64,000 nt of DNA from Erythrobacter sp. Lineage in GTDB: Bacteria > Pseudomonadota > Alphaproteobacteria > Sphingomonadales > Sphingomonadaceae. Positions 1 through 64,000 of this stretch are shown piece by piece. A program made the position numbers and the translations under genes. Every line of letters begins with the position of its first letter. Positions within the stretch are counted from its first letter, which is position 1. Under the pieces are notes generated by a model. That model was not told the DNA's origin. It searched no databases and was given only the letters and a program-made list of their open reading frames with translations. The DNA is taken from positions 62,001 through 126,000 of the forward strand of contig DAICXZ010000030.1 of assembly GCA_027311945.1 (NCBI GenBank), in the 5' to 3' direction.

Positions 1-2189
1 TGCAAGAGCAGTCGCTCGAACTGCCCGCGCCGCCAGCCGACGCCGAGTTGCCCGAGGTCGAAACGATCATCACCGATGATGAGTTCGCCGAGGAAGTGCC
101 TTCGCTAGACGCGGCCGACGACGAGGCCCTTTATGAAGAGCTCGAATCGATAGACGAGTTCGAGCAGCGAATCGTGGCCCAAGGCAGCGAAGGCGATGAG
201 GCCCCGCTGGGCGATCCGTCGCTGGCCGATGGCGACGCCACCGAGGAGATCGCCGACGCCCCCGTGCGCGATGCCGAACTCGCCGCGCCGCTGCCGCCGA
301 TCGACAGCCTGCTGTCCAAGCCGTTCGAATATGCCGAGGCCGAGATACCGCAGGTGCAGAGCGAACTGCGCTACCGCGTCGCCCTCTCTGGCCTGGAAGA
401 GGCGCAGGCGGCGAGTGAGACCAACATTGGCGATCTCTTCAACGACCTGTCTGCGCTGGAAGACGGTGACGGCAAGGCTGCCAACATCGCCCAGCTGCGT
501 GCGCGCATGGACGAGGATGCCGCACTTGTGCAGCGCATCCTCGCCTCCGAAGGCTGGTACAGCGCCGATGTACGCGGCCAGATCACCGGCGAAGGCGATG
601 GTGACGAACAGCAGGCCTTCGTCGCCACCATCGATGCGGTGCCGGGGCCGCGCTATGTCTTTGGCGATATCGTGATCGATGCCCCTCAGACACGGCCCGA
701 AGGGCTGATCCGCCGCGAGTTGTCGCTCGAACCGGGCGATCCCATTGTGGCCGCCCAGGTGCTTGCGGCCGAGGCGAAGGTGCTCGTCGCGCTGCCCGAA
801 TGGGGCTACCCCTTCGCCGAACTGGGTCAGCGCGATCTGCTGCTCGACCAGGACAGCGGCGAAGGCGTTTATACGCTGCCGGTCGATCCCGGTCCGCTCT
901 CGGTATTCGGCGGGATCGAAACCAGCGGCGACCTTGTGTTCGATCCCGAACACGTGGAGCTGCTCGCTCGGTTCAAGCGCGGTGAGACTTACGACAATCG
1001 CCTGGTCGAGGACTTGCGGCAGGCGCTGGTCGCCACCAGCCTGTTCTCCACCGTTTCCGTGTCGCCCAAGCGCAGCGGCGAGCCCGCTGCCGACGGCGCA
1101 GAATATGCAACGCTGCTGGTCGAACAGAATGCAGGCCCGCCGCGCACCATTGCCGGCAGCGCGGGCTATGGCACCGGGCAGGGTTTCCGGGTCGAGGGCA
1201 GCTGGACTCACCGCAACCTGTTCCCGCCCGAGGGCGCGCTGATCGCCAGCGGTGTGCTCGGCACGCAGGAACAAGGCGCGAGCGCGACTTTCCGCCGCTC
1301 CAACGCCGGGCGGCGCGACCGCACCTTCGCGCTCACCGCTCAGGCGAGCCACACGAACTACGATGCCTACGAAGCCTACACCGGGCGGCTCGGCGTATTG
1401 TGGAGCTACAGTTCGACCTCGATCTGGCAGAAGCCGTTCACCTATGCCTATGGCGGGCAGGTGCTGGTCTCGAACGAGCAGGATTTCGATCTTGTGACCG
1501 AGCAGCGCGTGCGGCGGACGTTTTACGTCGGCGGGTTGACCGGGCAACTCGGCATTGACCGCAGCGATGACCTCCTCAACCCCACCAAGGGTTTCCGCCT
1601 CACCGCGCTGATAGAGCCGGAAGGCTCGCTCGAAGGCGCTTTCTCGCCCTATGTTCGCGCGCAGCTGGATGGCTCGGCCTATTTCCCCGCCACCAGTTCG
1701 ATCGTGCTGGCGGGCCGGGTTCGGTTCGGCACGATCCAGGGCGCCGGCCGCTATGACCTTGCCCCCTCGCGGCGCTTCTATGCGGGCGGCGGCGGTTCGG
1801 TGCGCGGGTTCGGCTATCAGGATCTCGGGCCGACCGTGATGGAGCCCAATCCCGACTATCCCGCGCCCGAGGACATCGAGCCGGGCACCGACCCGGCGGA
1901 CCTTCCCGACGAGTTCGTGCCCCGCAACATAGGCGGACGCAGCCTGTTCGAAGCGGCGGCGGAACTGCGCTATCGCTTTGGCAATTTCGGCGTTGTCGCC
2001 TTTGCCGATGCGGGTCAGGCCTGGGAGGAAACCTCGCCGCAGTTCACCGATATTCGCTACGGCGTCGGCGTGGGCGGGCGTTACTACACCAACTTCGGCC
2101 CGCTGCGGCTGGATGTCGCGATGCCGATTGACCGGCGCACCGGCGAATCGAGCTTCGCGGTCTATGTCTCGATCGGGCAGGCGTTCTGA
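1..2189 (+). CDS. tamA: TamA-like outer-membrane assembly barrel protein (5' end cut by window)
   Basis: BamA/TamA-family outer-membrane protein, which with TamB forms the translocation and assembly module for envelope proteins. The frame is open from base 3, so the TTG at 48 is only the first in-window start codon; the true start and signal peptide lie upstream. A roughly 90-residue very acidic stretch (runs such as DDEFAEEV and ADDEALYEELES) precedes POTRA-like segments (for example FGDIVIDAP, then VFGGIETSG). The C-terminal half is an Omp85 barrel with the typical RFYAGGGGSVRGFGYQ motif and a closing aromatic strand ending in Phe. It is followed with overlapping stop/start by tamB. The acidic leader is unusual and may be an unstructured periplasmic linker. 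The family is clear; TamA rather than BamA is inferred from the tamB neighbour. Confidence 0.87.
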   Translation, partial: QEQSLELPAPPADAELPEVETIITDDEFAEEVPSLDAADDEALYEELESIDEFEQRIVAQGSEGDEAPLGDPSLADGDATEEIADAPVRDAELAAPLPPIDSLLSKPFEYAEAEIPQVQSELRYRVALSGLEEAQAASETNIGDLFNDLSALEDGDGKAANIAQLRARMDEDAALVQRILASEGWYSADVRGQITGEGDGDEQQAFVATIDAVPGPRYVFGDIVIDAPQTRPEGLIRRELSLEPGDPIVAAQVLAAEAKVLVALPEWGYPFAELGQRDLLLDQDSGEGVYTLPVDPGPLSVFGGIETSGDLVFDPEHVELLARFKRGETYDNRLVEDLRQALVATSLFSTVSVSPKRSGEPAADGAEYATLLVEQNAGPPRTIAGSAGYGTGQGFRVEGSWTHRNLFPPEGALIASGVLGTQEQGASATFRRSNAGRRDRTFALTAQASHTNYDAYEAYTGRLGVLWSYSSTSIWQKPFTYAYGGQVLVSNEQDFDLVTEQRVRRTFYVGGLTGQLGIDRSDDLLNPTKGFRLTALIEPEGSLEGAFSPYVRAQLDGSAYFPATSSIVLAGRVRFGTIQGAGRYDLAPSRRFYAGGGGSVRGFGYQDLGPTVMEPNPDYPAPEDIEPGTDPADLPDEFVPRNIGGRSLFEAAAELRYRFGNFGVVAFADAGQAWEETSPQFTDIRYGVGVGGRYYTNFGPLRLDVAMPIDRRTGESSFAVYVSIGQAF

Positions 2190-5100
2190 TGGCGGACGAG
2201 GTGGACATGCCCGAAGTCGAGGGCGAACCCGAAACCGTGGCCAAGCCCGGTCGGCCCACGTGGCAAAAGGTCGCCCGTTGGGGCGCGCTGGTGCTGGGCG
2301 TGCTCGTGCTGCTGGTGGTGGTGGTTATCATCGGGCTCGATACCAAGGCCGGGCGGCAGTTCGTGGCCGAGAAGGTTGCAGGGCTATCGTTCGAGAACGG
2401 GATGGAGATCGGCATCGGCGAGATCGACGGCTCGCTCTATGGCAACATGGTGATCCGCGATCTCGAACTGCGCGATCCGCAGGGCGTGTTCCTGACAGCG
2501 CCTGAGGTGTCGGTCGGCTGGCGGCCCTTTGCCTTCATCAACAACCATGTCGACGTGCGCGTGCTGTCCAGCCCCCTGATCACCCTCGAACGCTTGCCCG
2601 AGTTCGCCGAAACTCCGCCAAGCGATGCACCGCTGCTGCCCGATCTCGATATCGACATCGGCGCGCTCCGGGTTGACCGGCTGGTTGTCGAGGCCCCGGT
2701 CAGCGGCGAGCGGCGCGTGGCGCAGTTGAGGGGCAATGCGCACATCGCCGAGGGGCGCGCGCAGGTGACGCTGAACGGCGAAACACTTGCGGTCGATGGC
2801 GGCGCGGCGGGCGACAAGCTGGCGCTTGTGCTCGATGCCGTACCGGAGGAAAACCGGCTCGAACTCGCGCTCGATGTCGATGCGCCGACGGGCGGTATGC
2901 TCGCGGCCATGGCCGGGCTGGACGAGGGGCTGAAGCTCACGGCCAAGGGCCAGGGCAACTGGGATCAGTGGGACGGCCAGCTCACCGCCGACCGCGCCGA
3001 GGAATCGGTCGCCCGGCTCGATGTCAGCGCGCGTGACGGGCTGGTGCGCGTGCGCGGCCCGGCGCAGATCGGCTGGCTGTTCGACGGCGCGACCGCGCAA
3101 TTGCTCGCGCCCGAGCTGAACCTTGATCTTGCCGCCCAGCTTGGCGAGCGCAGCGCCGACATTGAAGCGACCGTGGCAAGCGATGCCTTCCGCCTTAATG
3201 CGCAGGGGCTGGTGAACCTCGCCGATAACAGCTTCGACGGGCTGGGCCTCGACTTCGTGCTGACGCGCCCCTCTGCCCTGGCCGATAACCTTTCGGGCCG
3301 GGGGCTGCGCGCCGTGCTGACGCTCGATGGGCCATTTGCGACGCCGTATGTGGACTACAAGCTGGCAGCCGACCGCGTCGTGCTTGACGACATGGGGCTG
3401 ACCGGACTTGCCGCGCAGGGCAGGGCGACGGTCAATTCCGAACAGATCATGATCCCGGTGCAGGCGAGCGTGCGCCGCATCACCGGGCTCGACACGGTGG
3501 CGGGCGGCAGGCTCGAAAACGTGCGGTTGGCGGGCGATCTTGCGATCTCTGGTTCGCGCATCCTGTCGGACAACATGCGGCTGACCTCCAGCCGGATCGA
3601 CGCGGGGCTGATCCTCGTCGCCGATATGTCGACCGGCCTTTACACCGGAGCTATCGACGGGCGGATCGACAACTATCGCGTGGAAAGCGTGGGCCTGTTC
3701 GACATCCGCACCGATGCCGACCTCGAAACCGAAGCGGGCGGCGGCTTTGCCATGACCGGCCGCGTGAACATGCGTTCGACCCAGCTGTTCAACGAGGGTG
3801 TGCGCAATTTCCTCGGCGGCAATGTCACCGCCGCGAGCGACGTTCGCTATGGCGCCGATGGCGTGGTGCGTCTTTCGGGGCTGAGCCTGCGCTCGCCCGA
3901 TGTGCGGATCAACGGCGGCTCGGGCACATGGTCGCCCGATGGCCGGATATCGCTCGATGCGAAGGGCACGACGACCGCCTATGGCGATGTCGGCGTGAAG
4001 CTGACGGGCACCATCGCCGATCCCGACGCCGTGATCACCGCCAGCAATCCGGGCCTCGGTATTGGCCTTGCGAACCTGCGGGCGGGGGTGACCGGCGCGC
4101 CCGGCGGCTATCACCTCGATGCCACGGGTGACACCGACTACGGCCCCCTGCGCGCCGACGTGACGCTCAAGATGGGCAACCAGCTGGCGATCGAGGTGAA
4201 CGATTCCGACTTGGGCGGGATCGGCTTCTCCGGCGCCATCGCGCAAAGCCGCGAGGGGCCGTTCATCGGCCGGCTCAACGCCGAGGGCAGGGGACTCACC
4301 GGCATCGTCCGCCTCGACAGCGCCGAGGGTGTGCAGGAAGCGCTGTTCAATCTGCGCGCGAAAAACACGGTGCTCGATGGCCCGGCGCAGCTTGCCATCG
4401 GTTCGGCGAAGATTGACGGGCGCGTGGTGCTGCATGATCAGCCGCACGTGGTCGCGGCTTTCGACCTGACCCGCACCAGCTTCGGTGCGTTCGATATCAA
4501 TGCCGCCAAGGGCGAGATCAACTATCGCGGTGGCAGTGGCAGCGCCAAGGTGCTGGCCGAAGGCACCAGCGGGGTGCCTTTCCGCATCGGCCTGAACGCG
4601 CAGATGACGCCCGAGCTGTGGCGCGCCGCGATCAAGGGTCGCGCGCGCGGGATCGACTTCTCCACCGCCAGCCCAGCACGCATCGTAGTCGGCGAAGGCG
4701 AATACAAGCTGCTGCCGACGCAGATCGATTTCGGCAACGGTTCGGTGCGGCTCGCGGGCAGCTATGGCGACGGGATGAAGCTGCAAAGCCGGCTCGACCG
4801 GCTGGATCTGGCGGTGTTCAACGCCTTCGTGCCCGATCTGGGCGTGGCAGGCAGCGCCACCGGCTCGCTCGATTTTTCGCAAGCATCGCCCGATACCTTC
4901 CCCGATGCCGATGCGCGGCTCACCATCACCGGTTTCAGCCGTTCGACCGCAGCAACGGTCAGCCAGCCGGTCAACATCAACTTCGTCGGCAAGCTCGAAC
5001 CCGATGGTGGCGAGGCGCGCGCGATCATGCGCCGCCGGGGCAGCGTGATCGGGCGCATGGTGGCCTCTCTCAAGCCGCTCCCGCCGGGCAGTGGCAGCTG

Positions 5101-6430
5101 GATGACCCGCCTGCTTAACGCTCCGCTCGGCGGAGGCGTGCGTTACGATGGCCCGGCCGATACGCTGTTCTCCTTCGCGGGGATGACCAACCAGACGCTT
5201 ACCGGCGGAATCGGCCTTGCGGTCGATCTTGCCGGGAAGGTCGATCAGCCCGAAATGTCGGGTGTGATCCGCGCCAAATCGCTCGCCTACGAGAACCAGA
5301 CCTATGGCACCCGGCTCACCGACATGGCCGTCTCGGCGCGCTTCAATGGCGAGCGGGTCGAGCTGGAGAAGCTTCAGGCCAAGGCAGGCGATGGCACGCT
5401 CGATGCGACGGGGTCTCTGAGCCTCGCCTCGCAGTCGGGATATCCGATGGATGTCGCGGTGAGCCTGCAAAATGCGCAGCTGGCGTCGAGCGGCAACATC
5501 GCCACCTCGGCCACCGGCGACCTCAAGCTTACTAAGGTCGCGGGCGAGACTGCGCTCCTTTCCGGGAAGCTGACCCTGCCCGAGACGCGCTACACGATCG
5601 TGCGCCAGTCTGTTGCCGAGGTGCCCGCGCTGTCGGGCGTGCGCTTTGTGCCGCAGCGCGGGCCGCAGCGCGTGACCGGTGACGAACCCGCCGAACGTGG
5701 GCCCGGCCTGTTGAGCATGGTCCGGCTCGATGTCGAACTCAATGCACCGCGCCGGCTTTATGTGTCGGGTATGGGGCTTGAATCCGAATGGGGGGCGAAC
5801 CTGCGCCTCACCGGCACCAGTGCGGCACCGCGCCTGTCGGGCAATGTCGGGCTCCAGCGCGGTACGCTGGGCTTCGCCGGGCGCTCGTTCGAGCTGCAGC
5901 GCGGCAATATCGCGTTCCTGGGCGGGAGCGAGATCAACCCGACCATCGAAATCCAGGCCACCGAAACCATTGAGGGTGTGGCGGTTAATGTCGGCATTGC
6001 AGGCCGTGCCTATGATCCGCAGATCACCTTCACCTCTGTGCCGAGCCTGCCGCAGGACGAAGTGCTGGCCCGCGTCTTGTTCGGCAGTTCGATCGGCAAC
6101 CTGTCGGCGCTCGAGGCCGTGCAGCTGGCGGCCTCGCTCAATTCGCTGCGCGGGACGGGCGGGGGCCTGAACCCGCTTGGCGCATTGCGCTCGGCAACCG
6201 GGATCGACCGGCTCCGCGTGCTCGGCGCCGACGACACCACCGGGCGCGGCACGGCGCTGGCTGCCGGGCAGTATCTGACAGACGACATCTACATCGAGTT
6301 CATCACCGACGCGAAGGGCTTCACCGCCACCCAGCTCGAAGTGGCGCTGACCCGCACGCTTTCGGTGCTGAGCCAGGCTGGCGGTTCGGGCGAGACCAAC
6401 GTCAACCTCCAATACAGCCGCGACTACTGA
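2189..6430 (+). CDS. tamB: TamB-like translocation/assembly module, inner-membrane-anchored AsmA-like protein
   Basis: Large (1413 aa) periplasm-spanning TamB protein, of the family now viewed as bridge proteins between inner membrane and outer-membrane TamA. A short cytoplasmic N-terminus is followed by one hydrophobic helix around residues 26-50 (VLGVLVLLVVVVIIGL). The rest is repetitive beta-rich sequence. The conserved C-terminal DUF490/TamB domain is recognisable around residues 1090-1413, including PSLPQDEVLARVLFG and a final strand ending NLQYSRDY. The ATG overlaps the tamA TGA by one base, so translation is probably coupled. Length is normal for the family. A small lipoprotein ORF overlaps its stop in the same way. 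Confidence 0.93.
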   Translation: MADEVDMPEVEGEPETVAKPGRPTWQKVARWGALVLGVLVLLVVVVIIGLDTKAGRQFVAEKVAGLSFENGMEIGIGEIDGSLYGNMVIRDLELRDPQGVFLTAPEVSVGWRPFAFINNHVDVRVLSSPLITLERLPEFAETPPSDAPLLPDLDIDIGALRVDRLVVEAPVSGERRVAQLRGNAHIAEGRAQVTLNGETLAVDGGAAGDKLALVLDAVPEENRLELALDVDAPTGGMLAAMAGLDEGLKLTAKGQGNWDQWDGQLTADRAEESVARLDVSARDGLVRVRGPAQIGWLFDGATAQLLAPELNLDLAAQLGERSADIEATVASDAFRLNAQGLVNLADNSFDGLGLDFVLTRPSALADNLSGRGLRAVLTLDGPFATPYVDYKLAADRVVLDDMGLTGLAAQGRATVNSEQIMIPVQASVRRITGLDTVAGGRLENVRLAGDLAISGSRILSDNMRLTSSRIDAGLILVADMSTGLYTGAIDGRIDNYRVESVGLFDIRTDADLETEAGGGFAMTGRVNMRSTQLFNEGVRNFLGGNVTAASDVRYGADGVVRLSGLSLRSPDVRINGGSGTWSPDGRISLDAKGTTTAYGDVGVKLTGTIADPDAVITASNPGLGIGLANLRAGVTGAPGGYHLDATGDTDYGPLRADVTLKMGNQLAIEVNDSDLGGIGFSGAIAQSREGPFIGRLNAEGRGLTGIVRLDSAEGVQEALFNLRAKNTVLDGPAQLAIGSAKIDGRVVLHDQPHVVAAFDLTRTSFGAFDINAAKGEINYRGGSGSAKVLAEGTSGVPFRIGLNAQMTPELWRAAIKGRARGIDFSTASPARIVVGEGEYKLLPTQIDFGNGSVRLAGSYGDGMKLQSRLDRLDLAVFNAFVPDLGVAGSATGSLDFSQASPDTFPDADARLTITGFSRSTAATVSQPVNINFVGKLEPDGGEARAIMRRRGSVIGRMVASLKPLPPGSGSWMTRLLNAPLGGGVRYDGPADTLFSFAGMTNQTLTGGIGLAVDLAGKVDQPEMSGVIRAKSLAYENQTYGTRLTDMAVSARFNGERVELEKLQAKAGDGTLDATGSLSLASQSGYPMDVAVSLQNAQLASSGNIATSATGDLKLTKVAGETALLSGKLTLPETRYTIVRQSVAEVPALSGVRFVPQRGPQRVTGDEPAERGPGLLSMVRLDVELNAPRRLYVSGMGLESEWGANLRLTGTSAAPRLSGNVGLQRGTLGFAGRSFELQRGNIAFLGGSEINPTIEIQATETIEGVAVNVGIAGRAYDPQITFTSVPSLPQDEVLARVLFGSSIGNLSALEAVQLAASLNSLRGTGGGLNPLGALRSATGIDRLRVLGADDTTGRGTALAAGQYLTDDIYIEFITDAKGFTATQLEVALTRTLSVLSQAGGSGETNVNLQYSRDY

Positions 6431-6603
6431 TGCGCCTTCGCCTTATCCCCGTCGTGATGGTGGTGCTGCTGTCAGCCTGCAATCAGGAGCCTACCTTCGA
6501 GGAACGCTACTCCGAGGCGGAGGCGACCATTTCGCAGCAGGCGCAGTCGATCGACTCCGATCTTGAGCAAACGGGCGAGCCTGCTCCCAGCCCGACGCCT
6601 TAA
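6430..6603 (+). CDS. Small predicted lipoprotein (57 aa), third gene of the tam operon
   Basis: Not in the ORF track because it is short. The ATG at 6430 overlaps the tamB TGA by one base, the same stop/start arrangement that joins tamA and tamB, which argues for a real translated gene. The product starts MRLRLIPVVMVVLLSACNQE: a basic n-region, a hydrophobic core and a lipobox LSAC with Cys17. About 40 mostly acidic and polar residues follow (many E, S, Q) and the end is proline-rich (PAPSPTP). Asn at +2 suggests outer-membrane sorting by the usual rule. Function is unknown; the position suggests a role linked to TamAB or simply an envelope lipoprotein. Its TAA overlaps the CHAT gene stop on the other strand within TTAA. 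Confidence 0.72.
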   Translation: MRLRLIPVVMVVLLSACNQEPTFEERYSEAEATISQQAQSIDSDLEQTGEPAPSPTP

Positions 6604-9500
6604 CTGCCGACGTAAACGAAGGGTGCCCAATAGGCGGGATGCTGCAAGCGTGGCTCGCCGCTATCGTCGATCAACGCCAGCACCGCGCGGCGCAGGCCCT
6701 CGGCAGGCGCGATGCCCTCGCGGTAGTAGCTCTCGACCGTCGGCACGGTGATCGCGCGGGCGACGTCGTCGGCCACTTCCCAGTGCGAGACCAGCAGGTT
6801 GCGCGCGCCGGCATAGAGGAAAGCGCTGGCAAGCCCTGAAAGCCCCGCCGCGCCGGGCCGGTCGGGCCCGCCGGTGTTGCAGGCCGAAAGCACCACCCAG
6901 TCGGCATCCATATCGAGCGCGGCGATCTCGCTGGCGGTGAGCAGGCCATCGTCGCCATCGTTGGGGGTGAGCACCAGCGCCGGTTCGGCAAGACCTGCCA
7001 GATCGCCTTCGAGCAGCCCGTGCGTGGCAAAGGCGATCACCTCGGCGGGCTGGGCGATTTCGGCCAGTACACGGGTTTCGCGCGCATCCTCGCCGGTCAG
7101 CAGGACGGTCTCAGCGGTATCGAGCGCGCGCGACAGGGCGTTCAGTTCTGCCAATGCTTCGGGCAGCGGCGGGAGGTCGGCCACGGTGGCGCCAAGTGCG
7201 AGCATGCGCGAGGAGCGCAAGGTGGTCAGCGCCGTGCCGCCGAGTACCGGCGCGCCAACTGCGACGACGCGCGCGGCACGAGGGCTTTCGGGGCTGGGTG
7301 CGCGCGCCAGTGTCGAAAGCGAGGCAAGGGTCGAGAGGCTGTGATGGCGGATCACCCAGTCGGCCTCGGCCAGCGAGGGGGCGGCAGGCGCAAGCGCGGC
7401 GAAGGGAATGCGGGTCAGCGCGCCGCCGGCAGCAACCATGATGTGATCGGCCCCTTCGAGCAACTGCCCGCTCTCGCCCTCGAACAGCGCGGCGAAAAGC
7501 GCGGCACCGGGGGCAAAGTCGTAGGCCGGTTGGGCGGATGCCTTGCGGGCAGGGGCGGCGAGCACACCGCGCATCAGCACATCACCTCCGGCCAATGCGC
7601 CGCGCATGTTGGCCGCGAGGGAGGAGACTTCGCGGCTGTCGAGGGGGGCCAGATGCATCGAGTGCGCATCCTTCGTGGCCACCAGCACGGCCAGCCCGGT
7701 TGGCAGCGGCTGGGCCAGCAGCACGGCATCGCCTTCACCAAGGCTCGCCTGTACAGCGGCGAGGGTGATTGGCTCGGAGCCGGTGAAGCTGGCGGGGTCG
7801 ACAGCACGTCCAGCCTCGGCCAGTTCGCTGCGCGCGCTGGCGATCTGGGCACGCATCTCGGCCATCGTCTCGGGAGCGACGCCGATACTCATCGCTTCGA
7901 GCTGCTGGTTGGCGAGGCCGCGCAGCGCCTCGGCCTTGTCCTGATAGCTGCGCACGGCCAGCGCATCGGCCGCGCCAAGCCCGCGTCGGAAGGCCGCCAA
8001 CTGCACCGAGCGGTCGGCCTTGGTGGCGAGGCCATATTGCGCAAAGCGGAATGCGGCATCGAAGTCGCCTGCATGCATGGCCGCATCGAGCGCCCAGTCA
8101 TTCGCCTGCCCGAGAATGGCGAGCTGCACCGCGTCGGGCTCTCCCGAGGCGGCGATGGCATCGCGGTTGGCAATCAATTGGGCGTGGGCGGCGGCAACCT
8201 CGTCGATCCCGCCGATTCCGGCGCGAATGCCGTATGCGCCGAGCATGATCTGGCCGGTCAGGTCTTCCCACAGGGCGGTGTCGTCGCCAGTCGAGCGCCC
8301 CTCCTGCGCTGCCAGCTGAGTGACATAGGCATCCCGCGGGCGGCCTGCCTCGGCATAGAACTCGGCCAGAGTTTCCTGCCCGGCGATGCGGCGATAGCTC
8401 GCCGGTTCCATCGTTTCGGCGCGCAGGGCATCGGCGGCTTCGGCCACCATGATCGCCTCGTCGAGCCGCCCGAGATCGCGCAGCGCGTGGGCGCGCGCAT
8501 GCTGGGCATAAAGCGTAAGCTCACCCTTCGGGCCATGGCCTTGTTCGATAAAGGACAGCGCTTCATCGACCGTGGCGAGCGCATCTTCCGCCGCGCCCTT
8601 CTTGATCAGCGTCTGCGCAAGACTCAGCCGCATACTGGAGGCCATGCCCATGTCGGGCTCTTCAGCGCCCATCGCCAGCGCAATGGCGCGGCGCGAGAAA
8701 CGTTCCGCATCGTCGAGCAAGCCGCGTTCCGCCGCGCGGATCGACAGCGAATTGTAGGCATTGGCCAGCACCGGGTGATTGGGCGGCAGCAGCGCTTCCA
8801 TTTTCGCCGTCAGCCGCTGTCCTTCGCTCAGGGCCTTGTCGCTCTCGCCCAGCGCGGCCCAGTAGGTGGGGGTGTTGGTGAGATAGCTGATCAGTTCGGC
8901 AGCGGGGGCTTCGAGCCGGTCGATCAGGGCCTCGACCTCGGCCATGTAGGTGATGGCGGCGCGCGACTGTCCGTCTGCGTTGAGGATATACGCAGCGTTG
9001 TTGAGGCTGGCAGCGAGCCCTGCGATAAAGCTCTCGTTGCCCGGCTCATGCTCCAACAGCTTGCGCCGCGCGGCCAGCACTTGCTCGCTGATGGCGCGCG
9101 CAGCGGCAAGATCGCCCATGCGCACGCGCGCCGCCAGCAGCGCGTTCATGCCCGACAGGCGATTGGGGAGGTATCCCTCACCCGCTGCCTCAAGGATGGG
9201 CAGGATCGCCTCAATCCGTGCCGCTCCCTCGGCGAAGCGCCCTGCGTTCAGATCGGCGATAGCCAGCTCATAATCGATCAGCGCCAGCTCGGGGTGGCCT
9301 TCGGGATAGAGCGTTTCAGCAAAGGTGCGCGCCTCTTCCAACGCGGCGCGGAAGGCGGGTTCGTCGGTGTGCGGATCGATCTGGAATGCACTCTCGAGCA
9401 TGGTGTCGAGCTGCGCGCGGGCGGCCTCGCCAGGCTCGGCGTGTGCTGCGTGGGCCGCAAGCAGAAGGGCCAGCCCGGCCAAAGGCAGACGAAGATGCAT
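6600..9500 (-). CDS. Exported TPR-CHAT caspase-fold protease
   Basis: 966 aa. The N-terminus MHLRLPLAGLALLLAAHAAHA is a clear Sec signal peptide, so the protein acts outside the cytoplasm. Residues about 25-480 form helical TPR-like repeats with recurrent alanine-rich helix pairs and A-N-A-Y-N type motifs. The C-terminal third, from about residue 640, is a CHAT domain (caspase HetF associated with TPRs). The expected catalytic pair is visible: His827 in FATHG and Cys874 in LSACNTGG, followed by the family's AGLSGLASAFLYAGA and LVSHWEV motifs. CHAT proteins are cysteine peptidases of clan CD. It is the last gene of the leftward operon after the FecR-repeat protein, 80 bases downstream of it, with a strong hairpin directly before its start. 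Substrate unknown; the operon's FecR/barrel protein is the obvious candidate (inference). Confidence 0.93.
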   Translation of the reverse strand: MHLRLPLAGLALLLAAHAAHAEPGEAARAQLDTMLESAFQIDPHTDEPAFRAALEEARTFAETLYPEGHPELALIDYELAIADLNAGRFAEGAARIEAILPILEAAGEGYLPNRLSGMNALLAARVRMGDLAAARAISEQVLAARRKLLEHEPGNESFIAGLAASLNNAAYILNADGQSRAAITYMAEVEALIDRLEAPAAELISYLTNTPTYWAALGESDKALSEGQRLTAKMEALLPPNHPVLANAYNSLSIRAAERGLLDDAERFSRRAIALAMGAEEPDMGMASSMRLSLAQTLIKKGAAEDALATVDEALSFIEQGHGPKGELTLYAQHARAHALRDLGRLDEAIMVAEAADALRAETMEPASYRRIAGQETLAEFYAEAGRPRDAYVTQLAAQEGRSTGDDTALWEDLTGQIMLGAYGIRAGIGGIDEVAAAHAQLIANRDAIAASGEPDAVQLAILGQANDWALDAAMHAGDFDAAFRFAQYGLATKADRSVQLAAFRRGLGAADALAVRSYQDKAEALRGLANQQLEAMSIGVAPETMAEMRAQIASARSELAEAGRAVDPASFTGSEPITLAAVQASLGEGDAVLLAQPLPTGLAVLVATKDAHSMHLAPLDSREVSSLAANMRGALAGGDVLMRGVLAAPARKASAQPAYDFAPGAALFAALFEGESGQLLEGADHIMVAAGGALTRIPFAALAPAAPSLAEADWVIRHHSLSTLASLSTLARAPSPESPRAARVVAVGAPVLGGTALTTLRSSRMLALGATVADLPPLPEALAELNALSRALDTAETVLLTGEDARETRVLAEIAQPAEVIAFATHGLLEGDLAGLAEPALVLTPNDGDDGLLTASEIAALDMDADWVVLSACNTGGPDRPGAAGLSGLASAFLYAGARNLLVSHWEVADDVARAITVPTVESYYREGIAPAEGLRRAVLALIDDSGEPRLQHPAYWAPFVYVGS

Positions 9501-9507
9501 GAATTTT

Positions 9508-9532
9508 CCCCCGAGGCAGGCTGCCCCGGGGG
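9508..9532 (-). promoter_or_regulatory. Strong hairpin just upstream of the CHAT start codon
   Basis: On the minus strand CCCCCGGGGCAG and CTGCCTCGGGGG are complementary with one G-U pair, giving a stem of 10-12 bp. It begins 51 bases after the upstream FecR gene stop, and its 3' arm (CGGGGG) is the only purine-rich ribosome-binding-site candidate, ending 7 bases before the CHAT ATG. No U-tract follows on the minus strand, so it is not a standard terminator. It may hide the RBS or stabilise the upstream mRNA, uncoupling CHAT output from the rest of the operon. The pairing is read directly; the role is inferred. Confidence 0.45.
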
Positions 9533-9580
9533 AAGAAGTATCGCCAATTGGCGCGGTGTAAAGGTTACGGAATGGTTTGT

Positions 9581-12500
9581 TCAGGGAACGGACACCCCGA
9601 ACACGGCGGAGCCGTCAATCTGCTTATCGAAGGTGGTGTTTCCGAACGTATAGACCACGCCCGCATAGGTGCCGCCGTCTCCCGCCAGAAAACCGTTGAT
9701 CGTTGCGCGGCAATCGCCGCTGCCCGCGCAGGCCGGGCCGCTGCCCTGCGCCAGCACCGGCTGGTTATACTCGGTGAAGAAGCGCATGTTGCCGGTGTCG
9801 AGTGCCATTCCGCCAGCCATTGGATCGGCCACACCGCCCGGCGTGTTGATGGCATAACTGTTGCCGCCAATCGCCACATCGAACTCCACGCCGACCTTGG
9901 GCGTGCTGCCAAAGGCCACGGCCAGCTCGCCCGAGAAGCTGCCCGGTGCCAGCGATCCATCGCGGATCGTTGGCGCGGTCGATCCGATGAGGGCATATTG
10001 CACGGTGCCCGAGGTGGGGAGGTTCGTGGCCGGATCGCCCGCCACGACATGCCAGCCGCCATTGGCGGGCAATTCGATGCCGTCCTGGTCGGCGTAAAAG
10101 CGCCCGCCCGTGGTGCCGCCCGCCCAGCGCGTCCAGCCGATCACGCCCGCCACGCTGCCGCTGTCGTGCTGGGTGTTGTTGCCGATGGTGGGGCGCTCGT
10201 CTTCGGTGGTCGAGGAATTGAGTTCCCAGACATAGGCGAGCGGTGCGCCGGTCGTGGTGTCGTAGGTCACCCGCGAATCCTCGCGGCTGTCGATCCCGAC
10301 CGTGGAAGACGAATAGATCACGATCTGGTCGGTCTCCTCGGTGCCGGTGGGTGGCGGCACCACCTCGCCGGGATCGTAGGTCCCGCCGAAAGCGGCCGCG
10401 CCGCCAATCAGCGGGAGGTCCGTTGACGTGTCACGGACCAGGTAGGCCAGCGAAGCATAGGTGCCCCCGTCGCCGCCGAGGCGGCTTGAGAAGGTCGCTC
10501 CGCAGGTTGCCGACGATGCGCATGCTGCGCCCGACCCCGTCATGGTAACAGGTGCATTGCCGTAGAAATTGCCGACCGAAGACCCAATGACGCTGGGCGC
10601 TGCGACGCCGCCCTCGGTGGCGAAGGCGTAGCTCGCATCGCTCATCGTCACCGTCGCTTCGAGACCCAGCATGGGTGAGCTGCCCAGCGTCACCGCCATC
10701 TGCCCGGCGAAGGTGCCCGGTGCGCTGCGGCCGTCCTGATAGGTCGGCTGGGTGGCGCCGAGCAGGGTGTAGTCAATCCGCCCGGAGGCAGGCAGGTTCT
10801 CGATCACCGGGATCAGCGCATAGCCAAAGCCGCTGTCTGGTCCGTACAGGCTGCCGAACGAACCGGTGTCGCTTTCGATGCTGCCGCCGTTGAACCGGCC
10901 GACCTGCCAGTTGGCATCGCCGGCAAGATCGGCCACGGCCAGGTTGCCGCGGCGGATATAGTCGATCTGGTCGTTGACTGTAACGCCATAGGCGCGCACC
11001 AACCCGCGGCTATCGGTGACGATGGGGAGATAGGCGATCGAAGTGACGGCCGCTTGCTTACGGTTCGCGCCGCCAGTGTCGACATAGCTCAACATCCCGA
11101 TGTCATCGGCGAAGGGTGCGGTAAGCGAGCCGCTTGCAACGCCCGCGTCAACGCCCGTTTCCAGCCCGGCCAGATCGGTCGAACCGAATATCGCGGCCCC
11201 GAACACGTCGGTGCCCATGTTGCCGCTCAGGGTATAGAACGTGGAGGCGATGGTGCGGAAATCGTCGGTCAGCTGGCCGAACAGGCGCAGGCTGCACGTT
11301 GCGCCAGCCGGGCAGACCGCGCCTTCACCTGTAAGCGGGGCGACCCCGAACAGGCCCGGACGGCTTATCTGCACCCCCGATGTCGCGACCGCGTCCAGCC
11401 CGCCGGTGGTGCTGAACGTATAGACGCTGTCCATGGTGAGCGAGCCTTCCATGGCGAACTTGGGCGAGATGCCGAAGTCGACGGCCAGCTCAGCCGTGAA
11501 TGTGCCCTCGCTCAGCGACCCGTCGAGGGCCACGACCGGGGAGCTTTCGATGAGCTGGTAAGTGGCGCTGCCAGCCGTTGGCAGGAACAGCGCCGGGTCG
11601 CTCACCGCAACCACAAACGCGCTTTGCCCTGGGGCGATCGTGCGTTCGGTGGTCGCCGAGGTGAGCGTGCCTTCTCCGTAACGGGTGATGATCGCATCGT
11701 CGTTGCCGAACTGCGAGATCAGCGTTGCAGTGCCGAGGGAGAAGACATCGTTGACCGTACTCACCGTGTTATCGGAAATTTCCGTGAACCCGCCATCGGC
11801 GCGCCTTGCGGCAGGGCCGGAGATCGAACTCGTGAGGTGGAGTACCGTGTTGGCTCCGCTGGTGCCGGGCACGGCGACAATTGCCGAAACCCTTGTCAGA
11901 TCGAAATTCGGCCCGACCTCGTAATTGCCGCCGCCGCTGCTGCCGCCACCGCTGCTAAGCGGATCGCCCTTGGCAAAGCCCGCCGTGCCGAGCACTTCGG
12001 CCCCGCCCGCATCCTTGGCGATATAGGAGATCGCCAGTTCCGCAGCCTCATCGCCCGATATGTAACCGCGGATTTCGCCGGTGCATCCGCCCGAGCCCTG
12101 ACAAGCAGCGCCGGTGCCGATCACCTCGATCAGGCCGCCGGTGGTTTGCAGCACTTCGCCGAAGAAGAAGCCCGGTGCCAGATCTTCGCGCAGGGCAATG
12201 CCGTTCTGCGCGGTCTGGGCGATGCCGCCGATGGTTTGCAGGGTATAGCTGCGATCGGCGAAATCGGTTTTCAGTTCCGCACCGACGCGGGTGGTCGAAC
12301 CGAAGCTGATCGCCGCCTTGGCCACGCTGAGCGAGCCGGCCTCGCCGCCGGTGAGCGTCGGGTTGGTGCCGCCGACGAAATCGTATTCGATGAGCCCCGT
12401 GGCGGGCATGTTCGTCGCCATCGGACCGGCAATGACGTGGATACCGTTGGCCCCGAGGTCGAGTTCGGTGTTCGCCTGCGCATAGGCGGTGCCATTGACC

Positions 12501-14023
12501 CAGCGGCCCCACGCGACACCTCCATCGCTGATGCGCCCGGCTTCGATCAGCTCCGCCTCGCCGATAGCGGCGCGGGTGGTGCCAAAGTTGAAGAACAACG
12601 GTGCGCCGGTCGCCTCGTCATAGACGACATTGGCGCGGCTGCGGTCGATCTGCCCGTTGAACGGGGCGAGTTCGGTCTTGCTGCCGCGCAGGGCCATGAA
12701 CTGGTTGCTCGCCAGCGTGCCTGCGGGAGTGGGGAATTCCGGCGGCGGGGGCAATTGCTCGAACTCGTCGATGTTGCCCCCGTTCTGCAGGAAGGTGAGG
12801 TAGGCTCTGAGGAACTGCGCCTGCCCGGTCAGCAGCGTATCGAACAGGCCGCGCGAGGAGAGCGCTTCGAGATAGGCCTGAAGCGCCTGTGCGTTGAGCC
12901 CGCCGAACTCGCTAGGCACCCCGCCCGAGAGCACGAAACTGGCATAGGCCTGTACCGCTGCGACATAGGCGGCGATGGCGTCTTCGCTCAGCAGGCTGGC
13001 AGGCGCGACGAACTCGCTCGGCACGCCGCCGCTGCGCAAATAACCGAGATAGGCCGAAAGCAGGTTCTGCTGCGCCGCGCCGATCCGGCCAAGCTGCCCG
13101 GTGAGCTGGAGATAGTCGATATAGCTGTTCAGCTGCGACAGGTCCGCCCCGGTATAGTCGCTGGCAAAGCCGCCGTTGGCGAGCAAGGTCAGATACTGGC
13201 TGACGAGGCTGGCATAGGCGCTCTGGAATTCGCCGATCTGGCCGTTGTTGGCGAGATACTGGAGGTACGCGTTGACCAGTAGGGGGCTTGCGCCCTCGAA
13301 GCTGGCGCCGCCGCCCAGCGCCGCCGCAAGCCTGTCCGAATAGGCGAGCAGCCGGGCGACATCGCCGCTCGGCAAACGCGCCACCGCAGGGTTGGCGAGG
13401 TATGCTTCGACACCGCGTGCCGCCGCCACCACATCGCCCGATGCGCCTACCCCGGCGAGACCTTCGCCAAGCGTCACCGCAAGGCCGTTCATGGCGGCCT
13501 GCGCGATGGTCTGGCGGGTGGTGGCGAAGGGTGATCTGCGGGTGCTGCCGTTGGGGCTGGGCTGGGCGGCATTGGCGACCACGCGCGAGCTGCTCGAACC
13601 CACGGCCGCAGCCCAGTTCTGACCTGGCCGATAGGTGCGGGTGGCTGTGCCGGTCGTCACCTGCATCGTGCCGCCCATCACGTTGCCGGAGAGCTGGCCG
13701 TCTCTCACCGCCAGCGAGCCGGAGCCGGTCACCGTGGCCTCTGCTCCGCCCGGCAGGCGCAGCACGACCCCCGAGCCTTCCGCCCCGGCGACGGTCACGC
13801 CGCCATTGGCCAAGGTGATCTCCTCACCATCGAGCGAGAACTCGGCTGGCCCCACAATCGAAACCACCGCGCCTGAATCCATGCGGATCTGCGCGACCCC
13901 GCCTTCGGCGACGGACTGGCTGCTGGCGGTGTTTCCGCTGCTGGTGAACAGGATGTCGGCTGCCTGCGAGGGAGCCGAAGCGACGGCGAGCGTGGCTACG
14001 CCCAGAAATAGTGCTTTGCGCAT
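9581..14023 (-). CDS. Giant exported FecR-domain protein with alpha repeats and four Cys-pair beta-barrel-like repeats
   Basis: 1480 aa from the ATG at 14023; the ORF track uses a TTG two codons upstream, and the RBS-like GAGGG fits either. It has a signal peptide (MRKALFLGVATLAVASAPSQA) and no lipobox. A FecR-type beta domain follows at about residues 25-135 (GGVAQIRMDSGAVVSIVGP, RLPGGAEATV). Residues about 170-430 are helical repeats with a YLxxLxxxGxxxEF pattern. The remaining ~1000 residues hold four related beta-rich units, each with LPxSGxxxYxLxGxTxP, then DFGS- or VxFGSxP-like text, then a Cys-x5-Cys pair and a closing GxAxFG. These resemble the 8-strand barrels of TbpB and other Slam substrates (inference). 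Gene order with the Slam-like barrel supports it being the exported cargo. No transmembrane helix follows the signal. Confidence 0.9.
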   Translation of the reverse strand: MRKALFLGVATLAVASAPSQAADILFTSSGNTASSQSVAEGGVAQIRMDSGAVVSIVGPAEFSLDGEEITLANGGVTVAGAEGSGVVLRLPGGAEATVTGSGSLAVRDGQLSGNVMGGTMQVTTGTATRTYRPGQNWAAAVGSSSSRVVANAAQPSPNGSTRRSPFATTRQTIAQAAMNGLAVTLGEGLAGVGASGDVVAAARGVEAYLANPAVARLPSGDVARLLAYSDRLAAALGGGASFEGASPLLVNAYLQYLANNGQIGEFQSAYASLVSQYLTLLANGGFASDYTGADLSQLNSYIDYLQLTGQLGRIGAAQQNLLSAYLGYLRSGGVPSEFVAPASLLSEDAIAAYVAAVQAYASFVLSGGVPSEFGGLNAQALQAYLEALSSRGLFDTLLTGQAQFLRAYLTFLQNGGNIDEFEQLPPPPEFPTPAGTLASNQFMALRGSKTELAPFNGQIDRSRANVVYDEATGAPLFFNFGTTRAAIGEAELIEAGRISDGGVAWGRWVNGTAYAQANTELDLGANGIHVIAGPMATNMPATGLIEYDFVGGTNPTLTGGEAGSLSVAKAAISFGSTTRVGAELKTDFADRSYTLQTIGGIAQTAQNGIALREDLAPGFFFGEVLQTTGGLIEVIGTGAACQGSGGCTGEIRGYISGDEAAELAISYIAKDAGGAEVLGTAGFAKGDPLSSGGGSSGGGNYEVGPNFDLTRVSAIVAVPGTSGANTVLHLTSSISGPAARRADGGFTEISDNTVSTVNDVFSLGTATLISQFGNDDAIITRYGEGTLTSATTERTIAPGQSAFVVAVSDPALFLPTAGSATYQLIESSPVVALDGSLSEGTFTAELAVDFGISPKFAMEGSLTMDSVYTFSTTGGLDAVATSGVQISRPGLFGVAPLTGEGAVCPAGATCSLRLFGQLTDDFRTIASTFYTLSGNMGTDVFGAAIFGSTDLAGLETGVDAGVASGSLTAPFADDIGMLSYVDTGGANRKQAAVTSIAYLPIVTDSRGLVRAYGVTVNDQIDYIRRGNLAVADLAGDANWQVGRFNGGSIESDTGSFGSLYGPDSGFGYALIPVIENLPASGRIDYTLLGATQPTYQDGRSAPGTFAGQMAVTLGSSPMLGLEATVTMSDASYAFATEGGVAAPSVIGSSVGNFYGNAPVTMTGSGAACASSATCGATFSSRLGGDGGTYASLAYLVRDTSTDLPLIGGAAAFGGTYDPGEVVPPPTGTEETDQIVIYSSSTVGIDSREDSRVTYDTTTGAPLAYVWELNSSTTEDERPTIGNNTQHDSGSVAGVIGWTRWAGGTTGGRFYADQDGIELPANGGWHVVAGDPATNLPTSGTVQYALIGSTAPTIRDGSLAPGSFSGELAVAFGSTPKVGVEFDVAIGGNSYAINTPGGVADPMAGGMALDTGNMRFFTEYNQPVLAQGSGPACAGSGDCRATINGFLAGDGGTYAGVVYTFGNTTFDKQIDGSAVFGVSVP
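9584..12460 (-). repeat. Four tandem, diverged beta-barrel-like repeat units inside the FecR protein
   Basis: Units occupy roughly 12460-11960, 11620-11190, 10830-10385 and 10050-9584 (minus strand order). Shared positions: TNLPTSGTVQYALIGSTAP-type opening, APGSFSGELAVAFGSTPKVG-type core, SYAINTPGG-type strand, then the Cys pair (ACQGSGGC, VCPAGATC, ACASSATC, ACAGSGDC), then GDGGTYAGVVY and a final GxAxFG. Three units are preceded by a W-rich linker (WGRWVNG, WTRWAGG, WQVGRFNGG). Nucleotide identity between units is low, so the duplication is old. Boundaries are approximate. Confidence 0.8.
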
Positions 14024-14038
14024 GTTCAAGTATCCCTC

Positions 14039-15352
14039 TTAGAATTCCGCGCGAATGCCGAAGCTCGCGGTGAAGCGCTCGTAATCGTAGAGCGCGATGT
14101 TCGACCAATTGCGGGTGTAGGTGACGCGTGGGCGGGCATAGACATTGCCCGTCAGCCGGAACTTGAGGCCGATGTTCGCGTCGACCTGCTCGTCCTCACG
14201 CGCGGTGAGGAACAGCGGATCGTCGGCGCCGTAGCCGCGGATCTGGCCGCCGATCCCGCCGACCACGGCCAGACGCTCGCCCGCCGGGAGTTCGAACGCG
14301 AGGTTGGCGCGGCCATAGCTGTAGGACAGGTGATCGCCTGCCGATCGGCGGGTCTCCTCCCGTCCGCCTGCTGCGCTGAGCACGAAGGTGCGCGCGGCAT
14401 AGGTCACACCCGCGCCATACCGGTTGGAATCGCGCAAGGGATCGTTGTCGAAGTTCTGGCGGAAGAACTCGCCCGAGACCGACAGGGCGCGCCCGCCTTC
14501 GAGCCGGTGTGTATATTGCCCGATTACCCCGAACGCTTGCCGGAAGCTGTTACCGCCGAGCCAGAACTGCTGCCCCTGCAACGAGAGCGAGACGACATCG
14601 CGGCTGGCCAGCGTATGCGCGACCCCGGCGGTGCCGGTGGCAGCGCTCTGGTCGAACCCGGCTTCCAGGTTCTCGCGGATATTGGCGAGCAGCGAACCGA
14701 ACAGGCGCGTCTGGCGTGAGACCCCGCTCACTGCCGAGACCCCGCCAACCGCCTCCAGATAGGCGGCGTCGGTTGCCTGCGCGTTGGCGCCAAGCTGGCC
14801 GGGACCGAAGCCTGCAAACAGCGGGATCACGATGGAATCGAGATCGGTCGCACCGTTGACGTTGCTGTCGAAGCCCGCCGTCAGGTCGAGGAAGCCCGAA
14901 ACATTCGAGCCGCCGCCCGCGATCTGGCGGTCGTAGTTGCGCACGATCTGATCGAACCGCTGGCGCACCGGATCGGGCAGCGAGGGATCTTGCATCGCGG
15001 TATCGAATTCGGCCCGGGCGGTGTCGATATCGCCCGCCAGCGCATAGGCGCGCGCCAGTTCCGCGCGGGCCTGTGCATTGTCCGGCTGAACGGCGAGCAC
15101 ACGCTGGAGTGCGATGACCGCTTCGGCCGGGTGGCCACTGTCGGCCGCCGCAATGCCGAGAGCGAGATCGTAGTCGGCATCGCCCGCGCGGGTGGCTTGC
15201 AGCGGTATCAGCAGCGCGAAGGCCTCTTCCGAGCGGCCCGCCTGATGGAGCGCGAGGGCATTGGCGACGGCATCGTCGACCTCCGCCAGAGCCGGCCCCG
15301 CCGCGCAGACGAAGCCCGCGCAGGCAGTGGCAAACAGGACAGGTCTTAGCAT
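14039..15352 (-). CDS. TPR plus outer-membrane beta-barrel protein, Slam-like
   Basis: 437 aa. Signal peptide MLRPVLFATACAGFVCAAGPALA (mature end AEVDD). Residues about 25-140 are TPR-like helices (QPDNAQARAELARAYALAGD). From about residue 150 the sequence alternates as an outer-membrane barrel (FLDLTAGFDSNVNGATDL, YTRNWSNIALYDYERF) and ends in FGIRAEF with a C-terminal Phe. This N-TPR/C-barrel architecture and length match the DUF560/Slam family (surface lipoprotein assembly modifier), which moves TbpB-like cargo across the outer membrane. The cargo-like FecR-repeat gene starts within 9-15 bases of its stop, so the two are translationally close. Family assignment is from architecture and motif style only; a generic TPR-porin is the alternative. 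Confidence 0.86.
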   Translation of the reverse strand: MLRPVLFATACAGFVCAAGPALAEVDDAVANALALHQAGRSEEAFALLIPLQATRAGDADYDLALGIAAADSGHPAEAVIALQRVLAVQPDNAQARAELARAYALAGDIDTARAEFDTAMQDPSLPDPVRQRFDQIVRNYDRQIAGGGSNVSGFLDLTAGFDSNVNGATDLDSIVIPLFAGFGPGQLGANAQATDAAYLEAVGGVSAVSGVSRQTRLFGSLLANIRENLEAGFDQSAATGTAGVAHTLASRDVVSLSLQGQQFWLGGNSFRQAFGVIGQYTHRLEGGRALSVSGEFFRQNFDNDPLRDSNRYGAGVTYAARTFVLSAAGGREETRRSAGDHLSYSYGRANLAFELPAGERLAVVGGIGGQIRGYGADDPLFLTAREDEQVDANIGLKFRLTGNVYARPRVTYTRNWSNIALYDYERFTASFGIRAEF

Positions 15353-15422
15353 GGTAAATTCATCCCCCCAGATACAGCACGTAACTGGAGGCTGTGTGCG
15401 TCAGGCGGGGCGTGAATTCGCC

Positions 15423-16766
15423 TTACGAAACCTGACGATGATTGCGTCGCGGCAGGATCAACTCGGCCAGCGCGCCCTTTTGACCATTGGCGAGGCTGAA
15501 GCTGCCGCCGTGCTGGCGAGCGACCGCGCGCACGATGCGCAGGCCGATGCCATGCCCGCCCAGCGTAGAGCGAGGGGACTGGTCGGCCATCGGCGCAAAG
15601 CCGGGCCCTTCGTCGGCCACGCGGATCACTGCCGCATCCTCGCGGCAGGCAAGTGCCACGCGGATCGCGGCGCCCTCGGGCGAGACCTTGAGCGCGTTGT
15701 CAAGCAGGTTCGCCACCGCGCGCACCACCAGCGAGGCGTTGCCTGTTGTCATGCATGGGCCAAGCTCACGCAGGATGCGCACATTGTGCTCTTCCTCGGC
15801 CACCGCTTCGTACAGTTCGATCGCATCTTCGAGCGCCTTGGCGACGTCGAACGGCTCGACCGACAGCGCGCCTTGCGTTTCGATCTCGCGCAGTTCGAGC
15901 AGGGCGTTGAAAGCTTCCATCAGCCGCGCCAGTTCCTCACTGGCGAGCCGCACCTCGGCGGCAGGGCGCGTATCGCCGAGCATATCCTCCAGCCGCGACA
16001 GCCGCGCCTGTACCCGTGCGAGCGGCGTGCGCAGGTCGTGCGCAAGGCCGTCGGCGGTGTCACGCAGGGCTTCGAGGCGGCGCTGCAATTCGTCGAGCAT
16101 GGCGTTCATATGGGTGGCCAGCGTGCCCAGTTCATCGTTGGTGGTGACCGGGTGGCGCGCGGTGACCTCGCCTTCCTCAACTCGTTCGCAGAGGGCGTTG
16201 AGCCGCGCGATCCTGCGGCTGATCGCGGCCCCGGTGATCCAGGCCACGAGGCCAGTGACGGCGACGATTACCGCCACGATCGCCGCGCCCCAGCGCCAGA
16301 AGGCCTGCGTCAGCGGCCCGGTCGAGGCAACACGGTAGGCGACCAGCACCGCGCTGCCGTCACCAAGGCTGCGGACCACCCCGGCATAGGCGGTGCCGCC
16401 TTTGCGGAAACTCACATAGCGGGGTGCGAGCGGGTCGAGATCGCTCGGCCAGCTTGCTGCTCGCGCCTGGGTGCCATGCACCGCAATGTAGCGCGCCTGA
16501 CCGGATTCGCGGGCCATCGCTCCCAGCTCCCCCAGCGCGGCGAGCGCCAACCCGGCCATTTCCGGGTCTTCGCCAAGGCCGGGCAGTTTCTGCGCCAGCT
16601 CGGCATATTCGCGCTCGGCATTCTCGGCGGCGCGCAGCTCGCGGGCGGTGGTGTCGATCCGCCACAGCACCAGCGTCACCAGCGCCACCGCCAGTGTGGT
16701 CGCCAGCGCCATGGTCAGCGCGGCGAGGATCGGAATGGGCACCTTGCGGGAGAGCGTGCGCTCCAT
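15423..16766 (-). CDS. Sensor histidine kinase
   Basis: 447 aa, two hydrophobic helices at about residues 9-35 and 157-180 enclosing a small periplasmic sensor of about 120 residues, then HAMP (about 181-235). The phosphoacceptor is His243 in LAHDLRTPLARVQ. The ATPase has the N box (NLLDNALKVSPEG), G1 (VADEGPGF) and G2 (GGHGIGLRIVRAVARQHGG). Orthodox EnvZ/PhoR-type kinase. It lies 27 bases after the response regulator and 70 bases before the Slam-like gene, so it probably senses an envelope signal and controls this operon. The signal is unknown; the periplasmic domain has no family I recognise. Confidence 0.95.
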   Translation of the reverse strand: MERTLSRKVPIPILAALTMALATTLAVALVTLVLWRIDTTARELRAAENAEREYAELAQKLPGLGEDPEMAGLALAALGELGAMARESGQARYIAVHGTQARAASWPSDLDPLAPRYVSFRKGGTAYAGVVRSLGDGSAVLVAYRVASTGPLTQAFWRWGAAIVAVIVAVTGLVAWITGAAISRRIARLNALCERVEEGEVTARHPVTTNDELGTLATHMNAMLDELQRRLEALRDTADGLAHDLRTPLARVQARLSRLEDMLGDTRPAAEVRLASEELARLMEAFNALLELREIETQGALSVEPFDVAKALEDAIELYEAVAEEEHNVRILRELGPCMTTGNASLVVRAVANLLDNALKVSPEGAAIRVALACREDAAVIRVADEGPGFAPMADQSPRSTLGGHGIGLRIVRAVARQHGGSFSLANGQKGALAELILPRRNHRQVS

Positions 16767-16793
16767 CAGTTTCTGGCCATCAGTTCTTGGCCA

Positions 16794-17579
16794 TCAGCCT
16801 TGCTGGCTCAGGTCGCGCAGCATCAGGCCCTGGCTGCGGACCGAGAGGATCAGCGGGCGCAGCGCCTCGTCAAGCTCGCCGCTCGCCGCCTCCAGCTTCT
16901 TGCGCAGGCGCGAGACATGCACGTCGATGGTATTGGCCGCGTTCGAGGGCATGAAGTTGTAGTCCGACCAGCAGCGGCTCCACAGCATCGAACGGGTGAC
17001 GGGCAGGCCAGTGCTTTCGCCCAGCACCTGCAGGATCGCGTGCTCGCGCGGGGTGAGGTCAAGCGGCTGGCCGAACAACTGCGCCGACATCGCGCGCGAA
17101 TCGATCAGCAGGGGGCCGTTCTCGATCCGCTCGGCCTGTTCGGGCGTGGCCCAGCGCGCGCGGCGGCGGATCATCGCGGCAACACGCGCCAGCAGCTCGG
17201 TGTCGGAGACGGGCTTCACGATGTAGTCGTCCCCGCCTGCCGCGAGCCCTTCCACCTTCTGCCGCTCGGTGCCGAGAGCAGTGAGGAACAGGGCGGGGGC
17301 ATCGGCGGAAGGGCCGCCGCTTTCGCGGATGCGTTCAAGCGCGGAGACCCCGTCAAGGCCGGGCACCTGCCGGTCGAGGATCAGGACATCGTAAGCCTTC
17401 TCACGCGCCTGCGTCAGCGCGGCGGTGCCGCTCGAAACCACGTCCATATCGGCAAAGCCGTGGCGAGAAAGCGCCGAGGCGAGACTGCCCGCCAGCTCGG
17501 CCTCGTCTTCGAGCACGAGCGCCGAACACCCGGCAAACAGGCAGCGCAGGCGTTCGTCGAGAGCATCGTCGCTGATCAT
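16794..17579 (-). CDS. OmpR/PhoB-type response regulator
   Basis: 261 aa. Receiver domain with acidic pocket (VLEDEAE), phosphoacceptor Asp69 in LILDRQVPG, Thr100 in FLTALG and Lys122 in VKPVS. The C-terminus is a winged helix of the OmpR class (LDLTPREHAILQVLGE, then INVHVSRLRKKL-like DVHVSRLRKKLE). It carries an N-terminal extension of about 17 residues before the receiver; no later Met offers a better start. First gene of the leftward operon, so the divergent gap 17580-17680 is the likely promoter region for both it and the rightward unknown gene. Confidence 0.95.
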   Translation of the reverse strand: MISDDALDERLRCLFAGCSALVLEDEAELAGSLASALSRHGFADMDVVSSGTAALTQAREKAYDVLILDRQVPGLDGVSALERIRESGGPSADAPALFLTALGTERQKVEGLAAGGDDYIVKPVSDTELLARVAAMIRRRARWATPEQAERIENGPLLIDSRAMSAQLFGQPLDLTPREHAILQVLGESTGLPVTRSMLWSRCWSDYNFMPSNAANTIDVHVSRLRKKLEAASGELDEALRPLILSVRSQGLMLRDLSQQG

Positions 17580-17680
17580 CGCCGGGTTTTGCCGTGCGCG
17601 GAGGCTGTTGGGAAGGCTCTTCAGGATACTTCAGGCCTGCGTGGCTGGTTTGTTAAGGGGGCCAAGGCTATGAACGGCGC

Positions 17681-18370
17681 ATGGATATTGCGCGCAGACC
17701 GACATTCCCGCTGGCAAGGGCAATGTTTCTTGCCGCGCTGGGAATCGCCACGGGCGCTTGTGTCGCCGGGGACCGCTCGGCTCCGGTCGAGGCGTTTGCA
17801 GAATCTGGCAGCCCCGTGGCGCGCGCCGAGCTGGCGCTACGGCTGGCGAGCGAAGCGCGCCGCTCGCACGATGCCCGCGCGATGCTGGTGGCCGCGCGAA
17901 TGATGCTGACGAGCGGCACGCGTCCCGCCGTGCTCGAAGATGGTGCGCTGGTGGCCGATGTGGATGGAGACCCGGTCGCTCACGGCTGGGCGCGCGAGGC
18001 CATCGCACTGGCGGGCGATAATGCCACGCTTGTTGGCGAGGCCGAGCAGGTGCTCGCGATGCGTCCGCGCGGGGTGCTTCGCAGCAGCCTCGGCGGTGGC
18101 CCCTTGCGTTATGTGCGGCGGGTCTCGGCCAACGAAAGCGTGCGCTTCGACATCAACACCCAGCCGCAGGTGCCTGCGCGCCTCGCCGCGATTGGCGATG
18201 GCGATGCGCGGATCGGTCTGATGGTGAGCGCCGGAAAAGCGCGCATCTGCGACCAGCGCGCCCGCTCGACCCATTCGCTCTGCACCTGGCAGGCGGCGAG
18301 CGAGCGGCACGATGTCACGCTCATCAACGCGGGGCCGCTGGCCAGCGATGTGATGATCCTGTCGAACTAG
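17681..18370 (+). CDS. Exported protein of unknown function (229 aa)
   Basis: I do not recognise this family. The N-terminus MDIARRPTFPLARAMFLAALGIATGACVAG reads as a signal peptide; Cys27 could be a lipidation site, but the preceding ATGA is a poor lipobox. Residues about 45-80 are helical and alanine-rich, and the last ~100 residues look like a beta-sandwich (VRRVSANESVRFDIN, GLMVSAGKARICDQ, DVTLINAGPLASDVMIL), reminiscent of pre-peptidase C-terminal (PPC) folds. Two Cys near the end (ICDQRARSTHSLC) may form a disulfide. It is divergent from the response regulator and its TAG overlaps the caspase stop within CTAG. Context links it to the protease cluster; the PPC comparison is only a resemblance. 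Confidence 0.8.
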   Translation: MDIARRPTFPLARAMFLAALGIATGACVAGDRSAPVEAFAESGSPVARAELALRLASEARRSHDARAMLVAARMMLTSGTRPAVLEDGALVADVDGDPVAHGWAREAIALAGDNATLVGEAEQVLAMRPRGVLRSSLGGGPLRYVRRVSANESVRFDINTQPQVPARLAAIGDGDARIGLMVSAGKARICDQRARSTHSLCTWQAASERHDVTLINAGPLASDVMILSN

Positions 18371-19698
18371 TCGCCGACCGCGAATTCGATGATCGCCGCG
18401 CGCTCTGCTGCGGTATCGCCCTTGCGCCAGAACAGCAGCAGGCGGTCGGTCCCCGCCGGATAGGATGCGCCGGTGGCCGGATCGTGGTTGACGAAGGTGA
18501 AATCGAGATGTGCGGGCGAGCGGCCATCGAGATAGAGCCCGCCGATGGGCGAGAGGAGGGTGCGGAGGCCCGCGCTGTCCACATACCAGGCATCGACGAA
18601 GCCCGGCTCGGTCGCGGCAAGCGCGAGCATCACCGCATCGCAATGATCGAGGGGCAACCGCTGCGCCGGATCACGCAGTTGCGGCGGGCCTGCGGATTCG
18701 ATGTCGCACCCCGGCGCGGCGGCGGAATGGAGGTCGAGTGACCATTCGGGCAGTGCCATGGCCCGCGCGCTCGCCACCAGATCGGGCAGCTCTCCAGCAA
18801 AGAAGAACGCGCTTTCGATTGCGCCGCCCGCCTCGCTGGCGGGGCCGGGCAAGGCCGAGCGGGCTTGCTGGCGGCGCTGCTCGCGCACCAGCTCCACGAA
18901 GTCGGCGGGCGATGCGGCGAGGGCAGGGGCGAGGCTGCGCGTGAATAGCCCACCCTCGGGCGTGTCCCATGCGGCATCGCCGGTCGGCCCGGCGGCGAGC
19001 GTTACGAGCCGTCCGCTGCCTGCTGGCATGTCGTCCTCCACCCACGCGGCATCGCGGCGCTGTGCCGAGCGCAAGGTCCGGTTGGGCACACCGAGCACGG
19101 TGGGTGAGAGATTGCGCACCGCCATATGCTCACCCCCGCGCATCGCGCCGCCCGAGGCGCAGCTGTCGATGGCGAGGAACACGTCGGCCCCGCGCTCGCG
19201 CATGGCGCGCACGGCGGCGGCGAGTTCGTCGTCGACCAGCGCGCCGGGCAGCGCGCCATCGCGCCACTCGCCCGCATCGGCCAGCAGCAGCACCTCATCC
19301 TCGCCATCGGCTTCGTCGCGCGGGCCGGTATCGGGGATGCGGCTGCCGTGGGCGGAAAAATAGAGCACGATGCGCTGGCCCGGCATGGCGCTGTTGGTGA
19401 GCCGGGTGAGTTCTTCGCGGACTCGCGCCAGCGTCGCCGCTGCGCCTTCGAGCCCCACGGTTTGTGCTTCCGCGCCCACGAAGCCCCTGAACGCGCCGCG
19501 CATAGCCACCGCATCGGCGCGCGCTCCGGCAAGAGCATAGGGCGCCAGCGCCGGATCGGTGAACTCCGACACGGCGACGATCAGCCCCGCAACCGGGCGC
19601 GACGCCTCTTCCGCGCGCGCACCGTGGGCGGCGAGCACGATAATCGCCGCGAGCGAGCATAGGGAGAGGCGAGCGGCCACTATCACGCCTGCCGGCAT
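18367..19698 (-). CDS. Exported caspase-family (peptidase C14) protease
   Basis: 443 aa from the ATG at 19698, chosen over the track's TTG (19737) because MPAGVIVAARLSLCSLAAIIVLAA gives a proper signal peptide ending GARA; an ATG at 19722 is also possible. The caspase p20-like domain follows: VAGLIVAVSEF (strand 1), catalytic His117 in VLYFSAHGSR, and catalytic Cys180 in FLAIDSCASGG. An acidic DEADGEDEVLL loop resembles metacaspase substrate-pocket text. The C-terminal ~200 residues are less conserved beta-rich sequence (LYLDGRSPAHLDFTF). Clan CD cysteine peptidase, so a second caspase-fold enzyme in the same locus as the CHAT protein. Target unknown. It is divergent from the amidoligase cluster. 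Confidence 0.88.
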   Translation of the reverse strand: MPAGVIVAARLSLCSLAAIIVLAAHGARAEEASRPVAGLIVAVSEFTDPALAPYALAGARADAVAMRGAFRGFVGAEAQTVGLEGAAATLARVREELTRLTNSAMPGQRIVLYFSAHGSRIPDTGPRDEADGEDEVLLLADAGEWRDGALPGALVDDELAAAVRAMRERGADVFLAIDSCASGGAMRGGEHMAVRNLSPTVLGVPNRTLRSAQRRDAAWVEDDMPAGSGRLVTLAAGPTGDAAWDTPEGGLFTRSLAPALAASPADFVELVREQRRQQARSALPGPASEAGGAIESAFFFAGELPDLVASARAMALPEWSLDLHSAAAPGCDIESAGPPQLRDPAQRLPLDHCDAVMLALAATEPGFVDAWYVDSAGLRTLLSPIGGLYLDGRSPAHLDFTFVNHDPATGASYPAGTDRLLLFWRKGDTAAERAAIIEFAVGD

Positions 19699-19845
19699 AG
19701 CACGGACGTGGCCTAAAGGCATGGCCCACAAGCACAATGTCAGGCTTCGTCAGGGCTTGTGGCCTTGCCGCTCCACCGCCACGCAAAGGCGCACAGGCCT
19801 GACAATCATATTGCATTGCAGCACCAAGGGGCGTCTAATCCCGCC

Positions 19846-22800
19846 ATGATCCGTGCCGCCCTCAACCACCTCACCCATTACCGTTATGCCAGGCCGATCC
19901 GGCTCGGCCCGCAGGTGATCCGGCTGCGCCCCGCGCCGCACACGCGGACCTCGGTTCCCAACTATGCGCTGACAATCAAGCCTGAGGGCCACTTCATCAA
20001 TTGGCAGCAGGATCCGCACGGCAACTGGCAGGCGCGCGTTGTCTTCCCCGAGCCGGTCAGCGAGTTCTCCATCGAGGTCGACCTGATCGCCGACATGAGC
20101 GTGATCAACCCGTTCGATTTCTTCGTGGAAGACTACGCCGAGAACTACCCCTTCGCCTACGACGAGAAGCTGAAGACTGATCTGGCCGCCTATTTCGATT
20201 GCGAGCCGCAAGGCCCGCTGTTCGAGGACATGGTCGCCGCCAACAAGGGCCATCAAGGGCGCACGATCGACTTCCTCGTCTCGCTCAACCAGCAGGTCGA
20301 GCGCCGGGTCAATTACGTGATCCGCATGGAGGCGGGCACACAGGAGCCAGAGCAGACTCTGGAAGTTGGCAGCGGCTCGTGCCGCGACAGCGCGTGGCTA
20401 TTGGTGCAGTTGTTGCGGCGGCTCGGCTTCGCGGCGCGGTTCGTGTCGGGCTATTCGATCCAGCTCGTCGCCGATGTCGAGCCGGTCGAGGGGCCTAAGG
20501 GCGTGTCGCAGGACGTGGTCGATCTTCATGCATGGGCAGAGGCCTATATCCCCGGCGCGGGCTGGGTGGCGATGGACGCAACCTCGGGCATGTTCGCGGG
20601 CGAGGGGCACATTCCGCTCTGCGCCACGCCGCACTATCGCTCCGCCGCGCCGATCGAGGGGCTGGCCGAGCCGACCGAGGTCGATTTCGATTTCCGCATG
20701 CGGGTCGACCGGGTGGCCGAGGCGGTGCGGATAACAAAACCCTTCACCGACGACCGCTGGACCGCCTTGCTCGATCTCGGCGCGAAGGTGGACGAGGATC
20801 TGAACGCGCAGGACGTGCGGCTGACTCAGGGCGGCGAGCCGACCTTCGTGGCCGAGGACGGCGGCGAGGCTCCCGAATGGAACGGCGAGGCGGTCGGCCC
20901 GACCAAGGCGGGCTATGCCGACAAGCTCATCCGCAAGCTCGGCGCGGCCTTCGCGCCTGGCGCGCTGCTGCACCACGGGCAGGGCAAGTGGTATCCGGGC
21001 GAGAGCCTGCCGCGCTGGGGCTTCTCGCTTTACTGGCGCAAGGATGGCGTCCCATTATGGAACAATCCAGCGCTGATCGCGCGCGACCCGGAAGAGGGCG
21101 CGCAGGACGCGGTCGGCCCCGAGGAGGCCGAGCAGTTCCTTAACGCCGCGGCCGAGCAGTTCGGCGTGGGCGAGGGCTATGTCCACCCGGTCTATGAAGA
21201 CCCGGAGAAGTGGATCGAGCGCGAGGGCGAGCTGCCCGTCAACGTGACCGCGCTTGACCCGAAGATCGAAGACCCGGAGGAGCGCCAGCGTATCGTGCAG
21301 ACCTTCAGCCGGGGGCTGACCAAGCCGATCGGTTATGTGCTGCCGATCCAGCGCTGGCAGGCGAAGCAGGCCAAGGAGCCGGGCCGCTGGAAGAGCGAAC
21401 AATGGCGGCTGAGGCGCGGCGCGCTGTTCGCGGTGCCGGGGGATTCGTCGCTCGGCTATCGCCTGCCGCTGGGATCGCTGCCTCACGTTCCCGAATCGGG
21501 CTATCCCTATATTCACCCGCGCGTCGAGACCGATCCGCAGGCACCGCTCGCCGACTTTCGCGAGCAGCGCGCCGCGCGCGGAGCCGATCAGCGCGAGGCC
21601 GAGCAGCGGCATGAACGCGTCGAACAGGCCGAGGGCAGCAGGCAGGAACGGGTCGAGCAGGAGATCGTCGAAGGGGCTGTGCGCACCGCGCTGACGGTGG
21701 AGCCGCGTGGCAGCTACCTCTCGGTCTTCATCCCCCCGCTGGAGGCGATGGAAGACTTCCTCGAAATGGTTGCCGAGATCGAGGCGACCGCCGAGGAAAT
21801 GGGTCTGCCGGTGCGGATCGAGGGCTATCCCCCGCCGCCCGACCCGCGCATCAGCGTGCTCAAGGTCACGCCCGATCCCGGCGTGATCGAGGTCAACATC
21901 CACCCCACCGCCAGTTTTGACGAGCTGGTCGATGTCACCACCCGGCTTTACGACGCGGCGCGCGAGTGCAAGCTGACGGCGGACAAGTTCATGGTCGATG
22001 GGCGCTCGGTCGGCACCGGCGGCGGCAACCACATGGTGCTGGGCGGGGCGAGTTTTACGGATAGCGCCTTCATCCGGCGGCCGGATCTGCTCAAGAGCTT
22101 CGTGCTTTACTGGCAGCGCCATCCTTCGCTCAGCTACCTGTTCTCCGGCCTCTTCATCGGCCCTACCAGCCAGGCTCCGCGTATAGACGAGGCGCGACAT
22201 GACAGCCTTTATGAGCTGGAGATCGCGCTGGCGCAGGTGCCGCAGCCGGGGGTGCCGCCGAAGTTCCCCTGGGTGGTAGACCTGTTGTTCCGCAACATGC
22301 TGGTCGATGTCACGGGCAACACCCACCGGACAGAGATCTGCATCGACAAGCTCTATTCGCCCGATGGCCCGACCGGGCGGCTCGGCCTCGTCGAGTTCCG
22401 CGGGTTTGAGATGCCGCCGGACGCGAAGATGAGCGTTGCCGCGCAACTGCTGCTGCGCGCGCTCGCCGCGTGGTTCTGGCGCGAACCGCAGGAGGGTGAC
22501 CTTGTGCGCTGGGGCACGAGCCTGCACGACAAGTTCCTGCTCCGGCACTACTGCTGGCAGGATTTCCTCGGCGTGCTCGATGACCTGCGTCAAGCGGGCT
22601 ACGATTTCGATCCCGAGTGGTTCGAGGCGCAGAACCAGTTCCGCTTCCCGGTACATGGCACGGTCCATGCGGGCGGGGTGGAGCTGGAGATCAGCCATGC
22701 GCTCGAACCTTGGAACGTGCTCGGTGAAACGGGGGCGATTGGCGGTACGGTGCGCTATGTCGACAGCTCGACCGAGCGGCTTCAGGTAAAGGCGCGCGGG

Positions 22801-23190
22801 CTGACGCCGGGACGGCATGTGATCGCCTGCAATGGGCGGCGCGTGCCCATGCAACCCACCGGCACGCCGGGCGAGTCGGTGGCCGGGGTGCGCTACAAGG
22901 CCTGGGCCCCGGCAACCTGCCTGCACCCGCTGCTGGAGGCCGATGCACCTTTGACCTTCGATGTCTACGATACGTGGAACGGGCGCTCGCTGGGCGGCTG
23001 CATCTACCATGTCGCCCATCCGGGCGGGCGCAGTTACGACGACCTGCCGATCAACGACTTCGAGGCCGAAGCGCGGCGCCGCGCGCGGTTTCAGGAGCAG
23101 GGCCACACACCGGGGCAGATGGATGCGCCACGGCCCGAGCACCACGGCGAGTTCCCGCTCACGCTCGATCTGCGTAGGCCCGCCCGGTAA
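19846..23190 (+). CDS. Transglutaminase-like plus DUF2126 protein (amidoligase-cluster component)
   Basis: 1114 aa from the ATG at 19846 ([21 protein letters not shown]); the track's GTG at 19759 adds 29 residues without family character. Residues 1-95 are a bacterial transglutaminase N-terminal beta domain. The transglutaminase core has Cys179 in GSCRDSAW, His228 in DLHAWAEAY and Asp244 in AMDATSG. The rest is DUF2126, with long runs such as [21 protein letters not shown] and [12 protein letters not shown], which in related families is a glutamine-synthetase-like/COOH-NH2 ligase fold. The ATP-grasp gene starts at its stop codon (TAATG). Such operons are described by Iyer and colleagues as peptide-synthesising amidoligase systems; the product is not known. 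Confidence 0.93.
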
Positions 23191-25673
23191 TGTCCCAAGC
23201 CGGACAGTCTGCGGAACGGCTCCTTCCCGATCCCCTCGCAAGCTACGCGGTGGGCGATCCCTCGGCCGACGTGTTCTCCTCCGCCGCATCGGAACTGGCG
23301 GCGTGCTGGAAGCACTATGTCGCCGGGATATCGCGGCACGGGGGCGGTGGGCTGGCAGGCGTGCAACCCTATCTTGATCGCCATGTCGGCGATCTAGGCC
23401 TCGCCTTCCGCGTGGCGGGCGACAAGGGCGAGCGCCCATGGCCGCTCAACCCGCTGCCAATCTTCGTCAGCGCGGGCGAATGGGCAGGGATCGAGCGCGG
23501 GCTGATCCAGCGCGCCGACCTGCTCGAAGCGGTGGTGGCCGATATCTATGGCCCGCAGCGGTTGGTGGCCGACGGACATCTGCCCGCAGCGGTCATCTCG
23601 GGCAGCGACCATTTTGCGCGCCGCATGGTGGGGGTGCAGCCATCGGGCGGGCACTATCTGCACGTGCTCGGCGTCGATCTGGCGCGCGGGCCGCAGGGCG
23701 AATGGCGCGTGCTGGCCGACCGCGCGAGGCTTCCGCACGGGATTGGCTATGCGCTTGAAAACCGGCTCGCCATAGCGCGCGCGACCGGCGGCCTGCTCGC
23801 CTCGCTCGGCACCCGCCGCCAGACCGCCTTCTTCGAACAGTTGCGGCAGGGGCTGGCGGCGAGCTGCTATCGCTCCGATCCGCGCATCGCGCTGCTGACG
23901 CCGGGACGGTTCAACCAGTTCTACCCCGAACAGGCGCTGCTGGCGCGGCATCTGGGCTTCTCGCTGGTCGAGGGGCGTGACCTTACTGTGCGTGACGAAA
24001 AGGTGTTCGTGCGCACCATCGCCGGGCTCAAGCGGGTCGACGGGCTGTGGCGCTGGATCACCACGCGCGACATCGACCCGCTCAATTTCGATGCGCGCTC
24101 GCAGATCGGGGTGCCGGGGCTGATCAATGCTGCCGCCGACGGGCTGGTGCTGGCCAACTGGCCCGGTGTCGGCGTGATCGAGAGCCGCGCCATGCCGGCC
24201 TTCCTGCCGCAACTGGCGCAGGTGTTGCTGGGCGAGCCGCTGGCCCTGCCCAATGCCGCGACCTGGTGGCTCGGCGGCGAGCGCGAGCGGGGCCACGTCC
24301 TCGAAAACTTCGACGAACTGATGATCGCGCCTGCCTTCCGCCAGCCGCTGCCCGGCCTTCCCGATGGGCAAGCGCGCGTAGGCGGAAGTCTCTCAGCCGA
24401 AGATCGCGCGGCGGTGCTGCGCGCTATCGCGGCGCGGCCGCTCGATTTCTCGGCGCAGGAAGTGGTACGCTATTCCACCGCTCCAGCTCTGATCGACGCC
24501 CGGATAGAACCGCGCGCCTTCACCATTCGCGCCTTCCTCGCGCGCGATGGAAACGGCGACTGGGCCGTGATGCCCGGTGGCTTTGCCCGCATCTCGCAGG
24601 AAGAGCATCACCGCAACTCGCTAATGGGGCTGGGCGACATTGCCACCGACCTGTGCGTGGTGGACCCTGCCGCGCTGCCTGAGGTCACCATCACCCCCGG
24701 CATGGCCGCGCCTGCGCTGCGCCGCGATCAGGGGCTGTTGCCGAGCCAGGCGGCGGATAACCTGTTCTGGCTTGGCCGCTATTGCGAACGCGCGCATCAG
24801 GTGAGCCGGATCGTGCGCAATCTCGTCGAGCAGATCGCCATTGCCGGGGGCGGGGTGGATGCGGCTTCGGCGATCACTAGGCTCGCGAATCTGTTGCGCG
24901 ACCTTGGCGCGGTGCCGCCCGAAAGCCGCGGTTGGCAGCCCTCGCGATTGGCGGGGGCGGCGATGGGCTCGGTCGATATGCCCGGCTCGGTGCACAGTTC
25001 GCTGGAGGCGGTGCGCCAGCTCGCGCTGCTGCTGCGCGACCGGCTCAGCCGCGATGCCTGGCGCGTGATCCAGCGCCCGATGCCGACCGTGCCTGAAGGC
25101 GATATTGAAGCGATTTCGGGTGTTTGCGATCGTCTCGTCGAGCGGTTCTCGGCGCTCACCGGCCTCATGTCGGATACGCTGGTGCGCGGAGCGGCGGTGC
25201 AGTTCCTCGACATCGGGCGCAGCCTTGAACGGTGCTCGATCATGGGCCAGGCTTCGGCTGCGCTGGCGCTCGACCGGGCCAGCCATGAGGATCTATCGGC
25301 GCTGGTCGACCTGGTGGACGGACAGAACGTCTATCGTAGCCGCTACCTCGTGTTGCCGTCGCGCGCGCCGGTGCTCGACATGGTGCTGCTCGATCCGGCA
25401 CAGCCGCGCTCGATGGCGCATCAAATGCTGCGCCTGATCGACCGGCTCGGCGCCCTGCCGAGCCTGCGCGAGGATGGCATGATCGAACAGCCGCTGCGCA
25501 TTGCTCGCAGCATCAACGCCCGGCTCGAGGGGCTGGCTGCCGGCAGCATCGACAAGGCCATCGTGCAGGGCCTACTGCGCGACCTGTTCGCGCTGTCCGA
25601 CGCCATCGGCAACCGCTGCTTCCTGCAGGACCACGGCCCGCAGGCCAAGATCACCGCGAGCCTGCTCGGATGA
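23190..25673 (+). CDS. Circularly permuted ATP-grasp (type 2) plus alpha-E domain fusion
   Basis: 827 aa. The N-terminal ~480 residues are the circularly permuted ATP-grasp family (old DUF404/DUF407): PLNPLPIFVSAGEW, RAGLIQRADLLEAVVADIYGP-type start, later ARLPHGIGYALENR, LTPGRFNQFYPEQALLARHLG and FTIRAFLARDG. The C-terminal ~310 residues are the alpha-E domain (DUF403), beginning LPSQAADNLFWLGRYCERA. In many genomes these are separate genes; here they are fused. ATP-grasp enzymes form amide bonds with ATP; alpha-E is a helical partner domain of unknown role. One-base overlap upstream and 4-base overlap downstream point to one transcript. Confidence 0.94.
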   Translation: MSQAGQSAERLLPDPLASYAVGDPSADVFSSAASELAACWKHYVAGISRHGGGGLAGVQPYLDRHVGDLGLAFRVAGDKGERPWPLNPLPIFVSAGEWAGIERGLIQRADLLEAVVADIYGPQRLVADGHLPAAVISGSDHFARRMVGVQPSGGHYLHVLGVDLARGPQGEWRVLADRARLPHGIGYALENRLAIARATGGLLASLGTRRQTAFFEQLRQGLAASCYRSDPRIALLTPGRFNQFYPEQALLARHLGFSLVEGRDLTVRDEKVFVRTIAGLKRVDGLWRWITTRDIDPLNFDARSQIGVPGLINAAADGLVLANWPGVGVIESRAMPAFLPQLAQVLLGEPLALPNAATWWLGGERERGHVLENFDELMIAPAFRQPLPGLPDGQARVGGSLSAEDRAAVLRAIAARPLDFSAQEVVRYSTAPALIDARIEPRAFTIRAFLARDGNGDWAVMPGGFARISQEEHHRNSLMGLGDIATDLCVVDPAALPEVTITPGMAAPALRRDQGLLPSQAADNLFWLGRYCERAHQVSRIVRNLVEQIAIAGGGVDAASAITRLANLLRDLGAVPPESRGWQPSRLAGAAMGSVDMPGSVHSSLEAVRQLALLLRDRLSRDAWRVIQRPMPTVPEGDIEAISGVCDRLVERFSALTGLMSDTLVRGAAVQFLDIGRSLERCSIMGQASAALALDRASHEDLSALVDLVDGQNVYRSRYLVLPSRAPVLDMVLLDPAQPRSMAHQMLRLIDRLGALPSLREDGMIEQPLRIARSINARLEGLAAGSIDKAIVQGLLRDLFALSDAIGNRCFLQDHGPQAKITASLLG

Positions 25674-26542
25674 TCTACGAGGTCCACCACCGCACCACCA
25701 TCAGCTATGGCGTGCCGGTGTCGCAGGCCCGCTTCAACATTCGCCTGCGGCCCTATGGCTGGCCGGGCCAGTCGATCATCGCGCAGAAGCTGGAATTCGG
25801 CCCGCAGCCCGATCAATGGCGCGACGAGGTCGGGCCCTATTGCGTGAACCGTAGTGTGATCGGCTATTCGGGCAAGCTTTCCGAACTGGCCATTGAGAGC
25901 CGCTTCACGATGGACGTCACCGCGCGCCCGCCGGTCCACGAAGGCCCATCGCTTGAGCAGTTGCGGCAGCAGGCGCTCGATAGCCGCGATCTGTCGGTCC
26001 TTTCGCCTGCGCCTTACCTGTTCGCCTCGCGAATTGCCGATGCCAACTCGGCCATTGGCGACTGGGCGGGCGGCCTGCTGGCGACAGACCAGCCTATCGT
26101 GGCGGCGGCGAGCACTGTGATGAACGCGATCCATCGCGACTTCGCCTATCGCCCCGGTGCCACCTCGAGTGCTACCCCGCCCGCCGAAGCCTTCGCGCGG
26201 CGCGAGGGGGTGTGTCAGGATTTTGCCCATGTGATGATCGTGGCGCTGCGCAGCCAGGGCATTCCGGCGGCCTATGTCAGCGGCTACCTGCGCACGGTGC
26301 CACCGCCGGGGCAGGCGCGGCTGCTCGGCGCCGATGCCATGCACGCCTGGGCGGCTGTGTGGTGCGGGGCGGAGCTGGGCTGGATCGGGTTCGATCCGAC
26401 CAACGATTGCCTCGCGCTGGGCGATCATATCCTGATCGCGATGGGCCGCGACTATGCCGATGTTTCGCCTATCGACGGCACATTCGTGGGCTCGGCACCG
26501 CAGAATATGACGACGGCGGTGGACGTGATCGCGCAGGAATAG
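25670..26542 (+). CDS. Transglutaminase-like cysteine peptidase of the amidoligase cluster
   Basis: 290 aa, cytoplasmic (no signal). Residues 1-85 are a bacterial transglutaminase N-terminal domain (MIYEVHHRTTISYGVPVSQARFN). The core has Cys182 in EGVCQDFAH, His225 in AMHAWAAVW and Asp242 in GFDPTNDC, the complete triad. In this cluster type such enzymes are thought to cleave or transfer peptide bonds made by the ATP-grasp partner. The ATG overlaps the previous TGA by 4 bases. The proteasome-like Anbu gene sometimes found in such clusters is not in this window. Confidence 0.94.
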   Translation: MIYEVHHRTTISYGVPVSQARFNIRLRPYGWPGQSIIAQKLEFGPQPDQWRDEVGPYCVNRSVIGYSGKLSELAIESRFTMDVTARPPVHEGPSLEQLRQQALDSRDLSVLSPAPYLFASRIADANSAIGDWAGGLLATDQPIVAAASTVMNAIHRDFAYRPGATSSATPPAEAFARREGVCQDFAHVMIVALRSQGIPAAYVSGYLRTVPPPGQARLLGADAMHAWAAVWCGAELGWIGFDPTNDCLALGDHILIAMGRDYADVSPIDGTFVGSAPQNMTTAVDVIAQE

Positions 26543-26584
26543 CGCGGGATGACATTACCCTGATCGACACCCTGATCGACCTTG

Positions 26585-26680
26585 CTCCCCTCCCCTTGGG
26601 GAGGGGCTGGGGGTGGGGGCTCGACGCTGGCTGGCGTGGAACCCCCATCCCAACCCTTCCCCACAGGGGAAGGGCTTTGC
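26585..26680. repeat. Double-hairpin G/C-rich intergenic palindrome (REP-like)
   Basis: The arms 26587-26619 and 26642-26674 are inverted, imperfect copies (CCCCTCCCCTTGGGGAGGGG against the complement of CCCTTCCCCACAGGGGAAGGG). Each arm is itself a hairpin. It lies between the convergent ends of the transglutaminase and GST genes, where it could also work as a bidirectional terminator or mRNA-end stabiliser. Only one copy is seen in this window. Confidence 0.7.
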
Positions 26681-26703
26681 GCGTCGATGCTGTGTCTAAG
26701 CGC

Positions 26704-27342
26704 TTAACTAGCCGGGAACAGCGTTAGCGGATCACCCTCGGCCCATGGCTCATGCTTGACCATGGCGCGGGCGAACAGGTCGCTTTCGAGATGCCCGGCG
26801 AGCCAGTTCTGGACCTGCGGCAAGTCTTGCGCGGCAAACCAGTCGCGGTCGGTGTGCGCGAACTGGCGCACGAACGGGAACGTCGCCGCATCGACCAGCC
26901 CCATCGCTTCGCCGCCAAGTTGCGGCTGGAGAGCGAGCCTTTCCTCCAACGCTTGCAACAGCGCGAGGCCTGCCGCGCGGTGTTCTTCCGGATCGCTGTC
27001 ATAGCGGTGAGGGTATTTGTAGCGATCGAGCGCGTGCTTGAACGGGCCGTCGTTGGCGGCGATCAGTGGATCATCGGCGCTGACGAGCCAGCCCTGCGGG
27101 TCCGAGAGCCCCAGCGCCCAGCGCATGATGTCGAGGCTCTCGTCGATCACTTCGCCAGCCGGAGTGACCACCACCGGCACCGTCGCCTTGGGCGAGGCTT
27201 CGCGCAGGGCATCGGGCTTGGCCGAGAGCTTTACCTCGCGCAGCACGCAAGTCGTGCCGCTCACCACCAGCGCCAGCCTCGCGCGCATCGCATAGGGGCA
27301 GCGGCGAAAGCTGTAGAGGATCGGCAGCGTCTCAGTCGTCAC
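26704..27342 (-). CDS. Glutathione S-transferase family protein
   Basis: 212 aa. The thioredoxin-fold N-terminus has [15 protein letters not shown] with a Grx-like CPYA motif, followed by [21 protein letters not shown], which is the cis-Pro loop and glutathione gamma-glutamyl contact (ES) of GSTs. The C-terminal half is helical ([28 protein letters not shown]). Related to stringent-starvation or omega-like GSTs with Cys chemistry; substrate unknown. The start is a GTG at 27342 inside the end of trhO, 11 bases of overlap, so the two are co-translated. Confidence 0.88.
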
Positions 27343-28273
27343 GCCGGGCCCCGATATGCGCCTCGCCTCGTTCGGCAGCGAGCTTCTCCTGCCGGTGCCG
27401 TTCCCGCAGCCCCGCGCGCTGCTGCTCGGTGCGGCTGGCGTGGCAGTGCGGGCAACTCACTCCCGCCTCGTAAAGCGGTGAGGCCAGCTCCTCCTCGCCC
27501 AGCGGCAGGCGGCACGAGTGGCAGAGCGCATAGGTGCCCTGCTCAAGCCCGTGGCGCAGACTCACGCGCTGGTCGAACACGAAACATTCGCCCTGCCAAA
27601 GGCTCTCGGCCTCGGGCACCTGTTCGAGATATTTGAGGATGCCGCCCTTGAGGTGATAGACCTCGTCGATCCCCTCGGACTTCAGGAAAGCGGTCGACTT
27701 CTCGCAGCGGATGCCGCCGGTACAGAACATCGCCACGCGCTTCTTCCCGCCCGAGAGCAGCTGCGCCTGCCGCGTCCGCCACCAGTCGGGAAACTCGGTG
27801 AACGAGGCGGTTGCGGGATCGATCGCGCCAGCAAAGGTGCCGATCGCCACTTCGTAATCGTTACGGGTGTCGATCACCACGGTTTCGGGATCGCTGATCA
27901 GGGCGTTCCATTCCTCCGGTTCGACATAGTGGCCGACCTTTTCAAGCGGATCGATATCGGGCTCGCCCATGGTGACGATCTCGCGCTTCAGCCGCACCTT
28001 CATCCGGAAGAACGGCATCTTTGGCGCGCGCGAGAGCTTCACGTCGGTTTCGGCGCAGCCGGGCAGCGCGCGGATATGGGCGAGCGCCGCGGCAATGCCC
28101 TCGTCGGTTCCGGCGATGGTGCCGTTGATGCCCTCCGCCGCGAGCAGCAGCGTGCCCTTGATCCCCTGCGCCTCGCACAGCGCCAGCAATGGCTCGCGCA
28201 GCGCCGAGTGGTCGGCAAAGCGGGTGAAGTTGTAAAGCGCGGCGACGCAGATCGGCAGGTCGGGTTCGGACAT
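27332..28273 (-). CDS. trhO: tRNA uridine(34) hydroxylase, rhodanese family (TrhO/YceA)
   Basis: 313 aa from the ATG at 28273 ([19 protein letters not shown]); the track's start adds 22 residues without support. N-terminal ferredoxin-like domain with [14 protein letters not shown], then a rhodanese domain with [13 protein letters not shown] and the active-site Cys in [12 protein letters not shown], then a C-terminal zinc-like Cys cluster ([18 protein letters not shown]). TrhO catalyses oxygen-dependent formation of 5-hydroxyuridine at the tRNA wobble position. Length and motif order match the family. Confidence 0.95.
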
Positions 28274-28414
28274 GCAGCGCCCGTTATCACGCGCAGCGGG
28301 GGCGCTCAATCGGGTGGCATGCGTGCCGCGCCGATGCACTTTGCGACAAGCGCGCGCATTGACATTGCTGCAATCGTTGTGGTTCGTAACGATCGTGAGG
28401 GAGAGAGGGATACA

Positions 28415-30004
28415 ATGACCGACAAGACACAGGGTTCATCCCGGCAGTTGGGGCTTGGCCGACGCGACTTTCTGGGCGCGGGCGTGCTCGGCACAGGCGT
28501 GGCGCTGACAGGGCTGACGACGAGCGCGGCCTCGGCACAGGGCGCGGCGAGGGCCGCCCCGCAGGTCGATTTCCCCGACGAGCGCGGCACCTTTGGCGGC
28601 GGCGGCGCGGCGGCGGGCGCAGTGAACCGCACCGAGATGGACCTGCGCGATTGCGAGGTGGAGGGCGATTTCCCGACCGATCTCGACGGGGTGTTCTACC
28701 GCGTCGGCCCCGATCCGCAGTATCCCAAGCCTGAAGAGCACAAGTTCGACATTCCCTTCGATGGCGAGGGACATGTTTCGATGTTTCGCATCAAGGGCGG
28801 CCATGTCGATTACCGCACCCGCTATGCGCGCAATGCCCGCTACAAGGCGCAGGCCGAGGCGCGCCGCTCGCTGTTCGGCATGTACCGAAACCCCACCACG
28901 GATGATCCCAGTGTGGAGGGGATGAATCGCGGCACGGCCAACACCCAGCTGTTCCTGCATCACGGCAAGCTGCTGGTATTCAAGGAGGATAGCCCGCCGG
29001 TCTATATGGACCCGCTCACGCTCGAAACGCTTGACCCGGAATATACCTTCGGCGGCATGCTCGAAAGCCAGACCCACACCGCGCACCCCAAGATTGACCC
29101 GCTGACCGGCGAATATATCGGCTTCGGTTATGAGGCGAGCGGGTTCCTCTCGAAAGACGTCAACGTCTTTACCGCCGACAAGAACGGCGAGATCACCTGG
29201 TCGGTGACGGTGGAGGCGCCCTATGCCGGGATGATGCACGATTTCTGCGCCACGCAGGACTATGTGGTGCTCTATCTGGTCAACATGGTGGCCGACGAAA
29301 ACCGCATCCGCGCAGGCGGGGTGCATTTCTCCTACGACAGCAAGGCGCCATGCTATTTCGGGGTGCTGCGCCGGGGCGGCGATGGGCGCGACATCAAGTG
29401 GTTCACCGGGCCCAACTATTTCTGCACCCACGTGATGGGCGGCTGGAACGAGGGGACCAAGATCACCGTCGATATGGACGGGGGCGAGGGCAACCAGTTT
29501 CCGTTCTTCCCTTCGCTGCACGAGCCGTTCGACCCGGTGAAGGGGCAGGGCTACCTGCGGCGCTTCACCGTCGACATGGCGGACCGCGATAACGACAAAT
29601 ATGAGGCGGTGACGATCTTCCCCGAGGTTTCGGGAATGCTGGCCCGGCAAGACGATCGCTTCCATACGCTGCCCTATCGCTACGGCTTTCTGAATGTGGC
29701 CGGCCCGGAGAGCGGATGGGCTGTGATCGACCATGCCACGCAGACCAGCAAGGTGCTGACTGTGCCCGGATATCGCCTGTCGGAGATGTGCTTCGTGCCG
29801 CGCCGCAAGAATGCGCCCGAGGGCGATGGCTACCTGATCGGGCTCGGTTCGAGCATGGCGGAGGGCGGGCGGTCCGACCTGATCCTGTTCGACCTCGCCG
29901 ATACATCTGGCGACCCGCGCGCGCGGGTGCGGATGCCCTACGAGTGCGTGGGGCAGGTGCACGGCTTCTGGGCCGATGCGAGCGACATTCCTGGCGCGGC
30001 CTGA
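28415..30004 (+). CDS. Tat-exported carotenoid/stilbene-cleavage oxygenase family protein
   Basis: 529 aa from the ATG at 28415, behind a GAGAGAGGGA RBS; the track's frame upstream overlaps trhO and is spurious. A twin-arginine signal ([11 protein letters not shown] then hydrophobic) predicts folded export. The beta-propeller carries the four Fe(II)-binding His: His224 (TAHPK), His275 (MMHDF), His339 ([11 protein letters not shown]) and His516 (GQVHGFW); the first two are 51 residues apart, as in lignostilbene dioxygenases. [11 protein letters not shown] and [11 protein letters not shown] are family signatures. These non-haem iron enzymes cleave C=C bonds of carotenoids, stilbenes or phenylpropenes. 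A periplasmic location is unusual. Substrate not determinable; aromatic is plausible given the downstream SnoaL gene and PQQ island. Confidence 0.93.
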
Positions 30005-30039
30005 CGCGCCAAGGCAGCTATTCGACTGGAGAAATAACC

Positions 30040-30645
30040 ATGTCCCTGAAGACCTTGCTGGCCAGTTCCGCGCTGGCGCTGGCAACCGCCGTGGCTCCTG
30101 CCGCCGCACACGATCAGCCGAGCTACGGTTCGAGTTATGGCAACGACCGCGCCGAGATCGAAGATTTGATGGCGCGCTATCTGTTCGCCATCGATTATCA
30201 TGACTGGGACGCCTACGTCTCGGTCTTCGCCGAGGATGCCGAGCTGGAATATGCCACCGGCATCACGCGTGGGCGCGAGGCGATCCGCGAATCCGTGGTC
30301 AGCTTCAGCGGCAACATCGGCCGCTACTACCACACCGAGGATGGTCAGCCGGCCAAGCTTCGCCACGTGGTGCTGCAGGACGTGATCCGCATCGAGGGCG
30401 ACCGCGCCTGGGGCCGCACGCTCTGGGTCGAAATGGCCAACAATGGCCCCGGCGACAGCATGAAGATGGGCACCTACGGCGTCTACGAGGACGAGTTCCG
30501 CCGCATCGACGGGCGCTGGCTGATCCAGCGTCGCAACGTGCTCAACGAGTTCATCGACGGCCGCAATTCCGGGCCGGACAATCCGGTGTCCGAAATGGAT
30601 GCGGCCGCCGAGGCCTATGCCGCAAGTGTCGCGGCCCTTCCGTAA
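30040..30645 (+). CDS. Exported SnoaL/NTF2-like protein
   Basis: 201 aa with signal peptide MSLKTLLASSALALATAVAPAAA. The mature part is one NTF2-like cone: AEIEDLMARYLFAIDYHDWDAYVSVF, AEDAELEYATG, and a closing sheet RRIDGRWLIQRRNVLNEF. SnoaL-like proteins are small hydrolases, isomerases or dehydratases, often acting on aromatics; no unique catalytic residue can be assigned. It starts 36 bases after the oxygenase stop with RBS GGAG, so it is likely co-transcribed and may act on the cleavage product. It resembles the three tandem SnoaL proteins at 41.8-44.2 kb. Confidence 0.9.
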   Translation: MSLKTLLASSALALATAVAPAAAHDQPSYGSSYGNDRAEIEDLMARYLFAIDYHDWDAYVSVFAEDAELEYATGITRGREAIRESVVSFSGNIGRYYHTEDGQPAKLRHVVLQDVIRIEGDRAWGRTLWVEMANNGPGDSMKMGTYGVYEDEFRRIDGRWLIQRRNVLNEFIDGRNSGPDNPVSEMDAAAEAYAASVAALP

Positions 30646-30653
30646 GCTCCGCT

Positions 30654-31535
30654 CTATTGGAGATCCTCGACCGAGACCCAGCCGCGCGTGCCGAAGCTGT
30701 CTTCGGCTTCGATCCACAGGCCGTCGCGCTGGCCGGTCGGGGCGAGCGCGGTTCCGGCACGCAGCGCGCGCACCTCTTCGGCTGAGGGTGAAGCGGAAGC
30801 GCGCATGGCGGTGTTGACCGCGACGGTCGCAGCGGTTGCAGCCGCTGCCGGGGCCGCGCTGGCGGCAGGCGCAGCAGTGAGTGCGGAGCCTTGGGCGACG
30901 ATGCTATTGAACGCGATCACGAAGGCCTCGGTCAGCTTGCGGCCTTCTGAGCTGCTGGCATAGCCACTGGTTTCGGCCAGACCTCGCGCAAAAGAGCCGC
31001 CCGATCCGCGAAAACTGAGCGAAGTTGAGCGAACGGTGCCGGTTCCTGCGGCAAGCGGTTGGCCGGTTGCCGGGTTCACCACCGAAAGCCCGGCGGCAAC
31101 GGTGGTCTTCCGCCCACCTAGCCCGCCGAGCATTCCCAGCGCCGCGCCGCCGAACGGCACTGAGCTGAGAATACTGGCGGCCGCCCCAGAACGCACAAGC
31201 GCTTCGGTGGCGGCGGAGCGGGCGAACTCGACGCCCTGATCGACCTCTTCCTGCGTTCCGGCCACGGCGGTAACCAGGAAGCGCGCGGGTTCGGTCCCGC
31301 CGCTGTGCGGGGTGAAGCAACCGCTTTCGGTGGCAAGGCGGGCGAGCAACTGGCGCGGTGAGCCAAGATTCCACTGCGACCAGCCAGCATTCGGGCTGTC
31401 GACCAGCGCAATGGAGCCGAGGCTGGCCTCGCACTTCACCAGTTCGACCGGCTCGTCTGCCAGCGCCGGGCTGGCTGCGGTTATGGCGATGGTGGCTGCG
31501 GCAGCAAGGCTCGTGGTTTTCAGTGTGGTGTGCAT
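30654..31535 (-). CDS. Exported CsgG-like protein with C-terminal SH3-like domain
   Basis: 293 aa. Sec signal MHTTLKTTSLAAAATIAITAASPALA, no lipobox. The body has text typical of the CsgG/curli-transport superfamily: KCEASLGSIALVDS, SPRQLLARLATESGCF, GLSVVNPATGQPLAAGTGT and EAFVIAFNSIVAQ. A long Ala-rich linker (AAPAASAAPAAAATAA) leads to a bacterial SH3-like domain (VRALRAGTALAPTGQRDG, then GTRGWVSVEDLQ). CsgG proteins form outer-membrane secretion channels for curli; without lipidation this is more likely a periplasmic relative. Convergent with the SnoaL gene, 8 bases apart. The CsgG assignment is from motif style. Confidence 0.8.
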   Translation of the reverse strand: MHTTLKTTSLAAAATIAITAASPALADEPVELVKCEASLGSIALVDSPNAGWSQWNLGSPRQLLARLATESGCFTPHSGGTEPARFLVTAVAGTQEEVDQGVEFARSAATEALVRSGAAASILSSVPFGGAALGMLGGLGGRKTTVAAGLSVVNPATGQPLAAGTGTVRSTSLSFRGSGGSFARGLAETSGYASSSEGRKLTEAFVIAFNSIVAQGSALTAAPAASAAPAAAATAATVAVNTAMRASASPSAEEVRALRAGTALAPTGQRDGLWIEAEDSFGTRGWVSVEDLQ

Positions 31536-31641
31536 CTTCGATCCCCCGTGTTTAACCGGGGCGATGATAGCTCTGGCTATCCCGAAGGGCTGCCTGACGT
31601 ATCCTGAAGATGCAGTAAGGCTATGAAAATCATAATAGAAA

Positions 31642-31663
31642 GGCCCGGCGCGAACGCCGGGCC
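31642..31663 (-). terminator. Rho-independent terminator after the OmpA-family gene
   Basis: Perfect 9-bp stem GGCCCGGCG/CGCCGGGCC with a 4-base loop, followed on the minus strand by TTTCTATT. It is about 50 bases past the OmpA-family stop. Confidence 0.85.
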
Positions 31664-31713
31664 TTCCATGGTGCCCGCCCTGTGAGGGGGCCGGGCGGGC
31701 TTAGGGACAAGAC

Positions 31714-32655
31714 TTAGCGGTAAGCCACTTCCTGATTATCCTCGACGGCCTTGCTGACCAGGACGTTCACGGCCACGCGGCGGTTCTGTGCCTTGCCTGT
31801 CGGGGTGGTGTTGTCCGCAGCCGGATCGGCTTCGGCCATGCCGGTGGGGGTCAACATCCGGTAGGGCGCCCAGCCGCAAGCCTGCTGCAGGTAGTTCACC
31901 ACACCGCCTGCACGGCGTTCGCTCAGCGTCTGGTTAAATTCCTGGCTACCATCGGTATCAGTATAGCCGACCACCAGAAGCAGCGCGTTGTCGATCTGCT
32001 CAGCCTGCGATGCGGTGGCACACAGCTCGTTCTGCGCTGCCGGGGTCAGGCGCCACTTGCCGCTGTCGAAATAGACGTTGGCGGTGTGGCGGATGTTGTA
32101 CTGGTCGATATTGGCGACGCGGCTGCGCAGGCCTTCGATCTGCTCGTCATGTTCCGCAAGCGCCTGACCGTGCATCGCGAACTGGCGCTGCGTGCCGCCG
32201 CGGATCATCTCGGCAGTTTCGTAGTCCGAGGTCTTGTACTTGATGCGGCTGGCGATCAGGCCCCCGGCATAGTTCACCGTCTCGATGGTGACGGGCAGGC
32301 CGGGGAGAAGATCGGAGTTGGCCAGTTCCGTCCGGCCAAGGCCAAGGAAACCACCGCTGCCGGTCACGCGGGTCGCTTCGCTCAGCGACACCTCGGCTTC
32401 GGTGCTGTCGTTGGCGTTGACGATCAGGCGGTTTGCCGTGCGGGCGGCAAGAATGCCTTCGATCTCGGGGCCGGCTTCAAGGCCGGAAAGGTCGCTGGGG
32501 ATCTGGCCGTAAACGTTAATCTCGTTATCGGCGGCAGCGGTCGGCTGTTCCTGACCCGATGCGCGCAGCTCCTGCGCCGACACGGCGGTGCTGAGCGGAG
32601 CGGCGAACATAGCGCTGGCCAGAAGAATGCCAGTAGTCTTCGAAGTAATCCTCAT
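31714..32655 (-). CDS. OmpA-family protein with DUF5666-like N-terminal domain
   Basis: 313 aa from the ATG at 32655 (MRITSKTTGILLASAMFAAPLSTAVSA, a signal peptide); the track adds 10 upstream residues. Residues about 30-150 form a small beta domain (EGILAARTANRLIVNAND, GLPVTIETVNYAGGLIASRI). A short coiled helix (ALAEHDEQIEGLRSRVANID) leads to the OmpA-like peptidoglycan-binding domain: VYFDSGKWRLTP, VVGYTDTDGSQEFNQTLSERRA and NRRVAVNVLV. It probably anchors the outer membrane or a surface factor to peptidoglycan. Followed by a strong terminator; monocistronic. Confidence 0.92.
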   Translation of the reverse strand: MRITSKTTGILLASAMFAAPLSTAVSAQELRASGQEQPTAAADNEINVYGQIPSDLSGLEAGPEIEGILAARTANRLIVNANDSTEAEVSLSEATRVTGSGGFLGLGRTELANSDLLPGLPVTIETVNYAGGLIASRIKYKTSDYETAEMIRGGTQRQFAMHGQALAEHDEQIEGLRSRVANIDQYNIRHTANVYFDSGKWRLTPAAQNELCATASQAEQIDNALLLVVGYTDTDGSQEFNQTLSERRAGGVVNYLQQACGWAPYRMLTPTGMAEADPAADNTTPTGKAQNRRVAVNVLVSKAVEDNQEVAYR

Positions 32656-32850
32656 CACAATACTCCTTGAATATCTTGTATCCATGTTTCCACGGACGAA
32701 ATAGGCTAAAATTACATGCCAGGATTGGCGGTCTTATGAATTTCTTGTCGCAATCTAAGACAAACTCGCTCGTGGAGAGCATGACTTAAACCGTCCGGTA
32801 AAGGGACTGTTCCCCTCGACCTGACGCCTGCATGAACATTCTGACAGATT

Positions 32851-32869
32851 CCGTCGATTCCCGCGACGG
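32851..32869 (-). terminator. Weak hairpin downstream of the 586-aa gene
   Basis: 6-bp stem CCGTCG/CGACGG with a 7-base loop, some 50 bases past the stop at 32921. No clear U-tract on the minus strand. The rest of the gap 32656-32920 holds nothing else I can support. Confidence 0.3.
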
Positions 32870-32920
32870 TTTGAGACAAACCTGCGGCGAAACGTGGCTA
32901 AAATGTGATTTACGTTTGGC

Positions 32921-34681
32921 TTATCGGAGCTGAATCGGGCGCATCGCGTAGGGCAGTTCGCTGGTGAAGGCCTCGATCCGTGTAATCCGCCCACCTTCGA
33001 AGCGCGCCATTTCAACCACCTGATAGGTGAGCGGATAGCCGTTGCCATCGGTGGCGGGCCGGTCCTCGAACTGGCGATAGACGGCAAGACCGCGCGCTTC
33101 GTCCATCGCCAGCAGTTCGATATCGCGCACCCGTTCGATCCCGGCCAACGCGGGGCTACCGAACGGGGCGGGGCAGGCACCGACATCCTGCCCGTTGACC
33201 AGCCAGCGGCAGTCGTCGGCGAACAGGTCGGGCGCAGGGCTGTTTTCCTCCAGCGCGGTGAAGAAGGCGTGCATTGCGGCGGCCATGTCGGCGCGGCTGG
33301 TGCGCTCGCCTGCGGGCAATGGGGTGAATTGTGGCGCGCTGGACGGCTCGGCATAGGGTGCGCCATACTCCTTGCGTCGCACCAGCACATCGGCACCTCC
33401 GATCGCGTCGCCGTCGCTGAGCATGGTGATGGCGGCCCAGGCGGGCTGGCCATGCTCCTCGATCCGGCCGATCCACACAGCCTTGCCGGTTTGGGCATCG
33501 GCCACGATCAGTGGTGAGGGATCGACCGCTGTGACTGTGCGCCAGATGCTCTCGCCGATGCGGATGCCGACTGAGTTCTCGGCATAGCCGACCGGCTGGT
33601 CGCTCCAGTTGAGGCCCTGCCAGCGGTTGCCTGCCATGGCGGATACGAGCGCATCGGCATTGGCCGTGAGGCAGGCGCTGTCGCATTCGGCGGGGCGCGG
33701 CGCGTAGAGTGGGAAGTCCGCCTCTTCGCCCCAGAACGGGTTGTGCATGAAATAGGGCACATAGGTGAAGGTCGCCTCGACCCGCTGGATTTCGCCGTTG
33801 CGGATGCGGAAGGCTTCGAGCAGCGTAATCGAGTTCGGCCACTTGAGCGCGGTCTTCATCTCGCTGCCGTTGGTGAGCAGGTAGCGGTCGAACTCGTTGG
33901 CATGGTCGAAGAAGCCTGCACCCACGACCACCCCGCGTTGCACGTCGACCAGCGGCAGGTCGCGGCGGATACGCTTGTTGATACGGTAGATGCCCAGCTC
34001 GAACTGTTCGCGGCAGCCCGAGGCGATAGCAGCGGCGCTCTGCTGCTGGCCGGGAATCGGGGCGGTGGTGAGGATGCCGTTTTCGAGCCGCGCGCAATCC
34101 TCGCTGAACGGCGCGAAGACCTGCCCGTCGTTCAGTTCGACAGTGTCGAAATAGGCGTCGGCGATGGCGAGCATCCGTTCTCGCGGGCGGCGCTCGGCTT
34201 CCGGCAGGACTTCGGCGAACTCGGCGAAATGCTCCATGCCCTCCCAGTCGCCATAGGGGGCGGGCAAGCCCGACTTGCGGTGGATCACCGCCTCGGCCTC
34301 GTCGATCAGGCCATCGCGCACATGGATGCGCACGGCGTAGAAGCTGGCAAAGTCGTTCTCGCGGATCGAGCCGAACCAAGCGGCATGGCCGGTGGTCTCG
34401 TCGGCGACGATCAAGCCGTTGTCATCGACCTCGCGGGTGGTGCGCCATGTGCCTTGCCCTAGCGCGAGGGGAACATTGTTCTCGGTATAAAGCAGGTCGC
34501 CGCTGATGGGCAGGGCGGAGGCATCACCCGCTGCGAGCGCATCCATGAAGCGCTGCATGGTGCCGGTGAGGCATGCGTAATCGCACTGGACTGTGCGCAG
34601 CGCGCTTTCTTCGCCGGGCGCCTGTGCGTGCGCGGCCACGGGCAGGGTGAGGGCGATGGCGGCTAGAAAGTGGTACTTCAT
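32921..34681 (-). CDS. Exported protein built from a duplicated unknown domain (586 aa)
   Basis: Signal peptide MKYHFLAAIALTLPVAAHAQA behind RBS GGGAGAGAC. The mature protein has two related halves: CDYACLTGTMQRFMDAL ... GQGTWRT ... LIVADETTGHAAWFGSI, and CDSACLTANADALVSAM ... GESIWRT ... LIVADAQTGKAVWIGRI. Each starts with a C-x3-C pair and includes a conserved VRRK or IHRK stretch; each is followed by an NTF2-like-sized segment (for example TPLPAGERTSRADMAAAMHAF). I do not recognise the family with certainty; a SnoaL/NTF2-related exported enzyme or chaperone is possible. It is part of the PQQ island and faces the same way as the PQQ dehydrogenase and TonB receptor. Confidence 0.85.
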   Translation of the reverse strand: MKYHFLAAIALTLPVAAHAQAPGEESALRTVQCDYACLTGTMQRFMDALAAGDASALPISGDLLYTENNVPLALGQGTWRTTREVDDNGLIVADETTGHAAWFGSIRENDFASFYAVRIHVRDGLIDEAEAVIHRKSGLPAPYGDWEGMEHFAEFAEVLPEAERRPRERMLAIADAYFDTVELNDGQVFAPFSEDCARLENGILTTAPIPGQQQSAAAIASGCREQFELGIYRINKRIRRDLPLVDVQRGVVVGAGFFDHANEFDRYLLTNGSEMKTALKWPNSITLLEAFRIRNGEIQRVEATFTYVPYFMHNPFWGEEADFPLYAPRPAECDSACLTANADALVSAMAGNRWQGLNWSDQPVGYAENSVGIRIGESIWRTVTAVDPSPLIVADAQTGKAVWIGRIEEHGQPAWAAITMLSDGDAIGGADVLVRRKEYGAPYAEPSSAPQFTPLPAGERTSRADMAAAMHAFFTALEENSPAPDLFADDCRWLVNGQDVGACPAPFGSPALAGIERVRDIELLAMDEARGLAVYRQFEDRPATDGNGYPLTYQVVEMARFEGGRITRIEAFTSELPYAMRPIQLR

Positions 34682-34705
34682 CTCGATGTCTCTCCCACAT
34701 CACCT

Positions 34706-34796
34706 CCGCTCATCCTGAGCTTGTCGAAGGATTGGCCTTGTTCGAGCGCGATGCTGGAAGAGAAGGACAGCCCTTCGACAGGCTCAGGGCGAGCGG
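34706..34796. repeat. Dispersed 91-bp palindromic element, copy A
   Basis: Outer arms CCGCTCATCCTGAGCTTGTCGAAGG and CCCTTCGACAGGCTCAGGGCGAGCGG are inverted complements; an inner pair (GGCCTT... and ...GAGAAGGACAG) gives a second stem. It fills the gap between the PQQ dehydrogenase stop and the 586-aa gene start. Same element as copies B-D. Confidence 0.9.
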
Positions 34797-34811
34797 GGTG
34801 GGTCTCTCAAA

Positions 34812-36941
34812 TCAAGGATGCCCCGCATCGGCATAGTCCTCGTTCGCGCGGGCAATCAGGTAGGCGTGAATGTCGCTCGCATCCTGTTCGCTCAGCACGT
34901 CGCCGAAGCCGATCATGCCCCGGTCGGCGTAGATTCCGCGCAACACGATATCGTTGAACTTCTCGCGCGTTTCGGCACTCATCCAGCGCAGATCCTTAAC
35001 CCCGCCAATGGCGTTCTCGCCATGGCAGCGGTTGCAACTCTCGCCATAGAGCGCACGGCCCCGCGCGACCTCGGCCTCGGTCGCGGTCAGCCACGGCGGG
35101 CGCGGCAGCGCGGCAGCAGGGGCGGGCGGTGGCAACGTGACGCCTGAAGCGCCAAGTTTGAACACCAGCAGCTTCGCGCTCGAAGTGCTGAACTGGCCGA
35201 GGTTGTACACCGGGGAGCCGCCCCAGCCGGCGTTGATCGCGATATATTGCTCTCCGCCCGCCATATAGGTGATGGCCCCGGCGATGGGGACTTGGTCGAT
35301 GTCCATCTCCCACAGCTTGCGGCCATCATCGGCGGCATAGATCGCAAGCGTCTTGTCGATCGTGCCTTGCACCAGCAGGTTGCCCGCCGTAGCCAGCACT
35401 CCCCCCGAGCCGGGCACGCGATAGGGCACGCGCCAGGCTTCGCTCTGCGTCGCCGGGTTCCACGCGAGGAGATAGCCTTTCTCCGCCGCATTGATCTGCT
35501 TCTGCAACTCGCTGCGCAGTTCGGGCATGTTGCCGCGCGCCTGGCCGGAATTGCTGCGGTGGTGCACCCAGTCTGGCTTTTCCTCGGCGCGGGCATATAT
35601 CGCGCCCTGTTCCTGCGCGGGGAAATAGACGAGGCCGGTCTGCGGACTGAAAGCCATCGGATGCCAGCTGTGCGCGGCGAGCCAGCTCGGGCTCATGATG
35701 TGCGGGGTCGTGCCGTTGTGCGCACCGGGCATGAGCACCGGGCGGCCCATGGCCATGTCGATCCGGCTCGCCCAGGTGTTGACCGAGACGTAGCTTTCCG
35801 CGCTCAGCAGTTCGCCGGTTGCGCGGTCGAGCACATAGAAGAACCCATTCTTGGGCGCCTGCATGATGACCTGCCGGGTGCGCCCCTCGATCTCGAGATC
35901 GGCGGTCATCAGCGGCTGGGTGCAGGTAAAGTCCCAGTCCTCCTCGGGCACCATCTGGTAGTGCCATTTGTACTCGCCCGTGTCGGCATCGACCGCTACC
36001 ACCGAGCAGAGGAACAGGTTGTCGCCTTTGCCCTCGCTGCGGAAGTACCACATGTGCGGGCTGCCGTTGCCGGTGCCGATGTATACGAGATTGAGCGCCG
36101 GATCGTAGATCATCGAATCCCACGCCGCGCCGCCGCCGCCGATCTCCCAGAACTTGCCGAACCAGGTGGGGTGGGCGATATCCATCGCGCTGTCGGAGGC
36201 TTCGCCATCCGGCCCATCGGCGGGGTTGCCGGGAACGAGGTAGAACTTCCAGATCCGCTCGCCGGTGTTCACATCGTAGGCGGCGACGAAGCCGCGCGTG
36301 CCGTAGTCCGCGCCGCCGTTGCCGATCACCACCTTGCCATCGAACACCCGCGGCGCGCCGGTGATCGAATAGGCTTCGGACCGGTCGAAAGTCTGGGTGG
36401 TCCACAGTTCCTGCCCGGTCTTCGCATCCACCGCGATCAGCCGTCCATCGAGCGCGGCGATGATGATCTTGCCTTCCCAGGCCGCGATCCCGCGCGAGGT
36501 GGGACCGCAGCAGGCGAGCCGTGCCCATTCGGCTCCGACCTGCGGGTCGTAGGTCCACAGCTTTTCGCCTGTGGCGCCATCGTAGGCGGTGACGACGTTA
36601 TACACGTTGGCGTTGTAGAGTACGCCGTCGATCGCGAGCGGGGTAGCCTGCACGCCGCGCATCGTTTCGAGATCGTCGAACCATGCAAGACCGAGCCGGC
36701 TCACGTTGCCATCGTTGATCTGCGTAAGCGGCGAATAGCGCTGCTCTCCCCAATCCCGCCCGTAACTCATCCAGTTGCCCGCATTGGCCGGGGCATCCAC
36801 CGCGCGCATGGCTGCGCCATCGACTGTGTCACCAGAGGAAGTGGCGAGGGAGGTCTCGGGCATGGACTGGCACGAGGCCAGCGCCAGCGCGGCCGTGGCC
36901 CAGATCGGTAGTCGCAGTGCTTTGAGTCCCGCCTGTCCCAA
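34812..36941 (-). CDS. Quinohemoprotein (PQQ plus haem c) dehydrogenase, predicted lipoprotein
   Basis: 709 aa from a TTG at 36941 placed 6 bases after GGGAGAGGGA; the track's upstream start lacks an RBS. Signal MGQAGLKALRLPIWATAALALASCQ with lipobox LASC. The eight-bladed PQQ propeller has the vicinal disulfide Cys pair (LACCGPTSRG), TGAPRVFDGKVVIGNGG, EEDWDFTCTQP and APKNGFFYVLDRATGE. The C-terminal cytochrome c domain has haem motif CNRCHGENAIGG and Met ligand region RGMIGFGDVL. Type II quinohemoprotein alcohol dehydrogenases oxidise periplasmic alcohols and pass electrons via haem c. Paralogue of the enzyme at 44163. Next to the TonB receptor on the same strand. Confidence 0.93.
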   Translation of the reverse strand: MGQAGLKALRLPIWATAALALASCQSMPETSLATSSGDTVDGAAMRAVDAPANAGNWMSYGRDWGEQRYSPLTQINDGNVSRLGLAWFDDLETMRGVQATPLAIDGVLYNANVYNVVTAYDGATGEKLWTYDPQVGAEWARLACCGPTSRGIAAWEGKIIIAALDGRLIAVDAKTGQELWTTQTFDRSEAYSITGAPRVFDGKVVIGNGGADYGTRGFVAAYDVNTGERIWKFYLVPGNPADGPDGEASDSAMDIAHPTWFGKFWEIGGGGAAWDSMIYDPALNLVYIGTGNGSPHMWYFRSEGKGDNLFLCSVVAVDADTGEYKWHYQMVPEEDWDFTCTQPLMTADLEIEGRTRQVIMQAPKNGFFYVLDRATGELLSAESYVSVNTWASRIDMAMGRPVLMPGAHNGTTPHIMSPSWLAAHSWHPMAFSPQTGLVYFPAQEQGAIYARAEEKPDWVHHRSNSGQARGNMPELRSELQKQINAAEKGYLLAWNPATQSEAWRVPYRVPGSGGVLATAGNLLVQGTIDKTLAIYAADDGRKLWEMDIDQVPIAGAITYMAGGEQYIAINAGWGGSPVYNLGQFSTSSAKLLVFKLGASGVTLPPPAPAAALPRPPWLTATEAEVARGRALYGESCNRCHGENAIGGVKDLRWMSAETREKFNDIVLRGIYADRGMIGFGDVLSEQDASDIHAYLIARANEDYADAGHP

Positions 36942-37026
36942 GCTTCCCTCTCCCTTTTGTTCGCCCGTCCTTTGGTATGTCGCGAGCCGGGGTGCTGCGA
37001 GTGCAGCGCCCCGGCCCGAAGCCATA

Positions 37027-39540
37027 TCAGAAGTTGCGGCGCACGGTCAGCGCGAACTCCTGCGGGCGGCCGGGCTGCCCGGTGACGTAGAAGCTGGAGA
37101 ACTTGTTCAGGTAGTAATAGGTGTCGAACAGGTTCGTCGCTTCGAACGAGACCGACCAGTCTTCGTCTTCGCTGCGGAAAGTCAGCCGCGCATTGGCCAG
37201 TGTATAGTCATCGACGTTGACGTTCGGGTCGCAGGTGAAGTTGCCGCAATAGCCCGGCGTATAGACTACGTCGAAACGTGGGGTGAGCGATCCCACGCCT
37301 GCGATGTCGAGCGTGTACTGCACGCCGGCCGCCCACTTGAATTCGCCAATGCCGGGCCGCTTTGCACCGACCACGATCGAGGTGGTCGGGAAGTTGATCG
37401 CGGTGAACTCGAAGTCGGTCAGGCTCATCGAGCCGTCGAAGACCAGACCCCAGACCGGCTCGATCGTCGTTTCCAACTCGAAGCCCTGCACGCGGGCATC
37501 GCCGATATTGAGATACTGTCCGCAAAGGCCCGGAACACCGCCCTGATCGACCGGAAGCTGCTCGCCATCGGCATCGAGGCACACCTGCGGCACGCCCTGA
37601 TAGCCCTCGTAGTCCATGTAGAACGCGGTGGCGTTGAGGCGCACGGCGCGGTCAAGCAGGTCGGCCTTGAAGCCCGCTTCATAAGACTTGATCTTCTCGG
37701 CCCCGAATGAGCGGATTTGCTGGAAGCTGTAGGGGCGCGGAGCCACGCCGCCACCTTTGAAGCCGGTGGCGAATTGCGCGAACAGCATCAGGCTTTCGCT
37801 CACCCGGTAGCTGGCGGCGAGGCGATAGTCGGTGAGCGTTTCCTCATATTTGCCGACCTGTCCGGTCAGCGGGTTCTGCGGATTGCTCAGCGGCAGATAT
37901 TCGCCATTCCCGTCTGGGTTGTAGCGGGCATAGGTATAGTCCTTCTGCTCGTGCGTGACGCGCAGGCCGCCTTCCAGTGTCAGGCCAGGCGTGATGTCCC
38001 AGGCCACATTGGCAAAGCCGGCATAGCTGGTGAGATCGGCCGTATCGTCGTTGATGAACGAGAAGCATGGCGTGGCCGCGGGGCAGAAGCCCGAGAACGG
38101 CGTGTGGATGCGCCCTTCATAGCGGGTTGAGGCGTCGTAGTAGAAGCCGCCGAGCGTGAAGTGCACGGTGTCTTCCAGCAGGTTGCCACTGAGGCGCAGC
38201 TCCTGGCTGAACTGGTGGTGATAGAAGCGGGTCGTATCCTGAATGAACACGACCGGCGAATTGTCGTTGTCCGATCCGCTCAGGCTCTCGTACTCGCGAT
38301 ATCCGGTGATCGAGAGCAAGGAGAGGTTGTCGGAAAGCTCATAGGAGATCGAGCCGGAGACGCCCCAGCCATCGACCTGCGAGGCGGATTCGGCAATGAA
38401 CGGCCCCAGCGGATCGCCCGCGACATAGGCCGAAGGCGGCCCCGGCGGCGCGGCGATGGCCGAATACATCATGCCCGGATCATAGAAGTTGGCGTAGCTG
38501 GCAAACCCGTCGTTCAGCACCGCCCCCGCGCGGCGATACTGGCCATAAGGCACGAAGCGATCATCGTATGCCACGCCCTGATAGGGAATAGACAGGCCAG
38601 AGCGGTCGGTGGGGCTGGCCGATCCCGCATTGGCGCTTTCGGCACTGGCGATCAGCACCGAGGCCTGCGTTTCCGAAGTGTCGCGGGTGTAGTCGCCCGA
38701 CAGGTTGATTTCGAGCGGGACAGATCTGGGGGCAAAGCGCAGCTGCCCGCGCATCGCATGCATTTGCTGATTGCCCAGAGTGCCAAGTTCGCAGTCGCTA
38801 CCGGACGCAAGGCGCGGGATTGCGCCCGAAACGACATCGGGGTCGCTTGGGTTAAGGCAGGCATAGTCGTAGCGGGTGACATAGCCATCGCGGTTGCGGG
38901 TAACGCCGCTGATCCGCGCATAGAGGTCTCGCGCCACGGTGAAGTCAGCGCTGGCCTTCACATCGCGGCGCTTGAAGCTGCCAATCGAGGCCTCGACATA
39001 GCCGCCTTCGCCATTGGGCTTGCGCGAATAAAGCTTGATCGCGCCGCCCGCCGAATTCATGCCCGCAAGCGTGCCCTGCGGGCCGCGCAGCACTTCGATC
39101 CGCTCAAGGTCGGAGAGGTCGAAGGCCGAGGCGGTGACGGTGCCGAAATAGATGTCGTCAATATAGATGCCCACGCCCGGCTCGACCGAGGGGCTCTGGT
39201 CGGCCTGACCCACGCCGCGAATAAAGGCGCGCATCGAATTGCCCGAACCCGAGGGGTTCTGTTGCAGGATCAGGCTGGGAGTCTGGTCGGAGATTTGCGG
39301 CAGGCTGGTCTGGCTGCGCGCTTCGAGCATGTCGGCGGTGACAGCGGTGATCGACAGCGGCACGTCCTGCAGCACCTGCTCGCGCATCTGCGCGGTGACG
39401 ACGATGGTGGTATCCCGGGTGCGCTCGGTGTCGCCGTCGGACTGGGCAAGGGCGGGGCTGCTGGCGAGCATCAGCGCCATGGTGCCAGCTGAGCTGGCGC
39501 GGAGCATGGATTTGGAAAGGCCGAAAGCGCCTGAAATCAT
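37027..39540 (-). CDS. TonB-dependent outer-membrane receptor
   Basis: 837 aa from the ATG at 39540 (MISGAFGLSKSMLRASS), 2-3 bases after GGGAGAGACACC; the track's frame extends 79 codons further without signal. Signal peptide ends SPALAQ. A TonB box-like DTTIVVTAQ leads into the plug (VPLSITAVTADML, IRGVGQADQSPSVEPGVGIYIDDIYFG, ERIEVLRGPQGTLAGMNSAGGAI), then a 22-strand-type barrel ending PQEFALTVRRNF with terminal Phe. Sphingomonads use such receptors for uptake of sugars, aromatics and other carbon sources as well as iron. The neighbours (PQQ dehydrogenases, SnoaL proteins) argue for a carbon substrate. Divergent from the AraC regulator. Confidence 0.95.
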   Translation of the reverse strand: MISGAFGLSKSMLRASSAGTMALMLASSPALAQSDGDTERTRDTTIVVTAQMREQVLQDVPLSITAVTADMLEARSQTSLPQISDQTPSLILQQNPSGSGNSMRAFIRGVGQADQSPSVEPGVGIYIDDIYFGTVTASAFDLSDLERIEVLRGPQGTLAGMNSAGGAIKLYSRKPNGEGGYVEASIGSFKRRDVKASADFTVARDLYARISGVTRNRDGYVTRYDYACLNPSDPDVVSGAIPRLASGSDCELGTLGNQQMHAMRGQLRFAPRSVPLEINLSGDYTRDTSETQASVLIASAESANAGSASPTDRSGLSIPYQGVAYDDRFVPYGQYRRAGAVLNDGFASYANFYDPGMMYSAIAAPPGPPSAYVAGDPLGPFIAESASQVDGWGVSGSISYELSDNLSLLSITGYREYESLSGSDNDNSPVVFIQDTTRFYHHQFSQELRLSGNLLEDTVHFTLGGFYYDASTRYEGRIHTPFSGFCPAATPCFSFINDDTADLTSYAGFANVAWDITPGLTLEGGLRVTHEQKDYTYARYNPDGNGEYLPLSNPQNPLTGQVGKYEETLTDYRLAASYRVSESLMLFAQFATGFKGGGVAPRPYSFQQIRSFGAEKIKSYEAGFKADLLDRAVRLNATAFYMDYEGYQGVPQVCLDADGEQLPVDQGGVPGLCGQYLNIGDARVQGFELETTIEPVWGLVFDGSMSLTDFEFTAINFPTTSIVVGAKRPGIGEFKWAAGVQYTLDIAGVGSLTPRFDVVYTPGYCGNFTCDPNVNVDDYTLANARLTFRSEDEDWSVSFEATNLFDTYYYLNKFSSFYVTGQPGRPQEFALTVRRNF

Positions 39541-39734
39541 GGTGTCTCTCCCTAGCTGCCGCCTGTGTTCGCGGCTTCGCTGTTCATTAATGGCCGCCAG
39601 CGGGCGCAGGCTTCTCTCACTTCGGCGCGGCCTGCTTGCTTGCCTCTTGGCTTGCGCAATCATAACGAATGGTAATGTTTGCGCCTTGACCTTTTTAGTC
39701 GCTACACTTGCCGCAATTGGAAGGGGGGGAGACC
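39541..39734. promoter_or_regulatory. Divergent promoter region between TonB receptor and AraC regulator
   Basis: A 194-base non-coding region, AT-richer near 39650-39710. The block CTTGCGCAATCATAACG is followed about 30 bases on by GTTTGCGCCTTGACC, a direct repeat of TTGCGC about three helical turns apart, the spacing style of AraC-family sites. A TATGAT hexamer on the minus strand lies within it. These are candidate sites only. Confidence 0.4.
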
Positions 39735-40688
39735 TTGGGACAGTCGATTGACCTTGCCGACTATGATCGGCCTGCACGGCGCGATGCGTGGGACCATGCC
39801 TCGAACTCGCTGTTTCCGGGCTTGCGGGTGGAGCTTGTTGCCGACGAGGCGCTGCGCGGCTCGATCGCCAGTGTGGACCTCGGCCGTGCGCACCTGTGCG
39901 CCATCGAGACCCCGCCAGCGCAGGCGCATCACGTGCCGACGCAGCAGCATGCGGACACCTGGCAGCACGTATCGCTGATGGTGCAGCCCTGGGGCCGCAC
40001 CACGCTGATGAGTGCTGGCGGAGAGATCACCATGGCGCCGGGCGACATGTGCATGGTCGACGAGCGCGCAAGGTTCCGCATCGTCACGCAGGAGTTTTCG
40101 CGGCTGCTGTTCCTGCGCCTGCCGCGCGCCGCGGTGCTGGGGCGCTATCCGCACCTCAACCGACTGTGCGGCAAGCTGCTGCCCGCCAGCGACGCGGGCA
40201 CCCGCTTGCTGTCGGACAGCCTGCAACGCATCAGCGAGGTTGCCGCCGATCTGGGCGAATTGCAGCGTGCGGCGGTGGTCAGCGCGACGATCCAGATGCT
40301 GGGCGTGGCGCAGGCCTTTGCCGAACTGCCCGAAAGCGCCGAATGGCGAGTGCGCCGCGCTGCCGACTTTATCGAGATGAGCCTTTCGGTGACGGGGATC
40401 ACCGCCAGCGACATCGCCGAGGAGCAGGGCATCAGCCGCAGGCGGCTCGACCAGCTGATGAAGCAGGCGCGCGGGGTCTCGATCTCGGGCTACCTGTGGC
40501 AGCGCCGGATGGAGCAGAGCGCGGCGGACCTTGCCGATCCGCACAAGGCCACGCTGTCGATCGCGCAGATCGCCTTTGCCAACGGCTATGAGGATGCCGC
40601 GCACTTCACCCGCGCCTTCCGCCGCTCTTATGGAACTACGCCGGGCCGTTGGCGCGAGCAGGCCGTGGCAGTGGGCCTCGCGCACTGA
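39735..40688 (+). CDS. AraC-family transcriptional regulator
   Basis: 317 aa from a TTG at 39735 that follows the purine run GGAAGGGGGGGAGACC; a TTG at 39708 (track) adds 9 residues. The N-terminal ~190 residues are the AraC-binding-like (AraC_binding_2) sensor domain (DTWQHVSLMVQPWGRTTL, EITMAPGDMCMVDE). The C-terminal ~110 residues are two helix-turn-helix units, with SDIAEEQGISRRRLDQLMKQARG and the signature SIAQIAFANGYEDAAHFTRAFRRSYGTTPGRWR. It is divergent from the TonB receptor and upstream of the SMP-30/SnoaL/PQQ genes, so it probably controls both arms. Inducer unknown. Confidence 0.94.
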   Translation: MGQSIDLADYDRPARRDAWDHASNSLFPGLRVELVADEALRGSIASVDLGRAHLCAIETPPAQAHHVPTQQHADTWQHVSLMVQPWGRTTLMSAGGEITMAPGDMCMVDERARFRIVTQEFSRLLFLRLPRAAVLGRYPHLNRLCGKLLPASDAGTRLLSDSLQRISEVAADLGELQRAAVVSATIQMLGVAQAFAELPESAEWRVRRAADFIEMSLSVTGITASDIAEEQGISRRRLDQLMKQARGVSISGYLWQRRMEQSAADLADPHKATLSIAQIAFANGYEDAAHFTRAFRRSYGTTPGRWREQAVAVGLAH

Positions 40689-40795
40689 GTCAAGGCGGAG
40701 TTCCAGTTGGGACCATGCGTGGGTCTACCATCGGCCCACTGCGATGCTACTATGCCGGGAAAGAGCCCGCCGAGGGCCGAGATTGGGAGATAATC

Positions 40796-41758
40796 ATGAG
40801 CAGCTGGTCGAGCCCTGTTCTTGCGCTGAGCGTCGCCGGTACGCTGGCGGCTTGCGCTCACGCCGAGGTGCCGCTTGCGGAGGAGCCAGCGGCGCAGATC
40901 ACCATCCGCGGTGCGGGCGTGTTCCCCGAAAGTATCGCCTCCGATGCGGCGGGCAACATCTATGTCAGCTCCAATCCCGGCGTGATTTACCGCGCCTTGG
41001 CGGGTAGCGATGTGGCTGAGCCATGGGTGCAGCCCGATGCGGTGAACGGCCCTGTTTCGGCTTTCGGCGTGCTTGCAGACGATGCGCGCGAGCTGCTCTG
41101 GGTCTGCTTCAACCCGGCGATGGGCGCCGAGGGCGGGGCGCCCGCGATCAAGACCTTCGACCTTGCGAGTGGCGCGCTGAAAGCCAGCTATCCGCTCGCC
41201 ACGGGCGAGGGGCCGGCCATGTGCAACGACATTACTGTCGCCGCCGATGGCGCGGTGTTTGCGAGCGAGATGCTCGGCGGGCGGATCATGCGGCTGGCGC
41301 CCGGTGGTGAGCGGTTCGAGGTCTGGGCGGTGGACCCCGAATTCGCCACGCTCGACGGCATTTCCTTCGCGGCGGACGGCACGCTCTATGCGAATGCGAT
41401 CCAGCGCAACACGCTGCTGCGCATCCACCGCAAGGCCGATGGCAGCTTCGCCCGCGCCGAGCAGGTGGAAACCTCGCGCGATATGGTGACGCCCGATGGT
41501 CTGCGCCCCTTGCCCGATGGGCGCATGTTGCAGACCGAGGGCAATACGGGGCTGGTCACCGTGATTGCCTTCAGCGCGGATGGCTCGGCCACTGTCACAC
41601 CGATCGCGGAGGGGGTGGACTATGCCTCCTCGGTCACGCCGGTCGGCGGGCGGGCCTACTTTCCCGAAGGCAAGCTGCGGTTCCTGTTCGGTCCCGACGT
41701 GGGCAAGGCTCCGGGCACCTTCGTGATCCGCTCGGTAGCTATCCCGGAGGTGCAGTAA
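40796..41758 (+). CDS. SMP-30/gluconolactonase-like beta-propeller lipoprotein
   Basis: 320 aa from the ATG at 40796 (RBS GGGAGA); the track adds 49 spurious residues. Signal MSSWSSPVLALSVAGTLAAC with lipobox LAAC. The mature part is a six-bladed propeller of the SMP-30/strictosidine-synthase type: FPESIASDAAGNIYVSS, NDITVAADGAVFASEM, TLDGISFAADGTLYANAIQ and TPDGLRPLPDG. Such enzymes are calcium-dependent lactonases or hydrolases. First gene of a tight rightward operon with three SnoaL proteins and a PQQ dehydrogenase, where it could open a lactone formed by oxidation (inference). Confidence 0.9.
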   Translation: MSSWSSPVLALSVAGTLAACAHAEVPLAEEPAAQITIRGAGVFPESIASDAAGNIYVSSNPGVIYRALAGSDVAEPWVQPDAVNGPVSAFGVLADDARELLWVCFNPAMGAEGGAPAIKTFDLASGALKASYPLATGEGPAMCNDITVAADGAVFASEMLGGRIMRLAPGGERFEVWAVDPEFATLDGISFAADGTLYANAIQRNTLLRIHRKADGSFARAEQVETSRDMVTPDGLRPLPDGRMLQTEGNTGLVTVIAFSADGSATVTPIAEGVDYASSVTPVGGRAYFPEGKLRFLFGPDVGKAPGTFVIRSVAIPEVQ

Positions 41759-42453
41759 TGCGGATGCTCTTGGTCATGGCTGCCTTGGCGCTGCCTGCAT
41801 CGGCGCAGGCACAAAGTGCGGCTCAGGCGCGCGAGATTGCCGCGCTCGATGCGCGTGTGACCGTGCTTGAGGGGACGCGTGAGGTGCGCAATCTCCAGCG
41901 CGCTTTCGGTTACTTCATGGACCGCGGGCTGTGGCGGCAGGCGGCGCAGCTGTTTGCCGCAGATGGCACCATCGAGATCGGCCTCGACGGCGTCTATCGT
42001 GGACCGGAGCGGATCGAGCACTATCTGCGGCTGCTCCATGGCGGGCAGGAGGGGCTGATCTACGGCCAGCTTAACGAATGGGTGACGCTGCAACCGATGA
42101 TCGCGGTCGCGCCCGATGGGATGAGCGCCGAGGCGCGCTGGCGCGATCTCGGGATGCTCGGCCAATACAAGAGCCACGCCGAATGGCGCGATGGCATCTA
42201 TGAGAACACCTATGTGAAGGGCGCGGACGGCAAGTGGCGGATTGCCAGCCTCACGCTCCATGTGAACTTCGTCGCGCCCTACAAAGAGGGCTGGGCTCGG
42301 CTGGAAGAGGGCGAGGGAGTGGTGCGCTCGCAGGCTTCGGTGGACTTCCCGCCCGATGCGCCGTCGAGCTTGGAAGACGCGGCCTTCCCGGCGGTGAATG
42401 TGCCGCCCTTTGCGATTCCCCATCCGGTGACCGGACGGGAGGTGCGGCCATGA
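41758..42453 (+). CDS. Exported SnoaL/NTF2-like protein, paralogue 1
   Basis: 231 aa. Short normal signal peptide MRMLLVMAALALPASAQAQ, then a coiled stretch (REIAALDARVTVLEG) and the NTF2-like fold: NLQRAFGYFMDRGLWRQAAQLF, ADGTIEIGLDGVYRGPERI and DGKWRIASLTLHVNF. The C-terminal tail ends in FAIPHPVTGREVRP; an H-P-V-T-G tail recurs in paralogues 2 and 3. Its ATG overlaps the SMP-30 TAA by one base. It lacks the palindrome found in the next two genes and so shows what the unmodified signal peptide looks like. Enzyme activity unknown. Confidence 0.9.
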   Translation: MRMLLVMAALALPASAQAQSAAQAREIAALDARVTVLEGTREVRNLQRAFGYFMDRGLWRQAAQLFAADGTIEIGLDGVYRGPERIEHYLRLLHGGQEGLIYGQLNEWVTLQPMIAVAPDGMSAEARWRDLGMLGQYKSHAEWRDGIYENTYVKGADGKWRIASLTLHVNFVAPYKEGWARLEEGEGVVRSQASVDFPPDAPSSLEDAAFPAVNVPPFAIPHPVTGREVRP

Positions 42454-43262
42454 CACAAGCACCGATATCCGCTCATCCTGAGCCTGTCGAAGGATCGTCC
42501 TTCTTTTCCCGCCATGTTTGCAATGAGAAAAGCAGCCCTTCGACAGGCTCAGGACGAGCGGCTGTCTTGGGCATGTTGGCCCTCATATGCACGCCTCTCA
42601 TTCCTGCTCAGGCCCAGACCGTCGACCAGCGCATCGCTGACTATCGCCAGCGCGTCGAACGGCTTGAAGACCGCGATGCCATCGAGAACCTGCAGGCGGC
42701 CTATGGCTACTATTTCGACAAGGGCTTGTGGAGCGAGGTCGCGGGCCTGTTTGCGCGCGACGGCACCTTCGAATACGGGATGCGCGGCGTCTATCACACC
42801 CCTGCCCGGATCGAGCGTGCGCTGCTGCTGTTCGGGCCGGAGGGCCTCGCGCCGGGCTATCTCAACACGCACATGCAGTTGCAGGCGGTGATAACCGTGG
42901 CGGAGGATGGCCGCACCGCCGCTGGCCGCTTTCAGGGCATGGTGATGCTGGCTGAGCCGGGGCACAACGGCGTCTGGGGCGTGGGCATCTATGAGAATCG
43001 CTATGTGAAGGAGCGCGGTACGTGGAAGATCGCCAGCCTGCATTTCTACCCCACCGGCTTTACTGACTACGATCTCGGCTGGATGAAGTCGCAGTTGCCG
43101 CTGGCGGGGCAATCGGCGCTGTTCCCGCCGGACGAACCACCGAGCGAGCCTTATCGCGCGCTGCCTTCGAACTACATTCCGCCGTTCAGCTACAGCCATC
43201 CGGTGACGGGCGAGGAGATCACGCTGACACAGCCGGCCGACGATCTGGTGGGGAGGGAGTGA
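42450..43262 (+). CDS. Exported SnoaL/NTF2-like protein, paralogue 2, with palindrome inside the signal-peptide coding region
   Basis: 270 aa from the ATG at 42450 (4-base overlap with paralogue 1). Residues 8-38 are encoded by the dispersed palindrome (SAHPEPVEG ... SSPSTGSGRA), after which AAVLGMLALICTPLIPAQAQ gives the hydrophobic core and cleavage site. The mature part matches paralogues 1 and 3: LEDRDAIENLQAAYGYYFDKGLWSE, DGTFEYGMRGVYHTP, ERGTWKIASLHFYPTGF and a FSYSHPVTGEEI tail. Either the element lengthened the n-region and the gene starts at 42450, or translation starts later (TTG 42567 or ATG 42573). Enzyme activity unknown. Confidence 0.87.
   Translation: MTQAPISAHPEPVEGSSFFSRHVCNEKSSPSTGSGRAAVLGMLALICTPLIPAQAQTVDQRIADYRQRVERLEDRDAIENLQAAYGYYFDKGLWSEVAGLFARDGTFEYGMRGVYHTPARIERALLLFGPEGLAPGYLNTHMQLQAVITVAEDGRTAAGRFQGMVMLAEPGHNGVWGVGIYENRYVKERGTWKIASLHFYPTGFTDYDLGWMKSQLPLAGQSALFPPDEPPSEPYRALPSNYIPPFSYSHPVTGEEITLTQPADDLVGRE
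42469..42561. repeat. Dispersed palindromic element, copy B, in frame within a SnoaL gene
   Basis: Outer arms CCGCTCATCCTGAGCCTGTCGAAGG and CCCTTCGACAGGCTCAGGACGAGCGG; inner stem TCCTTCTTTTC/GAGAAAAGCAG. 93 bp long, exactly 31 codons, so it keeps the frame. Confidence 0.93.
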
Positions 43263-44158
43263 TGCGCAAGTCCTCAAACGCAGAGTCCGCTCATCCTGAG
43301 CTTGTCGAAGGATTGTCCTTTTTTGGCAACCTGTGGCGCAGAAGGAAAGACGGCCCTTCGACAAGCTCAGGGCGAGCGGGTCTTGCTTTGTTGGGTGTGG
43401 TGTTGGCTATGCTGCACACCACCCCCGCCGCCGCGCAGGACAACGCAGACCAACAGCTCGATCAGCTCGACCGCCGCATCACCCGGCTCGAGGACATGAA
43501 TGCGATCGAGACGCTCCAGCGCACCTACGGCTATTTCGTCGACAAAGGCCAGTGGACGCACCTTTCCAACCTCTTCGCCGATGACGCCACGCTCGAAATC
43601 GGTGGCAAGGGCATCTTCGTCGGGCGCGAGCGGGTGCTCGAATATATGCAGACCGCCTTCGGGCCGGATGGCGCGCCGATGGGCATTCTCGTCAACCACA
43701 TGCAGTTCCAGCCGGTGACCCATATCAGCGATGATGGGCGCGAAGGCTGGTTGCGCGGGCGGGCCTTCGTGATGGCGTCGAGCGGATGGGGCCTGCCGCT
43801 TTATGAAGACGCGTTCGAAAAGGGCGACGACGGCGTGTGGCGGATCAGCCGCCTGACCGGCCCTTTCACGATGTACACCAGCTGGGCGGGGTGGGGCGAG
43901 AACGCGCTCAACAACACCTGGCCCGACAAGTTCGATCCGCCGCCTGACCTGCCGCCCTCGGTGGTCTACCTGACCTATCCGGCCTATTACATCGTGCCGT
44001 TCCACTATCCGCACCCGGTCACTGGCGAGGTGTTCGAGGCCGACGCGGGCGAGGCCGGGGCCTATCACCGTCCGCCGGGCACGCCCGAACAACGCCAGAG
44101 CCTGACCGTTGGCCGCACCGTCAACGGCAGCCAGCCGATCATGCCTCCGGGAGAATAG
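43262..44158 (+). CDS. Exported SnoaL/NTF2-like protein, paralogue 3, with palindrome inside the signal-peptide coding region
   Basis: 298 aa from the ATG at 43262, which overlaps the previous TGA; the track's GTG one codon earlier is less likely. Residues 9-39 are palindrome-coded (ESAHPELVEG ... GPSTSSGRA), followed by GLALLGVVLAMLHTTPAAAQ, a hydrophobic core with an AAA-Q cleavage site. The mature part continues RITRLEDMNAIETLQRTYGYFVDKGQW, DDATLEIGGKGIFVGRERV and a long tail with FHYPHPVTGEVFEAD. Adjacent PQQ dehydrogenase starts 4 bases on. As in paralogue 2, the true start could lie after the element. Confidence 0.88.
   Translation: MRKSSNAESAHPELVEGLSFFGNLWRRRKDGPSTSSGRAGLALLGVVLAMLHTTPAAAQDNADQQLDQLDRRITRLEDMNAIETLQRTYGYFVDKGQWTHLSNLFADDATLEIGGKGIFVGRERVLEYMQTAFGPDGAPMGILVNHMQFQPVTHISDDGREGWLRGRAFVMASSGWGLPLYEDAFEKGDDGVWRISRLTGPFTMYTSWAGWGENALNNTWPDKFDPPPDLPPSVVYLTYPAYYIVPFHYPHPVTGEVFEADAGEAGAYHRPPGTPEQRQSLTVGRTVNGSQPIMPPGE
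43287..43379. repeat. Dispersed palindromic element, copy C, in frame within a SnoaL gene
   Basis: Outer arms CCGCTCATCCTGAGCTTGTCGAAGG and CCCTTCGACAAGCTCAGGGCGAGCGG, inner TCCTTTTTT/GAAGGAAAGAC. 93 bp, again a multiple of three and read in the same frame as copy B. Confidence 0.93.
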
Positions 44159-44162
44159 ACCC

Positions 44163-46229
44163 TTGCGCATTTCCGCGATTGCGGCAGCCCTGCTGCTTGC
44201 CTCCTGCACTACGGCCGCAGTTCCGCCGCAAGCCGTCACCCCGTCGGCCGATGCGGGCGACTGGACCAGCGACGGGCGCGACTATTCGGCGCAGCGCTAT
44301 TCCCCGCTCACGCAGATCAATGCCGAGAACGTGAGCCAGCTTGGCCTTGCCTGGTACGACGATCTCGATACCTATCGCGGGGTCGAGGCGACGCCGCTCT
44401 ATGCCGACGGGGTGCTTTACAACACGCTGCCGTGGAACATTACCATCGCCTATGACGCGCGCACCGGCGAACGGCTGTGGACCTACGATCCCAAGGTGCC
44501 GCGCGAATATGGCCGCTATGCCTGCTGCGAGCCGGTCAGCCGGGGCCTTGCCATGCACGATGGCAAGATTATCATCGCCACGCTCGACGGGCGGCTGATC
44601 GCAATCGACCGGACCAGTGGCGAGCCGGTCTGGACCTCGCGCGCCTTCCCGGAAGATACGAACTACGCCTATTCGATCACCGGCGCGCCGCGTGTGTTCG
44701 ATGGCAAGGTGGTGATCGGCCAGTCGGGCGGCGACATGGGCGTGCGCGGGTTTGCCGCCGCCTTTGACGCCGACACGGGGGCAAAGCTTTGGAAGTTCTT
44801 TCTTACCCCCAACCCGGACGATGCCCCCGATGGCGAGGCGAGTGATCCCGTCAACGCCATGATGCGCGCGACCTGGGCCGATGAAGGCATGTGGAAGCAG
44901 CTGGGCGGCGGGGCCAACCCGTGGGACAGCTTCGCTTACGATCCCGAGCTGAACCTGGTCTATGTCGGCACCGGCAATTCGGTCCCGCATTCGCGGTTCT
45001 ATCGCTCGAACAACGAGGGCGACAACCTGTTCGTGTGCTCGATCGTGGCGCTCAATGCCGATACTGGCGAATATCGCTGGCACTACCAGATGAACCCCGG
45101 CGAGGAGTGGGACTGGACCTGCACCCAGTCGATGATTCAGGCCGACCTCGAAATCGATGGCCGCCAGCGCAAGGTCATCATGCAGGCACCCAAGAACGGG
45201 TTCTTCTACGTGCTCGATCGCGAGACCGGCGAATTCATCTCGGCGCAAGCGCACGTGTTCCAGAGCTGGAATGCCGGGTTTGACTCCAATGGTCGCCCGA
45301 TCACGCGCGAAAACGCGCGTTACACCGAAACGCCGGTGCTGGTCTCACCGGGGCCGGGCGGGGCGCACAACTGGTTCCCGATGGCCTTTTCTCCGCGCAC
45401 CGGCCTTGCCTATTTCCCGGCCTATCAGTCGGCCTTTCCCTATGCGGTGATGCCGGGCTGGACGCCGGCCCCCTTGCGCTCGAACTCGGGCTGGGGCGCT
45501 GTGGGCGAAGAAGCTGCGCGCACCCAAGGCAATCTCTTTGCCGAGGCCGCGCAATACGAGAAAGCCTGGCTCACCGCCTGGGACCCGGTGAAGCAGGAGG
45601 CGGCCTGGCAGGTCGAACTGCCGCGCCACGGCAATGGCGGGGTGTTCGTCACCGCCTCCGACCTCGTGTTCGAGGGCACCACACGCCAGACCTTCGCCGC
45701 CTTCGATGCGCGCACCGGGGAAGAGCTGTGGAGCTACCCGACGCAGAGCGCGCCGGTGGCGGGCGGCATCACCTATATGCTCGACGGCGTGCAATATGTC
45801 GCGGTCAACGCCGGGTGGGGCGGCGGCGCTGCCCAGATCGAGCGCGGGGCAGGAACCGAGCTTCCGCGCAGCGCGGCGCGGCTGCTGGTGTTCGAGCTGG
45901 GCGGGACGGCGCAGTTGCCGCCGCTGCCCGCACAGGCGAGCGCTCCCCCCGAACCGCCCCGGCTGCGGGCCGATGAGGCGACGGTTGAACGCGGGCGGGC
46001 GCTGTTCGCGCAGACCTGCGCGCTGTGCCACGGCCAGAACGCAATCGGCGGCGTGAAAGACCTGCGCCACATGGATCGCGCCACGCATGACAAGTTTGCT
46101 GATATCGTGCTCGGCGGGATATACCTCGACAAGGGCATGGCCAGCTTTTCCGACATCCTGAGCGAGGAGGATGTCGCGGCGATCCACGCCTATGTCATTG
46201 CCCGCGCCAACGAGGACTGGGGCCGTTAA
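44163..46229 (+). CDS. Quinohemoprotein (PQQ plus haem c) dehydrogenase, predicted lipoprotein, second paralogue
   Basis: 688 aa from a TTG at 44163, 6-10 bases after GGGAGAA; the track's upstream start overlaps the SnoaL gene. Signal LRISAIAAALLLASCTT with lipobox LASC. Same plan as the 34.8-kb enzyme: vicinal pair YACCEPVSRG, GEEWDWTCTQS, APKNGFFYVLDRETGEFIS, then haem c CALCHGQNAIGG and Met region KGMASFSDIL. Paralogues differ in the substrate-facing loops (ENARYTETPVLVSPGPGGAHN here against ASRIDMAMGRPVL), so they may take different alcohols or sequential steps. Last gene of the SMP-30/SnoaL operon. Confidence 0.93.
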   Translation: MRISAIAAALLLASCTTAAVPPQAVTPSADAGDWTSDGRDYSAQRYSPLTQINAENVSQLGLAWYDDLDTYRGVEATPLYADGVLYNTLPWNITIAYDARTGERLWTYDPKVPREYGRYACCEPVSRGLAMHDGKIIIATLDGRLIAIDRTSGEPVWTSRAFPEDTNYAYSITGAPRVFDGKVVIGQSGGDMGVRGFAAAFDADTGAKLWKFFLTPNPDDAPDGEASDPVNAMMRATWADEGMWKQLGGGANPWDSFAYDPELNLVYVGTGNSVPHSRFYRSNNEGDNLFVCSIVALNADTGEYRWHYQMNPGEEWDWTCTQSMIQADLEIDGRQRKVIMQAPKNGFFYVLDRETGEFISAQAHVFQSWNAGFDSNGRPITRENARYTETPVLVSPGPGGAHNWFPMAFSPRTGLAYFPAYQSAFPYAVMPGWTPAPLRSNSGWGAVGEEAARTQGNLFAEAAQYEKAWLTAWDPVKQEAAWQVELPRHGNGGVFVTASDLVFEGTTRQTFAAFDARTGEELWSYPTQSAPVAGGITYMLDGVQYVAVNAGWGGGAAQIERGAGTELPRSAARLLVFELGGTAQLPPLPAQASAPPEPPRLRADEATVERGRALFAQTCALCHGQNAIGGVKDLRHMDRATHDKFADIVLGGIYLDKGMASFSDILSEEDVAAIHAYVIARANEDWGR

Positions 46230-46279
46230 CTGCAAGCGAGCGGGTTGAACTTTGCCTGCCGTCCCGCGATGAGGCGGGC

Positions 46280-47329
46280 ATGACCGGAATCACAATTTCG
46301 AGGGAAGGGCGGGCCGCGCGCCTGTCGCTGTCGCGCGGCAAAGCGCTTAACGCGATGACGCGCGAGATGTGCGAAGCGGCAATCGCAGCGCTGCTCGAAT
46401 GGCGCGACGACGATAGTATCGCCGCAGTGATGATCGACCACACGGGCGAGCGCGGCTTTTGCGCCGGGGGCGATGTGGCGATGGTGCGCCGCTCGGTGGT
46501 GGAGGAGGATGGCGCCGAGGGGCGCGCCTTCTTCCTGGCCGAATATCGCCTCAACCACCTGCTGTTCACCTATCCCAAGCCGGTGATCACCTTCATGGAC
46601 GGGGTGACGATGGGCGGCGGCGTGGGCATATCGCTTCCCGCTGCCTTCCGCGTGGCGACCGAGAACACCCTGTTCGCCATGCCGGAAGGGGCCATCGGCC
46701 TGTTTCCCGATGCCGGAGCGGGCTTCACCTTCGCGCGGCTTCCGAACCGGCTCGGCCAGTTCCTTGCGCTCACCGGAGCGCGGCTCGATGGGGCCGAGTG
46801 CTTGTGGGCCGGCCTTGCCACCCACTATCTTGAAAGCGCGGCGCTCGATGAAGCCAAGGCACGCATCGCCGCACAGCCGGAGAGTGCCGAGGCAATCCTC
46901 ACCGAATTGTCCACCACGCCGCCACCTGCTCGCCTTGCTGGCAATGCCGATAACATCGCCCGGCACTTCGCAAGCGACCGGCTGGAAGACATCCTCGCCT
47001 CGCTCGACGCCGACGATGGCAAGTGGGCGGGCAAGGAGCTGGCAGCAGTGAGCGCCAAATGCCCGACAACCAGCAAGGTGGCGCTCCGGCTGCTGGCCGA
47101 GGGCGCGCGGCGCGCGGATTTTGCCGAGGAGATGGCGCGTGAATATGCGATCGTCTGCCGCATGATCGTGCGGCCCGACTTTGCCGAGGGCGTGCGCGCG
47201 GTGCTGGTCGACAAGGACAATGCGCCGCGTTGGAACCCGGCGCGGCCTGAGGACGTGAGCGAGACCATGCTCGATGCCATTTTCGCGTCGCTGCCCGAAA
47301 ACGAGCGCTGGACCCCGGCCGTGAGCTGA
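46280..47329 (+). CDS. 3-hydroxyisobutyryl-CoA hydrolase-like (enoyl-CoA hydratase/isomerase family)
   Basis: 349 aa crotonase-fold protein. ALNAMTREMCEAA, GERGFCAGGDVAM (oxyanion-hole loop), FMDGVTMGGGVGISL and AMPEGAIGLFPDAGAGFTFARLPN are characteristic of the HIBCH subgroup, which hydrolyses 3-hydroxyisobutyryl-CoA in valine breakdown. The long C-terminus (NAPRWNPARPEDVS) is also typical. Cytoplasmic. It begins 50 bases after the PQQ dehydrogenase; a separate function is likely. Confidence 0.9.
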   Translation: MTGITISREGRAARLSLSRGKALNAMTREMCEAAIAALLEWRDDDSIAAVMIDHTGERGFCAGGDVAMVRRSVVEEDGAEGRAFFLAEYRLNHLLFTYPKPVITFMDGVTMGGGVGISLPAAFRVATENTLFAMPEGAIGLFPDAGAGFTFARLPNRLGQFLALTGARLDGAECLWAGLATHYLESAALDEAKARIAAQPESAEAILTELSTTPPPARLAGNADNIARHFASDRLEDILASLDADDGKWAGKELAAVSAKCPTTSKVALRLLAEGARRADFAEEMAREYAIVCRMIVRPDFAEGVRAVLVDKDNAPRWNPARPEDVSETMLDAIFASLPENERWTPAVS

Positions 47330-47427
47330 CGCCGCTGGCGAACACTGTGATCGCAAACGCCTGTGGTGCCACCCCTTTGCCAGCGGGGAAGCAATCGCCA
47401 TCTAGCTGCCAAAGGAGGATCATCCGT

Positions 47428-48123
47428 ATGATCGAAGTTCGCAAGTTTGCCGATCTGGGCAAGTCCAACCACGGCTGGCTCGACGCCAATTTCCATTTCT
47501 CGTTCGCCGACTATTTCCGGCAGGACCGCCTTCACTGGGGCGCGCTGCGGGTGTGGAACGATGACAAGATTGCCGCCAGGAGCGGCTTCCCGCCGCACCC
47601 GCACGAGAACATGGAGATCATCACCTATGTCCTCGAAGGCGCGATCTCGCACCGCGACAGCCTGGGTAACGAGGGCCGGACCAAGGCGGGCGACATTCAG
47701 GTGATGAGTGCGGGCACGGGCATAACCCATGCCGAGTACAACCTCGAAGACGAGCAGAGCCACAGCTTCCAGATCTGGATACTGCCGGACCGGCAGGGCC
47801 ACGCGCCGAGCTGGGGCACCCGCGAATTCCCGCGCGGCGAGCGGGCTGGCCGTTTCGAGGTGCTGGCTAGTGGGCGTGAAGGTGATGACGATGCGCTGAC
47901 GATCCACGCCAATGCCCGCGTGCTCGGCGCCAGTGTGGCAGCGGGCGAGAGCGTTTCTTACGATCTCGGCGGGCGCAAGGGCTATCTCGTGCCTGCGCGC
48001 GGCAAGGTCGAAATCGACGGCCAAGTGGCCGAGGCACGCGACGGCGTGGCGATTGCCGATGTCGACAGGCTCACCGTCAAGGCGCTCGAAGATGCCGAAC
48101 TGGTGATGGTCGAAACGGCCTGA
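47428..48123 (+). CDS. Pirin family protein (YhaK/YhhW-type bicupin)
   Basis: 231 aa from the ATG at 47428 behind a strong AAAGGAGGAT RBS; the track's earlier start is unsupported. Metal-binding cupin motif with PPHPHENMEIITYVLEGAISHRDSLGN and GTGITHAEYN holds the three His and Glu of pirins. The second cupin (GKVEIDGQVAEARDGVAI) is degenerate. Relatives of this length include quercetinase-like redox sensors; physiological substrate unknown. Confidence 0.93.
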   Translation: MIEVRKFADLGKSNHGWLDANFHFSFADYFRQDRLHWGALRVWNDDKIAARSGFPPHPHENMEIITYVLEGAISHRDSLGNEGRTKAGDIQVMSAGTGITHAEYNLEDEQSHSFQIWILPDRQGHAPSWGTREFPRGERAGRFEVLASGREGDDDALTIHANARVLGASVAAGESVSYDLGGRKGYLVPARGKVEIDGQVAEARDGVAIADVDRLTVKALEDAELVMVETA

Positions 48124-48131
48124 TCTGCAAG

Positions 48132-48161
48132 GCCCTCCCTCCCTCGGCGGGGGGGGAGGGC
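48132..48161. terminator. G/C hairpin between convergent pirin and efflux-permease genes
   Basis: 13-bp stem (GCCCTCCCTCCCT/GGGGGGGGAGGGC, two G-T pairs), loop CGGC, sited 8 bases past the pirin stop and 10 before the permease stop. No U-tract on either strand, so termination is likely but not certain. Confidence 0.55.
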
Positions 48162-48171
48162 TGTGCGCCGC

Positions 48172-49368
48172 CTATTCGTGCCGCAGTGCCTCGATCGGGT
48201 CGAGCTGGCTTGCGCGGCGGGCCGGGAAATAGCCGAACACGATTCCGATCAGAGCCGAGATCACGAAGCTCAGCACGTTGATGAACGGGTCGAACACGAA
48301 GGGGAAGCCCAACACGGCCGAGAGGCTGGCTGAGAACACGAAGCCCAGAACGATCCCCACCAGCCCGCCGAAGCAGCAAAGCACCACCGCTTCGGTGAGA
48401 AACTGCAGGCGCACCTCGCTCGCCAAGGCGCCGATGGCGAGGCGGATGCCGATCTCGCGGGTACGTTCGGTCACCGAAACGAGCATGATGTTCATGATCC
48501 CCACGCCGCCGACCACGAGGCTGATCGCGGCGATGGCGGCCACCATCACGGTCATGGTGCCGACCGTGCTGGAAACGGTCTCGTTGATCTCGGCGGTATC
48601 GACGATGTCGAAGTCGTTGGCCTGGCCCTCCAGCAGCACGCGCCGCTCGCGCAGCAGGTTCACCAGCGCCTCGACCATCGCCTTGTTGTCGTAACCGGCG
48701 TCGTAGGAGACGGCCATGTAGCCGATGTTGTCGTTGCCGGTGAAGCGGCGCTGCACATTGGTGAGCGGCATGAAGACCGAGTTGTCGTCATCCCCGCCGC
48801 CGCCAACGTTGCCGCGGCTGGCGAACACACCGATCACCTGGCAGCTGACGTTGTCGAGCCGCATACGTTCGCCCAGCGGGCTTTCGACCGAGCTGAACAT
48901 CTCCTCCACCACGGTGGGGCCGATGATACAGACGTTCGCGCCCGCGCTTTCCTCCTGATCGGTGAACATGCGGCCCTGATCGAGCGTGATGCCGCGAGCA
49001 TCCATGAAGGCGCGGCTGACGCCCTCGACCTTGGTCTTCCAGTCCTGCCCATTGTAAATCGCAGTGACGCTCTGGTCGACCTGCCCCGCCACTGACTTAA
49101 CCCCGGCGATCTGCTCGCGCACGGCATCGACGTCGCGCTCGTCGAACGGGCGGAACTGGCCTCGCTCGCCCTCAATCGGGAATACGAAAAACATGTTGGA
49201 GCCGAGCGAGGAGATCTGTTCCTCGATGTCGGCCGTCACCCCGCGGCCCAGCGTCACCATGGTGATGACCGCCGAAACGCCGATGATGATGCCCAGCGTC
49301 GTCAGGAAACTGCGCATCAGGTGGCGGCGAATCTCGCGAAAGGCGAGCATGAGCGAGGTGCCGAACAT
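48172..49368 (-). CDS. MacB-type ABC transporter permease
   Basis: 398 aa. N-terminal helix in RSFLTTLGIIIGVSAVITMV, a large periplasmic domain (SSLGSNMFFVFP to about residue 265) and three C-terminal helices (VGGVGIMNIMLVSVTERTREIGIRLAIGA; FVFDPFINVLSFVISALIGIVFGYFPARRASQLDPIEALRHE). These are MacB/FtsX signatures. With the ATPase at 49368 as a separate gene it makes a two-protein MacB. Such mechanotransmission transporters drive efflux through MacA and TolC rather than moving substrate across the inner membrane. Last gene of the four-gene operon; one-base overlap with the ATPase. Confidence 0.94.
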   Translation of the reverse strand: MFGTSLMLAFREIRRHLMRSFLTTLGIIIGVSAVITMVTLGRGVTADIEEQISSLGSNMFFVFPIEGERGQFRPFDERDVDAVREQIAGVKSVAGQVDQSVTAIYNGQDWKTKVEGVSRAFMDARGITLDQGRMFTDQEESAGANVCIIGPTVVEEMFSSVESPLGERMRLDNVSCQVIGVFASRGNVGGGGDDDNSVFMPLTNVQRRFTGNDNIGYMAVSYDAGYDNKAMVEALVNLLRERRVLLEGQANDFDIVDTAEINETVSSTVGTMTVMVAAIAAISLVVGGVGIMNIMLVSVTERTREIGIRLAIGALASEVRLQFLTEAVVLCCFGGLVGIVLGFVFSASLSAVLGFPFVFDPFINVLSFVISALIGIVFGYFPARRASQLDPIEALRHE

Positions 49369-50087
49369 CAGGCCTTTGCTCCCGCCAGTGCGCGCCGGTC
49401 CGATTGTTCGATCCGCTCGACCAGCCCATCCTTGAAGTGGACGACGGTCTTGGCGAAGTCGGCCATTTCGGGTTCGTGGGTCACCATCAGCACGGTGATG
49501 CCCTGATCGTTCAGTTCGGCCATGAACTTCATGATTTCGACCGAGCGTTCGGAATCGAGATTGCCGGTCGGCTCGTCGGCGAGCAGCACCTCCGGGTCAG
49601 TGACGAGTGCGCGGGCGATGGCGACGCGTTGCTGCTGTCCGCCTGAAAGTTCGGCCGGGGTGTGATCGGCCCAGGGCAACAGGCCCACCCGGTCGAGCGC
49701 CCTCAGCGCCGCCTCGCGCCGTTCGGTGCGGGTCGCCCCGCGATAGACCAGCGGAAGTTCGACATTTTCCGCCGCCGTGGTCCGTGCAAGCAGGTTGAAG
49801 CCCTGAAACACGAAACCGAGATAGCGCCGCCTGAGCAGCGAGCGCTGGTCCTTGCTGAGCGACTGAACCTCCTGCCCGAGGAATCGGAATGTCCCGCCGC
49901 TCGGTTGATCGAGGCAGCCCAGGATGTTCATCGTGGTCGACTTGCCCGAGCCCGACGGCCCCATCACGGCAAGGAAATCCCCACGCTGGACGGTCAGGTC
50001 CACGCCTTTCAGCGCCTGGAACGCCGCCGCACCTTCGCCGAAGGTCTTGGTGATGCTGCGAAGCTCGATGATCGGCGGTTCGGCCAT
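49368..50087 (-). CDS. MacB/LolD-type ABC transporter ATPase
   Basis: 239 aa. Walker [10 protein letters not shown], signature [16 protein letters not shown], Walker [11 protein letters not shown] and the MacB-typical [12 protein letters not shown] and [12 protein letters not shown]. Couples to the adjacent permease. The stop codon overlaps the permease start by one base; gap to the adaptor is 12 bases. Confidence 0.96.
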
Positions 50088-50099
50088 GACGCTTGTGCC

Positions 50100-51386
50100 T
50101 TACTCAGCTGCCGCCTTGAGCGCGGTGACGACCTGCATTCCCTCGGTCAACTCGTCGGAGGTGACGACGGTAAAGCGTCCGTCGGAGAGGCCGGTGGTCA
50201 CGGCGATCTCACGCAAGGAGCCGTCGGCTTCGAGCACATAGATGGTCTGCTTCGAGCCTGCGCCGATGGTCGCGCGGGCGTCCTCACGCGCGAGCCCGAA
50301 ATCATCGCCGCCCAGTTCGATGCCGCCGCTTTCCTCTTCCTTGGGAGGCTTGAAGCGCAGCGCGCCGTTGGGCACGGCCAACTGGCGCGAGGTGCTTTCG
50401 GTGGCGATGTTGGCAGTTGCGGTCATTCCGGGGCGCAGCAGGCCCTCGGTGTTGGCGACGGTCAGCCGCGCCTCGTATTCGACCACGGCATTGGTCTGCG
50501 TCTGAGTTGTCTGGCTGCTGGTGGAGATATTGCCCGAGGCAAGGTCGATCCGCTCCACCTGCGCGGGGAACTGGCGGCCCGGATAGGCATCGACGGTGAA
50601 CTTGGCATCCTGCCCGGCCTTGACCTGCCCTACATCGGCCTCGTCGACCTTCACGCGCAGCTGCATCACTGAAAGGTCTTCAGCCAGAATGAACAGCGTG
50701 GGGGTGTTGAAGCTCGCCGCCACGGTCTGCCCCGGCTCCACCTGCCGCACCAGCACCACGCCCGCTACGGGCGAGCGGATCACCGCGCGGTCACGCTGGG
50801 TCTGGGCGCTGGAAAGCGAAGCCTGTGCCGACACGACATTGGCCTGCGCGGAGGTCAGCCCGGCCTGGCTGCGCTGCAACGCGCCCTCGGCCTGCTCCAT
50901 CTCGACCTTCGAGGGCACGCGCCCGTTCGAAAGTCGAAAGACTTCGCGCAGGCGTTCACGCTGGGCCCGATCGACCGCGAGCGTGGCGCGCGACTGTTCG
51001 ACCGCGGCGCGGGCTGCGGCGAGCTGCGCGCGGGCCTGGGTGATCTGGTCGTCGATCACGTCGGTGTTGATATAGGCGAGCACCTGCCCTTGGCGGACCT
51101 GATCGTTCACGTCGACCAGCACCTGGTCGATCCGGCCAGAGACTTCCGAGCCGACCTCGACCTGGTTGGTCGGCCGCAGGTTGCCCGTCGCCGTCACCAC
51201 CAGATCGAGCGAGCGGGTGGTGACCTCTTCGGTGACGTAGGGCGTTTCTTCCTTGCTTCCGCCGAACACCAGCGCGGCGACGATGCCTGCAACGATCAGC
51301 GCCGCAATGACCCAGACGAGCTTGCGCTTGTACCACTTTGGCTTGCTTTCGGTGCCGAGGAATTCGTCGATGGTCTGGTCGCTCAT
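50100..51386 (-). CDS. MacA-type periplasmic adaptor (membrane fusion protein)
   Basis: 428 aa. One N-terminal helix (WVIAALIVAGIVAALVFGG) anchors it in the inner membrane. Lipoyl half-motif VGSEVSGRIDQVLVDVNDQVRQGQVLAYIN, a long coiled-coil hairpin (about residues 115-195, Ala/Gln-rich) and a second lipoyl half (IRSPVAGVVLVRQVEPGQTV) are in MacA/HlyD order. C-terminal domain ends in TGLSDGRFTVVTSDELTEG. Bridges the ABC pair to the outer-membrane factor; it overlaps that gene by 4 bases. Confidence 0.95.
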   Translation of the reverse strand: MSDQTIDEFLGTESKPKWYKRKLVWVIAALIVAGIVAALVFGGSKEETPYVTEEVTTRSLDLVVTATGNLRPTNQVEVGSEVSGRIDQVLVDVNDQVRQGQVLAYINTDVIDDQITQARAQLAAARAAVEQSRATLAVDRAQRERLREVFRLSNGRVPSKVEMEQAEGALQRSQAGLTSAQANVVSAQASLSSAQTQRDRAVIRSPVAGVVLVRQVEPGQTVAASFNTPTLFILAEDLSVMQLRVKVDEADVGQVKAGQDAKFTVDAYPGRQFPAQVERIDLASGNISTSSQTTQTQTNAVVEYEARLTVANTEGLLRPGMTATANIATESTSRQLAVPNGALRFKPPKEEESGGIELGGDDFGLAREDARATIGAGSKQTIYVLEADGSLREIAVTTGLSDGRFTVVTSDELTEGMQVVTALKAAAE

Positions 51387-52846
51387 GGGTCGGTCCTGTC
51401 ACTGGGGCCCTGCGCGGAGCCACTCAGGGGAAAGTCATAGGCATCGGCGCTCCAGCCGCCGCCGAGTGCCTGCGTCAGCTGCACGAAGGCGCTGGCCCGG
51501 TCGGCCTCGGCGGTGACGAGCTGATTGCGCGCCGAAAGCAGGGCGCTTTCGGCGGTGAGCAGGGTGCGGAAGTCGATTAGCCCGGCTTCATATTGGCTGC
51601 GCGCGAGGATCGCCGAATTGCTGGCCGCGTCGAGCCCCTCTTCGTTGATCGCCACGCGCTCATCAGCGGTGCGGCGGGCGACACCGGCGCTTTCAACCTC
51701 TTCGAGCGCGGAGAGGATTGCGCCTTCCCACTGCGCTAAAGCAACCTCGGCTCCGGCCTCGGCGCTGTCGACCTGCGCGGCGGTGCGCCCGCCGTCGAAC
51801 AGGAGCTGACTGATGCTGCCGACCAGCCCGCCGGTGACAAGATCGAACAGGTTGCCGGCGGTCACCGGGCCGGTCCCGATCGAGCCGGTCAGGCGCACCA
51901 GCGGAAACAGCTGCGCCCGCGCCACGCCGATGCGGGCGCCGGCGGCATAGAGCGAAGCCTCGGCGGCGCGCAGATCGGGGCGTCGTTCGAGCAGCGCGGC
52001 CGGCGCGGCAAGGCCCGCCAGTGCGGGCGGGGTGGGGACGGGGGTGCTGGTGTCGAACTCGGCGAGCACACGGCCCGGCGGTTCCCCGATGAGGGTCGAG
52101 ATGGCGTTGGCAGTGGCGGCAAGGCTCGCTTCGAGCGAGGGAATGGTCGCCGCTGTCTGCGCCACCTGCGTGCGCGCCTGCTCGACATCGAGGCTGGAGA
52201 CCAGCCCGGCCTGGTTGCGCCAGCGCGCGATCTGGAGGTTTTCGCGCTGGTTGCCGAGCGTATCGCGCGCAATGGCCAGCTGCTCCGCAAGTGCGCGGGC
52301 GTTGATCGTCTGCAGCGCGACCTGCCCGACGATCAGGCGTTGCAGGTCCGCGAGGTTATAGCCTTGTGCGGCAAGATCAGCCTGCGCGGCTGCGACATTG
52401 CCCGAGACCTGACCGAACAGGTCGGCTTCCCACGAGGCATCGAGTCCGAGCGAGAGCGGCACCCCGTCGCGCGCCAGATCGCCGACGTCGCGGGTGGCGC
52501 TGCCGCTTGCGCTCAGCGTTGGCAGGTAGGCCGCACGGGCCTGCACCAGCGCGGCGCGCGCCTGATCGAGCCGGGCGGCGCTGGCGGCGATGTCGCGGTT
52601 CTGCACAATGGCCTGTTCGACCAGTTGGCTCAGCAGCGGATCATCGAGCTGGCGCCAGTAGGCGGAGGTGTCGGGTGAGACGAGCGGAGCCTCGGTTTCG
52701 GTCCAGCCTTCGGGCACGTCCACGCGCGGCGCGGGCGGCGCGAATGGCTGGCCGGCGCAGGCAGAGAGCAGCGCCGCCAAGGCAAGCAGCGGCGCATGAC
52801 GTTGCGCCCGTTTCCAATCCCCTGTCACTCGCAACAGATTGCTCAC
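51383..52846 (-). CDS. TolC/NodT-type outer-membrane efflux lipoprotein
   Basis: 487 aa. Signal ending LLALAALLSACAG has lipobox LSAC. Two tandem outer-membrane-factor repeats, with IVQNRDIAASAARLDQARAAL and YLPTLSASGSATR in the first and ERRPDLRAAEASLYAAGARIGVARAQLFP in the second, as in NodT/OprM proteins. First gene of the leftward efflux operon (OMF, adaptor, ATPase, permease), a complete tripartite pump. Substrate unknown. Confidence 0.95.
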   Translation of the reverse strand: MSNLLRVTGDWKRAQRHAPLLALAALLSACAGQPFAPPAPRVDVPEGWTETEAPLVSPDTSAYWRQLDDPLLSQLVEQAIVQNRDIAASAARLDQARAALVQARAAYLPTLSASGSATRDVGDLARDGVPLSLGLDASWEADLFGQVSGNVAAAQADLAAQGYNLADLQRLIVGQVALQTINARALAEQLAIARDTLGNQRENLQIARWRNQAGLVSSLDVEQARTQVAQTAATIPSLEASLAATANAISTLIGEPPGRVLAEFDTSTPVPTPPALAGLAAPAALLERRPDLRAAEASLYAAGARIGVARAQLFPLVRLTGSIGTGPVTAGNLFDLVTGGLVGSISQLLFDGGRTAAQVDSAEAGAEVALAQWEGAILSALEEVESAGVARRTADERVAINEEGLDAASNSAILARSQYEAGLIDFRTLLTAESALLSARNQLVTAEADRASAFVQLTQALGGGWSADAYDFPLSGSAQGPSDRTDP

Positions 52847-52964
52847 TTTTGAAACTATCTCCGTTCCGGCCTACCGTGACTGAACAGTAATTGCCAACCA
52901 CCAATTGTCGCTTTTGTGAAATGCAGCCAGTTGATGGCTGATTTTATCCGTCTATGTGGCAATA

Positions 52965-54053
52965 ATGCATTTCCGGCCGACGTTCCTCGTCTTACTTCTT
53001 GGCGTTCTCGCGCTTCTTCCGCCCACCGAGGCCGCGGCGCATCCGGCGCCGTTCAGCTATATCGACCTGAGGCCCGGTGAAGGATCGCTCGAAGGTGCGG
53101 TCACCGTACATACGGTCGATCTCGAACATGACCTGAGGATCGACGAAGATGCCACTCTGCTCGACCGGAGTGTATTGGATGGGCAATACAGTGCAATAGC
53201 AAACTTGCTGCTAGCGCGACTCGATCTGCGCGACGCGGACGGAGCCCGTCTGGCGCTGGAGCCGGGGGCGCTCGAACCGGTGGCGGGCGATGATGCCGTT
53301 CGGCTGACCTTCCGCGCCGACGGCAAGCCTCCGGCAGCGCTGTCGGTAGACGCGCACCTGTTCGATTACGATCCGCTGCACCAGACCTTCGTCACCATCT
53401 ACGAGGGCGACGAGGTTGCTCAGCAGATAATCTTCGCCAAGGGCTCCACACCGCAAACCTACTATGCCGGCAGCGTGGCAGGGGTCGGCGCGGTGCTGGC
53501 GACCTTCATTCCGGCAGGCGCACATCACGTGCTGATCGGGCCGGACCACGTGCTGTTCATTCTTGGCCTGATCCTGATGGGCGGATCACTGCGGCGGCTG
53601 ACGCTGATCGTCACCGCATTCACGCTCGGCCATTCGATCACGCTGGCGTTGGCGGCGACGGGCACCTTCGCACCGCACGCATGGCTGATCGAGCCGCTGA
53701 TCGCGCTTTCGATCGTGGTGGTGGGGCTCGACAACCTGCTCAGGAAGTCGGGCGAGCGCGACCTGCGTGCGCTGTTTGCGGGCCTGTTCGGGCTCATCCA
53801 CGGGTTCGGCTTTGCCTATGTCCTGCGTGAATTCGGGCTCCCACAGGCGCAGCTCGGTTGGGCGCTGGCGGGGTTCAACGTGGGCGTGGAACTGGGGCAG
53901 CTGGCGATTGTCGTGCCGGTTGCGCTGGCCTTGGGCTGGCTGCGCGGGCGTTCGCCGAATGTCGCAAATCGTATCGCCGTGGGGGGCTCGCTTGCGGTGA
54001 TCGCGGCGGGGGTCTATTGGTTCGTTGACAGAGTCCGAAATCTCGCGGGCTGA
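52965..54053 (+). CDS. HupE/UreJ-like membrane protein
   Basis: 362 aa from the ATG at 52965 (the track's GTG is 3 codons earlier). Signal MHFRPTFLVLLLGVLALLPPTEAAA, a ~150-residue periplasmic beta domain (SYIDLRPGEGSLEGAVTVHTVDLEHDL), then about six helices. The helical part carries the HupE/UreJ-2 signature HHVLIGPDHVLFILGLILM, ITAFTLGHSITLALA-like text and LFGLIHGFGFAYVLRE. HupE relatives are proposed metal (nickel) permeases, but no nickel enzyme is in the window. It is followed by an MBL hydrolase 15 bases on. Confidence 0.9.
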   Translation: MHFRPTFLVLLLGVLALLPPTEAAAHPAPFSYIDLRPGEGSLEGAVTVHTVDLEHDLRIDEDATLLDRSVLDGQYSAIANLLLARLDLRDADGARLALEPGALEPVAGDDAVRLTFRADGKPPAALSVDAHLFDYDPLHQTFVTIYEGDEVAQQIIFAKGSTPQTYYAGSVAGVGAVLATFIPAGAHHVLIGPDHVLFILGLILMGGSLRRLTLIVTAFTLGHSITLALAATGTFAPHAWLIEPLIALSIVVVGLDNLLRKSGERDLRALFAGLFGLIHGFGFAYVLREFGLPQAQLGWALAGFNVGVELGQLAIVVPVALALGWLRGRSPNVANRIAVGGSLAVIAAGVYWFVDRVRNLAG

Positions 54054-54068
54054 GGGGAGAGACGAACA

Positions 54069-55028
54069 ATGAAACGGATGGCGATCCTGGCAGGCGTCGT
54101 GGCAACGGGCCTGGCGACCGTGGTGGCAACCGGAGCGGTGACGGCGCAGGGCCTGCCGGGCATCACCGGGATCGAGCAGGTTTCGGGCAACGTTTACAAG
54201 ATCTTCGGTGCGGGCGGAAATACCACCGTATTCGTGCGCGAGAACGACGTGGTGCTGGTGGATACCAAGCTGCCCGCCAGTGGCGAGGCGATCCTCGCCG
54301 AGGTGCGCAAGGTGACCGACAAGCCCGTGGGCATGATCATCAACACCCATTCGCACCCCGACCACACCGGCTCCAACGCCGAACTTGCGCCCAATGGCGA
54401 TGTGCAGGTGGTGGCGCAGGTCAACAGCGCGGCGCGGATGCGCGCGGGCGGCGGTCCTTTCCCTTCGCTGCGCGTCGACAGTGACTTCGAAGCGCGCAAG
54501 ACCATCGGCAAGGGCGACGACCGGATCGAGCTGTATTACTTCGGCGCTGGCCACACCGATGGCGATGCCTTCGTGGTGTTCCCCGCCGCGCGCACCATGG
54601 CGGCGGGCGATGTCTACGCCTGGCACATGAGCCCGCTGATCGACCCAGGCTCGGGCGGCTCGATCCTCGCGCTGCCGACCACGCTGGCGGGGGCGGTCTA
54701 TGGTATCGACGGGGTCGACAAGGTCATTCAGGGCCATGGCGGGGTTTCGACATGGGATGAGTTCCACTCGTTCATGAACTTCAACCGCGGCCTCGTAGCC
54801 ACGGCCGAGCAGACCCTGCTCACCGGCGGTACGCCCGAGGATGCGCTGAAGAAGCTGGAGGCAACGCCCAGTTATGCGGTGTTCCTCGATCACAAGGTTA
54901 AGCCCGGCCTCGAATATGGCGGCACGCCCTGGTCGCGCGCGCTGATCAACCTGACGCTGGCGTTTCAGGAACTGCGCGGCGAGGAGCCGGAGCTGATCAT
55001 GGGCATGGAAGACCCGCACCAGCACTGA
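54069..55028 (+). CDS. Exported metallo-beta-lactamase-fold hydrolase
   Basis: 319 aa with signal peptide MKRMAILAGVVATGLATVVATGAVTAQG. Metal motif THSHPDHTGSN (HxHxDH), later AGHTDGDAFVVFP and GHGGVST give the second and third metal ligands. IFGAGGNTTVFVRENDVVLVDTK is the usual N-terminal strand pattern. Similar to SoxH-like or quinoprotein-relay-like exported hydrolases; substrate unknown. RBS GAGGGGAGA. Short gap to HupE suggests co-transcription. Confidence 0.92.
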   Translation: MKRMAILAGVVATGLATVVATGAVTAQGLPGITGIEQVSGNVYKIFGAGGNTTVFVRENDVVLVDTKLPASGEAILAEVRKVTDKPVGMIINTHSHPDHTGSNAELAPNGDVQVVAQVNSAARMRAGGGPFPSLRVDSDFEARKTIGKGDDRIELYYFGAGHTDGDAFVVFPAARTMAAGDVYAWHMSPLIDPGSGGSILALPTTLAGAVYGIDGVDKVIQGHGGVSTWDEFHSFMNFNRGLVATAEQTLLTGGTPEDALKKLEATPSYAVFLDHKVKPGLEYGGTPWSRALINLTLAFQELRGEEPELIMGMEDPHQH

Positions 55029-55041
55029 TAGAGCCGCGGGT

Positions 55042-55884
55042 ATGGCATTACCCGAAGATCACGAGGCATTGGCGGCCGCGACCGTCGCTGGCACCGGCCT
55101 GTGCACCATCGTCAATATCGAGGGCAGTTTTTCGCGCCGCCTGGGTGCGCAGCTGGCGGTCCATGCCGATGGCAGCGTGACCGGGAGCCTCGCCGATGGT
55201 TGTCTTGAGCGCGAACTGGCCGCCGAGGTCGCGCGCGGGGGTGAGCCGCGCGTGATCCGCTATGGCGCAGGCTCGCCGAAGATCGACTTTCGCCTGCCCT
55301 GCGGCGGGGGGCTCGACATCCTGATCGACCCGGCGCCAGACCATGCCGCCTGTGCCGAGGTGCTTGCGAAGCTGGAGATGCGGCAGGAGGCGAGCCTCGC
55401 TTTGCCCGGCCAGACCCTGCTCGCCGAGCGCCGCTATATCCCCGCGCTGCGGCTGGTGTTGCTGGGCGAGGGGCCGGAGCTGGAAGCGATGGCGCGACTG
55501 GGCGCGGCGGCAGGGATGATGGTCGATAGTTATAGCCGCGAGGATGGCTCGCTCTCGCTTGGTCAGCGGCCCGAGCACATCGCGCTCGACCGCTGGAGCG
55601 CGCTGGTGCTGCTGTTTCACGATCACGAGTGGGAAGAGGCGCTGCTCGACTGGGGCCTCAGAAGCCCCGCCTTCTTCATCGGTGCGCAAGGGGGCAAGCC
55701 CGCGCGGACGGCGCGCAGCGAACGGCTGGCCGCGCTTGGCTATGCCGAGCAGCAGATCGCCCGCATCGCCAGCCCGCTCGGCCTGATCGGGCACAGCCGC
55801 GAGCCTTCGGCGCTGGCGCTGTCGGCCCTTGCCGGTGTGGCGGGCATCTACGAGCTGCGCCACCCGCACCACAGCCAGCGATGA
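55042..55884 (+). CDS. XdhC/CoxI-family molybdoenzyme maturation protein
   Basis: 280 aa. N-terminal XdhC_CoxI domain with CTIVNIEGSFSRRLGAQLAV, GSLADGCLERELAAEVARGG and KIDFRLPCGGGLDILIDP. The C-terminal part is a Rossmann domain (RLVLLGEGPELEAMARLGAAAG, then ALVLLFHDHEWEEALLDWGLRS). XdhC-type proteins hold and sulfurate molybdenum cofactor for xanthine-dehydrogenase-like enzymes. No such hydroxylase is in the window. The next gene overlaps its TGA by 4 bases. Confidence 0.92.
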   Translation: MALPEDHEALAAATVAGTGLCTIVNIEGSFSRRLGAQLAVHADGSVTGSLADGCLERELAAEVARGGEPRVIRYGAGSPKIDFRLPCGGGLDILIDPAPDHAACAEVLAKLEMRQEASLALPGQTLLAERRYIPALRLVLLGEGPELEAMARLGAAAGMMVDSYSREDGSLSLGQRPEHIALDRWSALVLLFHDHEWEEALLDWGLRSPAFFIGAQGGKPARTARSERLAALGYAEQQIARIASPLGLIGHSREPSALALSALAGVAGIYELRHPHHSQR

Positions 55885-56459
55885 GCGCGCCGCTGGTCGC
55901 CATTCTGGCCGCCGGGCAGGCGCGACGTTTTGGCGGGGGCAAGCTCGATGCCTTGTGCGCCGGCCGGCGGGTCGGGGCGCATGTGCTGGCTTTGGTGGAT
56001 GCGGCGGGATTTGCGCCCGGCGTCATCGTTGTTCCGACAGCAGATGTCCCGCTGTTTGCGCGAGAGAGCGGCTGGCCCCTGATCGAAAACCCGCGCTCCG
56101 AAGCAGGGCTGGCCACGTCGGTCGCGCTGGCAGCAAAGGCCGCGCTGGCACAGAGGCGTGACCTGCTGATCGTGCTTGCCGACATGCCGCTTGTCGCGCC
56201 CGCTCATCTGGCTGCGCTCGCGGCGAGCGAAGGGCTGGCCGCGAGCGATCATGGCGCAGGCAAGCCCGGAGTGCCCGTCTTCGTGCCGCAAGTCCTGCTG
56301 GCAGACATCACCACGCTCGAAGGCGAAAGCGGGGCAGGGCGCTGGCTTGCTGGTCGCGCCGACTGCACGCTGATCGCGCCGCCACCCGGCACGCTGGCCG
56401 ATGTCGACCGATCCGAGGATATTGGCCTTATCGAAGCCGCACTTATCGCGCGTCGCTGA
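55881..56459 (+). CDS. MobA/MocA-like molybdenum-cofactor nucleotidyltransferase
   Basis: 192 aa from the ATG at 55881; the track starts in XdhC. Nucleotide-binding N-terminus LAAGQARRFGGGKLDALC, then RDLLIVLADMPLVAPAHLAAL with the metal-binding Asp, and GKPGVPVFVPQVLL. MobA-like CTP transferases such as MocA make the MCD form of molybdenum cofactor used by xanthine-oxidase-family enzymes. Coupling to XdhC fits that role. Its 3' end overlaps the NTF2 gene on the other strand by 17 bases. Confidence 0.9.
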   Translation: MSAPLVAILAAGQARRFGGGKLDALCAGRRVGAHVLALVDAAGFAPGVIVVPTADVPLFARESGWPLIENPRSEAGLATSVALAAKAALAQRRDLLIVLADMPLVAPAHLAALAASEGLAASDHGAGKPGVPVFVPQVLLADITTLEGESGAGRWLAGRADCTLIAPPPGTLADVDRSEDIGLIEAALIARR

Positions 56460-57273
56460 ACACCGGCTCGCCCGCGCGGGCCACCTGTATATGGTCGATA
56501 TAGCCTTCGCGCAGCCGATAGGTCACCTGCACACGCACATCGACGTGCTCACCCTTCGCCAGCGCGCCGACGACGAAGTCCGACGCATCGGCCACGGCGG
56601 TGAAGCGGCTGGTGCAATCGACCACGATCGCCTCGTCGCTTGCGTCGAGCCTGTGAACGGTCAGCGTTTCGACCACGCGCTCGAACATCGCGCTATAGAA
56701 ATCGGCAATTGCCTGTGCGCCCTCGAAGCGCCCGACCGATGGCAGTTCGAGCACCACGTCACCGCAATAGAACCGCGTGTAGCGCGCCGGATCGCCAGCG
56801 GAGAAGGCGGCGGCATAGGCGTGGTAGGCGGCGATCTGGCTGGGATGCGCGCCGAGCGGGGGCAGGGTAGTGACCTCGCGCCCGGCAGGCCAGGCCATGG
56901 TGATAAGCCGACGCACCTTCTGCGCCGTGTCCAGTTCGTAGCGGGCGAGGAACTTCACCGTCAGGCTGTCGCCGGGGAACATTTCGCCGAAGGGAAAGTC
57001 GGGGCGGTGCTTGGTCGCATGGAAATCCATGTCGATCTCGGCCAGCACGTTGTGCTCGTCCTGCAGATAGTGCTGCACGCGCGGACATTCCCGCACACCG
57101 TCATGCGCCTTGGCGAGGAACGCGCGCATTCCGGCATGGCCGATGAATTCGCCAGAGCCGGTGATCATCGCGCAGTCTTCGGCAAAGAAGCGCTCGACCA
57201 GTCCATCATCATCGCCGGTTAGGAACTGGGCGAGATAGGCCTCGTAGTCGAACCTCGCCGCCGCGCCGGTCAT
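56443..57273 (-). CDS. SnoaL/NTF2-like protein with two domains (cytoplasmic)
   Basis: 276 aa from the ATG at 57273 (4-base overlap with the LprI-like stop); the track adds 48 residues. No signal peptide. Two NTF2-like units: DYEAYLAQFLTGDDDGLVERFF ... DCAMITGSGEFIGHAGMRAFL, and IAAYHAYAAAFSAGDPARYTRFYCGDVVLELPSVGRFEGAQAI. This makes it a fused dimer of the fold. Catalytic residues cannot be named. Last gene of the leftward metY region. Confidence 0.87.
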   Translation of the reverse strand: MTGAAARFDYEAYLAQFLTGDDDGLVERFFAEDCAMITGSGEFIGHAGMRAFLAKAHDGVRECPRVQHYLQDEHNVLAEIDMDFHATKHRPDFPFGEMFPGDSLTVKFLARYELDTAQKVRRLITMAWPAGREVTTLPPLGAHPSQIAAYHAYAAAFSAGDPARYTRFYCGDVVLELPSVGRFEGAQAIADFYSAMFERVVETLTVHRLDASDEAIVVDCTSRFTAVADASDFVVGALAKGEHVDVRVQVTYRLREGYIDHIQVARAGEPVFSDAR

Positions 57274-57665
57274 TCCGCGCTCATCAGCTCGGCAAGCTGG
57301 CTTGTGCGCTGCTCGGTCAGTTTCGCCTTGCAACCGCTGACCACCATAGGCTCCATCGAGCCGCCCCGGTAGAGGTATCCCTCGCTGGCGCAATGCTTGT
57401 CGCGGTAGGTGAGCCACGCGCGTTGCGCGGCGAGCAGCGTCTCGAAGTAGCCGGGGCGATCGTCATAATCGCGATCAAGCTGGCGATCGCGCTCGCGCAT
57501 CACGTCAGCGGTGCGCGACCACTGCGCGTTGAGCGCCTTGTCCGCCTCGGCATAGTCGCGTGCGGCGCACTGGTTCATGTCCGCCTGGGTGATCGGCTCG
57601 GCGCAAATATCGGCGGGCTCGGCCGAAGACGCGCCCGCCGCGAGCAGCAACACCAGCCCGATCAC
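57270..57665 (-). CDS. LprI-like (DUF1311) exported protein
   Basis: 131 aa from a GTG at 57665 that overlaps the metY stop (GTGA). Signal MIGLVLLLAAGASSAEP, then a DUF1311/LprI domain with CAEPITQADMNQCAARDYAEADKALN, LLAAQRAWLTYRDKHCASEG and a C-terminal MVVSGCKAKLTEQRTSQL. Four Cys suit two disulfides. LprI relatives are lysozyme inhibitors in mycobacteria, but most members have no known function. Signal peptide is short, so cleavage site is uncertain. Confidence 0.88.
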   Translation of the reverse strand: MIGLVLLLAAGASSAEPADICAEPITQADMNQCAARDYAEADKALNAQWSRTADVMRERDRQLDRDYDDRPGYFETLLAAQRAWLTYRDKHCASEGYLYRGGSMEPMVVSGCKAKLTEQRTSQLAELMSAE

Positions 57666-58951
57666 AGCGCAGCCAGCGCGGCGTCGAGGTCGGCGATGAT
57701 ATCGTCGATATGCTCGATCCCGACCGAGATCCGCACCACGTCCGGCCCGGCGCCGGCGGCGATCAGGTCGTCGCCTTCGAGCTGGCTGTGGGTGGTGCTG
57801 GCCGGATGGATGATCAGGCTGCGGGTGTCGCCGATGTTGGCAAGGTGGCTGAACAGCTTGACCGAGGAGACCAGCTTCACGCCCGCTTCGTATCCGCCCT
57901 TCACGCCGAAGGTGAACACCGCGCCGCCCTTGCCGCTGAGATAGCGTTGGGCGAGCGCGTTATAGGCGTTGTCCTCCAGCCCGGCGTAGGAGACCCAGTC
58001 GATCTTCTCGTGCGCGGAAAGGTGCTTGGCGACGGCCAGCGCATTGTCGCAATGCCGCTCCATCCTCAGCGCCAGCGTCTCCATGCCGGTGAGCGCGAGG
58101 AAGGCATTCATCGGGGCCATGGCCGGGCCAAGATCGCGCAGGCCAAGCACACGGCAGGCGATGATGAAGGCGATCGGGCCGACCGGTTCGAGCGCATCGA
58201 CCAGCACTGCGCCATGGTAAGAGCCGTTGGGCCGGGTCAGCGTGGCGAACTTGTCGCCGTGAGCCTTCCAGTCGAACTTGCCCGAATCGACGATGAGCCC
58301 GCCGACCGAATTGCCGTGGCCATTCAAAAACTTGGTGGCCGAGTGGACGACGATGTCGGCGCCGTGCTCGATCGGGCGGCACAGCATCGGGGTGGCCATG
58401 GTGTTGTCGACCATCAGCGGCACGCCCGCCTTGTGCGCAATGTCGGCAATCGCGGCGATGTCGCAGACCACGCCGCCCGGATTGGCGAGGCTCTCGATGA
58501 ACACCACGCGGGTGTTCTCGTCACAAGCGGCTTCGACATTGGCCGGATCGTCGGCATCGACGAAGCGCGTTTCCCAGCCGAACTTGCGGAAGGCTTCGCT
58601 CAGCTGGTTGATCGAGCCGCCATAGAGCTTCTTCGCCGCGACGATATTGCAGCCCGGCTCCATCAGCGTGTGGAACGCCACCAGCTGCGCGGCATGGCCC
58701 GAGGCGACACCCAGAGCGCCGACGCCGCCTTCAAGCCCGGCGATTTTCTTTTCCAGCGCATCGACCGTGGGGTTCATGATGCGGCTGTAGATGTTGCCGA
58801 ATTCCTTGAGCGCGAAGAGGTTGGCCGCATGCTCGGCATCGTTGAAGACGTAGCTCGCGGTCTGATAGATCGGGGTGATCCGCGCATTGGTGGCAGGGTC
58901 GGGCTGCTGCCCGGCATGAATGGTGAGCGTTTCGAGCTTATGGTCGGTCAA
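57662..58951 (-). CDS. metY: O-acetylhomoserine aminocarboxypropyltransferase (O-acetylhomoserine sulfhydrylase)
   Basis: 429 aa, TTG start at 58951 with RBS GGAGAGG. Cys/Met-metabolism PLP fold: SRIMNPTVDALEKKIAGLEGG, SGHAAQLVAFHTL, and PLP lysine in VHSATKFLNGHGNSVGG. C-terminal SLIIHPASTTHSQL is family-typical. It makes homocysteine from O-acetylhomoserine and sulfide for methionine synthesis. Sits 64 bases after bioB; no SAM riboswitch is visible in that gap, only a short hairpin (GCCCGC/GCGGGC) before the RBS. Confidence 0.95.
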   Translation of the reverse strand: MTDHKLETLTIHAGQQPDPATNARITPIYQTASYVFNDAEHAANLFALKEFGNIYSRIMNPTVDALEKKIAGLEGGVGALGVASGHAAQLVAFHTLMEPGCNIVAAKKLYGGSINQLSEAFRKFGWETRFVDADDPANVEAACDENTRVVFIESLANPGGVVCDIAAIADIAHKAGVPLMVDNTMATPMLCRPIEHGADIVVHSATKFLNGHGNSVGGLIVDSGKFDWKAHGDKFATLTRPNGSYHGAVLVDALEPVGPIAFIIACRVLGLRDLGPAMAPMNAFLALTGMETLALRMERHCDNALAVAKHLSAHEKIDWVSYAGLEDNAYNALAQRYLSGKGGAVFTFGVKGGYEAGVKLVSSVKLFSHLANIGDTRSLIIHPASTTHSQLEGDDLIAAGAGPDVVRISVGIEHIDDIIADLDAALAAL

Positions 58952-59015
58952 AGTGGCCTCTCCTTCGGCCCGCAGGGCGGGCAGATTGTGATTTTTTCGA
59001 GGGTTAGCTCAGGCT

Positions 59016-60050
59016 TCAAGCGCTGGCTAGTTCGTCTTGCTTTGCCAGGGCCCGCATCGGCTCGGGGCCTTCCATCGGCTTGAGGCCCAGCCGCCCGAGC
59101 ATCGCCATGTCCTCGTCCTCGCCCGCATTGGGCGCGGTCAGCAGCGTGTCGCCGGTGAAGATCGAATTGGCCCCGGCGAGGAAGCACAGCGCCTGCGTCG
59201 CCTCGCTCATGCTTTCGCGGCCCGCCGAGAGGCGCACCATGCTCAGCGGCATCGCAATCCGCGCCGCCGCCACGGTGCGGACGAACTCGATATCGTCGAT
59301 CTGCGCGAGCGGGGTATCGGCCAGCATATCGCCCAGCACCGTGCCTTTCACCGGCACCAGCGCGTTGATCGGCACGCTTTCAGGGTGGCGTTCGAGCGTC
59401 GCCAGCGTGTGGACGAAGCCCACGCGGTCGGCGCGCGTTTCACCCATGCCGACGATCCCGCCCGAGCACACATTGATCCCCGCCTCGCGCACAGTTTCGA
59501 GCGTATCGAGCCGGTCTTCATAGGAGCGGGTGGAGACCACGCGCTCATAGAACTCCGGCCCGCTATCGACGTTGTGGTTGTAGTAATCGAGCCCCGCCGC
59601 CTTCAGTTGCGCGGCCTGTTCGGGGGTGAGCATGCCAAGCGTCATGCAGGTTTCCATCCCCATCGCGCGCACGCCCGACACGATCTCGACGATCTTGCCC
59701 ATGTCGCGGTCCTTGGGGTTGCGCCAGGCGGCGCCCATGCAAAACCGCTGCGAACCGGCATCGCGCACTTGCGCTGCCTTTTGCAGCACCTCGCGCACGT
59801 CCATCAGCTTGGTCGCCTTCACGCCGCTGTCGGCCGAGGCGCTCTGGCTGCAATATCCGCAGTCCTCGGGGCAACCGCCGGTCTTGATCGAGAGCAGGGT
59901 GCACAGCTGCACTTCATCAGGCCGATGATGCGCGCGGTGGACCTCTGCGGCGCGAAACAGCAGTTCGGTGAAGGGCAGGTCAAACAGGGCGGCGATTTGC
60001 TCGCGGGTCCAGTCGGTGCGGATCGGGGCGGTGGTCAAATGTGTCTCCAT
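59016..60050 (-). CDS. bioB: Biotin synthase
   Basis: 344 aa radical-SAM enzyme that inserts sulfur into dethiobiotin. Cys60-x3-Cys64-x2-Cys67 in [13 protein letters not shown] binds the 4Fe-4S cluster; ENFYERV-like, [26 protein letters not shown] and [12 protein letters not shown] hold further family ligands. C-terminal [24 protein letters not shown] is also diagnostic. Other bio genes are not in this window, but a biotin-dependent carboxyltransferase and biotin carrier are two genes upstream, so cofactor supply and use are adjacent. Confidence 0.98.
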
Positions 60051-60098
60051 GATTGCCTTGGGGCCGCTGCTATGCGGCCCTGCATCATGAGCACCCGG

Positions 60099-60929
60099 TT
60101 AGCTCAGCCCGCAGGCGCTGGCCAGATCGCCAATCGAATTGATGACCAGATCGGGCGTCTTTTCTGGCGGCTGCTCAGCCCATTCTTCCGCGCTGGTCGA
60201 ACCGCTGGTGACGGCAATGCCGATCGCGCCGCCGGCTACGGCCATCTGCATCTCGGCCGTGGCATCGTCGCCGACCACGCCTACGTGCGCCGCATCGATC
60301 CCCAGCTTTTGCGCGACGAACTCCATGGCGTGTTCGCTTGGCTTGCCGGTCGGCTCGGGCTCAATCCCCGTAACCCGCGCAATAGCGCCGTTAATCGCGC
60401 AGGAATAACCAAAGCTGCGGCCCTCCTTGGTGGCGAAGAAGGGAATGTCCGATGCGGTGAGGAAGGTCGCGCCGCCGAGCACGGCATCGCAGGCGCGGTG
60501 GATGTGGTCCATCGTGCAATCGGGATGCCAGGCGACATATACCCCGTCGCAGGAGAGGCCCTTGCCATCGTCGGGGTTGAGGCACTTTACGCCGAGTTCG
60601 GTGAGAGCGTCGATCACGCCCTGTGTGCCGAGCACCAGCACCCGTTCCAGCTCGCGCTCCTTGATCACCTCGGTGGCGACGGAATTGGGCGTAAAGAGTT
60701 TTTCGTCCGGCACTGGCAAGCCGGCATTGCGCAAGCGCGGGGCCTGTTTTCTGGCCGCATAGGCGCTGCCGTTGGTGAGCGCGATCCACGGCACCCCCAG
60801 CGCATCAAGCTCGCCCAGCGCATGGGCGGCACCGGGGATCGGATCGTAAGAGCCAAGCTGGCGGTTCGATAGGATCAGCGTACCGTCGAGATCGAACATG
60901 AAGCCTTTCGGCTTGCGGGGGAGGGACAT
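60099..60929 (-). CDS. NagD-like HAD-superfamily phosphatase
   Basis: 276 aa. HAD motif I FMFDLDGTLILSN, motif II IALTNGSAYAARKQAP, motif III GKPSEHAMEFVAQKLG and motif IV GVVGDDATAEMQMAVAGG. The cap domain position (between I/II and III) and length fit the NagD/p-nitrophenylphosphatase-like subgroup. Substrate unknown; phosphoglycolate or a sugar phosphate is typical. It lies 20 bases from the carboxyltransferase gene. Confidence 0.92.
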   Translation of the reverse strand: MSLPRKPKGFMFDLDGTLILSNRQLGSYDPIPGAAHALGELDALGVPWIALTNGSAYAARKQAPRLRNAGLPVPDEKLFTPNSVATEVIKERELERVLVLGTQGVIDALTELGVKCLNPDDGKGLSCDGVYVAWHPDCTMDHIHRACDAVLGGATFLTASDIPFFATKEGRSFGYSCAINGAIARVTGIEPEPTGKPSEHAMEFVAQKLGIDAAHVGVVGDDATAEMQMAVAGGAIGIAVTSGSTSAEEWAEQPPEKTPDLVINSIGDLASACGLS

Positions 60930-60949
60930 CGGGTATCCTTGAAAGGGGA

Positions 60950-62410
60950 TCAGGCAGAAAGGCGAATTTTCAAATCGTCCTTCTCGAACGCAAAGTCGGC
61001 GATATCGTTTCGTGCCATCACATCACGCAGCAGCCGCATGACCGGGGCGGTGTCGGGATCGTAGTGGCGCGGAGCAGGGCCGGCCTTGCGCATCGCCTCG
61101 ATCTGCCCCTCGGGCATGGTGGCGCGGAGCAGGAATTCCTCGTCCGACAGGCTTTCGCCAATGCGGCTGCGCAGGGTCTTGAGGTCGGCCATGCCGGTCT
61201 CCGCTTCGAGCTGCTTCGTGCGTGGGTGGGCCATGATGCGGTCCATCACTTGCGGGTCGACCGGCTGGGTGGGCCGCCCGAACTTGCCGATGGCGAAGCG
61301 GATCACCTCGTCGGGGATAATCGACCAGCGCTCCTTGCCGGTGACGTTCAGCATGGCCTGCGTTTGCAGCATCTGCGCGAACGGCGTCATCACAATCACC
61401 CAGCCAAGTTCTTCGCGCACGCGGCCCATCTCCTCGATCACGGCCTGTTCGAGATGGGCGGCGTTCTGATCAGCCAGGTGACGGCGCATGGTGCCGACCA
61501 TCCCGCCGGGCAGGTTGTGGCGAAAATAGGCGGCATCGAACGGCAGCGGCGAACCGGTGGGATAGCCCTCGGCTTCGGCCAGCCGGGTGAAATAAGTCGC
61601 GACTTCTTCGACCGCTTCGTCATCGACATCGACCGTGTGGCCGAGGCTGCGCAGGTTGCGGATCATCCGACCGATAGGCGGGTTGCTGGTGCCGTCGGCC
61701 GCGCCGCCGCTGGCGCACTGCACCGCCGCGATGCCGAGGTCTGCCGCTTCGAGGCAGGCCGGTTCGGCAAGGCCAATCGTGCAGTGGTTGTGAAGTTCGA
61801 GTGGCTTGTCGCCTATCTCGGCAAGGATCGCCGGGATCAGCGTGGCGGCGCGTTTGGGGGTGAGCAGACCGCCGGGGTCCTTGATATAGAGCGCGTCGAT
61901 ATCGGGGCTTTGCGCCATGATCCGGGCGGCCTCGGCATAGTGGGCATCGTCGTGGATCGGGCTGATCGTGTAGACCAGCGCGCCCACGACAATATCGCCG
62001 CCCGCGCGTTTGACCATTTTCGCCGCTTCGACATTGGCGGCCGCATCGTTCATCGGGTCGGCGAGGGCAAAGCGACGGATGCCGTTGGTGGCCAGCGTGC
62101 GGTAGGCCAGCTCCATGAATTCGGGCGTGGCGGTCTCCCACGAGATGAAGCGGAAGCCGGTGGAGAGGAACTGCAACGGCGTGGTGCGGCAGATGCGCGC
62201 CATTTCGCGGATGCGCTCCCACGGGTCTTCCTGCTTGTAGCGCACGGCGACGCCCATGTGGGTCGAGGTGGTAAAGTCGATCGCCTTGTACCCGGCGCGC
62301 TCCATGGCTGGGGCGATGGTGAGCGTCTTGGCGGTGTCGATCCCGGTTGCGCCCCACAGGCACTGGTTGCCGTCGCGCAGCGAGGTTTCAACGATTTCTA
62401 TGTTGGCCAT
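60950..62410 (-). CDS. Biotin-dependent carboxyltransferase subunit (pyruvate carboxylase/oxaloacetate decarboxylase type)
   Basis: 486 aa TIM-barrel carboxyltransferase: ETSLRDGNQCLWG (metal Asp loop), FTTSTHMGVAVRY, FALADPMNDAAANVEAAKM, YIKDPGGLLTPKRA (position of the carbamylated lysine) and PLELHNHCTIGLAEPACLEAADLGI (metal His pair). Transfers CO2 between biotin and a 2-oxo acid. The last ~35 residues (VMRLLRDVMARNDIADFAFEKDDLKIRLSA) resemble the N-terminal segment of biotin carrier proteins rather than the barrel. No biotin carboxylase is seen in the window. Biotin carrier lies upstream, separated by palindrome copy D. Confidence 0.93.
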   Translation of the reverse strand: MANIEIVETSLRDGNQCLWGATGIDTAKTLTIAPAMERAGYKAIDFTTSTHMGVAVRYKQEDPWERIREMARICRTTPLQFLSTGFRFISWETATPEFMELAYRTLATNGIRRFALADPMNDAAANVEAAKMVKRAGGDIVVGALVYTISPIHDDAHYAEAARIMAQSPDIDALYIKDPGGLLTPKRAATLIPAILAEIGDKPLELHNHCTIGLAEPACLEAADLGIAAVQCASGGAADGTSNPPIGRMIRNLRSLGHTVDVDDEAVEEVATYFTRLAEAEGYPTGSPLPFDAAYFRHNLPGGMVGTMRRHLADQNAAHLEQAVIEEMGRVREELGWVIVMTPFAQMLQTQAMLNVTGKERWSIIPDEVIRFAIGKFGRPTQPVDPQVMDRIMAHPRTKQLEAETGMADLKTLRSRIGESLSDEEFLLRATMPEGQIEAMRKAGPAPRHYDPDTAPVMRLLRDVMARNDIADFAFEKDDLKIRLSA

Positions 62411-62431
62411 GCAAACCTCTCAAACCCACAT

Positions 62432-62521
62432 CCGCTCGCCCTGAGCTTGTCGAAGGGCTGTCCTTACTTCTGGTGCCGCGCTCGGAGAAAAGCAGTCCTT
62501 CGACAAGCTCAGGATGAGCGG
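62432..62521. repeat. Dispersed palindromic element, copy D
   Basis: 90 bp, outer arms CCGCTCGCCCTGAGCTTGTCGAAGG and TCCTTCGACAAGCTCAGGATGAGCGG, inner TCCTTACTTC/GAGAAAAGCAG. It separates the carboxyltransferase and biotin carrier genes. Confidence 0.92.
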
Positions 62522-62530
62522 GGTCGGCTC

Positions 62531-62992
62531 TTAATCCACCTTCACCCGAAACAGCGCCTGCCCCTCGGCCACCGCGCTGCCGTTCTCGGCCAGCACCGCT
62601 GTCACCTCGCCCTCGACCCCCGCGGCGACCGAGTTCATCAGCTTCATCACCTCGATGATCGCGACCACCGTGTCCTTGCTCACCCGGTCGCCGACTTTCA
62701 CGAAGTCGGGCTCGCCGGGGCGCGGGGCGGTGTAGAAGTTGCCGATCAGCGGGGCGGGAATTTCGATTTCGTCCGCTCCTGCCGCAGGGGGCGGGGGAAG
62801 CGGTTCGGCCGTAGCCGCATCAGCGAGCGTGGGGCGCTCTTCCGGCTCGTCCCTGTCGTCCTCGCGCCAGCCGCCAGCGCCATCGCGGCTGATCCGCAGG
62901 CGAAAGTCGCCTTGCGTCAGGTCGAGTGTCGTGAAGTGCGAGGCATCGAGTAATCGTGCGATCTCGACGATATCCTTGCCGGTCAAGCTCAC
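62531..62992 (-). CDS. Biotin carboxyl carrier protein
   Basis: 153 aa from a GTG at 62992 that overlaps the upstream stop (GTGA); the track's longer start is a shadow frame. N-terminal AccB-like segment (TGKDIVEIARLLDASHFTTLDLTQGDFRLRISRDG), acidic Pro-rich linker, then the biotinyl domain with EIPAPLIGNFYTAP and the biotinylation site Lys117 in IIEVMKLMNSV (EVMKLM instead of the usual EAMKM). Partner of the carboxyltransferase next door. The biotin carboxylase must lie outside the window. Confidence 0.95.
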   Translation of the reverse strand: MSLTGKDIVEIARLLDASHFTTLDLTQGDFRLRISRDGAGGWREDDRDEPEERPTLADAATAEPLPPPPAAGADEIEIPAPLIGNFYTAPRPGEPDFVKVGDRVSKDTVVAIIEVMKLMNSVAAGVEGEVTAVLAENGSAVAEGQALFRVKVD

Positions 62993-64000
62993 TTCTTCGC
63001 CCCCGCGGTGAACAGGCCCATCACATGGGCTATCGGATTGGCTTCTTTCGCTACGACCGGCGCGGCCTTGGCATCCTTCTGCGCCCAGACCGTTTCGGGG
63101 CGCGATTGCAGCAGCAGCACCTTCCCGTCCTGATCGAGCGCCCACTCGATATCCTGCGGTTTGCCATAGTGCTTTTCCACCTTGCGCCCGATGGCGCGAA
63201 GGGCTTGCAAGTCGTCGTCCGTCAGGCAAGGGGCGGAGCGGATTTCTGCTTCGTTTTCAATTTCCTGAATGCCGCCCCCGGGTGCGGGGACCTGCCTCGC
63301 GTGCTTGTCCGAAATATCGCGTTGGCTAATCTCGCCGGTGATTTTCCCCAGCACCCATTTGTCCGGCGTAATCTCGCCCGAAACCACCGAGGAACCGAGG
63401 CCCCAAGCGCCCTCGATGGTAATCACGGACTTGTCACCTGTTGTCGGCGAGCGAGTGAACATCACGCCTGCACACTTCGCCTCGACCATGCGCTGGACCA
63501 CCACCGCCATGGCCACGCCAGCTTCGGGCAGGCCGTGCTTGCGGCGGTAGGTCATGCTCTCGACCGAGTAGAGGCTGGCCCAGCATTCGCGGACCTTTTC
63601 GATCATCGAAGCGCCATCGAGCACCCACAGGAAGGTGTCCTGCAGGCCGGCGAAGCTGGCGTCGTCGGCGTCCTCGGTGGTGGCCGAACTGCGCACCGCA
63701 ACGGGCCGTTGGTCGGCGCACAATTGATTCAATGCGTCCTTGAGCGCCGTCTCCACCTCGCCGGTCATCGGATCGCCGATCACCCGCGCGCGCAACTGCT
63801 CGGAAAGCCGTGTGGCGGCGTCCAGATCGTTCGGGTCGAGCGCCTCGACCAGAGGCCTGATCGGTTCCTTCGCTTCGAGTGCTTCAAGGAATTGTTCGAA
63901 GGCTGCGGTCGTCACCACGAAGCCATCGGGCACTGCGATTCCGGCGCGCACAAGTTCGCCCAGTGAGCCGCCTTTTCCGCCAGCCGTGGGCCGGTCGGCG
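62989..64000 (-). CDS. PEP-synthase/PPDK-type ATP-binding protein (N-terminus cut by window edge)
   Basis: The frame runs off the right edge; in-window residues upstream of the track's Met read PTAGGKGGSLGELVRAGI, matching the start of PEP synthase (GGKGASLGEL), so only a few residues are missing. The domain shows VPDGFVVTTAAF, VAVRSSATTEDADDASFAGLQDTFL, MVEAKCAGVMFTRSPTTGD, GAWGLGSSVVSGEITPDKW and QDIEWALDQDGKVLLLQSRPETVW. It ends about there, with no PEP-utilising mobile domain (TGG-x-TSHAAI) and no C-terminal TIM barrel, so it is a stand-alone nucleotide-binding subunit. Its stop overlaps the biotin carrier's GTG. Confidence 0.88.
   Translation of the reverse strand, partial: ADRPTAGGKGGSLGELVRAGIAVPDGFVVTTAAFEQFLEALEAKEPIRPLVEALDPNDLDAATRLSEQLRARVIGDPMTGEVETALKDALNQLCADQRPVAVRSSATTEDADDASFAGLQDTFLWVLDGASMIEKVRECWASLYSVESMTYRRKHGLPEAGVAMAVVVQRMVEAKCAGVMFTRSPTTGDKSVITIEGAWGLGSSVVSGEITPDKWVLGKITGEISQRDISDKHARQVPAPGGGIQEIENEAEIRSAPCLTDDDLQALRAIGRKVEKHYGKPQDIEWALDQDGKVLLLQSRPETVWAQKDAKAAPVVAKEANPIAHVMGLFTAGAKK

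Follow-up and report, generated by a model that had tools for sequence, protein, structure and literature searches.

Two adjacent SnoaL-family genes of an Erythrobacter genome begin with signal peptides that are interrupted by the same palindrome, which raises the questions of whether the repeat is translated, how it came to occupy similar places in two paralogues, and which enzyme moves it. The window, i.e. the whole stretch of DNA analysed, comprises 64,000 nucleotides of this genome (G000).

Palindromic elements in two SnoaL signal peptides

The following features of the window were considered.

34706..34796, no strand assigned: copy A, of the same element family as B and C, without a coding-like ORF across the copy
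41758..42453, forward strand: SnoaL paralogue 1, with an ordinary signal peptide, element-free
42437..42442, forward strand: Shine-Dalgarno-like GGGAGG of paralogue 2, 5' of element B, retained in the element-free A. suaedae (alignment)
42450..43262, forward strand: SnoaL paralogue 2 (270 aa), its ATG overlapping the stop of paralogue 1 (ATGA)
42469..42561, no strand assigned: palindromic element B, 93 bp, arms 42469-42493 and 42537-42561, in frame in the signal-peptide n-region
43250..43259, forward strand: Shine-Dalgarno-like GGGGAGGGAG of paralogue 3, retained in element-free orthologues
43262..44158, forward strand: SnoaL paralogue 3 (298 aa), its ATG overlapping the stop of paralogue 2 (TGATG)
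43287..43379, no strand assigned: palindromic element C, 93 bp, arms 43287-43311 and 43355-43379, in frame in the signal-peptide n-region
62432..62521, no strand assigned: copy D, of the same element family as B and C, outside any convincing ORF

All three paralogues were assigned to SnoaL_4 (PF13577) by family search. The initial annotation had described B and C as mobile palindromes of 93 bp read in frame, and paralogue 1 as a gene with an ordinary signal peptide; the coordinates and translations agree with this description, and paralogue 1 indeed lacks the element. The N-terminus of paralogue 2 reads MTQAPI-SAHPEPVEGSSFFSRHVCNEKSSPSTGSGRA-AVLGMLALICTPLIPAQAQ and that of paralogue 3 MRKSSNAE-SAHPELVEGLSFFGNLWRRRKDGPSTSSGRA-GLALLGVVLAMLHTTPAAAQ. 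The translated element is SAHPEPVEG...PSTGSGRA in B and SAHPELVEG...PSTSSGRA in C, and the closing codons (...SGRA) place an arginine next to the hydrophobic core.

Each element folds into a single long hairpin, with z-scores of -7.8 (B) and -6.7 (C) as DNA and of -8.4 and -8.3 as RNA; none of 200 shuffles folded equally well. The RNA hairpin begins approximately 19-28 nt past the start codon and would presumably leave the initiation region unpaired.

Regarding the surroundings of these genes, the window also contains two inverted stretches, 35811-36790 and 44245-45233, that are 71-77% similar. The right stretch (44245-45233) lies within a gene for a PQQ-dependent dehydrogenase with a C-terminal cytochrome c domain, and its similarity to the left stretch (35811-36790) suggests that the latter is a diverged paralogue of this gene.

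The elements lie downstream of a conserved start

Two outcomes had been proposed for these insertions, the element having either become part of the n-region or moved the translation start. A stop overlap and a Shine-Dalgarno sequence of the same kind were found in element-free orthologues, for example in Aurantiacibacter suaedae (MIRLSLAALALAVVAAPLQAQ and MMRVTRNMGVVLSGLVLGFLTTPATAQ). Since the start codon and the ribosome-binding site are kept in the absence of the element, B and C are most likely coding, in-frame insertions at two signal peptides, which entered 3' of an existing start and separated the n-region from the hydrophobic core. The first outcome is favoured and the second is not, as the start, the stop overlap and the Shine-Dalgarno sequence all lie upstream and persist in element-free relatives. 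Translation would begin at the upstream start, and the proteins containing B and C are presumably exported.

Alternatively, both elements could be non-coding insertions into 5' UTRs, with translation beginning at a TTG or ATG codon past the element. Such codons are present, a 2013 survey cautions that REPs at ORF N-termini may mostly be extragenic (PMC3733652), and chance upstream open frames run through the element before ThiD-, DapB-, PrfC- and HemF-like genes. However, the downstream start candidates have weak Shine-Dalgarno sequences and their use would remove the positive n-region; the upstream Shine-Dalgarno sequence and start, which overlaps the preceding stop, are kept in element-free orthologues; and the frame is open from the upstream start in five of five paralogue-3 copies. 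A 5' UTR location thus appears distinctly unlikely. Read as coding insertions, B and C would be conserved-start cases that speak against the view of N-terminal copies as annotation errors.

History of the two insertions

The element begins 19 nt (6 codons in) from the A of the start codon in B and 25 nt (8 codons in) in C. In A. xanthus, both genes carry the element at these same two offsets; in A. suaedae, both sites are empty. Variants of the paralogue 3 element, in the same frame, were found in Alteraurantiacibacter aquimixticola (L117) and in two MAGs (L134, L135), and the remaining paralogue 3 orthologues that were aligned are element-free. The distribution of the element requires 5 changes on the paralogue-3 tree and likewise on a four-gene tree, which points to repeated gain, or to gain followed by several losses. 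Between the window genome and A. xanthus, orthologous copies of B and C show no greater similarity than non-orthologous pairs, so that the argument for a shared insertion in these two genomes lies in the identical offsets.

The comparison with element-free orthologues, proposed in the initial annotation, thus yielded empty sites for both paralogues, in A. suaedae and in other genomes. Their existence implies that the elements did not arrive with the gene duplication. Of the two routes envisaged at the outset, spread with the duplication was rejected on this ground, whereas insertion on two occasions fits. A related possibility is that a single element passed between paralogues 2 and 3, through duplication or gene conversion: B and C are neighbours of the same length and similar placement, and their identity falls within the top 10% of copy pairs. 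Yet this identity (0.83) is lower than that of the best pair (0.89), the offsets differ (19 versus 25 nt), each paralogue has many orthologues without the element within the genus, and A. aquimixticola and the two MAGs have the element in paralogue 3 and none in paralogue 2, possibly owing to separate insertions. We consider such a transfer very unlikely and retain two separate insertions as the preferred history.

The element in the genome and in other proteins

Exact half-arms occur 96 times in the 3.04-Mb genome, versus 0 occurrences of a reversed control pattern, and head-to-head pairs predominate among the copies. No target-site duplication was detected, direct repeats flanking the copies being at chance level. 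In-frame copies were selected by a frame-independent scan of ORFs and codon use, followed by individual reading of the candidates. Six were convincing in the window genome. Besides B and C, these are single copies within the essential enzymes encoded by valS, truB, glyS and carA, whose families were confirmed by search. All six are 81 or 93 bp long, both multiples of three, compared with 19 of 43 other copies whose length is divisible by three. The hydrophilic frame is used by all coding copies, although copies in which another, hydrophobic frame is open are about equally numerous.

The carA, glyS and valS sites are element-free in relatives (most of the genus), and at the position of the truB element relatives have a native loop. 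In other species (L174-L293), the valS, truB, glyS and carA loops harbor, in frame, unrelated palindrome-like peptides such as HSREGG...LDPRLRGYD, LPAGEGPGVGG and TPNPSRKREG, and this recurrence of unrelated families identifies these loops as tolerant hot spots. Relatives have further in-frame copies in genes resembling trmD, uvrA, hrpB and sufC, the last in two species at one and the same site; these genes were named by sequence recognition. The signal-peptide and enzyme-loop copies together illustrate how REP-like repeats turn into protein sequence.

Upstream open frames running through the element before ThiD-, DapB-, CobB-, HemF- and PrfC-like genes were not counted as coding. Where long ORFs of antisense appearance cross the element (L023, L330 and window position 62432), codon use and composition led to their classification as non-coding.

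The valS gene (L007, P0007) also contains a second, different in-frame insert, FNPPRSGEGDQPQAGGG...RPADGPPPHSGE, apparently of another palindrome family. Beyond the arms, the 43 non-coding copies of the window genome show a weak symmetric consensus, approximately CCCCAMMY on the left and RKKTGGGG on the right, to which B and C are poor matches.

Small GIY-YIG nuclease genes between matching arms

In two long copies of the window genome (L034 4511-4867 and L047 2314-2695), the same arms flank an ORF for a GIY-YIG nuclease (PF01541, E ~1e-15). Across 40 genomes of the genus, 47 of 69 small GIY-YIG genes were bracketed by inverted arms, called at a score of at least 18, versus 0.47% of 3000 random placements; about a third of these genes have no arms. 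The bracketing arms belong to about nine palindrome families, most of them with a CGTC-like tag. The nearest protein neighbour of a nuclease had the same arm family in 36 of 47 cases, against a mean of 6.7 and a maximum of 15 after shuffling, and nuclease number correlated with element number per genome (rho 0.62; 0.66 among the more complete genomes), although both relationships partly reflect shared ancestry, which inflates the tracking, because several nuclease loci with the arm family of the window are orthologous across species. Seven of the more complete genomes lack a small GIY-YIG gene, and they contain 0-3 element hits each. The active-site residues Tyr, Tyr, Arg, His and Glu of the nuclease are conserved at 96% or above.

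The L034 locus is shared across the genus, and many species have the nuclease element there. In A. suaedae and in genome G014, the element has decayed to remnants; that of G014 keeps both arms around a shortened interior and represents an intermediate towards the short form. At this locus in A. xanthus and some ten further genomes, the GIY-YIG element has the reverse orientation with respect to its flanking sequence.

Class-wide, arms were detected at 8 of 25 small GIY-YIG genes and at 0 of 5 UvrC genes. Among 12 named records most have arms, nine on inspection. Arm-bracketed GIY-YIG genes occur in Sinorhizobium, Neorhizobium, Rhizobium CIAT894, Shinella, Sphingobium, Sphingomonas parapaucimobilis and Aeromonas, as well as in Azospirillum lipoferum, between sufB and sufC, and Neisseria gonorrhoeae has a GIY-YIG gene with dRS3-type repeats. 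The pairing of arms and nuclease extends beyond the genus to Rhizobiaceae, Azospirillum, Neisseria (dRS3) and Aeromonas. The records NZ_CP119140.1 and NZ_AP026896.1 are labelled as plasmids and are of chromosome size (2.17 and 4.94 Mb). In the part of the open-access literature that was searched, no paper tying GIY-YIG genes to REPs was found, nor did any turn up in literature text with the element DNA or its peptides.

Proposed mobilisation of the palindromes

As an association, the partnership of the GIY-YIG nuclease with the palindromes is well supported by sequence comparison; as their mobiliser, the nuclease is a likely candidate. A counterpoint is that GIY-YIG nucleases are not known transposases and that no target-site duplication was found. 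The head-to-head dimer architecture resembles that of REPINs, and the palindromes could be REPINs moved by a RAYT, a Y1 HUH transposase since lost or acting from elsewhere; Y1_Tnp is present in 3 of 40 genus genomes. However, a search of the window genome for RAYT (Y1_Tnp, PF01797) gave no match, Y1_Tnp is likewise absent from the element-rich genomes G037, G027, G007 and G008, and it is GIY-YIG genes that recur between these arms. RAYT, absent from the element's own genome and rare in the genus (3/40), was rejected as the mobiliser, and this origin of the palindromes is highly improbable.

The GIY-YIG gene might instead be a homing-type passenger that enters existing REP dimers and does not mobilise them. 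Homing endonucleases are among the GIY-YIG enzymes (PMC3161791), and IS elements targeting REPs have been described (PMC1525189). Against a passenger, every lineage of the nuclease comes with an arm family of its own, the copy numbers of nuclease and element correlate, long copies with internal deletions exist, and the inner part of the short copies resembles, by eye, the arm-adjacent stretch of the long form. We regard a passenger as rather unlikely and favour the nuclease as mobiliser.

Based on these comparisons, B and C would be non-autonomous copies of a REP- or MITE-like mobile palindrome, inserted separately after the split of the paralogues, a few codons past an existing start. They may have been retained because their 31 codons offer an open hydrophilic frame, an arginine comes to lie next to the hydrophobic core, and the n-region tolerates lengthening. 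The autonomous form would be the element of approximately 360 bp, in which the same arms surround the small GIY-YIG nuclease gene. The most likely role of this nuclease is to recognise and cleave the hairpin arms, driving the spread of both forms. Taken as a whole, separate coding insertions of non-autonomous palindromes, mobilised by an arm-flanked GIY-YIG nuclease, are in our judgement the probable explanation of this locus.

More broadly, we lean towards the proposal that small stand-alone GIY-YIG nucleases are dedicated mobilisers of a REP-like superfamily, comprising CGTC REPs, among them Neisseria dRS3, and the CCTGAGCTTGTCGAAGG family, as a counterpart of the RAYT-REP system, and that non-autonomous copies repeatedly become loop or signal-peptide segments. 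If so, REP-like repeats would be moved by a GIY-YIG enzyme in addition to RAYTs, the emergence of dRS3 and its relatives would be explained, and the spread of CGTC-type REPs, left open in 2013 (PMC3733652), would have an answer. The question of the mover becomes directly testable with a specific nuclease that is conserved, retains its active site and is bracketed by matching repeats.

Comparison with known repeat systems

CGTC REPs, which include Neisseria dRS3 and RPE-4/RPE-6 of R. conorii (Di Nocera 2013, PMC3733652), are widespread in alpha-Proteobacteria, mostly as head-to-head dimers. Their hallmarks are an unpaired CGTC (or TGTC/CCTC) end tag, a stem of 8-9 bp with AT first pairs, a loop of 4-5 nt and a short CCA tail; intragenic dimers span 20-30 codons, and REPs of Erythrobacter litoralis and S. 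alaskensis are reported within TruB and tRNA synthetases (PMC3733652). The window family resembles them in its head-to-head dimers and in-frame intragenic copies (six in the window genome). By eye, its arm, ATCCTGAG-CTTGT-CGAAGGAT, shows AT at the ends and CTTGT as the loop, but single arms fold weakly. In contrast to CGTC REPs, the window family harbors CCGCTC/CCGTTC instead of CGTC, an arm stem with tandem G.A, and TG/CG after the stem in place of the CCA tail. Lacking the strict CGTC tag and the CCA tail, it is not classed as a CGTC REP. Other GIY-YIG arm families found here do bear the CGTC tag, e.g. CGTCATTCCCGCG. The 2013 survey found no dedicated transposase for CGTC REPs and left their mover open (PMC3733652), whereas in the present analysis every family has a GIY-YIG gene as its partner. 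The window family is nevertheless built like CGTC REPs, with the same nuclease partnership.

The REPIN/RAYT system (REPtron, PMC3116915 / PMC8266576) likewise combines dimers of short palindromes with a repeat-flanked enzyme gene that tracks the repeat family, but the enzyme here is a GIY-YIG nuclease and not a Y1 HUH transposase, and the window genome has no RAYT. Rickettsia palindromic elements (Ogata 2000, reviewed in PMC2229807) are also palindromes of ~100 bp in frame within conserved proteins; here, the host is a free-living member of the Sphingomonadales, signal peptides are affected too, and a nuclease gene is linked. Finally, bacterial MITEs such as Yersinia YPAL/RU-2 in an exported protein (PMC2229807) are non-autonomous inverted-repeat elements that contribute to a signal peptide. 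In Yersinia, a new gene owes part of its signal peptide to the element, whereas B and C split the n-region of existing genes. Unlike MITEs, the window family has no target-site duplication; like them, it has inverted repeats in common with a longer, gene-carrying element of the same genome (L034, L047).
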